The position numbers were made by a program, and so were the translations under genes. A stretch of 36,074 bases of DNA, from positions 1-36,074 of the forward strand of contig CAMOXI010000015.1 of NCBI GenBank assembly GCA_946628965.1, in the 5' to 3' direction. The DNA comes from an uncultured Clostridia bacterium (GTDB lineage Bacteria > Bacillota > Clostridia > Oscillospirales > Oscillospiraceae). A model generated the notes under the pieces. It saw only the letters and a list, made by a program, of their open reading frames with translations. It was not told the origin of the DNA and did not search any database. Every line of letters starts with the position of its first letter. Position 1 is the stretch's first letter. Shown in pieces: positions 1 to 36,074 of the stretch.

Positions 1-50
1 GAAGTTCTCATTTTTGATGCTCAAGGTGTCGACACTTTGTCGACACCTTG
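1..50. repeat. Partial palindromic repeat, copy 1
   Basis: Positions 1-16 hold GAAGTTCTCATTTTTG. After a 5-nt spacer comes a perfect 13-bp palindrome, arms 22-34 and 38-50 with a 3-nt loop. The same unit is present inverted at 16526-16575, with the same 5-nt spacing and two compensatory changes in the stem. The window edge cuts this copy, so the full element may extend further left. Confidence 0.8.
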
Positions 51-52
51 AA

Positions 53-80
53 GCCCGCCGTCAACAGACGGCGGGCTTTT
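53..80 (+). terminator. Rho-independent terminator of a gene left of the window
   Basis: A 9-bp GC-rich stem (53-61 with 68-76) with a 6-nt loop is followed by TTTT. It points rightward, so it probably ends a + strand gene lying before the window. It also separates that gene from the convergent phosphodiesterase ending at 87. Confidence 0.7.
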
Positions 81-86
81 CTGCTC

Positions 87-554
87 TTACAAGTCTTTGA
101 TCTCGCAGATGATGCCGCCGTTGTCGAAGACGGTCACCACCGCCCAGGTGGGTTTGCGGCCCTTGCCGGACGTGCCCGGATTCAACACCTGCACCCCGCC
201 GCACTCCTGATAGTCCGGCTCGTGGGTGTGGCCGTACATGGCGATCTGGCAGCCGGCCTCCTGGGCGGCATAGACCAGGCGGTCCACGCCATAGTTCACG
301 TCATAGGCATGGCCGTGGGTAATGAAGGCTTTCACCGGCCCCAGCTGCACCACGTCCCGCAGCGGAGCGGAGGACGCAAAGTCGCAGTTGCCGCAGACAT
401 TGTACAGCGGGATCTCCGGAAACTCCCGGCGGAGGATCTCGGTGTCCCGATCGTGGTCGCCCAGATGGATGATGCAGTCGGGCCGGGAGCGGCGCACAGC
501 CTCCACCATCAGGGCGGTATTGCTGTGGGTGTCAGAAAAAACGGCAGCTTTCAT
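87..554 (-). CDS. YfcE/MJ0936-family metallophosphoesterase
   Basis: This 155-residue protein is a compact calcineurin-like phosphoesterase of the YfcE/MJ0936 family, which hydrolyses phosphodiester bonds with a two-metal centre in the cytosol. Its natural substrate is usually unknown. All metal-binding blocks are visible: D8-x-H10 at the N-terminus, G32-D33-H34, the GNCD block with N56, H80-G-H82, and G108-H-T-H111 near the C-terminus. The length is normal for the family. I place the start at the ATG at 552-554, because the protein begins directly with the family's MKxxVFSDTH pattern; a longer open frame upstream (to 1088) is antisense to other genes and lacks family similarity. It is transcribed divergently from the small-gene cluster at 640. 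Confidence 0.93.
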   Translation of the reverse strand: MKAAVFSDTHSNTALMVEAVRRSRPDCIIHLGDHDRDTEILRREFPEIPLYNVCGNCDFASSAPLRDVVQLGPVKAFITHGHAYDVNYGVDRLVYAAQEAGCQIAMYGHTHEPDYQECGGVQVLNPGTSGKGRKPTWAVVTVFDNGGIICEIKDL

Positions 555-583
555 GGGTATTCTCCATAAGTAAACGCTGATTC

Positions 584-614
584 GGTATCTTTTTTTGTCC
601 GCCGCGCATAGAAT
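584..614 (+). promoter_or_regulatory. Possible sigma-E-type promoter
   Basis: GGTATCTT (584-591) and CATAGAAT (607-614) are separated by 15 nt. The -10 matches the Bacillus/Clostridia mother-cell sigma-E consensus CATACAAT at 7 of 8 positions; the -35 matches GTCATATT at only 5 of 8. The pair lies 26 nt before the ATG of the first small gene. This is inference from consensus matching alone. Confidence 0.4.
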
Positions 615-639
615 GGGGCGAAGAAAAGGGGGGCGGAAC

Positions 640-879
640 ATGCAGGATTGGGGATCGCTGAACAAAGAGCTGGAGCGCAGCGGAAGGGCGGACGAACTGA
701 AAAAACTGTCCGCGTCCGAAGATGCGCGCCGTCTGGCCGGGCAGCTGGATGCGGACGCCGTCCGCCGCGCGGCGCAGCGCGGCGATACAGAGGCGCTGAA
801 AAGCCTGCTGGGCGGCGCGCTCGCCACCGAGGAGGGCAAACGCCTGGCCCGGCAGCTCAAGCAGCTGCTGGAAGGCTGA
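640..879 (+). CDS. Small conserved-looking protein, gene 1 of cluster
   Basis: This gene encodes 79 residues with no signal peptide or membrane segment. The protein is mostly helical and rich in Leu, Ala, Lys, Arg and Glu, with repeated motifs around SEDARRLAGQL and TEEGKRLARQL. I do not recognise a named family. The start is the ATG at 640 behind a purine-rich AAAAGGGGGG SD region. The next gene starts 3 nt after its stop, and the third gene overlaps the second, so the three are very likely one transcript. The position behind a sigma-E-like promoter suggests, but does not prove, a sporulation role. Confidence 0.75.
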   Translation: MQDWGSLNKELERSGRADELKKLSASEDARRLAGQLDADAVRRAAQRGDTEALKSLLGGALATEEGKRLARQLKQLLEG

Positions 880-882
880 GCC

Positions 883-1203
883 ATGGACAACTGGGAAGAG
901 CAGCTCGGCAGCATCCTCGGCGACCCGCAGCAGATGGGAAGGATCGCCGACCTCGCCCGCACACTGATGGGCGGCGGCGATCCTTCCGCCGCGCCTGCGC
1001 CGCCGACGCCGGATCTGGGAAAGCTCAGCGCCCTGCTGAACGGCCCGGCGGAAGGCGGGCGGGATCCCCGCGCCCTGCTGGAGGCCATGAAGCCCTGGCT
1101 CTCGGAAAAGCGGCGGGCGAAGCTCGATCGTGCTGTGAAGCTCGCCCGAATGGCAAAGCTTGCCGGGATCGCCCTGGGCGAGGGGGAAGGGCAGGATGTA
1201 TAA
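883..1203 (+). CDS. Small protein with N-terminal SILGDPQQM-type motif, gene 2
   Basis: The 106-residue protein opens with MDNWEEQLGSILGDPQQMGRI. From memory this resembles unnamed small proteins of many Clostridia, but no function is known to me. The middle (residues about 30-45) is Ala/Pro-rich and low complexity, and the C-terminal half is a basic, amphipathic helical stretch (about 65-100). There is no transmembrane segment. Its ATG lies 3 nt past the preceding stop, and its last codons overlap the next gene by 8 nt, indicating translational coupling. Confidence 0.78.
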   Translation: MDNWEEQLGSILGDPQQMGRIADLARTLMGGGDPSAAPAPPTPDLGKLSALLNGPAEGGRDPRALLEAMKPWLSEKRRAKLDRAVKLARMAKLAGIALGEGEGQDV

Positions 1204-1471
1204 GCGCTATCAGGGCAACAGCGGGCGGATGGAATGGGTGGAGGAGCACGCCGCGCCGCAGCCGTTTCCGATGCCGCCTCCCCCGCCGCCCTTCCCTCCT
1301 CCGCCGGAGCGGCCGGGCTTTCTCTCGAATCTGCTGGGCCGTTTTCTGCCCGGGCTGCAGGAAGGGCTGGAGACTGAGGATCTGCTTCTGCTGCTGATCC
1401 TCTATCTCCTGTATCGGGAGAGCGGCGACACGGAGCTTCTCATTCTCCTCGGTGCCATGCTGCTATTGTGA
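1196..1471 (+). CDS. Small proline-rich protein with hydrophobic C-terminus, gene 3
   Basis: The 91-residue protein has three zones: a polar N-terminus (1-23), a proline run (about 24-45) with PPPPPPFPPPPE, and a C-terminal hydrophobic tail (about 63-91) made of LLLLLILYLL and ILLGAMLLL with an acidic turn between. The tail could insert in a membrane or pack as an oligomerising hairpin. I know of similar unnamed proteins in Clostridia but no assigned function. The ATG at 1196 overlaps the upstream stop at 1201-1203. A strong terminator follows within 4 nt, so this gene ends the operon. Confidence 0.78.
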   Translation: MYKRYQGNSGRMEWVEEHAAPQPFPMPPPPPPFPPPPERPGFLSNLLGRFLPGLQEGLETEDLLLLLILYLLYRESGDTELLILLGAMLLL

Positions 1472-1474
1472 AAT

Positions 1475-1519
1475 CGGGGCTGTGAAAACATGGTTTTTCA
1501 CAGCCCCGGTTTTTATTTT
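1475..1519 (+). terminator. Rho-independent terminator of the small-gene cluster
   Basis: A perfect 14-bp stem (1475-1488 with 1495-1508) is followed by a T-rich tail (1510-1519). The tail overlaps the last codons of the convergent tagO-like gene. A similar hairpin with a compensated stem change is at 30468-30501. Confidence 0.9.
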
Positions 1520-2586
1520 TCTTCATTCTCCTCTTTGGCGTGCTTCGGCACGGAGCGGAGCACCAGCTGCCAGACCGTGATGGAGATCAGAAAGGCCGCA
1601 ATGATGCACACGATGCGCACGGCGACGCTCTGCCCCGCCATCAGCACGGCGATGAGGCCCAACACAGCGGAGACGCCGTAGAGCACGGCCACCGCCTGCT
1701 TCTGGCTCATGCCCAGGGCCAGAAGCCGATGATGGAAATGGCCCTTATCCGCATGGAAGGGGCTCTGCCCGTGGAAGATCCGGCGGAAGAAAGCGAAGAC
1801 CGTATCCGCCAGGGGAACCGCCAGGGCCAGCAGCGGCACCAGGAAGCTGATGATCGCATGGAACTTGAACATGCCCATGATGGACACCGTAGCCAGCACA
1901 AAGCCCAGCATCTGGCTGCCCACGTCGCCCATGAAGATCTTGGCCGGGTTCAGGTTATAGGGCATGAAGCCCACGCAGGCGCCGGTCAGGGCGGCAAGGA
2001 TCAGCGAAACCTCCGGCTCCGCCACAAACAGGGACACGACCAGCATCGTGAGGCTGCTGATGGTGGACACGCCCACCGCCAGCCCGTCCAGCCCGTCGAT
2101 CAGGTTCACGGCGTTGGTGCAGGCCACGATCCAGATCACGGTCACGGGGATCGCGAGCCAGTAGGTGTTGAGGAAGGTGGTGCCGCCGGCAGGCGTGAAG
2201 TTGGAAATGGCGTCGACCACGATACCGCAGCGGATCGCCACGCCGGCCGCGAGGATCTGCCCCGCCAGCTTGATCCAGGCGTTGAGATTCATGATATCGT
2301 CCAGCGCGCCCATGACCGCGATAATCACGGTGCCCAGCAGCAGGCCCATGACCTGGGTGGACATGTCCACGAACAGGAGCAGCGACAGGACAAAGCCCAG
2401 GAAGATGGCCAGCCCGCCCATCCGGGGGATGGGGTGGTCGTGCACACGTCGCTCATCCTTGGGCACGTCCATGGCGCCGACCGCCTCGGCAAAGCGTTTG
2501 ACCGGCGGCGTCATCAGATAGGCGATGGCGAAAGCGACGGCCGCTGCCAGCAGCAGCCGCTCCCATAGATCCAGAGATGGAAACAT
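1513..2586 (-). CDS. tagO: Undecaprenyl-phosphate GlcNAc-1-phosphate transferase (TagO/WecA/MraY family)
   Basis: This 357-residue polytopic membrane enzyme belongs to the polyprenyl-phosphate hexosamine-1-phosphate transferases. These load a UDP-sugar onto undecaprenyl phosphate to start wall teichoic acid or other surface glycan synthesis. Visible motifs are the cytosolic loop VPKDERRVHDHPIPRMGG (about 41-58), the DD pair near 96-97, NLIDGLDGLA (about 161-170), NLNPAKIFMGDVGS (about 211-224) and the HFHHRLL box (about 283-289). About ten hydrophobic segments are expected. The HFHH box places it with TagO/WecA rather than MraY. The start ATG has GGAG about 10 nt upstream. The gene lies 18 nt downstream of trpS and is probably cotranscribed with it. 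The exact glycan is not shown by the sequence. Confidence 0.93.
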   Translation of the reverse strand: MFPSLDLWERLLLAAAVAFAIAYLMTPPVKRFAEAVGAMDVPKDERRVHDHPIPRMGGLAIFLGFVLSLLLFVDMSTQVMGLLLGTVIIAVMGALDDIMNLNAWIKLAGQILAAGVAIRCGIVVDAISNFTPAGGTTFLNTYWLAIPVTVIWIVACTNAVNLIDGLDGLAVGVSTISSLTMLVVSLFVAEPEVSLILAALTGACVGFMPYNLNPAKIFMGDVGSQMLGFVLATVSIMGMFKFHAIISFLVPLLALAVPLADTVFAFFRRIFHGQSPFHADKGHFHHRLLALGMSQKQAVAVLYGVSAVLGLIAVLMAGQSVAVRIVCIIAAFLISITVWQLVLRSVPKHAKEENEEK

Positions 2587-2604
2587 AAGATTAATTCTCC
2601 AGAA

Positions 2605-3621
2605 TCAGCGGGCCACGAGACCCACTTTTTTATAGACCTTGCGCAGGGTCTTGTTGGCAATGTAGGAGGCGCGCTCGGCACCTTCCTTGCAGAGATTGTC
2701 CAGATAGGCCTTGTCCTTCATGATCTTGGAGGCCTCCTCGCGGATGGGGCGCAGGGTCTCGATGACCGCGTCGCCCACGGCGGGCTTGAAGGCGCCGTAG
2801 CCCTTGCCCTCGAACTCCCGCTCGATCTCCTCAAAGCTCTTGCCGGTGACGGCGGCGTAGATGCTCATCAGATTGGCCACGCCCGGCTTGTTCTCCGGGT
2901 CGTAGCGCACGCAGCGCTCGGTATCGGAGTCGGTGACGGCGCGCTTGAACTTGCGGGCGATGTCCTCCGGCTTGTCCATCAGGCAGATGCGGCCGTTGCC
3001 GATCTCATCGGACTTGGACATCTTGCTGTGGGGATCCAGCAGATCCATCACGCGGGCGCCCACCTTGGGGATATAGGGCTCGGGAACCTTGAAGGTCTCG
3101 CCGTAGAGATTGTTGAAGCGCTGGGCCACGTCCCGCGTCAGCTCCACATGCTGCTTCTGATCGTCGCCCACGGGCACGAAGTCCGGCTGATAGAGCAGAA
3201 TATCCGCCGCCATCAGGGAGGGATAGGTGAAAAGGCCGCCGTTGATGTTGTCGGCGTTCTTGGCGCTCTTGTCCTTGAACTGGGTCATACGGCTCAGCTC
3301 GCCGAACATGGTGTAGCAGTTGAGCACCCAGCCCAGCTCCGCGTGGGCGGGCACATGGGACTGGATGAAGAGCGTGTTCTTCTGCGGGTCCAGGCCGCAG
3401 GCCACATACTGGGCCAGCTGCTCCAGCGTGCGGCGGCGCAGGTCGGCGGGGTTGTTGCGCGTGGTGAGCGCGTGCAGGTCCGCCATGAAATAGTAGCAGT
3501 CAAACTGCTCGGCCCGCTCGCTCCAGTTCTTGATGGCGCCCAGATAGGAGCCCAGCGTCAGGTCGCCTGTGGGCTTGATGCCGGAGAGCATTACTTTCTT
3601 GGCGGGAGTCGTCGTATCCAT
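2605..3621 (-). CDS. trpS: Tryptophan-tRNA ligase
   Basis: TrpS charges tRNA-Trp with tryptophan using ATP in the cytosol. The 338-residue length and class I signature motifs fit: PTGDLTLGSYLGA (17-29) is the HIGH-equivalent region, and KMSKS stands at 200-204 with HS before it. A GAGGTG SD lies 5 nt before the ATG. A good sigma-A promoter is centred about 60 nt upstream (3668-3696). I looked for a T-box leader, which often controls trpS in Firmicutes, but the short leader leaves no room for one. tagO follows on the same strand. Confidence 0.97.
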   Translation of the reverse strand: MDTTTPAKKVMLSGIKPTGDLTLGSYLGAIKNWSERAEQFDCYYFMADLHALTTRNNPADLRRRTLEQLAQYVACGLDPQKNTLFIQSHVPAHAELGWVLNCYTMFGELSRMTQFKDKSAKNADNINGGLFTYPSLMAADILLYQPDFVPVGDDQKQHVELTRDVAQRFNNLYGETFKVPEPYIPKVGARVMDLLDPHSKMSKSDEIGNGRICLMDKPEDIARKFKRAVTDSDTERCVRYDPENKPGVANLMSIYAAVTGKSFEEIEREFEGKGYGAFKPAVGDAVIETLRPIREEASKIMKDKAYLDNLCKEGAERASYIANKTLRKVYKKVGLVAR

Positions 3622-3667
3622 ATTGTCACCTCGTAAAGGGAGAATTTATACTTTGTAGCAAAATAGT

Positions 3668-3696
3668 ATTTTATCAAAAGAAATGCATCTTGACAA
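3668..3696 (-). promoter_or_regulatory. Sigma-A promoter of trpS
   Basis: On the minus strand, TTGTCA (3691-3696) and TAAAAT (3668-3673) are spaced by exactly 17 nt. Transcription would start about 40 nt before the trpS ATG. Confidence 0.7.
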
Positions 3697-3734
3697 CAGG
3701 GAAAATGTAAAATAAGATAAGAAAGCGCCCTCAG

Positions 3735-4115
3735 CGCCTCCCCTGTGTAAGGACTTTTGCCGTGACAAAATGTGCCGGGGCACATTTTGCAGGCAAAAGA
3801 CGACCGCAGGGAGCTGCCCGAAGGGCGGAGGGGTTGGCGAACAACAATGCCCCGAAAAGACAAATCTGAGGGACGAACAAACCCCTCAGTCAGCCTGACG
3901 GCTGCCAGCTCCCCACGTCCGAACAAGGCCGTGAGGTCAGACAGCGGCGTGTGAGCCGCTGCCGTGACCGCCGCCCTTGTTCTTCCTTACCCAAATCAAA
4001 GCGAACGCTTTGATTTGGAGAGGAAAAGGGAGGGAGCGCATATGCAGCTTTCGCGGCCCTTACGGTAACCGCGGAAGCGGAATGAAGCGAGCTTCCTTTG
4101 ACGAAGGGGAGCCTA
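3735..4115. repeat. Composite hairpin-rich intergenic repeat between trpS and gltX
   Basis: No gene is supported in 3700-4133. The stretch is built from palindromes. A nested hairpin at 3754-3799 is flanked by GCGCCTCCCCT and GGCGGAGGGG ends of the type seen in the other intergenic repeats here. Positions 3911-4108 match, inverted, 6961-7117 in the lysC/asd gap over roughly 150 nt with few differences. Shared parts include a 13-bp hairpin (3991-4018) and a CAGCGG/CCGCTG hairpin (3942-3961). This copy has an extra segment of about 40 nt (about 4038-4077) that is itself palindromic. The right end, GGGGAGCCTA, stops a few nt before the gltX SD. Confidence 0.85.
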
Positions 4116-4133
4116 AGAGGAAAGGAGTTTTTT

Positions 4134-5606
4134 ATGGACATGACATGGTTTGACGAGATGGAGCAGCGCATCCCCAAGGGGAAGGTGCGCACGCGTTTTG
4201 CCCCCTCTCCCACCGGATATATGCACGTCGGCAACCTGCGCACGGCCCTCTACACCTGGCTGATCGCCCGGCACAACGACGGCACCTTCATCCTCCGCAT
4301 CGAGGACACCGACCAGGGCCGTCTGGTCGAGGGTGCGGTGGACGTGATTTACAAGACCCTGGCCGAGTGCCATCTCGACCATGACGAGGGCCCGGACGTG
4401 GGCGGCCCCGTGGCTCCCTATATTCAGACCGAGCGCCGTCCCTTCTACGGGAAATACGCGGAGCTGCTCATCGAGCGCGGCCACGCCTACCGCTGCTTCT
4501 GCGAGAAGACCGAGAGCGAGGAGGACACCGGCGAGTTTGATCGGGGCGACGATCCCTGCCGCGCCCTCTCCCGCGAGGAGGCCGACCGCCGCGCCGCAGC
4601 CGGCGAGCCCTTCGTCATCCGCCAGCGCATCCCCCACGAGGGTACCACCACCTTCCACGACGAGATCTACGGCGACATCACTGTGGAGAACACGACGCTG
4701 GACGATCAGGTGCTCATGAAGCGGGACGGGCTGCCCACCTATAACTTTGCCAACGTGGTGGACGACCATATGATGGGCATCACCCACGTGGTGCGCGGCA
4801 GCGAGTATCTGTCCAGCGCGCCCAAGTACAACCTGCTCTATCAGGGCTTCGGCTGGGACGTGCCCCACTATGTGCACTGCTCCCCCGTCATGCGCGACGC
4901 CCACAACAAGATGTCCAAGCGCCACGGCGACCCCTCCTACGAGGATCTGATCGCCCAGGGCTTCCTGACCGACGCGGTGCTCAACTATGTGGCGCTGCTG
5001 GGCTGGAGCCCCCGCGGCGAGCAGGAGATCTTCTCTCTGGAGGAGCTGAAGGACGTCTTCGAGATGAGCGGGATCTCCAAGTCCCCCGCCATCTTTGACA
5101 TTGAGAAGCTGCGCTACTTCAACAGCGAGTATATCCGCGCCATGGCTCCCGAAGCCTTTGCGAAGGTCGCCGAGCCCTACATCCGCCAGGTCATCGGTGA
5201 CCGGGACTACGACGTCGCGGCCATCGCCGCCCTGCTGCAGGAGCGCACCAAGCTGCTGACCGATATCCCCGGCATGGTGGACTTTTTCGGCGAGCTGCCC
5301 GATTACGGCACCGAGCTCTTCGTGCACAAAAACTCCAAGTCCAACGCGGATTCCTCGCGCCAGGTGCTGCAGGCCATGCTGCCCGCGCTGGAGGCGCTGC
5401 CCGTCTGGAGCGGCGAGAGCATTTACGAGGTCATTCTGAAGCTGGCCGAAGAGCTGGGCTTCAAGAGCGGTAAGGTGATCTGGCCCCTGCGCATCGCCGT
5501 CGCGGGCCGCGGCGTCACGCCCGGCTCCGCCACCGAGATCGCCGAGGTTCTGGGGAAGGACGAGACCCTGCGCCGCATCCGCATCGCCCTGGACAAGCTG
5601 GCCTGA
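4134..5606 (+). CDS. gltX: Glutamate-tRNA ligase
   Basis: GltX charges tRNA-Glu, and in many Firmicutes also tRNA-Gln for later amidation. The 490-residue length is normal. The class I motifs are clear: PSPTGYMHVGN (24-34, HIGH box H31-V-G-N34) and K259-M-S-K-R263. The C-terminal anticodon-binding region follows from about residue 330. I chose the ATG at 4134 because AAAGGAG (4121-4127) lies 6 nt before it; the upstream extension in the same frame runs into the repeat. An alternative in-frame ATG at 4140 is less well spaced. A strong bidirectional terminator follows. Confidence 0.97.
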   Translation: MDMTWFDEMEQRIPKGKVRTRFAPSPTGYMHVGNLRTALYTWLIARHNDGTFILRIEDTDQGRLVEGAVDVIYKTLAECHLDHDEGPDVGGPVAPYIQTERRPFYGKYAELLIERGHAYRCFCEKTESEEDTGEFDRGDDPCRALSREEADRRAAAGEPFVIRQRIPHEGTTTFHDEIYGDITVENTTLDDQVLMKRDGLPTYNFANVVDDHMMGITHVVRGSEYLSSAPKYNLLYQGFGWDVPHYVHCSPVMRDAHNKMSKRHGDPSYEDLIAQGFLTDAVLNYVALLGWSPRGEQEIFSLEELKDVFEMSGISKSPAIFDIEKLRYFNSEYIRAMAPEAFAKVAEPYIRQVIGDRDYDVAAIAALLQERTKLLTDIPGMVDFFGELPDYGTELFVHKNSKSNADSSRQVLQAMLPALEALPVWSGESIYEVILKLAEELGFKSGKVIWPLRIAVAGRGVTPGSATEIAEVLGKDETLRRIRIALDKLA

Positions 5607-5646
5607 GCCGTTCCTCATCCGGCACGATTCTGCGCCGTATACAAGA

Positions 5647-5690
5647 AGAACCGCTTTCTTCTCCCCCACGGAGAAGAAAGCGGTTCTTTT
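5647..5690. terminator. Bidirectional terminator between gltX and asd
   Basis: A perfect 18-bp stem (5647-5664 with 5670-5687) with a 5-nt loop is followed by TTTT on the plus strand and preceded by A-rich sequence that gives a partial T tail on the minus strand. It lies between two convergent genes and can serve both. Confidence 0.9.
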
Positions 5691-5707
5691 CTGTTCTTTT
5701 GAAAGCC

Positions 5708-6712
5708 TCAGTCCTGGATCATGCTCATCAGGATCTGCACGGCGTTGCTGGCGGCGCCCTTGCGGATCTGGTCGCCGCAGCACCAGAGCGTCAGCCCCTT
5801 GTCGTCGGTCAGATCGTCTCGGATGCGGCCGACCCAGACCAGATCCTGGTCGGAGGTATCCAGCGGCGTGGGATAGCAGCGGCCCTCATAGTCCTCAATG
5901 AGCCGCACGCCGGGGAAGGAGGCGACGGCGGCCTTGGCCTCCTCTACGGAGACCTTGCGCTCGGTGCGCAGGGTCACGGCGATGGAGTGGGAGCGCATGA
6001 CCGGCACGCGCACGCAGGTGCAGTTGACCTTGAGATCCGGCGCATGCATGATGCGGCGGCCCTCGTTCTGCATCTTCATCTCTTCCTTGGTATAGTCGTT
6101 GCCGTAGGGGGCGTCGATGAAGGGGATCACGTTCATGGCGATCTGGGTGGCAAAGGTCTTGACCACGGGCTTCTCCCCCGCGGCAAGGGCGGCCATCTGC
6201 TGCTCCAGCTCGGCGATGCCCGCCTGGCCCGCGCCGGAGACCGCCTGATAGGTGCAGACCACCATGTTCTGAATCGGGCTCAGCTTCGCGATACCGGCCA
6301 CGGCCATCAGGGCGATGATGGTGCAGCAGTTGGGATTGGCGATGATGCCGTGGTTTTCAAAGGCGTCCGCGCCGTTGATCTCGGGCACCACCAGCGGCAC
6401 GTCGGGCTCGAGACGGAAGGCGGAGCTGTTGTCGATGTACACGGCGCCGCTCTTTTTGATGGCCGGGGCGAAGCGGCGGGACATATCGCCCTCCACCGCG
6501 CCGAGGACGAAGTCCAGCCCGTCAAAGCTCTCGTCCGTGGTCTCCTGAATGGCCACCTCGCGGCCCTGGAAGGGGACCTTGGTGCCGGCGCTTCTGGCGC
6601 TGGCCAGCAGGCGCAGCTCGCCCACGGGAATGTTGTACTCCTCCAGGACTTTGCGCATTTCACAGCCCACGGCGCCCGTCGCGCCGAGAATGCCGATGTT
6701 TACCTTTTTCAT
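5708..6712 (-). CDS. asd: Aspartate-semialdehyde dehydrogenase
   Basis: Asd reduces aspartyl phosphate to aspartate semialdehyde with NADPH. This is the second step toward lysine, methionine and threonine, and in the cytosol it feeds both diaminopimelate and homoserine. The 334-residue protein has the N-terminal nucleotide-binding loop GILGATGAVG (7-16) and the active-site segment NPNCC with catalytic Cys at 129. The true start is the ATG at 6710-6712, with GGAAAGGAG just upstream; the open frame beyond it enters the repeat. It lies downstream of lysC on the same strand, separated only by a repeat. Confidence 0.96.
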   Translation of the reverse strand: MKKVNIGILGATGAVGCEMRKVLEEYNIPVGELRLLASARSAGTKVPFQGREVAIQETTDESFDGLDFVLGAVEGDMSRRFAPAIKKSGAVYIDNSSAFRLEPDVPLVVPEINGADAFENHGIIANPNCCTIIALMAVAGIAKLSPIQNMVVCTYQAVSGAGQAGIAELEQQMAALAAGEKPVVKTFATQIAMNVIPFIDAPYGNDYTKEEMKMQNEGRRIMHAPDLKVNCTCVRVPVMRSHSIAVTLRTERKVSVEEAKAAVASFPGVRLIEDYEGRCYPTPLDTSDQDLVWVGRIRDDLTDDKGLTLWCCGDQIRKGAASNAVQILMSMIQD

Positions 6713-6732
6713 GATGCAATCTCCTTTCCTGT

Positions 6733-7121
6733 TAGCCTTCCCCCTCGGGGGGAAAGCGGGTTTGCGTCGCCGGGGGCGGAAAAAGCAAGCACGCTTTCTC
6801 CGCCGCCGCGCCGCTTTTCGGGTCGTGGCGTTCAAGCTCGGCCCGGAAACGGCAATTGCGGCAAGGCGGGCAAGAGCTGTCGCGTCAGCGACTGAGGGGT
6901 TGTGTTCGTCCTCTTAGCAGTCAGTTCGGAGTGATGGCTTATATCTGCCAACCCTTCCGTCCCTTTGTCAAAGGAAGCTCGCTTCATTCCGCTCTCTCCC
7001 TTTTCCTCTCCAAATCAAAGCGTCCGCTTTGATTTGGGTAAGGAGGAACAAGGTCGGCGGTCATGGCAGCGGTGTTTGCACCGCTGCCTGGCCTCGCGGC
7101 CTTGTTCGGACGCGGGGAGGC
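6733..7121. repeat. Composite intergenic repeat filling the lysC/asd gap
   Basis: This gap holds no gene and consists of two repeat modules. Positions about 6733-6905 match the rplI/gdpP gap (22602-22770) closely over about 160 nt. Positions 6961-7117 match, inverted, 3911-4108. The latter module contains hairpins at 7010-7037 (13-bp stem) and 7067-7086 (8-bp stem). One end abuts the SD of asd; the other end, GGGGAGGCT, overlaps the TGA stop codon of lysC at 7122. Confidence 0.85.
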
Positions 7122-8435
7122 TCAACCGGCGAATCCGTCGTACATAACGCGGATGGCGGTTTCAAAGTTCTCATTCGCCACGCCCACGATGATGGCCAGC
7201 TCATCCGCGCCCTGGGCGATGGTGCGGATGTTGACGCCGTGCTCGCCAAGCGCCGCGAAGAGGCGGCCCGAAACGCCGGGGCGGGACGACATCTTGCGGC
7301 CTACCGCCGCCACCAGAGAGATCCCCTCCTGCAGCTCCACATTGTCCGGGCGGCAGCTCTTGCGGATATCGGCGATCACGTCATACACCGCGTCGCCCAG
7401 CGCCGCCGTGGAGGCCACCAGCGCGAAGGAATCCAGGCCCAGGGTGATGTGCTCCACCGGCACGTTGTAGCGGTCGAAGACCTCCAGCGCGCTTCTCAGG
7501 GTGCTGGAGAGCTTCATGTTGTGCTTGATCACGGTGAGGATGCTGAAGTTCTTGCGCCCGGCGATGCCGGTGATGAAGCGCTCGTTCTGCTCCTCCTCGG
7601 TGATGCTCTCCACGATCATGGTGCCCGGGTCCTCGGGGCGGTTGGTGTTGCGGATGTTCAAGGGGATGCCCTTGTCCTTGACCGGCTGGATCGACTCCTC
7701 GTGCAGGACGGAAGCGCCCATGAAGGCCAGCTCCCGCAGCTCGCCGAAGGTGATGTGGGCGATGGGCTTCGGCTCGCTGACGATGCGCGGATCGGCCATC
7801 AGGATGCCGGAGACGTCCGTCCAGTTTTCATACACGTCCGCGTCCACGGCCGCCGCCGCCAGCGCGCCGGAGATGTCGCTGCCGCCGCGGCTCATGACCT
7901 TGATGCGGCCGCTGGGAAGCCGGCCGTAGAAGCCGGGGATCAGAATCTTCCCGTTGGCTTTCAGGGCCGAGGCGATGGCGGGATCGGTCTTTTCCCGGTC
8001 CACCGTGCCGTCCATGCCGAAGAAGACGCAGCTGGCCGCGTCCACGAAGGTGAAGCCCAGGTACTCGGCCAGCAGCCGGGAGGTGAAGTATTCGCCGCGG
8101 CTCACCAGCTCATCCACCGAGAGCTCCTTCGTGAGCTTCCGGCGGTAGGCGCTCAGCTCCTCCTCAATAGGGAGCGACAGCCCCAGCTCGTCCCGGATGC
8201 CGATCAGCCGCTCTTCTATCGTATGCCAGATCTCGTCGCAGGATACCCCGTAGGTCAGGTGCGCATGGCAGAGATAGAGGAGATCTGTAAGCTTGTGATC
8301 GTCCTTGCCGCGTTTGCCCGCGGCGGAGGCTACCACGACCCGCCGTGTCGGGTCCGCGTCCACAATGGCTTTGACTTTTTTGAACTGCTCGGCCCCCGCC
8401 ACGGAGGAGCCGCCGAATTTGGCTACTTTTAACAT
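7122..8435 (-). CDS. lysC: Aspartate kinase
   Basis: Aspartokinase phosphorylates aspartate, the committed step to lysine, threonine and methionine. The 437-residue protein has the kinase entry motif KFGGSS at 6-11 and the later MSRGGSDISGA motif in the catalytic domain. C-terminal tandem ACT domains span about 290-437 and normally bind the feedback amino acids. This single-polypeptide architecture without a homoserine dehydrogenase fusion is typical of Firmicute monofunctional enzymes. The ATG has a GGAAGG SD. It lies between hom and asd on one strand. Its TGA stop overlaps the end of a repeat. Which effector it senses is not visible; the neighbours suggest threonine. Confidence 0.95.
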   Translation of the reverse strand: MLKVAKFGGSSVAGAEQFKKVKAIVDADPTRRVVVASAAGKRGKDDHKLTDLLYLCHAHLTYGVSCDEIWHTIEERLIGIRDELGLSLPIEEELSAYRRKLTKELSVDELVSRGEYFTSRLLAEYLGFTFVDAASCVFFGMDGTVDREKTDPAIASALKANGKILIPGFYGRLPSGRIKVMSRGGSDISGALAAAAVDADVYENWTDVSGILMADPRIVSEPKPIAHITFGELRELAFMGASVLHEESIQPVKDKGIPLNIRNTNRPEDPGTMIVESITEEEQNERFITGIAGRKNFSILTVIKHNMKLSSTLRSALEVFDRYNVPVEHITLGLDSFALVASTAALGDAVYDVIADIRKSCRPDNVELQEGISLVAAVGRKMSSRPGVSGRLFAALGEHGVNIRTIAQGADELAIIVGVANENFETAIRVMYDGFAG

Positions 8436-8450
8436 ATCATACCTTCCTTA

Positions 8451-8585
8451 TAGGCTCCCCTGCTAAGGGGAGCTCCCGCGAAGCGGGTGAGGGGTCTGTC
8501 AATTCTTTTGCGTACTTCTTTCGAGGCGCTGTTGCCTCACAACCCCTCCGGCGCTATCGCGCCACCTCCCCTTTCAGGGGAGGCT
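8451..8585. repeat. Palindromic repeat filling the hom/lysC gap
   Basis: The element starts with TAGGCTCCCC just upstream of the lysC SD and ends with CAGGGGAGGCT 2 nt past the hom stop codon. It contains CTCCCC-TGCTA-GGGGAG, GCTCCCGCGAAGCGGGTG and CTCCCCTTTCAGGGGAG hairpins. It belongs to the same REP-like group as the repeats at 13187 and 22602. No gene fits in it. Confidence 0.85.
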
Positions 8586-8587
8586 TT

Positions 8588-9733
8588 TTATTCTCTCACC
8601 GCTGCGAAGAAGACTTCCGCGCCGCGGCCGCGAAGCTCCGCCGCCGCGAAGTGCATCTGCGAGACGGCCATGGGCTCCGTGATCATGCGGCACACATCGC
8701 CGTCCAGCTCCGCCGAGGCCGCCGGCAGCTCGCCCGCCAGTTCCGCAGGGAGGCGCACATAATAGCTGTGGCGCGCGGCGCTGTTGTCCACTTCGCCGCG
8801 TCTGAGGGCCGCGGGGAACATCTCCCGCTCGCCGCGGAGGATGCCGCTCAGATCCCGCAGCACGGCGGATGCCGTGGGCCAGCGGCCCGCGCCCTGGCCG
8901 ATCAGCACGATGGACCCGGCGCACGCGCCCTCGTAGCGGGCCATGTTGAAGTTCTGCAGCACCGAGCACTCGGCCGCCCCGTCACGCAGCAGCACCGGCT
9001 CCACATAGGCGTAGACCCCGTCGTCAGACTTGCCGCCGCTGGCGATCAGGCGGCAGGTATAGCCGCGGGACTGGAAGTGGGCCACGTCCGCCGCCGTGAC
9101 GGATTCGATGCCCTCATGCAGCAGCCCGTCTGTCGGCAGGACGCCGTAGGCCACGGCGCAGGCCAGCATGATCTTGCGCAGCGCGTCCAGGCCGGACACG
9201 TCCGCCGTGGGATCCGCCTCGGCATAGCCCAGGCGCTGGGCGTCCTTCAGCACGTCGCCGTAGTCCAGATGCAGGCGCTGCATGGCGTCGAGCATGTAGT
9301 TGGTGGTGCCGTTGAGGATGCCGCCCAGGCTCCGGATCGAGTCGCTCTCCCGGGCCAGAGCCAGGTTGTGCAGAAAGGGTACGCCGCCGCCGCAGGCCGC
9401 GCTGAAGAGGAAGGCCACGCCCTTTTCCCGGGCGATGGCGTCCAGCTCCGGCCCCTTGGCCGCCACCAGCGCCTTGTTGGAGGTCACAAAATGCTTGCCC
9501 GCCTGCAGGGCCGCCGCCGCGTAGCTGTAGGCCGGCTCCACGCCGCCCATCACTTCGGCCACCGCACCCACCGTGGGATCGTTCACGATCTCCTCGATGC
9601 TCGTCACCTTAAAGGGCGCATCCTTCTTCCCCGGGCGCACCAGCACCGGTCCCTGCTCCAGACCATTGGCCTTTCCCAGCATCTCATAGACGCCGACGCC
9701 GACCGTGCCGAACCCCAATACCGCGACTTTCAT
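8588..9733 (-). CDS. hom: Homoserine dehydrogenase with short, degenerate ACT end
   Basis: This enzyme reduces aspartate semialdehyde to homoserine with NAD(P)H, the branch step to threonine and methionine. The 381-residue protein has the nucleotide-binding motif GFGTVG at 7-12, SNKALVA, the substrate-site segment ILNGTTNYML, and AEADPTADVSGLDALRK. After about residue 320 the C-terminus begins like an ACT domain (YYVRLPAELAGELP), but only about 55 residues follow, so the regulatory domain is shortened. Family members with a full ACT domain are typically about 400-430 residues long. It opens a leftward group hom, lysC, asd, and is divergent from an ACT-domain regulator and thrC. Confidence 0.95.
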   Translation of the reverse strand: MKVAVLGFGTVGVGVYEMLGKANGLEQGPVLVRPGKKDAPFKVTSIEEIVNDPTVGAVAEVMGGVEPAYSYAAAALQAGKHFVTSNKALVAAKGPELDAIAREKGVAFLFSAACGGGVPFLHNLALARESDSIRSLGGILNGTTNYMLDAMQRLHLDYGDVLKDAQRLGYAEADPTADVSGLDALRKIMLACAVAYGVLPTDGLLHEGIESVTAADVAHFQSRGYTCRLIASGGKSDDGVYAYVEPVLLRDGAAECSVLQNFNMARYEGACAGSIVLIGQGAGRWPTASAVLRDLSGILRGEREMFPAALRRGEVDNSAARHSYYVRLPAELAGELPAASAELDGDVCRMITEPMAVSQMHFAAAELRGRGAEVFFAAVRE

Positions 9734-9783
9734 GTGCTCACTTTCTTTCCGAAAAATTTTATGTGTCCGCGAAATAAAAACAC

Positions 9784-9812
9784 TTGTTTTTTTGATGGGG
9801 ACAGTGTATCAT
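9784..9812 (+). promoter_or_regulatory. Probable promoter of the ACT regulator-thrC transcript
   Basis: TTGTTT (9784-9789) and TATCAT (9807-9812) are separated by 17 nt. The pair lies about 70 nt before the ATG of the ACT-domain gene and overlaps the leftward hom promoter. Confidence 0.5.
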
Positions 9813-9831
9813 AGAGATGCACAAATTGCAA
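9803..9831 (-). promoter_or_regulatory. Probable promoter of hom
   Basis: On the minus strand, TTGCAA (9826-9831) and TACACT (9803-9808) are spaced by 17 nt. This element overlaps the opposite promoter at 9784-9812, so one regulator bound here could affect both directions. The -10 match is moderate. Confidence 0.45.
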
Positions 9832-9880
9832 GCACATTTTTTGTGAATTTCATCTCAATCTGGAATCGTGGGGAAACCAT

Positions 9881-10318
9881 ATGCTGGAAAATTACCTGAT
9901 CGTCCACAAGAGCATCCTGCCGGAGTACTATGAGACCGTGCTGGCGGTCCGGCGGAAGCTGGAGAGCGGACAGACGCGGGACGTGAGCCAGGCCTGCCGG
10001 GAGGCGGGCATCTCCCGCAGCACCTATTACAAATACAAAGACTTCATCTTTGAGCCCTCGGACATGGAGGGCGGCCGCAGGGCCGTGCTGTCCATGCTGC
10101 TGGATCACGAGGCGGGTGTGCTCAGCGCGCTGCTGCAGTGCATCTCCGGCGCGGGGGCCAGCGTTCTGACCATCGACCAGAGCCTGCCGATCCACGAGAA
10201 GGCCAGCGTCACCATTGCGCTGGATCTGGGCGGGATGACCGTCCCCCTGCAGCAGCTGCTGGAAGGGATCGGCGCCGTCCCCGGCGTGGAGAACACACGA
10301 CTGATCGCGATTGAATAA
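9881..10318 (+). CDS. UPF0735/PheB-type HTH-ACT regulator
   Basis: The 145-residue protein matches the UPF0735 family, to which B. subtilis PheB belongs. The N-terminal half (about 1-60) carries a helix-turn-helix-like segment, DVSQACREAGISRSTYYKYKD. The C-terminal half (about 70-145) is an ACT domain that would bind an amino acid. The function is inferred: a ligand-responsive regulator of the threonine block, possibly acting on the overlapping divergent promoters. Family members often lie next to hom or pheA genes. The ATG is at 9881; thrC starts 12 nt after its stop with its own SD, so the two are cotranscribed. Confidence 0.85.
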   Translation: MLENYLIVHKSILPEYYETVLAVRRKLESGQTRDVSQACREAGISRSTYYKYKDFIFEPSDMEGGRRAVLSMLLDHEAGVLSALLQCISGAGASVLTIDQSLPIHEKASVTIALDLGGMTVPLQQLLEGIGAVPGVENTRLIAIE

Positions 10319-10330
10319 GGAGAAAAGATT

Positions 10331-11794
10331 ATGTTGTATCAGAGTACGAGAAGCGAGCACCGCGTATCCGACACCGCCGCCATTCTGGAGGGCATCGCGC
10401 CCGACGGTGGCCTGTACATCGACCCGAAACTGGCCGAACGGCCTTTTGACTGGCAGGGCTGCCTGACCCTGCCGCCGCTGGGCATGGCGGAAAGGATCCT
10501 CTCCCACCTGCTGCCCGGCTTTGCAAACATGGGCGCGCTGGTGCGCCGGGCCTACGAGGGCAAGTTTGAGAGCGAGGAGCTGACCCCGCTCCGGAAGGTG
10601 GGGGACGACTTCGTGCTGGAACTCTTCCACGGCCCCACCGCCGCCTTCAAGGACGTGGCGCTCTCCATGCTGCCCCAGCTGGTCACCGCCGCCCGGGGGC
10701 AGGAGGGTGTGAAGGACAGGATCGTGATCCTGACCGCCACCTCCGGCGACACGGGCAAGGCCGCGCTGGAGGGCTTCCACGACGTGGAGGGCACCGGCAT
10801 TCTCGTCTTCTATCCGGACGCGGGTGTCTCCCCGGTGCAGAAGGCACAGATGGTCACCCAGGCGGGCACCAACGTTAAGGTCTGCGCCGTGCGCGGCAAT
10901 TTTGACGACTGCCAGACCGGCGTCAAGCGCGCCTTCGCCGCCCTGACCGGCGACGCGCTGCCTGCGGGCTGCCGCCTCTCCTCGGCAAATTCCATCAACA
11001 TCGGCCGTCTTGCCCCCCAGGTGGTCTACTACTTCATTGCCTACGCCGAGCTTGTAAGGCGCGGCGAGATCGCTCTCGGCGACAAAGTGGACTATGTGGT
11101 GCCCACCGGCAACTTCGGCGACATTCTGGCGGGCTACTTTGCCAAACTCATGGGTCTGCCCGTGGGGACTCTGGTCTGCGCCAGCAACGCGAACCGGGTG
11201 CTCACCGATTTCCTGGAGACCGGCGTTTACGACAAGCGGCGGGACTTTCTGAAGACCGCCTCGCCGTCCATGGACATTCTGGTATCCTCCAATCTGGAGC
11301 GGCTGCTGTTTCTCGCCTCCGGCGGCGATACCGCGCTGGTGGCCGACTGCATGCGAAAGCTCTCGGCCGAGGGCGTTTACCGCTTCCCGGAGGAGGCCAT
11401 GGCGCGTATCCGGGGAGACTTCGCCGCGGGCTGCTGCAACGAGGAGGACTGCCTGAAGACCATCGGCCGCGTGTGGAAGGAGCTGGGCTACCTCTGTGAC
11501 ACCCACACCGCCGTGGCCATGAAGGCGGCGCAGGATTACAAGTGTGCGCAAAAGGCGGACAGGAAGACCGTGGTACTCTCCACCGCCTCCCCCTACAAGT
11601 TCCCCGCAGCGGTGCTGAAGGCCATCGGCGGCAATACCGAGGGCGACGAATTTGCCCAGATGGAGCGCCTCGCAGAGATCGCGGGCGTGCCCATCCCCCG
11701 GGGTCTGCGGGGGCTGAAAGAGAGACCCGTCCTGTACCGGGACGTGATCGACGCAGACGCCATCGTCGAGTATGTACGTCAGCAGTTGAACTGA
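10331..11794 (+). CDS. thrC: Threonine synthase
   Basis: ThrC converts O-phosphohomoserine to threonine using pyridoxal phosphate. The 487-residue length and the opening YQSTRSEH with GIAPDGGLYI fit the long fungal/bacterial-type threonine synthases. The PLP-binding lysine is K107 in HGPTAAFKDVAL, and TATSGDTGKAA provides the phosphate-binding loop. AAGGAG lies before the ATG. Homoserine kinase, which makes its substrate, is not in this window. A strong terminator follows, then ilvA. Confidence 0.96.
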   Translation: MLYQSTRSEHRVSDTAAILEGIAPDGGLYIDPKLAERPFDWQGCLTLPPLGMAERILSHLLPGFANMGALVRRAYEGKFESEELTPLRKVGDDFVLELFHGPTAAFKDVALSMLPQLVTAARGQEGVKDRIVILTATSGDTGKAALEGFHDVEGTGILVFYPDAGVSPVQKAQMVTQAGTNVKVCAVRGNFDDCQTGVKRAFAALTGDALPAGCRLSSANSINIGRLAPQVVYYFIAYAELVRRGEIALGDKVDYVVPTGNFGDILAGYFAKLMGLPVGTLVCASNANRVLTDFLETGVYDKRRDFLKTASPSMDILVSSNLERLLFLASGGDTALVADCMRKLSAEGVYRFPEEAMARIRGDFAAGCCNEEDCLKTIGRVWKELGYLCDTHTAVAMKAAQDYKCAQKADRKTVVLSTASPYKFPAAVLKAIGGNTEGDEFAQMERLAEIAGVPIPRGLRGLKERPVLYRDVIDADAIVEYVRQQLN

Positions 11795-11817
11795 GCACGA
11801 GAGAACAGAAAAAGTTT

Positions 11818-11857
11818 GCGGCCTGCCGGGCTTTCCCGGCTGGCCGCCTTGCTTTTT
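11818..11857 (+). terminator. Terminator after thrC
   Basis: A 13-bp stem with one T-T mismatch (11818-11830 with 11835-11847) and a CTTT loop is followed by CTTGCTTTTT. A weak promoter-like pair, TTGCTT-17-TACACT (11849-11877), overlaps its tail and could start ilvA transcription. Confidence 0.85.
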
Positions 11858-11926
11858 GTCCGCAATTGGGATACACTAAGGGTACAGATAATCGCACAAC
11901 ATGCAACAAGGGAGTGGATCATCGCC

Positions 11927-13135
11927 ATGGATATTTCTCTGCAAGAACTGGAAAAAGCCTCCGAGCGGCTCAAACCCATCCTGCACCATACCGAGCTGGA
12001 TCTTTCCTCCACCTTCTCCGCTATGACCGGCGGCAAGGTATATCTCAAATGTGAAAACCGGCAGAAGACCGGCTCCTTCAAGATCCGCGGCGCCAGCAAC
12101 AAGATCGCCTCGCTGGTCGAGCAGGGGCACACCGGCCCCGTGGTCGCGGCCTCCGCGGGCAATCACGCCCAAGGCGTGGCCTACGCGGCCGCCCGGCTGG
12201 GCGTCCCGGCCACCATCGTCATGCCCAAGACCGCACCCATCGCCAAGCTGCAGGCCACGGCGGGCTACGGCGCGAAGGTCGTCACCGCGGGCGACTGCTT
12301 CGACGACGCCTATGCCGAGGCCTGCCGCATCTGCGAGGAGGAGGGCGCCACCTTCCTGCACCCCTACAACGACCCGGAGGTCATCGCCGGCCAGGGCACG
12401 CTGGGGCTGGAGATCCTCTCCGACCTGCCCTATGTGGACGTGATCGTTGCCCCCGCGGGCGGCGGCGGACTGCTGGCCGGCATCGCGGCGGCAGTCAAGC
12501 AGATCAATCCCCGCGTACAGGTCTACGGCGTACAGGCCGCGGGCTGCGATCCCATTGCCCGCAGCTTCCGGGAGAAGAAGCTGGTGATTGCCGATTCGGC
12601 CTCCACCATAGCCGACGGTATTGCCGTCAAAGCCCCGGGGGACATCACGGTGGACATCATCAACCGCTACGCCGACGGCGTGGTGACGGTTTCGGAGAGC
12701 GAGATCGCCAACGCCATCCTGCTGCTCATCGAGCGCTGCAAGCAGGTGGTGGAGCCCTCGGGCGCCACGTCCCTGGCCGCCGTGCTCTCCGGCAAGATCG
12801 ACGTGAAGGGCAAGCGGGTGGTCTGCGTGCTCTCCGGCGGCAACATCGACGTGAGCTTCATCCAGTCCATCATTGAGCGCGGTCTGGTGGCCCGCCACCG
12901 GCGCATCAAGTTCACCGCCATCATCGTGGACCGTCCGGGCAGTCTGGTGCAGCTGCTGCAGGTCATCGCCGACGCGGGCGGCAACATCCTCGCCGTGGAG
13001 CACGACAAGCTGCGCGAGAACCTGAACCCCAACGAGACCAGCGTACACATCTCCTGCGAGGTGGGCGGCGAGGAGCACGGCAGGGCGCTCATTGAGAAGC
13101 TGGTCGAAAAGGGATACGCGGTAGAACTAGAATAA
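11927..13135 (+). CDS. ilvA: Threonine ammonia-lyase (threonine dehydratase)
   Basis: This enzyme deaminates threonine to 2-oxobutanoate and ammonia with PLP, the first committed step to isoleucine or a catabolic route. The 402-residue protein has the PLP lysine K52 in KTGSFKIRGA, a SAGNHAQGVA motif and a glycine-rich phosphate loop (GGGGL). A single C-terminal ACT domain (about 330-402) follows. The length fits the one-ACT clostridial type, shorter than E. coli IlvA with two such domains. The ATG at 11927 is preceded by GGGAG 12 nt away, which is a little long; no better in-frame start is present. ridA follows, which fits because RidA removes the reactive enamine made here. Confidence 0.94.
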   Translation: MDISLQELEKASERLKPILHHTELDLSSTFSAMTGGKVYLKCENRQKTGSFKIRGASNKIASLVEQGHTGPVVAASAGNHAQGVAYAAARLGVPATIVMPKTAPIAKLQATAGYGAKVVTAGDCFDDAYAEACRICEEEGATFLHPYNDPEVIAGQGTLGLEILSDLPYVDVIVAPAGGGGLLAGIAAAVKQINPRVQVYGVQAAGCDPIARSFREKKLVIADSASTIADGIAVKAPGDITVDIINRYADGVVTVSESEIANAILLLIERCKQVVEPSGATSLAAVLSGKIDVKGKRVVCVLSGGNIDVSFIQSIIERGLVARHRRIKFTAIIVDRPGSLVQLLQVIADAGGNILAVEHDKLRENLNPNETSVHISCEVGGEEHGRALIEKLVEKGYAVELE

Positions 13136-13186
13136 AACAGTCTCATCATCTTCAACGCTGCGAAATGATAGAAAAGAGGGACTTGC

Positions 13187-13240
13187 GCCCCTCATCCGTC
13201 TGGCCTGCGGCCAGCCACCTTCCCCCGAGGGGGAAGGCTA
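13187..13240. repeat. Short palindromic repeat between ilvA and ridA
   Basis: The repeat reads GCCCCTCATCCGTC, then CTGGCCTGCGGCCAG (hairpin), then CCTTCCCCCGAGGGGGAAGG (hairpin), ending in CTA. The end lies 5 nt before the AAAGGAGAT SD of ridA. It is a small member of the REP-like group seen at 8451 and 22602. Confidence 0.85.
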
Positions 13241-13258
13241 TAATGAAAGGAGATCATA

Positions 13259-13630
13259 ATGCAAACCGTATCCACCAACAAGGCGCCGGCGGCCATCGGC
13301 CCCTACGCGCAGGCCCAGATCGTGGGCAATCTTGTTTTTACCTCCGGCCAGATCCCCATCATCCCCGAGACCGGGGAGATCGCCAACGGTCTGGAAGCTC
13401 AGGCCCATCAGGTGTTCAAAAACCTGTCGGAGCTTCTGAAGGCCGCGGGCACCGACCTGTCGAAGGCCGTGAAGACCACGGTGTTCATCCAGCACATGGG
13501 TGATTTTGCCGCAATCAACGCCATCTACGCCCAGTACTTCACCGAGCCCTACCCCGCCCGCTCCTGCGTGGAGGTGGCAAAGCTGCCGAAGGACGTGCTG
13601 CTGGAGTGCGAGGTCATCGCGGAACTGTAA
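13259..13630 (+). CDS. ridA: RidA-family enamine/imine deaminase
   Basis: RidA hydrolyses reactive 2-aminoacrylate and related enamines released by PLP enzymes such as threonine dehydratase, protecting cellular PLP enzymes. The 123-residue protein has the family layout: SNKAPAAIGPYAQA-like opening, FTSGQIP, VKTTVFI, and PYPARSCVEVAKLP with catalytic Arg101; Glu117 lies in LECEVIAEL. A strong AAAGGAG precedes the ATG. It directly follows ilvA, which makes functional sense. A terminator follows at 13638. Confidence 0.96.
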   Translation: MQTVSTNKAPAAIGPYAQAQIVGNLVFTSGQIPIIPETGEIANGLEAQAHQVFKNLSELLKAAGTDLSKAVKTTVFIQHMGDFAAINAIYAQYFTEPYPARSCVEVAKLPKDVLLECEVIAEL

Positions 13631-13637
13631 ACAAGAA

Positions 13638-13677
13638 GTGGCCGGGAAAAGACAAGGTCTTTTCCCGGCCACAGTTT
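13638..13677 (+). terminator. Terminator after ridA
   Basis: A perfect 16-bp stem (13638-13653 with 13657-13672) with loop AAG is followed by AGTTTT. Beyond it, 13680-13740 holds TTTGAGTTTTGAG and its inverted counterpart CTCAAAACTCACGGCTCAAAAC, a simple A/T-rich inverted repeat. Confidence 0.9.
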
Positions 13678-13739
13678 TGAGATTTGAGTTTTGAGCAGCT
13701 GCACTCTCCTCATCACTCAAAACTCACGGCTCAAAACTT

Positions 13740-13771
13740 CAGGGGATGTGGCTTGCCACATCCCCTGTTCT
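13740..13771. terminator. Hairpin terminator of the Lgt-like gene
   Basis: A 12-bp GC-rich palindrome (13740-13751 with 13756-13767) lies 4 nt past the stop of the leftward Lgt-like gene. It can terminate that transcript and also back up the ridA terminator. Confidence 0.7.
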
Positions 13772-14803
13772 TTATTCGTCGTAGTATTCGCCGTTTTCCA
13801 GGCAGGTCTTCCAGGCGATGATCGGCATGGCCGCCATCAGCACCAGGGAGCCCGCCATCCAGGCGTAGCACTTGAGATAGGTGGCATAGCGCTGCACGTT
13901 GTATTCGCCCAGCTTGCCCACGCCGAAGAGGCTCACGAGAAAGCCGATCCACAGCAGCGGATGATACCACTTGAAGCCGTTGGCCTTGATGGACATGCGG
14001 CTGTAGTGGATCAGCACACAGAGGATGGCCACTGCCGCGAAGATCTGCGCCAGAGAGATGAAGGCGGAGAACTTGTTAAGCTGGGAGATGAAGCGGAAGT
14101 GCATCAGCGGGGAGTCGTTGCGGGTGGAGTCCATAATGATCTCCACCACGCCGTAGAGCACCAGCGCGATGCGCATGGTGTTGCCGTCGCCGCGGCAGGG
14201 CCACTTCATCCAGCGATCCTCATCGTCCAGGAAGAAGCGCCAGACCACGATCGTCACCACCAGCATCAGCAGCGCCATGATGAAGAAGCTGGCGAAGCGG
14301 TAGGTCACGTTGCCAGCGGCGTCCGTGCTGGCAACCGCGAAGGGCAGGCGCTGGAAGAGCTTGGTCTTGATGGTGATGCGGCCGCGGCAGGTGGTGTTGA
14401 AGAGGGCGCTTAAGCGGATGAAAGCCACCAGCAAACACACGCCGGGTGCCGCCGCGTCCAGCAGGGCGGGGACGCTGCCCGTGAGGCGCAGCTTCTTCAC
14501 GAGGAAGGCCGCGAGCCAGATGCCGAGGAACATGCCCTGCAGGCAGAAGCTGCCGCGGTTGAAGTCCGTAAAGGCGGCCCGGAAGGAGGCGTATACCTCG
14601 CCGGTAAAGTACCAGTGCAGGAAGCGGCTGAACAGCACACCGAAGAGAAGGCTCAGCACCGAGAGGGCAAGCGGGGCGGTGATGCCCTCGCCCCGGCGGG
14701 CGTAGAGGGCGCAGGTGATGATGACGCAGAGCAGGATGCCGACGCAGATGGTCACCGCGCTCATCTGGAACACGGCAAAATCAAGATCCAGAACGTAATC
14801 CAT
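13772..14803 (-). CDS. Divergent Lgt-family membrane protein
   Basis: The 343-residue protein has about seven to eight hydrophobic segments. Its layout recalls prolipoprotein diacylglyceryl transferase (Lgt): an NRGSFCLQGMFLGIW block (82-96) where Lgt has SFHGG, IRLSALFN (129-136) where Lgt has GRLGNFIN, and LYGVVEIIMDSTRND (about 216-230) where Lgt has its YG-R-E-R block. R130, N136 and R228 are kept, but the catalytic His of HGG and the glycines of GRLGNF are missing. So it may be a paralogue with a changed activity rather than the housekeeping Lgt. The ATG at 14801-14803 has AAGGAGG 8 nt upstream. The gene starts 4 nt past the stop of the upstream glycosidase gene, so the pair is translationally coupled. 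Confidence 0.75.
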   Translation of the reverse strand: MDYVLDLDFAVFQMSAVTICVGILLCVIITCALYARRGEGITAPLALSVLSLLFGVLFSRFLHWYFTGEVYASFRAAFTDFNRGSFCLQGMFLGIWLAAFLVKKLRLTGSVPALLDAAAPGVCLLVAFIRLSALFNTTCRGRITIKTKLFQRLPFAVASTDAAGNVTYRFASFFIMALLMLVVTIVVWRFFLDDEDRWMKWPCRGDGNTMRIALVLYGVVEIIMDSTRNDSPLMHFRFISQLNKFSAFISLAQIFAAVAILCVLIHYSRMSIKANGFKWYHPLLWIGFLVSLFGVGKLGEYNVQRYATYLKCYAWMAGSLVLMAAMPIIAWKTCLENGEYYDE

Positions 14804-14807
14804 TCGT

Positions 14808-16388
14808 TCAGCCTCCTTCCCGCGTGCTGCCCACGGCAGATGCGAAGTAAATAATGTCGCTGACGATGCGCTCGGACGCCCAGTCCACATGGTTGTAGGG
14901 CACGCCCTGCCAGACGATCTCGCTGGTCTGGCCGCCGTCCAGGCCGTAGGCGGTGATGACGCCCTTGCGCTCAAAGAACTCGGCCATCTTGTTGACCGTG
15001 CAGTTGGCGGCGTTGGAGCCGTGGTTGACAGTCATGAACAGGTAGTGCAGCTTGTCCTTCACACCGATGCCGGCGCGGGAATAGGCGGTGTCCACCTCGC
15101 CCGCGGGGTACCAGCTGATCACCTGGGCCACGCCGTCCCGCACCAGGATGGGGCCGAAGGCCAGGGAGAAGACCACGTCGTTCTCCGCCATCCACTGGCG
15201 GATGGAGTCCTCGGTGTTCTCCTCCAGCAGCTCCTTGTACAGGAAATCGCCGTCCGCCGTGACAAAAAGGGTATCAAAGCAGTTGTACTTCTTGTAGTTG
15301 CCGGTGTAGGTGGAGGTGTTGAAGCGGTAGAGCTCCCGGTTGTAGGCCACGATGCCGAAGTCGCGGAAGGCGTAGTAGTCCGCGTTCATGGCCACCACGC
15401 AGTTGGTGGAGGCGGCCAGCTCCGAGGCCACGTAGTAGTTGTAGGAGCCGAAGGTGTCGTCCGCCAGCTTCCGGCGGAACTGGGAGCCGTCCCGCACCTT
15501 GACTTCCACGAAGCTGCAGCAGCGCCCGTCAATGTCCTCCTTCCAGAGGATGGTCAGGATCGAGTCGTCGAGATAGTACTTGATCTCCTCGGCGTAGAGG
15601 CCGGTGTAGAAGTTGGCGTTCGGGTCGAAGACCACTTCCTCGTCCTCCCGCAGCAGCCCGCTGTCGCGCGCCTGCTGGATGATGTCCAGCACTCTGTCGG
15701 CCTGATCGACGGGGATGGAGCCGAAGGCGTTCTGGTCGGGCGCGGGGGCCACCACCGCATCCTCGGGGATGTAGTAGTGGATGGGTTCGGGCGTGGGCTC
15801 CGGCGTCGGCTCAGGCGTGACCTCCGGGGTCTCCGGGTCGGAATCCGGCGTCTCGGTCGGGGCGGGGGCTTCCGTCACCACGGGCGGCGCGGTCACCACC
15901 GGGGCCGGGGTCGGGCGCGGCATCGCGGCGACGCCCACGGGGTGCAGATTGTTGAGCGACCACCACAGGCCCAGGCACAGAAGGCCCATCAGCAGCAGAT
16001 TTAACAGCAGACGCAGGCCAAGGGGGATGTGCACCGGCTCCGGATCTTCCGGTTCCTCCGGCTCCTCGTAGGGATCGTCCTCGTCATAGTCGTCCTCGTC
16101 CTTCGCTTTCCGCTTTTTGTGCGAAAACAGCGCGAAGCGGCGGGCGGGCTTTTTCGGCTCGTCCTCGTATTCGTCGTCCTCGTAAGGCGCCTCTTCGTAG
16201 CCCTCGTCAGCAGGCGCCTCTTCGTAAGGCTCCTCATAGGCAGTCTCGTCCACAGGCGTCTCTTCGGTATACGGCTCCTGCGCTGGGACTTCCGCGCTCT
16301 CCTCCGGCTCTTCCACCGGTGTCTGAGCGCTCTTGTCCTCCGCGAAATCGGCCAGGATGGAATCAAGATCAAACTCGTCGTAGCTCAT
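14808..16388 (-). CDS. Membrane-anchored phosphodiester glycosidase (NAGPA domain) protein
   Basis: This 526-residue protein has a very acidic, Glu/Pro/Tyr-rich cytosolic N-terminus (1-118), one transmembrane segment (about 123-143), and a Pro/Thr linker with TPEPTPEPTPEP (about 160-203). An extracytoplasmic NAGPA/DUF2233-type domain spans about 310-520. Domain hallmarks are MNADYY (334-339) and AYGLDGGQTS (480-489). Family members cleave GlcNAc-type phosphodiesters in wall or capsule glycans. The substrate here is unknown. The acidic N-terminal domain resembles those of other Firmicute wall proteins and may bind cytosolic partners. It is expressed from its own promoter at 16454-16482 and is coupled to the Lgt-like gene. 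Confidence 0.88.
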   Translation of the reverse strand: MSYDEFDLDSILADFAEDKSAQTPVEEPEESAEVPAQEPYTEETPVDETAYEEPYEEAPADEGYEEAPYEDDEYEDEPKKPARRFALFSHKKRKAKDEDDYDEDDPYEEPEEPEDPEPVHIPLGLRLLLNLLLMGLLCLGLWWSLNNLHPVGVAAMPRPTPAPVVTAPPVVTEAPAPTETPDSDPETPEVTPEPTPEPTPEPIHYYIPEDAVVAPAPDQNAFGSIPVDQADRVLDIIQQARDSGLLREDEEVVFDPNANFYTGLYAEEIKYYLDDSILTILWKEDIDGRCCSFVEVKVRDGSQFRRKLADDTFGSYNYYVASELAASTNCVVAMNADYYAFRDFGIVAYNRELYRFNTSTYTGNYKKYNCFDTLFVTADGDFLYKELLEENTEDSIRQWMAENDVVFSLAFGPILVRDGVAQVISWYPAGEVDTAYSRAGIGVKDKLHYLFMTVNHGSNAANCTVNKMAEFFERKGVITAYGLDGGQTSEIVWQGVPYNHVDWASERIVSDIIYFASAVGSTREGG

Positions 16389-16453
16389 TTGTCATCCATT
16401 CTCTTTGCTCAAGATTGGTCCCGCCGCCGTCTCTGGCGACACAGGATCAAGGT

Positions 16454-16482
16454 ATTATACCACAGCCGCGCCGTTTGCTCAA
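16454..16482 (-). promoter_or_regulatory. Sigma-A promoter of the glycosidase operon
   Basis: On the minus strand, TTGAGC (16477-16482) and a consensus TATAAT (16454-16459) are spaced by 17 nt. The start codon is about 60 nt downstream. Confidence 0.75.
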
Positions 16483-16495
16483 TACTTTGCGAAAA

Positions 16496-16717
16496 AAAGA
16501 GATGCAAACCTCAATGTCTGCATCTCAAGGCGGCGACACTTTGTCGCCGCCTTGAAAAGCAAAAATGAGAACTTCCGAAAAAGTTCTCATTTTTGTATAG
16601 ATCAAACGCGAGAGGGAATAACCAATCCCCTCTCGCGCTCTCCCCATGCGCATCCTACTGCTGCCGCATGGTTTCGTCTGCAGTCGGAGTTGAAAACCTC
16701 ATGGTTTGCATCTCTTT
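16496..16717. repeat. Palindrome-rich element closed by a 15-bp inverted repeat (copy 2 of the 1-50 unit inside)
   Basis: AAAGAGATGCAAACC at 16496-16510 is repeated as its exact reverse complement at 16703-16717. Inside lie hairpins in a row: 16526-16554 (13-bp stem), 16561-16594 (14-bp stem, T-rich end, likely the ftsH terminator), 16607-16637 (10-bp stem) and 16644-16671 (7-bp stem). An alternative hairpin joins 16499-16506 with 16519-16526. The segment 16526-16575 is the inverted counterpart of 1-50. It could be a MITE-like element or a structured RNA. No ORF with family similarity is present. Confidence 0.8.
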
Positions 16718-16729
16718 GCCATGTTTTCC

Positions 16730-18811
16730 TTATTTTGCCTCGTCAGAGGGCTGCGTCTGCTCTGCGGGGGCTGCGGGGGTTGTCTGCGCTTCCGTCCCGG
16801 CGGGCGGCGCGATTTCCGTCTGCGGGGCGGGCTCCGCGTTCTGCTCGGGCAGCGGGGCCACGGGGGCCTCGTCGCTCATGGAGATCTTGCGGGCCGGGCG
16901 CTCGATGGTCTTGTCCTTGCGGGCAAGTTTGGCCTGCTTGACGCTCTCGGGCATGAACTCGCCGTGCTCGAAGAAGTAGTCGAACTCCTCGCCCTCCATG
17001 GTCTCATGGGCCAGCAGGTACTCGGCCACGGCGCGAAGCTGATCGGCATGCTCGGTGAGGATCTTCTCACAGTCGGCGGCGGCGCGGTCGAAGATGGCCT
17101 TGACCTCCTCGTCGATGGCGGCGGCGGTCTCCTCGGAATAGCTCTTGGTCTGGCCAAAGTCGCGGCCGATGAAGATGGAATGGCCGGAGCTGTCGTAGGA
17201 GATGGGCCCCAGGCGCTCGCTCATGCCGTACTTGGTGACCATGTCGCGGGCCATGGAGCTGGCGGACTGGATGTCGCCGGAGGCGCCGGTGGAGATATCC
17301 TCCAGGAAGAGCTTCTCCGCCATGCGGCCGCCCAGGGCGACCACGATGTTCTCATACATCTCGGCGCGGGAGGTGAAGTTCTCCACGTCCTCCTGCGGAC
17401 GGAAGAGCGTGAAGCCGCCGGCGGGGCCGCGGGGGATGATCGTGATATAGTGCACCGGGTCCACGTTCTTGCAGAAGCGGGCGGCCACGGCGTGGCCGGA
17501 CTCGTGGTAGGCGGTGAGGCGGCGGGCCTTGTCGCTCATCTTGCGGCTCTTCTTCTCCGGGCCCATCTGGACCTTGAGAATGGCCTCGTCGATATCTTCC
17601 TGGGTGATGAAGCGGTGCCTGCGCCGCACGGCGAGCAATGCCGCCTCGTTCATCAGGTTCTCCAGATCGGCGCCCGCGAAGCCCGGGGTACCCTTGGCGA
17701 TGCTGTTGAGGTCCACGTCCTCGGCCATCTGCTTGTCGCGGGAATGGATCTTCAAAATGGCCTCGCGGCCCCTGATGTCGGGCAGGCCCACGTAGACCTG
17801 GCGGTCAAAGCGGCCGGGGCGCAGCAGCGCGTTATCCAGAATGTCGGCCCGGTTGGTGGCCGCCATGACGATGACGCCCTCGTTGTTGCCGAAGCCGTCC
17901 ATCTCCACCAGCAGCTGGTTCAGGGTCTGCTCGCGCTCGTCATGCCCGCCGCCGAGGCCGGAGCCTCTCTGACGGCCGACCGCGTCGATCTCGTCGATGA
18001 AGATGATGGCCGGGGCCACCTTCTTGGCCTGGTCGAACAGGTCGCGCACACGCCCGGCGCCGACGCCCACATACAGCTCCACAAAGTCGGAGCCGGAGAT
18101 GGACAGGAACTGCACGTCCGCCTCGCCGGCGACGGCCTTGGCAAGCAAAGTCTTGCCGGTGCCCGGAGGACCGACCAGCAGCACGCCCTTGGGGATGCGG
18201 GCGCCCATGGCCGTGTAGGCCTTGGGGTCCTTGAGGAAGTCGACGATCTCCGCCAGTTCCTCCTTCTCCTCGTCGCAGCCTGCCACGTCGCGGAAGGTCT
18301 TCTTGTTCTTCTCCTCGCTGCCGAGACGGGTGCGGGCCTTGCTGAAGCGGGCCACCCCGCCGGCACCGCCGCCCATGCGGTTCATCATCACATACCACAG
18401 GACCATCGCGCCGCCCATCAGCAGCAGATAGGGGATGATGCTGGCCCACCAGGGCACCACATAACCCGGCTCGTATTCGTAGTCCTCGATGATGCCGTCG
18501 GCCTTCTGCTGGGCGATCAGGTCGTGGAAGTCCTCATAAAAGACCGAGAAGCTGTAGAGATCATAGGTCATGTCCTCGGTGACCGCGGGATCGTCGGTGC
18601 GCACTTCCATGTACAGCACCGTGCCCGAGGAGCCGGGGCGGGTCTCGAAATACTTCACCTTCTCGCTCTGGAAGAGGTCGATCAGTTCGGAATAGCTCTT
18701 GACCTCATTCACGGGCTCGCTGCGCGTCATGGTGTAGATCACAGCCACCATGATGACCAGCAGCAGCACATAGAAGCCAAGGTCGCGTGCGCGGTTTCGA
18801 TTGGGTTTCAA
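16730..18811 (-). CDS. ftsH: ATP-dependent zinc metalloprotease FtsH
   Basis: FtsH is a membrane-bound AAA+ protease that degrades misfolded and regulatory proteins. The 693-residue protein has an N-terminal transmembrane helix (about 12-28), an external domain, and a second helix (about 122-142). The AAA module carries Walker A GPPGTGKT (214-221) and Walker B IIFIDE (269-274). The peptidase zinc site is H436-E-S-G-H440. The C-terminal tail is Pro/Ala-rich. The start is a TTG at 18809-18811, with AAAGGA 12 nt upstream; no ATG or GTG lies in frame nearby, so the start codon is unusual but the N-terminus matches the family. It is downstream of tilS and hpt, a conserved Firmicute order. Confidence 0.96.
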
Positions 18812-18891
18812 ATGCGGGTCACATCCTTTACGTTCAAAGAAGCGGGTGCATCTGCACGGCTTCCGTCGCTTTGCAAAAAGCAGAATCGGGT

Positions 18892-19425
18892 TCAGCTATA
18901 GATTTCCGGTTTCAGCACGCCGATATACGGCAGATTCCGGTATCGTTCGTTATAGTCAAGGCCGTAGCCCACAACGAAGGCGTCGGGGATCTCGAAGCAG
19001 GAATAGTCGGCATAGATGTCGGCCTTGCGGCGGGCCGGTTTGTCCATCAGCGTCGCCACGGCGATGGAGGCGGGCTTGCGCACCATCAGGTAGTTTTTCA
19101 GATAGTTGAGCGTCACGCCGGAGTCCAGAATGTCCTCCACCAGGATCAGGTGGCGGCCCTCGATGATCTCGCTCAGGTCCTTGTTGATCTTCACCGCGCC
19201 GGTGGAGGTGGTGCCGCTGTAGGAGGAGACCGCCATGAAGTCCATGGAACAGTCAATGTCCACATGGCGCATCAGATCCGCCATGAAGATGAAACAGCCC
19301 TTCAGCACGCCCACAAAGATGGGGTCCTTCCCCCGGTAGTCCTCGGAAATCTGCCGGCCGATCTTGGCCACGGCCGCCTCCAGCTCCTCTTCGGAAATCA
19401 GAACCCGCTCAATTGCCTCTCTCAC
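18892..19425 (-). CDS. hpt: Hypoxanthine phosphoribosyltransferase
   Basis: Hpt salvages hypoxanthine or guanine by joining it to PRPP in the cytosol. The 177-residue length is typical. The PRPP-binding loop is [14 protein letters not shown]. The N-terminal part [15 protein letters not shown] and the [18 protein letters not shown] end are also characteristic. The start is a GTG that overlaps the tilS stop by 4 nt (GTGA), so translation is coupled. In Bacillus the tilS-hpt-ftsH order is conserved. Confidence 0.96.
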
Positions 19426-20756
19426 GATTTGTCCTCCATATGATTTTCGTATATTGTCAGCCGCAGTGCGGTCTCGCCCTCCCGGGGCAGGCTCCGCTCG
19501 TCCGGCGCCAGATCGTGGACGGCGAGGATGCCCGCCTCGTCCCGGAACACCAGGACACGATCCCGCTCGGCGCGGGTCATGCCATGCTCCAGAAACAGGG
19601 CCTTCAGACTCTTGCTGCAGCCGCGATGCGCGGGGCGCATCCGGTCCCCCGGCCGACGGCCGGTACAGAGGATTTCGTTCCCACGTATATTCTCATATTT
19701 GATGCAATAAGTCTTGAACAAGCTATTAATTTTTTGATTGTATTCAACCAAATCTGCCTGGACCCGCAGCCCCAGCTCGGGGATCTCCAGGCACTCTCCG
19801 GGCCGGATCGCCCGGTCGGGGATCGGGATCGCTTCGCTCTCGGTAAAGTACAGTCTCCCCTGCTCGCGGCGCAGCCGCTGCCCCGGCAGGTCCAGATAGG
19901 CAAGCTCACTGCCCCGGCAGAAGGCCAGCGCCTCCTCCACGTGCTTCCGCTCCAGGCTTTGCGGGCAGAGCGCGCGCAGTACGCGGGAAGCGACGGCATG
20001 GTGCAGTTCAGCCAGCTCCTTCGTCGGCAGGCTGTCGTTTTGATAATGCTTTTCGATGAAAGTGTCCGCCAGAGACGCGAGGCAGCCCTCGTCCTGCCGC
20101 AGCAGGGCGGCGGTGTCGCCGAGCGTGTGGGCAAGCGCGGGGTTCATCTCCCGCAGCAGGGGCAGCACCCGCTGCCGCAGGCGGTTGCGGCGATAGCTCT
20201 CGTCCGCGTTGCTCGCATCCTCCACGTGGGGCAGGCCGTTCTCGGCAAGATAGCTTTCGATCTCCTGCCGCGTCACCGTGAGCAGCGGGCGCACGATGCG
20301 CCCTCTCTCGGGCGGGATGCCGCCGAGACCGCGCAGGCCGCTGCCGCGCACCAGGTTCAGGAGCATGGTCTCCGCATTGTCGTCGGCATTGTGGGCGGTG
20401 GCGATCCGGTCACAGCCCAGCACGTCCGCCGTCCGTTCCAGAAAGGCGTAGCGCAGCTTTCGCGCCGCCTCCTCGATGCCGAGGCCCTGCTCCCGGGCGA
20501 AGGCAGGCACGTCGCCGTGCTCCACCGTGCAGGGGATGCCCCGCTCCCGGCAGAACGCCTCCACAAAGGCCGCATCCCGCAGGGAATCCGCCCCGCGGAT
20601 GCCGTGCTCGTAATGGGCGGCAAAAACCTCCAGTCCCCACTCCTCCCGCTGCGTCCACAGCAGGTGCAGAAGCCCGATCGAGTCGCAGCCGCCGGAGACG
20701 GCGCACAGCACCCGGCTCCCGGGCGGGAGCAGAACGGGGATCGAATCAGTATTCAT
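19422..20756 (-). CDS. tilS: tRNA(Ile)-lysidine synthase
   Basis: TilS converts C34 of the CAU-anticodon tRNA-Ile to lysidine, using ATP and lysine, so that the tRNA reads AUA. The 444-residue protein has the N-type PP-loop SGGCDS (21-26; SGGVDS is more common) and the AAHYEHGIRG segment. HNADDNAETMLLNLVRGSGLRGL is split here as HNADDNAET followed by MLLNLVRGSGLRGL. A C-terminal TilS-type domain follows. Its start overlaps the end of dnaB by 11 nt, and its end overlaps hpt. Confidence 0.94.
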   Translation of the reverse strand: MNTDSIPVLLPPGSRVLCAVSGGCDSIGLLHLLWTQREEWGLEVFAAHYEHGIRGADSLRDAAFVEAFCRERGIPCTVEHGDVPAFAREQGLGIEEAARKLRYAFLERTADVLGCDRIATAHNADDNAETMLLNLVRGSGLRGLGGIPPERGRIVRPLLTVTRQEIESYLAENGLPHVEDASNADESYRRNRLRQRVLPLLREMNPALAHTLGDTAALLRQDEGCLASLADTFIEKHYQNDSLPTKELAELHHAVASRVLRALCPQSLERKHVEEALAFCRGSELAYLDLPGQRLRREQGRLYFTESEAIPIPDRAIRPGECLEIPELGLRVQADLVEYNQKINSLFKTYCIKYENIRGNEILCTGRRPGDRMRPAHRGCSKSLKALFLEHGMTRAERDRVLVFRDEAGILAVHDLAPDERSLPREGETALRLTIYENHMEDKS

Positions 20757-22089
20757 CGTGCCGCCGCTCCACAGAGCTGAAGGAGGTGTACTCCGGCAGC
20801 CAGTTGAGCTCCACCGTGCCGGTGGCGCCCTTGCGGTTCTTCAGCACGATCGCCTCGGCCAGGTTGGGGTTCTCGCTCTCCCGGTTGTAGTAGCCCTCGC
20901 GGTAGAGGCCGATGACCACGTCGGCGTCCTGTTCGATGGCGCCGGATTCACGCAGGTCAGAAAGCTGCGGGCGCTTGTCCTGGCGGCTTTCATTGGCGCG
21001 GCTCAGCTGGCTCAGGCAGACCACGGGGACGTTCAGTTCCTTGGCCATGATCTTGAGCATGCGGCTGATGTCGCTGACCGCCTGGGTGCGGCTCTCGTTG
21101 GACCAGTTGTGCCCGCTGCCCGAGGACTGCATCAGCTGCAGGTAGTCGATCACGATCAGATCGATCTTCGGCAGCCGCCGGCACTGGGCGTTCATGTCCG
21201 ACACGGAGAGGGTCGGGTTGTCGTCGATGCGGATGTCCGCCGCGGCCAGAGCCTGGGCGGCGTCGGAGACCTCGCGCCACTGCTGGGGGCTCAGATCGCC
21301 GGTCAGCAGGTTTTTGAGCGGCACCAGCGCCGCGCGGGAGAGAAGGCGCATCACCAGCTGCTCGCGGCTCATCTCCAGGGAGAAGATGGCCACGGTCTTG
21401 CCCAGCTGCAGCCCGGCATAGAGCGCAAAGTTCAGGCCGATACTGGTCTTGCCCATGCCGGGTCGGCCGGCGGCCAGGATCAGTTCGGACTTGTTCAGAC
21501 CCAGGATCGTGCTGTCCAGATCGGGCAGGCCCGTGGAGAGGCCCGGGATCTTGTTGCCGGAGCTGGCGGCCTCGTTGAGCTCGTCAAACACGTTCTGCAC
21601 CACCGAGGAGATGGGCATCAGGCCGCCCACGTTGCGGCCGCTGCGCAGGGCGTAGATCTTCTGCTCCGCGATCTCCAGCGCGGCGTCCGCCTCGCCGGTG
21701 CCCTCGTAGACCAGATTGTTGATCTCGTCCGCCGCCTCGCCCAGACGTCTGAGCAGGGCGCGGTCGCGCACGATGGCCGCGTATTCCAGCACGTTCGCCG
21801 CCGTCGGCGTGACGCGCATGATCTCCGCCACATAGCTCTCGCAGTTGTCGGTCCAGACGCCCCGGACCTTCATCTGATCCAGCACGGTCACGGGGTCGAT
21901 GGTCTGGCCGTAGGAGAACATGGCGAACATGGTCTCATAGATGTCCCGGTTGAGCTTGATGTAAAACTCGTCCGCCTTCAGATGCTCCAGCACTTCGGGG
22001 ATGCATCTGGAGTCGATGAGCATGGAGCCGATGACCGCCTGCTCCGCCGGCGCGGAGTGCGGTGTTTTTTTGCCTAACAGCTCGTCCAT
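20746..22089 (-). CDS. dnaB: Replicative DNA helicase DnaB
   Basis: DnaB (DnaC in Bacillus naming) is the hexameric 5'-3' helicase of the replication fork. The 447-residue protein has the N-terminal primase-interacting domain (about 10-110) and a RecA-like ATPase domain. Walker A is GRPGMGKTS (208-216) and Walker B lies in LIVIDYLQLM. AAGGAG precedes the ATG. It follows rplI by 44 nt, a gap with A-rich direct repeats (ACTCAAAACTGAAAACT, about 22102-22130). The order gdpP-rplI-dnaB is conserved in Firmicutes. Confidence 0.97.
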   Translation of the reverse strand: MDELLGKKTPHSAPAEQAVIGSMLIDSRCIPEVLEHLKADEFYIKLNRDIYETMFAMFSYGQTIDPVTVLDQMKVRGVWTDNCESYVAEIMRVTPTAANVLEYAAIVRDRALLRRLGEAADEINNLVYEGTGEADAALEIAEQKIYALRSGRNVGGLMPISSVVQNVFDELNEAASSGNKIPGLSTGLPDLDSTILGLNKSELILAAGRPGMGKTSIGLNFALYAGLQLGKTVAIFSLEMSREQLVMRLLSRAALVPLKNLLTGDLSPQQWREVSDAAQALAAADIRIDDNPTLSVSDMNAQCRRLPKIDLIVIDYLQLMQSSGSGHNWSNESRTQAVSDISRMLKIMAKELNVPVVCLSQLSRANESRQDKRPQLSDLRESGAIEQDADVVIGLYREGYYNRESENPNLAEAIVLKNRKGATGTVELNWLPEYTSFSSVERRHDEY

Positions 22090-22133
22090 TTGACGCGCTC
22101 CTTAAAACTCAAAACTGAAAACTAAAAACTGAT

Positions 22134-22583
22134 TTACTTGTCCTCGATCACGAGCACATTGATCGTGCCGCTGACCTCGTAGCCCAGCTTGGCCTTGACG
22201 GTGTAGCTGCCGAAGTTTTTGATGGGATCGCCCTGGACGATCTTGTTCTTCTCGATGTCGATATCAAACTGCTCCTTGAGGGCCTTGCTGATGGCCTCGG
22301 AGGTGACGGCGCCGAAGAGTTTGCCGTTGCTGCCCGCCTTGGCGCGCACAGTGACCTGGACGCCCTCCAGCTTCTTGGCGTTGGCCTCGGCCTCGGCCTT
22401 CTCGCGGGCGGCCTGGGCGGCCTTGGCCTTCTCCTTGAGCTTGAAGGCGTTGATAGCGTCGGGCGTGGCCTCCGAGGCCAGGCCCCGGGGCAGCAGGTAG
22501 TTGCGGGCGTAGCCGAGAGAAACTTCCTTCAGTTCTCCCTTCTTGCCCTGTCCGCGTACGTCGGTATTGAAGATGACTTTCAT
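22134..22583 (-). CDS. rplI: Ribosomal protein bL9
   Basis: bL9 is a large-subunit ribosomal protein with two globular domains joined by a long helix. The 149-residue length is standard. The N-terminal domain ([31 protein letters not shown]), the Ala/Lys/Glu-rich central helix (about 50-75) and the C-terminal domain are all recognisable. The true start is the ATG at 22581-22583 behind AAAGGAG. The open frame further upstream enters a repeat. Confidence 0.97.
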
Positions 22584-22601
22584 GATAATCTCCTTTCCTT
22601 G

Positions 22602-22929
22602 TAGCCTTCCCCTCTGGGGAAAGCGGGTTTGCGCCGCCGGGGGCGGGAAAAGCAAACTCGCTTTCTCCGCAGCCGCGCCGCTTTTCGGGTCGTGGCGCTC
22701 ACGCCCGGCCCGGAAACGGCAATTGCGGCAAGGCGGGCAAGAGGTGGCGCGAAGCGTCGGATGAGGGGCGTTCGTCCCTCTGAATGTTTATATCGTTGCG
22801 CTGTCCCGCCTCAGCGGGGCTGAGGGGTTGCGTTCGTCCCTCTGAGAAGTTCTTTCGGGGCGCCGCGTATTGCTATCACCCCTCCGCCCCAGTGTGCGCA
22901 CTGGGGCACCTCCCCTTTCAGGGGAGGCT
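22602..22929. repeat. Composite repeat filling the rplI/gdpP gap
   Basis: Positions about 22602-22770 closely match 6733-6905 in the asd/lysC gap. The right part (about 22875-22929) is a REP-like unit with CCCCAGTGTGCGCACTGGGG and CTCCCCTTTCAGGGGAG hairpins, the same type as at 8540-8585. One end abuts the rplI SD and the other ends 3 nt before the gdpP stop codon. No gene is supported here. Confidence 0.85.
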
Positions 22930-22932
22930 GAT

Positions 22933-24924
22933 TCACCCGAAATACTCGTCGATGACGGCGTAGACGCTCTTGACGGCCTCCGAGAGCTCGGTGTCCTTGA
23001 GCTGCGCGGCCGCCGCGCTGCGGTTGCCGCCGCCGCCCAGCTTCTCCATCAGGATCTGCACGTTCACTTCGCCGATGGAACGGGCGGAGATATTGATGTT
23101 GCCCTTGCCGTCGGGCGAGACCACAACGGACGCGTCCACGCCCGAGATGTTCAGCAGTTCGTCCGCCGCCTTGGCCGCCACCACACGGTTCTGCGGCTCC
23201 TCCGGCGCGGCGATGGCCACCTTGCCGTAGAGCGTGGCCTGCTGCAGGATCTTATAGCGGGCGACCGTGTCGTCCATGCCCGCCTGGAACAGCTTCTTGA
23301 CCTCTGAGGTGTCGGCCCCGCCGCGGCGCAGATAGGCCGCCGCGTCAAAGGTCCGCTCGCCGGTGCGGATCGAAAAGCTCTTGGTGTCCAGCACCATGCC
23401 GGCCAGCATGGCCTCCGCCTCACAGCGGAGCATGTCGCTCAGGTCGGTGACCTCCTGCAGGATCTCGGTGACCAGCTCACAGGCCGAGGAGGCATAGGGC
23501 TCGATAAAGCCCAGGGCCGCGTTGTGGATATAGGTGGCCGCCACGCGGTGGTGGTCGATGACCGCCACGCGGTTGCATTTCTCCAGCAGCTCCGCGTCTT
23601 CCACCTGTTCGGGCCGGTTGGTGTCCACGACCACCAGGAGGGTGCGTCCGTCGGCCAGCTGTTTTGCCTCGGCAGGGCTGATGAAGGCGGCCTTGTAGGT
23701 CTCCTCCTTCTGCAGGCGCTCAATGAGGCTGCGGCTGGCATTGTGCTCCAGGTCGATGGCGATCTTCGCCTTGACGCCGCACTTGCGTGCGAGGCAGCAG
23801 ATGCCCACCGCGGCACCCACCGCGTCCAGATCCGCATAGCGGTGGCCCATGACCAGCACCTGGGAGGAATCACGCATCAGCTCGGCCAGGGTGTTGGCCA
23901 TGACGCGGGACTTGACCTTGGTGCGCTTCTCCACCTCGATGCCGCGGCCGCCGAAGAACTCAAAGCTCATCTGGTTTTTGACCACGGCCTGGTCGCCTCC
24001 GCGGGAGAGCGCGATCTCGGTGGCCTTGTCGGCAAACTGCAGGCCCTCGCCCAGCGTGCCGGCCTCCTCGCCGAGACCGATGCTGATGGTGGCGTCGATG
24101 CCGTTGGGGCTCTCGATCTGGTGCATCTGCCCGATGATGTCGAAGCGGTTCTGCTTCATCATATCCAGCTGCTTTTTCTCAAACACCGCGAGGAAGCGGT
24201 CTCTGTCATAGCGGCGCAGGATGCCGTTATAGCTGTCGCACCACTGTCTGAGCTTGTCCTCCGCCGCGTCGCGCAGCTCGTTGCGCACGCGGTCGGTCTG
24301 GTTGCGGCCCAGCTCGTCCAGATTGTCCAGCACGATGACGGCCGGGATCGGGCGAGTCTCCTGATAGCGGGTGCGGATATCATCCGTCTCCGTCATGTCC
24401 ACCCAGTAGGTGACGCCGGTGAAGGAAGCCGCGTCCCCCTTCTCACTGCCGATCAGGTTGCCGTGCAGCTGGTATTTCCGGCCGCCAACCTCCAGCAGCG
24501 TGGGGTACTGCTCCCGCCCTTCCAGCAGCCATTTACCGGAAAAGCCGGGCAGCAGGTCGGTCATTTTGGCGTCGAGCCGCTTGCCGTTCACGCCGAAAAT
24601 GCTGTAGAACATCTCATTTCCCCAGACCACGGTGGAATCGTCCACGCGGAACACCGCCATCGGCAGGGGGAAATGGGCGAGGGTGTTGCTCTTCGCGTTC
24701 TCCGCGCTGTACACCAGCGACTCGGTATAGGCGGTCAGCTGTTTTGCGCGTGCGCGATGGGCCAGGATCGAATACACCAGCAGGATCACCAGCACCGCCC
24801 CCTCGGCCGCAGCCAGATAGGGCAGGCCGAAGAACAGCGTCACCAGAGCAAAAATGCCCAGGAAGAGCAGCAGGATTCCCATGCCGGTATCTGAAAGGCG
24901 TTTGATTTTCGGATCCATTTTCAA
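22933..24924 (-). CDS. gdpP: Cyclic-di-AMP phosphodiesterase GdpP
   Basis: GdpP cleaves c-di-AMP to pApA and so controls potassium, turgor and wall homeostasis. The 663-residue protein has two N-terminal transmembrane helices (about 14-54), a PAS-like region (about 75-170) and a degenerate GGDEF domain (about 190-310). The DHH/DHHA1 catalytic part follows: MGHRYADLDAVGAA (359-372), D434 in VVVDTNRPE, D457-H-H459, and GGGGNRSA (630-637). A TTG at 24922-24924, 9 nt after GGAGG, is a better start than the ATG at 24918, which is 15 nt away. A sigma-A promoter lies upstream. The gene heads the leftward housekeeping run. Confidence 0.95.
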   Translation of the reverse strand: MKMDPKIKRLSDTGMGILLLFLGIFALVTLFFGLPYLAAAEGAVLVILLVYSILAHRARAKQLTAYTESLVYSAENAKSNTLAHFPLPMAVFRVDDSTVVWGNEMFYSIFGVNGKRLDAKMTDLLPGFSGKWLLEGREQYPTLLEVGGRKYQLHGNLIGSEKGDAASFTGVTYWVDMTETDDIRTRYQETRPIPAVIVLDNLDELGRNQTDRVRNELRDAAEDKLRQWCDSYNGILRRYDRDRFLAVFEKKQLDMMKQNRFDIIGQMHQIESPNGIDATISIGLGEEAGTLGEGLQFADKATEIALSRGGDQAVVKNQMSFEFFGGRGIEVEKRTKVKSRVMANTLAELMRDSSQVLVMGHRYADLDAVGAAVGICCLARKCGVKAKIAIDLEHNASRSLIERLQKEETYKAAFISPAEAKQLADGRTLLVVVDTNRPEQVEDAELLEKCNRVAVIDHHRVAATYIHNAALGFIEPYASSACELVTEILQEVTDLSDMLRCEAEAMLAGMVLDTKSFSIRTGERTFDAAAYLRRGGADTSEVKKLFQAGMDDTVARYKILQQATLYGKVAIAAPEEPQNRVVAAKAADELLNISGVDASVVVSPDGKGNINISARSIGEVNVQILMEKLGGGGNRSAAAAQLKDTELSEAVKSVYAVIDEYFG

Positions 24925-25002
24925 AAAACCGCACCTCCCGTCATAAGGGATTTCCTTATCTTAACCATACTATTCCCATGTTAGATACTGATACAAGTTT
25001 AT

Positions 25003-25031
25003 ATTATAGCAAAAGCCCGCCCTCTTCGCAA
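25003..25031 (-). promoter_or_regulatory. Sigma-A promoter of the gdpP run
   Basis: On the minus strand, TTGCGA (25026-25031) and TATAAT (25003-25008) are spaced by 17 nt. The start codon is about 80 nt downstream. Confidence 0.75.
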
Positions 25032-25100
25032 CATAATTTTCAGTTTGACGGGAAATACTGATCATTGCCGTATAAAGAGAAACAAAAGAGAGGCGAGCAT

Positions 25101-26126
25101 ATGAAAGCAGTCATCATGGCCGGCGGCGAGGGCAGCCGGCTGAAAGCCGTCACCGGGGCGCTGCCCAAGCCCCTGGTGCCGATGCTGGGCAGGCCCATCA
25201 TGGAGCACATCCTGCTCCTGCTGCGGCAGCACGGCTTTACGGAGGTCTGCGCCGCGCTGCGTTACCGCTCCGGCGACGTCCGCAACGCCTTCGGCGACGG
25301 GCGGAAGCTGGGCATGCACATCGAATACCGGGTGGAGGATCAGCCCCTGGGCACGGCCGGCGGCGTGAAAAACTGCGCCGATTTCTGGGCGGAGGATGAC
25401 TTTCTCGTCATCAGCGGGGACGCCGCCTGCGATTTTGACTTGAACGCCCTGATGGCCCGGCACCGGGAGAGCGGCAGCGCGGCCACCATCGCCCTGTCCC
25501 GCCAGGCGGTGCCGCTGCGCTACGGCCTGGCCGTGACGGACGGGGAAAACCGGGTGCGCTGCTTTGTGGAAAAGCCGGTGTGGCAGCGGGTCGTCACGGA
25601 TCTGGTGAACACCGGAATCTATGTGCTCTCGCCCCGGGCGATGGATTATGTGCCCCGGGGGCAGCCCTATGACTTTGCGAGAGACCTCTTCCCCCTGCTG
25701 CTGGAGCGGGGCGAGACCGTGCTGGGGCTTCCCATGGAGGGCTACTGGTGCGACGTGGGAACGCCGCTGTCCTACTATCAGTGCTGCGTGGACGCGCTGG
25801 AGGGGCGGCTGAAGCTGGATATCCCGCCCTCCTTCCTGCCCGCCGCGCCGGAGGAGGAGCCGACGCCGCCGGAGGACGGGGCCGTGACCCTCGAGTGCAG
25901 CTGCCGCAGCCGGGCGGAGCTGATGGGTGCCCTCTCCGAGCTGATGCTGGAGCTGGACGCGGACTACGCCGACGGCATCCGCCTGAACCGGGACAATTTT
26001 ACGCTGCACATCTCTCCCCTGCCCAACGCCTCCGCCCTGCGCATCGCCGTGCAGGCGCAGGACACGGAGTTTGCCCGCTCCCTCGCGCTCTCCGCCCGGG
26101 ACCTGGCGAGAGCGCTGGATCTGTAG
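25101..26126 (+). CDS. Sugar-1-phosphate nucleotidyltransferase with a PMM-like C-terminal tail
   Basis: The 341-residue protein starts with the nucleotidyltransferase signature MKAVIMAGGEGSRL, then LPKPLVPMLGRPIMEHIL, LGTAGGV and SGDAACDFD. It would make an NDP-sugar from a sugar-1-phosphate and NTP. The catalytic domain covers about 1-235. After an acidic, Pro/Glu-rich linker (about 245-265), residues 265-341 resemble the C-terminal domain of phosphomannomutase/phosphoglucomutase (DADYADGIRLNRDNFTLHIS). Clostridial homologues are often longer fusions carrying a whole mutase. Here the mutase catalytic domains are absent. The ATG has a GAGGCGAG SD. The sugar is not determined. Confidence 0.85.
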   Translation: MKAVIMAGGEGSRLKAVTGALPKPLVPMLGRPIMEHILLLLRQHGFTEVCAALRYRSGDVRNAFGDGRKLGMHIEYRVEDQPLGTAGGVKNCADFWAEDDFLVISGDAACDFDLNALMARHRESGSAATIALSRQAVPLRYGLAVTDGENRVRCFVEKPVWQRVVTDLVNTGIYVLSPRAMDYVPRGQPYDFARDLFPLLLERGETVLGLPMEGYWCDVGTPLSYYQCCVDALEGRLKLDIPPSFLPAAPEEEPTPPEDGAVTLECSCRSRAELMGALSELMLELDADYADGIRLNRDNFTLHISPLPNASALRIAVQAQDTEFARSLALSARDLARALDL

Positions 26127-26169
26127 CGTACCCGTCCAGCCGTATGGGTTAACAGGAATACAGATCGTT

Positions 26170-26311
26170 GTAGGGACGGCTATCAGCCGCCCGCGCGGCG
26201 AACAGCAAAAGGAAAGAAAAAGCCAGGCGAAATCGCAGCTGTTGTACGAATTCGCCTGACTATTCTTCTGTGGTAACCGTTTATGGCCGGGCGGCTGATA
26301 GCCGCCCCTAC
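26170..26311. repeat. Inverted repeat pair in the convergent gap
   Basis: A 24-nt sequence at 26170-26193 recurs inverted at 26288-26311 with one mismatch; each arm itself holds CGGCT-AT-CAGCCG. Between them lies AGGCGAA...TTCGCCT (about 26223-26257), whose minus-strand reading is followed by CTTTTTCTTT and may terminate mgtE. The stretch 26127-26338 holds no gene. Confidence 0.75.
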
Positions 26312-26338
26312 AGTCTTCTTTCCGACCCTGTACAATCT

Positions 26339-27712
26339 CTAAAAGAGCAGGGCGCTGGCGATGCCGAAGTAGACGAGCAGGCTCAGCGCGTCCACGATGG
26401 TGGTGATGAAGGGGCTCGCCATGACGGCGGGGTCAAAGCCCACCTTCTTGGCCAGCATGGGCAGCGTGCAGCCCACGATCTTGGCCATGAGCACGGTGAC
26501 GGCCATGGTGAAGCAGACCACGAAGGCCGTGAGCACGGTGATGTCCCCATTGCCGAGCAGCAGCCTGTCCACCAGCATGATCTTGGCAAAGCACAGCGTT
26601 GCCAGGGCGACGCCGCAGAGGAAGGCCGTCTGGACTTCCTTCCAGATCACGAGGGCCATGTCGGAAAACTCCAGCTCGCCCAGGCTCAGGGCGCGGATCA
26701 CGGTGACGGAGGCCTGGGAACCGGAGTTGCCGCCGGTGTCCATCAGCATGGGGATGAAGGCGGTCAGCACCACCTGGGCGGCCAGGGCGCTTTCAAAGCC
26801 GGTGATGATCATGCCCGTGAAGGTGGCCGAGACCATCAGCAGGGCAAGCCAGGGGATGCGGTGCTTGAAGAGATCCCAGGCGTTGGAGCGCAGATAGCTC
26901 TTCTCCGAGGGGAGCATACCGGCCATCTTTTCGATATCCTCCGTGGTCTCTTCCACGAGGACGTCCATGGCGTCGTCGAAGGTGATGATACCGACCATTC
27001 TGCCGTCGGTATCCACCACGGGCAGGGCCAGGAAATTGTACTTGGACAGCATCTGCGCGACCTCTTCCTGGTCGGTCATGGTGCTGACGGAGATCACGTT
27101 TCCGTCCATGATCTCCGAAATGGGGGTGCTGTCGTCCGCCGAGAGGAGCAGATCCTTCACCGACACGGTGCCGATGAGCTTGCTGCCCTCGGTCACATAG
27201 CAGGTGTAGATGGTCTCCTTGTCCACGCCGGTTCTGCGGATGCGGGTGATCGCCTCCGCCACGGTCATCTTCGGCCGCAGGGAGACGTATTCGGTGGTCA
27301 TGATGGAGCCGGCGGAGTTCTCCGGGTAGCGCAGCAGGTCGTTGATCTCCTTGCGCATCTGGGGATCGGCCTGGGCCAGGATGCGCTTGACCACATTGGC
27401 CGGCATCTCCTCCACCAGGTCCACCGCGTCGTCCACGTACAGCTCCTCGATCACGTCGCGCAGCTCCGCGTCCGAGAAGCCCCGGATCAGCAGCTCCTGC
27501 TGTTCCGGTTCCATTTCCACGAAGGTCTCCGCCGCCTGCTCCTTCGGCAGCAGCCGAAACAGCCGGGGCAGCCCCTCGTCCGCGATCTCCTCAAAGATCG
27601 CGGCCACGTCGGCCGGATTCATGGTGACCATGATGTCCTTGAGCGTGGAATACTTCTTTTCTCCGAGCAGTTTTTTGATGGTGCTCTCCATCGTTACGGT
27701 ATGTTCTGCCAT
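26339..27712 (-). CDS. mgtE: Magnesium transporter MgtE
   Basis: MgtE is a Mg2+-gated magnesium channel of the inner membrane. The 457-residue protein has the N domain (about 5-130), two CBS domains (about 135-255), a plug helix and five transmembrane helices from about 285. The conserved PMLMDTGGNSGSQ motif lies at 321-333. The ATG at 27710-27712 has GGAGGAG 6 nt upstream; the longer open frame lies in the leader. About 190 nt of leader separate its promoter from its start, and they contain a short ORF. No M-box riboswitch was recognised. Confidence 0.95.
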   Translation of the reverse strand: MAEHTVTMESTIKKLLGEKKYSTLKDIMVTMNPADVAAIFEEIADEGLPRLFRLLPKEQAAETFVEMEPEQQELLIRGFSDAELRDVIEELYVDDAVDLVEEMPANVVKRILAQADPQMRKEINDLLRYPENSAGSIMTTEYVSLRPKMTVAEAITRIRRTGVDKETIYTCYVTEGSKLIGTVSVKDLLLSADDSTPISEIMDGNVISVSTMTDQEEVAQMLSKYNFLALPVVDTDGRMVGIITFDDAMDVLVEETTEDIEKMAGMLPSEKSYLRSNAWDLFKHRIPWLALLMVSATFTGMIITGFESALAAQVVLTAFIPMLMDTGGNSGSQASVTVIRALSLGELEFSDMALVIWKEVQTAFLCGVALATLCFAKIMLVDRLLLGNGDITVLTAFVVCFTMAVTVLMAKIVGCTLPMLAKKVGFDPAVMASPFITTIVDALSLLVYFGIASALLF

Positions 27713-27763
27713 CGGTCTCCTCCTTTTCGTCAAAAGTCGGAAGTCCGACACGCAGGCCGATGT

Positions 27764-27850
27764 TCAGCAGATAGAAAAGAGGAAGCGCCGCAAAGGCGGT
27801 TCCGCATCAAAACTTCGGCCTGCTGTGCCGCTGGTACTTCCACCGTCCAT
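27764..27850 (-). CDS. Short ORF in the mgtE leader
   Basis: This 28-codon ORF encodes MDGGSTSGTAGRSFDAEPPL followed by RRFLFSIC. It starts with ATG 8 nt after a strong AGGAGG and ends 51 nt before mgtE. It contains DAEPP, an acidic/proline stretch reminiscent of Mg2+-sensing leader peptides such as MgtL of E. coli. Its codons 10-12 (GCA GGC CGA) can pair with TCGGCCTGC just after its stop. I infer a regulatory leader peptide; the ORF could also be fortuitous. Confidence 0.5.
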   Translation of the reverse strand: MDGGSTSGTAGRSFDAEPPLRRFLFSIC

Positions 27851-27913
27851 GACGTTTCCTCCTATCAATTTTTTTGTTTTTTCCGGGCGGTGCTTTGCGT
27901 CGCCCACTATTTT

Positions 27914-27942
27914 AGAATATCGTTTGCAGCGTTTTTTGTCAA
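27914..27942 (-). promoter_or_regulatory. Promoter of the mgtE leader
   Basis: On the minus strand, a perfect TTGACA (27937-27942) and TATTCT (27914-27919) are separated by 17 nt. It lies just past the stop of the upstream deaminase-like gene, and gives mgtE an independent transcript with a leader of about 190 nt. Confidence 0.65.
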
Positions 27943-27996
27943 GAAAAAAACCGGGGTCGTCCGCGCCTTCCAGGCGCAAAAGCCAAGCGCTGAAAA

Positions 27997-30447
27997 CTAT
28001 CGCAGGTCGTGCTTTTCCAGCAGCTCCCGCGCGAAGTCCGCGGTCTCGTCGAAGAGCTGCACATAGCCCTGGAGCATGCGCGCCTTGGCGCAGAGGGCAC
28101 GGCTGCGGCGGCTGACGTAAATGGCGCACTTGTGCCGCCCGTTTTTCGCCTCCTGCACCAGGTTGGCCGCGGGGGAATTGCCGTCGAAGGCCAGAAGCAC
28201 CGAGGGACGGCGCTTGAAGATCTCATAGGCGAAGCTCTTGTACACGCCGTTGCCGCTCTGCTCAATGGAGATGCGGATCCCCGCGCCGCTGCGGCGCAGG
28301 CGGGCGCACTCGGCGTCCGTCAGCGCGGCGGGCACGATGGCAAAGAGCGCGAAGCGGCCCCGGTTCTGTTCAGCGAGATAGCGCTCCAGCCCGCAGAGCC
28401 GGTGCCCGATCACGAAGCAGACCTTCTCCGGGTCGGCGTTCTCCAGCAGGGCGTCGATCACCGCCTTGCCTCCGGGGCGCAGTTTGGTGGCGCGCCGGTC
28501 GCTGTTGAAGCTGCCGCCCGCGAGAATGATCGGCGTTTTGCCAGCCGGCAGCTCGCGCACCCGGTCTGCCAGGGCCGCGGCGGCGTCCCGTTTTCCGCCG
28601 CCGAGCCAGAGATCCGTCTCCACCCGGCCGGTCTCCCCGATTCGCCGGGCATAGAAGGCGGCAATATCCTCTTGCGCAAGGGCGGCAAGGGCCTCCGTCT
28701 TTCGCGCAAATACCGTGAGGCTCTCATCGCGGATGCGCTCCTCGGCGGCGCGCATCTGGCAGAGATCCTCGTGCCGCAGGCCCAGCAGCTTTTCCAGCGC
28801 CAGCTCCTCATCGATGGAGTTGGTGCCGTAGAGCGCGCCGCCGTCGGTGCCCTGCACGCAGGCGATGCCCGCGCGCAGATACTGCCGCAGCGGGTGGCGC
28901 TCCAGGTCGCTCAGATTGTTGAGACGCACGTTGGAGGTGAGCTGGAATTCCAGCGTCACGCCGTCCTCCCGCAGGGCCTGCAGCAGCCGCTGCCCGTTTG
29001 CGGAGCGGAGATTCGGCGTATAGAGCCCGTGGCCGATGCGCAGCCGGGGCATCTTCTGCCCCGGCACGAGCGACGCGCGCACGCAGCGGATCGTATTTGC
29101 CACATTGTCGCGCAGGCTGTCGTTTTCGCCCGCGTGCACGCGCAGGACGAAGCCGTCGTTCTCCCCGGCGATGCGCGTCAGCTCCCGGAGCGTGTTTTTC
29201 AGTTCCAGGATGTCGTTGATCTCCTCGCCCACAATGTCGCTGCCCGCCACATAGGGATCCATGGCCACGGCCCGCAGCACCCGCAGGTTCTCGCTCAGAT
29301 AGTCCCCGGGTGTCACGGCGTCGCGCACGATGGTGAGTGGTGTGCGGCGCATGGCGGCGAGAAAGCGCATCAGCACGCCGGTCTCCGCCGTGACGGCGGG
29401 CATGACCGCGTGGATCTGCCGCAATACTTCGGGCGCCGCCTCCGCCTTGCAGAGGCTGGTGTCGGAGATCTCGGCGTAGTCGATGCCGTAGCGCCGGTAG
29501 TTGCGCGCGATCCAGAGAAGCTTGTCCTGAAAGAGCGTGTTTTCGGCATAGGCCGGATTCTCCCGATCCCGGGCCATCTGCCGCAGGGCCCGGGCGATGT
29601 CCTCATCCGGGACAGTCGGTTCCGCCGGGAGCGGGATCGGATCCTCCGCCGGGACGCCCTTGGTGAACACATAGCGGTAGAGGTAGACCTTCTCCAGATC
29701 GGCGAAGACGGCCTGCCCGTCCTTGGGGATCGCCAGAGACACCCGGATGCGCCCGATGTTGTATGCCGCGTCCGCCGGATTGTTCAGGATCAAATCGGCA
29801 AAGTTAATAAAGGTATTGTCGTCGATGCGCCGCTCCCGGTATTTGCCGGTGAGGGTGGAATCGGCCAGCGCCCGCTCCGCCCGGTCGCGCCGCTTTTCCA
29901 GCAGCGCCAGCTGCGCCGGGCTGCACTTCAGCCCCAGCTTTTTGATATAGTAGAGCGGATAACGGATCTGATGGTGGATGCCCAGGGCGATCAGCAGATC
30001 CGGCGGGAGATTGGCGCTCATGTGGGTGTGCAGATCGGTGCGGAACTTGCAGTCGGAGAAAATATAGGTCTTGACGATGGTCTTCTGCTCCGAGAGGCGG
30101 TAGTCCTTGGTCTGGCTCATCAGCGCCTTGGATATGGCGGGGATGGAGGCCTTGAGCTCCACGCTCCCGTCCGGGTGGATGTTCGCCACCTTGGTGTTCC
30201 CCAGGCGGAAGATCCAGAGCTGCCGGTTGTCCCCGTCCACATAGCTGGGGACGGTGCCGCGGATCACCATGAGGCCCTGCTCGTCCTCGCTCAGCGGGAG
30301 AGCACAGAGCCGGGCCAGGTTTCGGATCAGGTTGCCGGTGCCGTGGTTCGGTGTGCGCAGCACATAGTGCAGCTCCTCCCCTTCCCGGCTGAGCTCCACC
30401 AGAATATCCTTTTCCTTGTCCAGCGCAAAGCGGCCGAAGTACTCCAT
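27997..30447 (-). CDS. Large adenosine-deaminase-like protein with C-terminal SLOG-like domain
   Basis: The 816-residue protein has three parts. Residues 1-130 form an N-terminal region I do not recognise. Residues about 131-600 carry the metal-dependent adenosine/AMP deaminase fold: D139-L-H140-T-H142 (metal HxH), H438-A-G-E441 (metal His and catalytic Glu), H473 in GHG, TSN (504-506) and D535 in GTDGG. The Asp that usually follows D535 is Gly. Residues about 635-785 look like a Rossmann-type SLOG domain (ILAGGSFNS, VCFVIGH, SVLLAFDGNSPAANLVQEAK). Normal adenosine deaminases are about 330-380 residues. A nucleotide substrate or ligand is inferred, not shown. The ATG has GGGAGG 6 nt upstream. 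Defence-linked enzymes such as Cad1 and RdrB also use a deaminase fold, but no RdrA-like ATPase or CRISPR locus is in this window. Confidence 0.75.
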   Translation of the reverse strand: MEYFGRFALDKEKDILVELSREGEELHYVLRTPNHGTGNLIRNLARLCALPLSEDEQGLMVIRGTVPSYVDGDNRQLWIFRLGNTKVANIHPDGSVELKASIPAISKALMSQTKDYRLSEQKTIVKTYIFSDCKFRTDLHTHMSANLPPDLLIALGIHHQIRYPLYYIKKLGLKCSPAQLALLEKRRDRAERALADSTLTGKYRERRIDDNTFINFADLILNNPADAAYNIGRIRVSLAIPKDGQAVFADLEKVYLYRYVFTKGVPAEDPIPLPAEPTVPDEDIARALRQMARDRENPAYAENTLFQDKLLWIARNYRRYGIDYAEISDTSLCKAEAAPEVLRQIHAVMPAVTAETGVLMRFLAAMRRTPLTIVRDAVTPGDYLSENLRVLRAVAMDPYVAGSDIVGEEINDILELKNTLRELTRIAGENDGFVLRVHAGENDSLRDNVANTIRCVRASLVPGQKMPRLRIGHGLYTPNLRSANGQRLLQALREDGVTLEFQLTSNVRLNNLSDLERHPLRQYLRAGIACVQGTDGGALYGTNSIDEELALEKLLGLRHEDLCQMRAAEERIRDESLTVFARKTEALAALAQEDIAAFYARRIGETGRVETDLWLGGGKRDAAAALADRVRELPAGKTPIILAGGSFNSDRRATKLRPGGKAVIDALLENADPEKVCFVIGHRLCGLERYLAEQNRGRFALFAIVPAALTDAECARLRRSGAGIRISIEQSGNGVYKSFAYEIFKRRPSVLLAFDGNSPAANLVQEAKNGRHKCAIYVSRRSRALCAKARMLQGYVQLFDETADFARELLEKHDLR

Positions 30448-30459
30448 AGCGTCCTCCCT

Positions 30460-30970
30460 TTATGCCGCGGGACTGTGAAAACGATTCCTTTCACAGTCCC
30501 GGACTTCATAGTTTTTCTGAATATGCAAAGGCATTATGAGCCCCCCTATCTTTCTTTTCGTCTTGCCGAAAAAGAAAGATAGCGCCGCTCGCGGTGTAAG
30601 AAAGAAAAGGGCGCTCACAAAGACGCCGTGCTTTTTGCGCCACGCCATCCGCGTAATGGCTTCGCTTACGCTCGCGGCGCTTCCCTGTCTATAGACTGAC
30701 GAGCCGCGGTGCCATGCGGGGCATGATCCCGGTCAGAAGTGTAACGGAGCGACAGCGCTGTGCGGGCTCAGCAACTACGCGTACCTGCTATAGCGGCGAC
30801 CCCGGTTGCGCCCTTGGGTTCCCCGCTTGTACGAGGGGTCAAGGGGAAGCTTCCCCTTGTCGCCTTTCTTTGGCATCAAAAACCGTTTCTTTCCGCGAGC
30901 AGGAAAGAAATGGGTTTTGCTTTACGCAGCTTTCAACTCTGAGCGCTTGATAATTTGAGCATCCGTACTA
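30460..30970. other. Non-coding, hairpin-rich stretch upstream of the deaminase-like gene
   Basis: No gene is supported here. A 13-bp hairpin at 30468-30501 lies directly upstream of the deaminase-like gene's SD and resembles the one at 1475-1508. Further hairpins are 30546-30582 (CTATCTTTCTTTT and its complement), 30840-30859 (CAAGGGGAAG palindrome) and TTTCTTTCC/GGAAAGAAA at about 30886-30910. A 24-codon ORF (30460-30534, -) with a GGGGGG SD overlaps the first hairpin, but its reading is not convincing. The rest looks like decayed repeat sequence. Confidence 0.6.
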
Positions 30971-30980
30971 CTTATGCTCT

Positions 30981-31733
30981 TTACTCCGTAATGGCCCAGA
31001 CCCGCGCGGGCAGGCCCACGGCGTCCTCGATCTTTGGCCAGGCTGCCACCAACACCGCGCCGGCGGGTGCCACCAGATCCAGGTTGCACAGCACCTCGAT
31101 CTGGATCTTGCCCTGCTCCAGCACATAGCGCTCACAGGCCAGATCCCCGGCCTTTGCCGCCTCGGCGGAGGCGTCGGTGTCCAGGGTCTCGTGGCCGTTG
31201 GCCGCGGCATTGCGCACTTCGTAGATGTACTTCAGCGCCTCCAGCGACCAGCCGGGGAAGTTCTCGCTGCCGTCCTGGGCGATGCCGGAGAGGGCGTTCA
31301 TATCGGGCCAGTGCTTCGACCAGTCGGTGCGCAGGGCGACGAAGGCGCCGTCGGGGATGGGGCCGTACTTGGCCTCATAGTCCATGATATCCTGCGCCGT
31401 GACGGCGTAGTGCACGTCCTTGGCCACCTTGTCGGTGATGTCCACCACGCAGAGGGGGAAGACCGCGTCCTTCACGCCGTAGCGCTCGGAGCGGACGCCG
31501 TCCTTCACGAAGTGGCCCGGGAAGTCCACGTGAGTGCCGAACTGGCCGGGGAAGCGGAAGCTCTGGATTACGCACTCCAGCATGGGGTTGCCCCAGTCGT
31601 AGACCACTTTGCCCAGCTCCACGGTGCCTTCGGGGATACCGCTCCAGTAAGGGCTTTCGTTATTGAGCCAGTGCGAGAGCTCCACCCATCTGAGTTTCTT
31701 CACGCTCTCCAGCGCGTCCCACAGTTTGTACAT
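30981..31733 (-). CDS. Cyclase-family (kynurenine formamidase-like) metal hydrolase
   Basis: The 250-residue protein belongs to the cyclase family PF04199, which includes KynB arylformamidase and isatin hydrolase. The metal-site motif GTHVDFPGH (66-74) gives His68, Asp70 and His74. The N-terminal WVELSHWLNNESPYW segment also fits. The substrate cannot be deduced. No tryptophan-degradation genes are adjacent. The start is the ATG at 31731-31733, with GGGAGG 8 nt upstream; a longer open frame begins beyond it. A sigma-A promoter lies at 31770-31798. Confidence 0.9.
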   Translation of the reverse strand: MYKLWDALESVKKLRWVELSHWLNNESPYWSGIPEGTVELGKVVYDWGNPMLECVIQSFRFPGQFGTHVDFPGHFVKDGVRSERYGVKDAVFPLCVVDITDKVAKDVHYAVTAQDIMDYEAKYGPIPDGAFVALRTDWSKHWPDMNALSGIAQDGSENFPGWSLEALKYIYEVRNAAANGHETLDTDASAEAAKAGDLACERYVLEQGKIQIEVLCNLDLVAPAGAVLVAAWPKIEDAVGLPARVWAITE

Positions 31734-31769
31734 CGTATAGACCTCCCTTAACAAAATGATATTATTCGT

Positions 31770-31798
31770 ATTGTAGCCGCCCCGGCCCGTCTTGGCAA
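31770..31798 (-). promoter_or_regulatory. Sigma-A promoter of the cyclase gene
   Basis: On the minus strand, TTGCCA (31793-31798) and TACAAT (31770-31775) are spaced by 17 nt. The start codon is about 37 nt downstream. Confidence 0.75.
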
Positions 31799-31814
31799 GG
31801 GTTTTTTCCGGCGA

Positions 31815-32297
31815 TCAGGGCTTTTTCAGCGGCAGCGGTTTTCCGTCCAGCACCGCCTCGGCGAGGGTATCGCCCACATAGCGCAGCTTCAGCGAGAAAA
31901 AGGGCGCGTTTTCGTACAGCAGGCGCAGGAAGATCCTGTCCCCTTCCCAGATGGGCTTGGAGAGCAGCTCCTGCTTGTCGATCCACTCCAGCTGCCCCTC
32001 GTCACAGTCGGTGCGCACTTCGCCGCAGAAGTCCTCCGAGACGAAGAGATGCATATACTCGGTGCCCCACTCGTCGGAGACGAAGGTCACGATCCCGCGA
32101 AACTGCCAGGAGCGGAGCGTTAAACCCGTCTCCTCCCGCACTTCGCGCAGCAGGCAGTCCTCCGGGCTTTCGCCCTCCTCAAACTTGCCGCCGATGCCGA
32201 TCCATTTGTCCTTGTTTTCGTCCACGGTTTTCTTGACCCTGTGCATCATCAGGTACTTGCCGTCCCGCTCGATATGGCAGAGCGTGGTATTGCGCAT
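31815..32297 (-). CDS. NUDIX hydrolase (8-oxo-dGTP diphosphatase-like)
   Basis: The 160-residue protein carries a perfect Nudix box at residues 37-59: G37-x5-E43-x7-R51-E52-V-R-E55-E56-T-G58-L. Its opening (TLCHIERDGKYLMMHR) and length suit MutT/8-oxo-dGTP diphosphatase-type members, which clean the nucleotide pool. The precise substrate is inference. I chose the ATG at 32295-32297, 8 nt after GAGG; a GTG nine nt earlier is also in frame but would overlap the SD. A hairpin-array element begins 27 nt upstream, and a weak -35 (TTGTTC) lies inside its first hairpin. Confidence 0.92.
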   Translation of the reverse strand: MRNTTLCHIERDGKYLMMHRVKKTVDENKDKWIGIGGKFEEGESPEDCLLREVREETGLTLRSWQFRGIVTFVSDEWGTEYMHLFVSEDFCGEVRTDCDEGQLEWIDKQELLSKPIWEGDRIFLRLLYENAPFFSLKLRYVGDTLAEAVLDGKPLPLKKP

Positions 32298-32323
32298 GGC
32301 GATCACCTCGCAGTCATCTTAGC

Positions 32324-32529
32324 ATAATAATCATCAGATGGCGAGAACAATCGTAAAAAACGATTGTTCTCGCTGCCAAACGACAAGTTTGGCAGCGAGT
32401 GATTCGATGAATCATTCGCCCGATGCTCATTGCAATGCGTGTAGGGCAAAACAGCCTGACTGTTTTGCTGCGCCGCAAAGCGGCGCGGTGAAAAGCTTTT
32501 GGGCTTTTCGCCATCATATAATCATTATA
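32324..32529. repeat. Array of seven abutting hairpins closed by an outer inverted repeat
   Basis: Outer arms 32324-32343 and 32510-32529 match at 16 of 20 positions as reverse complements. Between them hairpins follow almost without linkers: 32341-32373 (13 bp), 32374-32394 (8 bp, extendable to 11), 32395-32419 (11 bp with one G-U), 32418-32447 (weaker), 32446-32468 (9 bp), 32470-32486 (7 bp), 32487-32512 (10 bp with one G-U). No ORF fits. It could be a MITE-like element or a multi-branched RNA. Confidence 0.85.
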
Positions 32530-32554
32530 AAACGGGAAAAATGAACAGGGTGGA

Positions 32555-32583
32555 TTGTTTTACGGGAAAAAGAGTGGTATACT
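32555..32583 (+). promoter_or_regulatory. Sigma-A promoter of the secreted hydrolase
   Basis: TTGTTT (32555-32560) and TATACT (32578-32583) are spaced by 17 nt. The start codon is 40 nt downstream. Confidence 0.7.
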
Positions 32584-32622
32584 GTGATATACTGTCGATA
32601 GTTGCGACGAGGAGAAAAAGAT

Positions 32623-33582
32623 ATGAAACGCTGCATCGCCCTGTTTTTGATGATCACCCTGCTGCTCGCGCTGCCTGTCATGGCCGCCGCTGAGGGTACG
32701 CATTCCGAGGACTTCACCGTGGACACCAAGATCCTGGACGTGATCGACCATCCGGCTTTCACGGGCTTTGGCCGCCTCCTGTTCCCCACGGCCTTTGAGA
32801 TCCCCGCGCGCCTTCCGATTGAGGAGCTCTATTATCTGCTGCCGGCCTACCACACCATCAACCCCGAGAACGCGTGTGAGGTGCTCAACTACCTGAAGAA
32901 CCAGGCAGAGGACGGCAATCAGATCTTCTACGATATCTACACCGACGAGGAAAAGGCGGCCGACCCCGCCAAGGCGGACACCGGCCTGTTCTTCTTCCGG
33001 GGCAATCCCGGCGGGAAGTTCGCGGTGCTGTCCTCCGGCATGGCCTTCCGCTATGTCGGCTCCATCCACGACAGCTTCCCCCAGGCGCTGGAGCTGGCAA
33101 AGCGCGGCTACAACGCCTTTGCGCTGGTCTTCCGCCCCGGCAAGATCACCGGCTCCGAGGATTTGGCCCGCGCCATCGACTTCATCTTTGACCACGCGTC
33201 CGAGCTGGGCGTGGACACCACGGATTACTCCATCTGGGGCGGCTCCAGCGGAGCCCACTTCGCGGTCTGGTACTGCGAGCAGGGCGCCGGCGCCTTCGGC
33301 GGCCAGGACCACGGCAAGCCCGCCATCGTGGTGACCCAGTACACCGCCTCCTACGAGGTCAGCCCCAACGACGTGCCAACCTACGCCAACCTGGGCGACC
33401 GGGATCTCTACTGCCAGGCCAATGAGAAGGCCCGCATCCGGGATCTGCAGGGCATGGGCATCGACGCGGAGCTGGACTTCTTTGAGGGCTGCTGGCACGG
33501 CTTCGGCCTGGGCATCGGCACGGCGGCCGAGGGCTGGGTCGACCACGCGGTGGACTTCTGGCAGCGGCATATGACGACGTGA
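32623..33582 (+). CDS. Secreted alpha/beta hydrolase (esterase-like)
   Basis: The 319-residue protein has a clear signal peptide (Lys/Arg start, hydrophobic 5-20, likely cut after AAA at about 23). An alpha/beta hydrolase fold follows. The nucleophile elbow is G206-G-S208-S-G210 and a candidate catalytic His is H292 in CWHGFG. Substrate specificity cannot be read; it may be a carbohydrate or lipid esterase. The ATG at 32623 has GAGGAG upstream. Its own promoter and a strong terminator make it monocistronic. Confidence 0.88.
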   Translation: MKRCIALFLMITLLLALPVMAAAEGTHSEDFTVDTKILDVIDHPAFTGFGRLLFPTAFEIPARLPIEELYYLLPAYHTINPENACEVLNYLKNQAEDGNQIFYDIYTDEEKAADPAKADTGLFFFRGNPGGKFAVLSSGMAFRYVGSIHDSFPQALELAKRGYNAFALVFRPGKITGSEDLARAIDFIFDHASELGVDTTDYSIWGGSSGAHFAVWYCEQGAGAFGGQDHGKPAIVVTQYTASYEVSPNDVPTYANLGDRDLYCQANEKARIRDLQGMGIDAELDFFEGCWHGFGLGIGTAAEGWVDHAVDFWQRHMTT

Positions 33583-33595
33583 TGTTATATGGAGG

Positions 33596-33642
33596 AAAAC
33601 GCGTGAAGCCTGCATCGTGCAGCGCTTCACGCGTTTTTTATA
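33596..33642 (+). terminator. Terminator of the hydrolase gene
   Basis: A 14-bp stem (33596-33609 with 33624-33637) with an inner CTGCA/TGCAG stem is followed by TTTTTTAT. Confidence 0.92.
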
Positions 33643-33668
33643 TTTGTCACGCGCGGAGGAAAAACTCT

Positions 33669-33698
33669 GTATAAACTTTCCCAGCTCCGTAAATAATA
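33669..33698 (+). promoter_or_regulatory. Sigma-F-type forespore promoter
   Basis: GTATA (33669-33673) and GTAAATAATA (33689-33698) are spaced by 15 nt. This fits the forespore sigma-F consensus (GyATA, then GGnnAnAnTw) at almost every position, and lies 35 nt before the ATG of a SpoIIQ-like gene, as expected for that gene. Confidence 0.65.
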
Positions 33699-33732
33699 GG
33701 CTCGTAATCCTTTTCTTTACGGAGGTACGGAC

Positions 33733-34467
33733 ATGAACAGCAAGAGCTCTGGCGGAAAGCTGGAGGCATTTTTCACAGGCAAGGGCTTCTACATCGTCCT
33801 GCTCCTGTGCGCGGCGATCATCGGCGGCTCGGCCTGGATGATGGCGGCGGGCGAGCGGGAAATGGCGGAAGAGATCAGCGTGATGAACCGGGAGAGCCTG
33901 GAAAAGCAGGCGGTGGAGACCGTGATCCTGCCGCCGGCGCAGGAGGACATTCAGCCCGCCATGGCGCCGGAGACCCAGGTCACCCGCCCGGAGGATGAGG
34001 CGCCTGCGAAACCGGAGGAGAGCACGGAGACCTTTCATGAGACCGAGGCTGCCCCGGCGCCGGCCTATGTCTGGCCGGTCAGCGGGCAGGTGGAGCGCTG
34101 GCACAACAGCAGCATCCTGACCTATGACGCCACCATGCGCGACTGGCGCACCCATGAGGGCATCGACATCATGGCCCCGCTCGGCGAGACAGTCACCGCA
34201 GCCCACGCGGGAAGCGTGGAGAGCATTGTGCAGGACGACCTCTACGGCACCGTGCTCACCGTGTCCCACGGGGACGGCGGGCGCACGGTCTATGCCAATC
34301 TGGCGGAGGTTCCGGCGGTAAGCGTCGGCGACTGGGTGGAGCCCGGCGACGTGATCGGTGCCGTGGGCACCACGGCCATCGGCGAGAGCGGCCAGGGCAC
34401 GCACCTGCACTTCGCCGTCACCGTGGACGGCGTGAACGTAAACCCGCTGGACTATCTGCCCGGCTGA
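33733..34467 (+). CDS. spoIIQ: SpoIIQ-like M23/LytM-domain protein
   Basis: SpoIIQ is a forespore membrane protein that pairs with SpoIIIAH across the engulfing membranes. This 244-residue protein has one transmembrane helix (about 19-37), an acidic, Pro-rich linker (about 65-110) and a C-terminal LytM/M23 domain (about 112-244). Both metal motifs are intact: H141-E-G-I-D145 and H224-L-H226. B. subtilis SpoIIQ lacks catalytic residues, whereas clostridial proteins commonly keep them, so this one may cleave peptidoglycan. GGAGG lies 7 nt before the ATG. The sigma-F-type promoter supports the name. A different M23 envelope peptidase is the alternative. Confidence 0.8.
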   Translation: MNSKSSGGKLEAFFTGKGFYIVLLLCAAIIGGSAWMMAAGEREMAEEISVMNRESLEKQAVETVILPPAQEDIQPAMAPETQVTRPEDEAPAKPEESTETFHETEAAPAPAYVWPVSGQVERWHNSSILTYDATMRDWRTHEGIDIMAPLGETVTAAHAGSVESIVQDDLYGTVLTVSHGDGGRTVYANLAEVPAVSVGDWVEPGDVIGAVGTTAIGESGQGTHLHFAVTVDGVNVNPLDYLPG

Positions 34468-34528
34468 TCACACCCCTGGCAGCAGATGAAAAAGGCCGGC
34501 CGCTCCTGTTGCGCTGCCGACAAAGAAA

Positions 34529-34582
34529 CCCCGCAGGAGGCGCTTTCCTTACAAAGCGCCTCCTGCGGGGATCACTGCTTTT
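34529..34582. terminator. Bidirectional terminator
   Basis: A perfect 18-bp GC-rich stem (34529-34546 with 34553-34570) with loop CCTTAC lies between convergent genes. On the minus strand the stem is followed by TTTCTTTG, and on the plus strand by ATCACTGCTTTT. Confidence 0.9.
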
Positions 34583-34598
34583 CGCCATCCTGTCATCA

Positions 34599-35828
34599 TT
34601 ATGCCATAAAGGCTTCGATCGCATCCGGATCCTTGATGATATCCCTGGACAGGACTTCGCAGCCATTCTCGGTGATCAGGAGATCATCCTCAATACGGAT
34701 GCCGATGGCCTCCTCATCGATATACAGTCCCGGCTCGTCGCTGATGACCCAGCCGGGCTGAAGCACGTCGCCCGCCAGAGAGATGTCGTGCACGTCGATC
34801 CCCATGGGGTGGCTCACGCTGTGCATATAGTACTTATTCACCTCAGAGACATCCCGGATCATGCCCATGGAAACCAGCCCCTCCCCCAGGACCTGACGCG
34901 CGATTTCGTTCAGGTCCTTTGTGGTGAGGCCCGGCCGTGCGGCCGCAGCGACCGCCTGATTCGCCTTGAGGACCAGCTCGTAGAGCTCACGCTGTCTCGG
35001 GCTGAACTTTCCGTTCGCGGGATAGGTCCTGGTGATGTCGCTGCTGTAGTTTTCATACTCTGCGCCAAGATCCAGCAGGATCAGCGAGCCATCCTGCACC
35101 TCGCAGTGGTTCGTTTCGTAGTGCATCATACAGCCGTTGCTGCCGGAGCCGGCAATGGTGGGGAATGCCTGGCGCTTTGCGCCCAGCCGTCTGCAGGTAT
35201 ATTCAAAGTCCGCCTGCACCTGGTATTCCATCATGCCCGGCTTCAGGTTCTTCATCACATATTCCAGGCCCTGACGGGTAATCTCCAGCGCCCTGCGGAT
35301 GCGCTCCACTTCTTCGGCGTCCTTCCGCTCCCGGAGCGGCGCGCAGGCCGTACGCAGATCCTTCAGGATCACGTGCGGATAGGCCTGTGCGAAGCGTTCC
35401 GCCATCACCAGGTTATAGTCCGGCAGATCGTTCATCCGGCAGCGGTACAGGTCAAAGTACGCCTGCTCCACACGAAGCCGCCCCATAAAGCTGCTGATCG
35501 CGCTTTCCAGGCTGTCCATATAGCGCACATCCTCGATCCCGGAGACCTGCCGGACTTCCTCTTTGGTGGGCATTTTTCCGGTCCACCGCTCAGACAGGGG
35601 ATCCGGCTCCTCGATGAAAAGGATCTCCCTGACGGCTTCCGCAGACTTGTAGGCCAGAAACGCCGTGTTTTCCCGCTCCAGCCCCGTCAGATAGAAGCAC
35701 TGGCTGTTGACCGCGAACTCGTGATATGCATCCTCGTTGCTATGGAGGGGGATACCGGCATAGGCGATCACCAGGGTATTCTCCGCCAGCGTCTGATACA
35801 GTCTGTCTCTATGTTCTGCAAACGACAT
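34599..35828 (-). CDS. pepP: Xaa-Pro aminopeptidase (M24B family)
   Basis: PepP removes an N-terminal residue before proline using a two-metal centre in the cytosol. The 409-residue protein has an N-terminal creatinase-like domain (1-170) and a pita-bread domain. The metal ligands are visible: LDLGAEYENYSSDITRTY (two Asp), HSVSHPMGIDVHD (His), and SDEPGLYIDEEAIGIRIED (two Glu). The ATG at 35826-35828 has AAAGGA upstream. The gene looks slightly less GC-rich than its neighbours, by eye only. It probably has its own promoter at 35915-35943. Confidence 0.94.
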   Translation of the reverse strand: MSFAEHRDRLYQTLAENTLVIAYAGIPLHSNEDAYHEFAVNSQCFYLTGLERENTAFLAYKSAEAVREILFIEEPDPLSERWTGKMPTKEEVRQVSGIEDVRYMDSLESAISSFMGRLRVEQAYFDLYRCRMNDLPDYNLVMAERFAQAYPHVILKDLRTACAPLRERKDAEEVERIRRALEITRQGLEYVMKNLKPGMMEYQVQADFEYTCRRLGAKRQAFPTIAGSGSNGCMMHYETNHCEVQDGSLILLDLGAEYENYSSDITRTYPANGKFSPRQRELYELVLKANQAVAAAARPGLTTKDLNEIARQVLGEGLVSMGMIRDVSEVNKYYMHSVSHPMGIDVHDISLAGDVLQPGWVISDEPGLYIDEEAIGIRIEDDLLITENGCEVLSRDIIKDPDAIEAFMA

Positions 35829-35914
35829 GATGTTCTCATCCTTTCTCTGCTGCTGCGAGGCTTCCGCCGGTTCACACACCGTGACCCCTCGCAGATACGC
35901 AATTATGATGTTTC

Positions 35915-35943
35915 ATATTACTACATCCCATGCGCTTTTTCAA
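35915..35943 (-). promoter_or_regulatory. Possible promoter of pepP
   Basis: On the minus strand, TTGAAA (35938-35943) and TAATAT (35915-35920) are spaced by 17 nt. The start codon is about 90 nt downstream. Matches are moderate. Confidence 0.45.
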
Positions 35944-35959
35944 TTCGATTTCGGAAACG

Positions 35960-35994
35960 GGAAGGAGGCATTTCGTAAGGAAATGCCTCCTTCC
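35960..35994. terminator. Hairpin terminator
   Basis: A perfect 15-bp stem (35960-35974 with 35980-35994) with loop GTAAG lies downstream of the partial leftward gene that ends at 36018, and is likely its terminator. The T tail is weak on that strand. Confidence 0.7.
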
Positions 35995-36017
35995 GCCGCC
36001 CTTTTTCGCTTCCGTTT

Positions 36018-36074
36018 TTACTCGATGCCCAGCACCTTGTAATCCTGGGCCTCGACGGCGGCCTTCATGGTCTC
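36018..36074 (-). CDS. C-terminal end of an unknown gene
   Basis: Only the last 18 codons and the TAA stop (36018-36020) are in the window, reading ETMKAAVEAQDYKVLGIE. Codon use fits a real gene, and a terminator hairpin follows. The product cannot be named from this fragment. Confidence 0.7.
   Translation of the reverse strand, partial: ETMKAAVEAQDYKVLGIE

Follow-up and report, generated by a model that had tools for sequence, protein, structure and literature searches.

A probable MITE-like mobile element of Oscillospiraceae with a body of two head-to-head three-hairpin units

A hairpin-rich intergenic segment from an uncultured Clostridia bacterium is probably a non-autonomous, MITE-like mobile DNA that is moved in trans and consists of two head-to-head three-hairpin units, joined at TCATT-GC-AATGA and bounded by short terminal inverted repeats (TIRs; ~21 nt). 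It lies in the 36,074-nucleotide stretch of an Oscillospiraceae contig analysed here (hereafter, the window). The element has those features of MITEs that were tested, and its covarying body of two cloverleaves is unusual. We found no description of such an element family in the open-access literature. Coordinates of all features are collected in Table 1.

Table 1. Parts of the element and inverted repeats of the window copy
Feature	Position	Strand	Remarks
Whole mobile element, AATAATC...TCATT (family consensus AATGA...TCATT)	32326..32526	+	six empty-site relatives
AT target dinucleotide, left copy	32324..32325	.	empty site in L235 is CATAAAA
AT target dinucleotide, right copy	32527..32528	.	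same empty-site alignments
Unit A, three-hairpin cloverleaf with its own outer stem (AATAAtCATCAG ... CCGATGcTCATT)	32326..32431	+	
Unit A hairpin 1	32341..32373	+	8/13 pairs double-changed in family
Unit A hairpin 2	32374..32394	+	2/8 pairs double-changed
Unit A hairpin 3	32395..32419	+	6/11 pairs double-changed
GC dinucleotide at A-B junction, TCATT-GC-AATGA	32432..32433	.	centre of weak fourth hairpin of initial annotation
Unit B, three-hairpin cloverleaf, inverted homologue of unit A	32434..32526	+	
Unit B hairpin 1 (initially the fifth)	32446..32468	+	5/10 pairs double-changed
Unit B hairpin 2 (initially the sixth)	32470..32486	+	3/7 pairs double-changed
Unit B hairpin 3 (initially the seventh)	32487..32512	+	5/11 pairs double-changed
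Left TIR, ~21 nt, family form AATGATCATCGGATGGCGAAA	32326..32346	+	read from copies
Right TIR, family form AATGATTATATGATGGCGAAA on minus strand	32506..32526	-	read from copies
Inverted-repeat arms	32341-32354/32360-32373		
Inverted-repeat arms	32369-32381/32387-32399		
Inverted-repeat arms	32395-32405/32409-32419		
Inverted-repeat arms	32446-32454/32460-32468		
Inverted-repeat arms	32463-32476/32480-32493		
Inverted-repeat arms	32487-32496/32503-32512		
Outer inverted repeat, 24-nt arms, 79%	32324-32347/32505-32528		

The initial annotation, made from the sequence alone, had described seven consecutive stems closed by an imperfect outer repeat between a NUDIX gene and a hydrolase gene. The stems and the repeat are indeed there, as the inverted-repeat listing and the folding energy indicate: the RNA fold of 32324-32529 reaches -103 kcal/mol, where shuffled sequences average -55.5 (sd 4.7; z -10.2), and 0 of 200 shuffles were as stable. 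The minus strand folds with a z of -11.7, and with DNA parameters 32326-32526 gives -64 versus -30.0 for shuffles (z -10.3). The named neighbours were also recovered, one as NUDIX (PF00293) and the other as a hydrolase that rests on a weak BD-FAE match (PF20434, 28.7 bits; cut-off 26.8). No transposase gene lies inside the 201-bp element, whose ORFs are mechanical only (67 and 68 aa, each overrunning one element end), and no Rfam family exceeded its gathering score in the window. An isolated right end of the element occurs elsewhere in the window (34577-34603, GCTTTTCGCCATCCTGTCATCATTATG), where its ATAATGA apparently forms the stop codon of a minus-strand M24 aminopeptidase gene.

Empty sites in relatives define the insertion. 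The NUDIX and hydrolase genes are adjacent in at least six genomes (G088, G073, G103, G083, G091, and G104), and all six of these relatives have an uninterrupted 17-nt spacing from which the element is absent, the window having the same spacing plus the insert. The empty-site locus that the initial annotation had proposed looking for was thereby found. When the window flanks were joined under a 2-bp AT duplication, zero net gaps remained in five of five comparisons (L235, L236, and L238 align with 0 gaps, and the gaps in L237 and L239 balance out), whereas in all five 2 net bases are left over under a TA model and 4 under a model without duplication; the sixth relative (L240) belongs to the spacing alignment alone and not to this comparison of gap models. 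At another locus, a filled site (L059) and an empty one (L125) are 96.8% identical, with 0 gaps under the AT model and 2 net bases left over under the TA model, and comparison of L019 with its empty site in L195 gave balanced gaps. These two pairs were the usable ones among 13 spanning alignments; the other 11 were left out of the count, three because they match within the element's own locus or to copies of that locus (L162 twice, L217) and eight as too diverged or gapped. A copy made of unit B alone (L025) is off by one against the empty sites in L253 and L249. This unit-B-only copy (L025 1500-1597) lies within TGTGCTATACT, which resembles a -10 promoter box, and it restores TATAAT at its left edge. 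Overall, the clearest of the empty sites agree with an insert of 201 bp that duplicates a 2-bp AT.

To the same end sequences belong the logos drawn from 146 of 197 elements, those in which ATGA and TCAT could be placed. The left-end logo reads T48% T62% A94% T94% A96% ATGA (141 left ends) and the right-end logo TCAT T81% A83% T86% A68% A52% (144 right ends). Combined with the AT duplication, these logos give TT-AT-AA as the target and AATGA...TCATT as the element.

The body of the element was resolved by covariation. In alignment A4, which comprises 28 full-length copies out of 56 loci, 96.9% of the 2288 cells of the two-unit structure are paired, and 36 of its 82 pairs (82 cells) are double-changed, a level that 0 of 500 shuffles reach. 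Slid versions of the structure are only 31.8-50.4% paired, a comparison that favours the two-unit structure because it was drawn from the same sequences on which it was scored. The two outer stems by themselves have 7 of 22 pairs double-changed (0/500 shuffles); that of unit A comes from RNAalifold with one pair added by hand and the boundary between hairpins 1 and 2 shifted, and that of unit B includes five inner pairs that de novo folding missed and that were added by hand. Covariance models place unit A at 32321-32434 (model R1, E 3.5e-34) and unit B at 32429-32533 (model R2, E 8.3e-29). Model R2 also matches unit A on the opposite strand (E 5.8e-12), and R1 matches unit B reversed (E 2.5e-12). 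These reversed cross-matches make the element a head-to-head pair, TIR-A-GC-B-TIR, in which the junction dinucleotide is GC in 27 of 28 aligned copies and GA in one.

Two parts of the initial drawing did not survive this analysis. Pairing in the all-enclosing stem reaches 90.4%, yet shuffles are as high in 327 of 500 cases (covariation score, 248/500), and the weak fourth hairpin, which is the junction palindrome TCATT-GC-AATGA, likewise does not covary (shuffles as high, 349/500; score, 284/500). Both the fourth hairpin as a conserved stem and a single radial fold as the conserved structure are hence rejected, the latter by its outer stem. The all-enclosing stem is the pair of TIRs, which are imperfect and mutually complementary but show no covariation. 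The radial, multi-branched form that had been drawn holds for the single window copy, whose RNA fold favours it over two units, whereas the family keeps two separate three-hairpin units. In this copy the unit outer stems are decayed and neither formed in the DNA fold: the outer stem of unit A, which covaries in the family, is mismatched, and the left outer arm of unit B has decayed.

We examined mismatches and gene context across the family. Among 121 copies and 79 pairs, a count that leaves out three pairs that are mostly G.T, there were 118 G.T, 107 A.C, and 154 other mismatches (G.T versus A.C, p 0.51). Constraint on one RNA strand is expected to favour G.T; the near equality of G.T and A.C therefore indicates that inserted copies decay without strand preference. 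Watson-Crick double changes occupy 315 cells, many of them common to lineages. Pairing therefore seems to be kept at the DNA level, and we read the selection as acting on the spreading element as DNA rather than on the inserted copy. Template switching, rather than selection for folding, could be an alternative source of covariation in DNA palindromes. The neighbouring genes of 111 elements are divergent in 34 cases, convergent in 30, and tandem in 47, usable neighbours being mechanical ORFs of at least 100 aa, and six elements lie inside an ORF of that length. This context fits intergenic insertion and not a fixed leader or terminator role.

The element is dispersed within and beyond its own genome. 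That genome (2.18 Mb, 75% complete) carries seven further near-full copies at 82-87% identity, together with fragments. BLAST found the element in 10 of 40 related genomes including its own, all in one genus, and among 102 same-genus genomes the covariance models matched unit B in 56 and unit A in 51; matches per genome are not copy numbers here, as 37-38 candidates were scored per genome and each model matches both units. The A-B junction pattern, a sample biased to intact junctions, occurs in at least 117 stretches of GTDB contigs. Among the 80 junction matches listed are uncultured Oscillospiraceae, Ruminococcaceae, and other Clostridia, with one labelled Rikenella. The copy on a contig of this Rikenella-labelled MAG (L142) perhaps reflects a binning error, perhaps transfer. 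IMG/VR held no exact match to the junction pattern, and the window element was unmatched among plasmids. A 37-bp plasmid match to the G034 element (Bacillus, E 0.06), in a region whose incomplete gene table lists no insertion sequence, was judged chance, as were five 21-bp phage matches (E 0.7). In L024/L032, a different repeat of ~165 bp with ends GTAAACG...CGTTTAC (G021:C9 ~47093-47260) seemingly sits within the loop of unit A hairpin 3 in one copy of the element.

Some of this movement was recent. G283 has five copies at unrelated sites, of which the pairs 248/252 and 237/238 are identical, and the copies in L141 and L173, two contigs of one genus MAG, are 99.0% identical; near-identical copies at separate sites point to recent movement. 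The non-autonomous mobile element that the initial annotation had listed as an option is supported by the many dispersed copies and the empty sites at the window locus. Covarying stems in copies at unrelated loci, the test set beforehand, were found, and in place of a lone copy with unconserved stems, which was to have refuted the reading, copies are many and their stems covary.

Diverged elements built on the same plan occur in other genera and other families of the order. An order-wide search matched unit B at E <= 0.001 in at least 11 of 394 genomes, including its own, from 8 genera, a lower bound as 10 candidates were scored per genome; in a phylum-wide search of 398 genomes with strict filters, the own genome alone matched. 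Distant copies were read in G034, G228, G283, G341, G280, G379, and G461 (G370, G156, and G315 were left out). The upstream flanks of the first six seem to hold another three-hairpin unit, whose end is a dinucleotide followed by AATGA or a close variant; this second unit is less clear in G461. Given no structure, RNAalifold returned the same two three-hairpin units from ten G034 copies (A6), and in this other family 12 of 75 pairs are double-changed. G034 also has one-hairpin derivatives that retain both ends. In L313 (G280:C12 10303-10607), two near-identical unit-B copies flank a unit A in a tandem arrangement that adjoins an apparent tRNA gene.

In the usual picture of a MITE, the sequence between the TIRs is indifferent. 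Here that sequence covaries, on a plan common to different families, so the fold seems to matter for spreading. We hypothesize that a putative trans-acting recombinase or transposase recognises and pairs the AATGA ends, cuts with a 2-bp stagger, and integrates the element at AT. Spreading elements would have to extrude or fold as DNA, which would keep the units paired in spreading lineages, and after insertion copies would decay without strand preference. A non-AT inner junction would keep both units moving as one. The parts of this scheme seen directly are the element's ends, duplication of 2 bp, a symmetrical target, and recent copies; the data do not choose among a DDE transposase, a Y1/HUH enzyme acting on single strands, and a serine recombinase.

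We searched for an autonomous partner. With a strict end pattern, no gene-bearing element with these ends was found in 1.42 Mb of partly overlapping loci; four ends were left unassigned, of which two are copies (L234, L250), one is a copy minus hairpin 1 (L132), and one adjoins an N run (L196). In G034, where 40 of 51 candidates were scored, the partial matches inspected are truncated, lone-end, or one-hairpin derivatives and none was recognised as an autonomous copy. G280 yielded no autonomous candidate in 20 stretches (~365 kb of ~1.2 Mb).

A distinct possibility, if short of an even chance, is an ordinary double-stranded MITE of a DDE insertion sequence, with ~21-bp TIRs and a 2-bp duplication, whose hairpins are left over from an old head-to-head duplication and ride along as passengers. 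Its TIRs would be symmetrical, as they are in two families, and the 2-bp duplication, the symmetry of TT-AT-AA, and the loss of internal hairpins while ends remain are all in keeping with it. Passengers should not covary, however, and the six internal hairpins and both outer stems do; the two-unit fold recurs in another family, and the strict end search over 1.42 Mb of partly overlapping loci gave no gene-bearing element with these ends. The TA-duplicating kind misfits the empty sites, and IS630 (RUP-like), which duplicates TA, was rejected as the mobiliser on that ground. IS30 was rejected too: its transposase occurs in 9 of 102 genomes, 4 of 56 element-positive versus 5 of 46 element-negative (p 0.73).

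Recognition by shape would account for the mobile element differently, and we put it forward tentatively as an unlikely reading. Each cloverleaf would have to fold, single-stranded or as a cruciform, for an enzyme to make cuts 2 bp around AT; the non-AT dinucleotide would lock the composite; and the plan would be kept across several families despite extensive sequence change.

Mobilisation as single strands in the manner of REPs and REPINs, by a RAYT/TIRYT-type Y1/HUH enzyme that recognises folded hairpins, appears quite unlikely, even though a hairpin substrate would account for the covariation and TIR-flanked RAYT-like genes have been described (PMC3733652). RAYT-like genes (alignment A5) are present at E <= 1e-15 in 48 of 102 genus genomes, 36 of 56 element-positive versus 12 of 46 element-negative (Fisher p 1.5e-4, phylogeny uncorrected), a correlation that possibly comes from common phylogeny. 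At 19 RAYT-like loci, unit-model matches did not rise above noise (the two in L287 have E values of 1 and 5.5), and no TIR match had <7/21 mismatches. In 20 of the 56 carriers no such gene was detected, including G116 (99% complete) and G115 (97% complete, with 35 model matches), and the symmetrical target also speaks against this enzyme class. As the mobiliser, RAYT-like genes were therefore rejected, being correlated with the element yet not adjacent and missing from some carriers. The diverged RAYT-like genes in L276-L280 and L282-L295 have variable in-frame stretches (e.g., VGAIHESP, RRGDPCGRP, GPSGTPAPT), perhaps palindromic repeats translated within the protein. IS200 was rejected as well: 13 loci gave no unit-model match at E <= 10, and at nine where the Y1 ORF and flanks were inspected (two being the same copy) the ends look unrelated. 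The IS200 copies in L265, L267, L268, L270-L273, L275, and L281 mostly lie directly downstream of a terminator-like hairpin and T run.

We regard as improbable a serine recombinase that crosses over at a 2-bp AT core, for which TCATT-AT-AATGA would be the crossover site of a circle and an internal non-AT core a dead junction. Resolvase cuts leave 2-nt overhangs (PMC9943657), the target consensus is TT-AT-AA, one tandem pair, in L079, is joined at TCATT-AT-AATGA, and in the copies read the internal dinucleotide is GC, GA, GT, TC, or CA, never AT. Against this enzyme, a palindromic core gives no orientation control, and an IS607 transposase, rejected as a candidate, exceeded the cut-off in 0 of 102 genomes; weaker matches in 73 genomes are mostly long serine-recombinase frames, too common to inform. 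Finally, a structured RNA or cis-regulatory element retained for host function, another of the initial options, could draw on the very stable fold and the covariation but is very improbable: all six relatives that keep the gene pair lack the element, its copies show no clear bias in orientation towards neighbouring genes, G.U mismatches do not exceed A.C ones, and Rfam gave no match in the window.

Uncultured Oscillospiraceae of gut and rumen commonly carry this MITE-like family, which offers ready pairs of empty and filled sites and points to a mobilising enzyme that can be sought by co-occurrence. Its likenesses to known systems are partial. In IS30-type abutted dimers, a 2-bp duplication is made and copies are joined with a 2-bp spacer; the present element resembles them in both its 2-bp duplication and the 2-bp spacer between joined copies, but IS30 transposases do not co-occur with it. 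A review of bacterial MITEs describes long stem-loops formed by pairing of the 5' and 3' ends, with TA at most termini (PMC2229807). Like the Correia/NEMIS, ERIC, and RUP elements it covers, the present element is <~250 bp, gene-free, dispersed, and highly paired, with TIRs and a target duplication; unlike those elements as the review presents them, it duplicates AT and has a body of two inverted, covarying three-hairpin units, and its partner insertion sequence was not found. BOX of Streptococcus pneumoniae is likewise modular, strongly folded, and dispersed, with modules lost or multiplied; compared by description, BOX is boxA-boxB(n)-boxC, whereas here two homologous cloverleaf units are inverted (PMC3049150). 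REPINs and REPs share paired inverted palindromic units, a short spacer, and probable movement in trans (PMC3116915, PMC3733652), and RAYT-like genes exist in the element's genus as a parallel; relative to REPINs and REPs as characterised in these sources, the present element is larger and multi-hairpin, makes a 2-bp target duplication, and was not found beside the RAYT-like genes at 19 loci. CIR of Caulobacter, unlike the other MITEs in the review, has two independently folding arms and a linker, as does the present element; a CIR arm is a long inverted repeat where ours is a three-hairpin cloverleaf, and the hosts are unrelated (PMC2229807).
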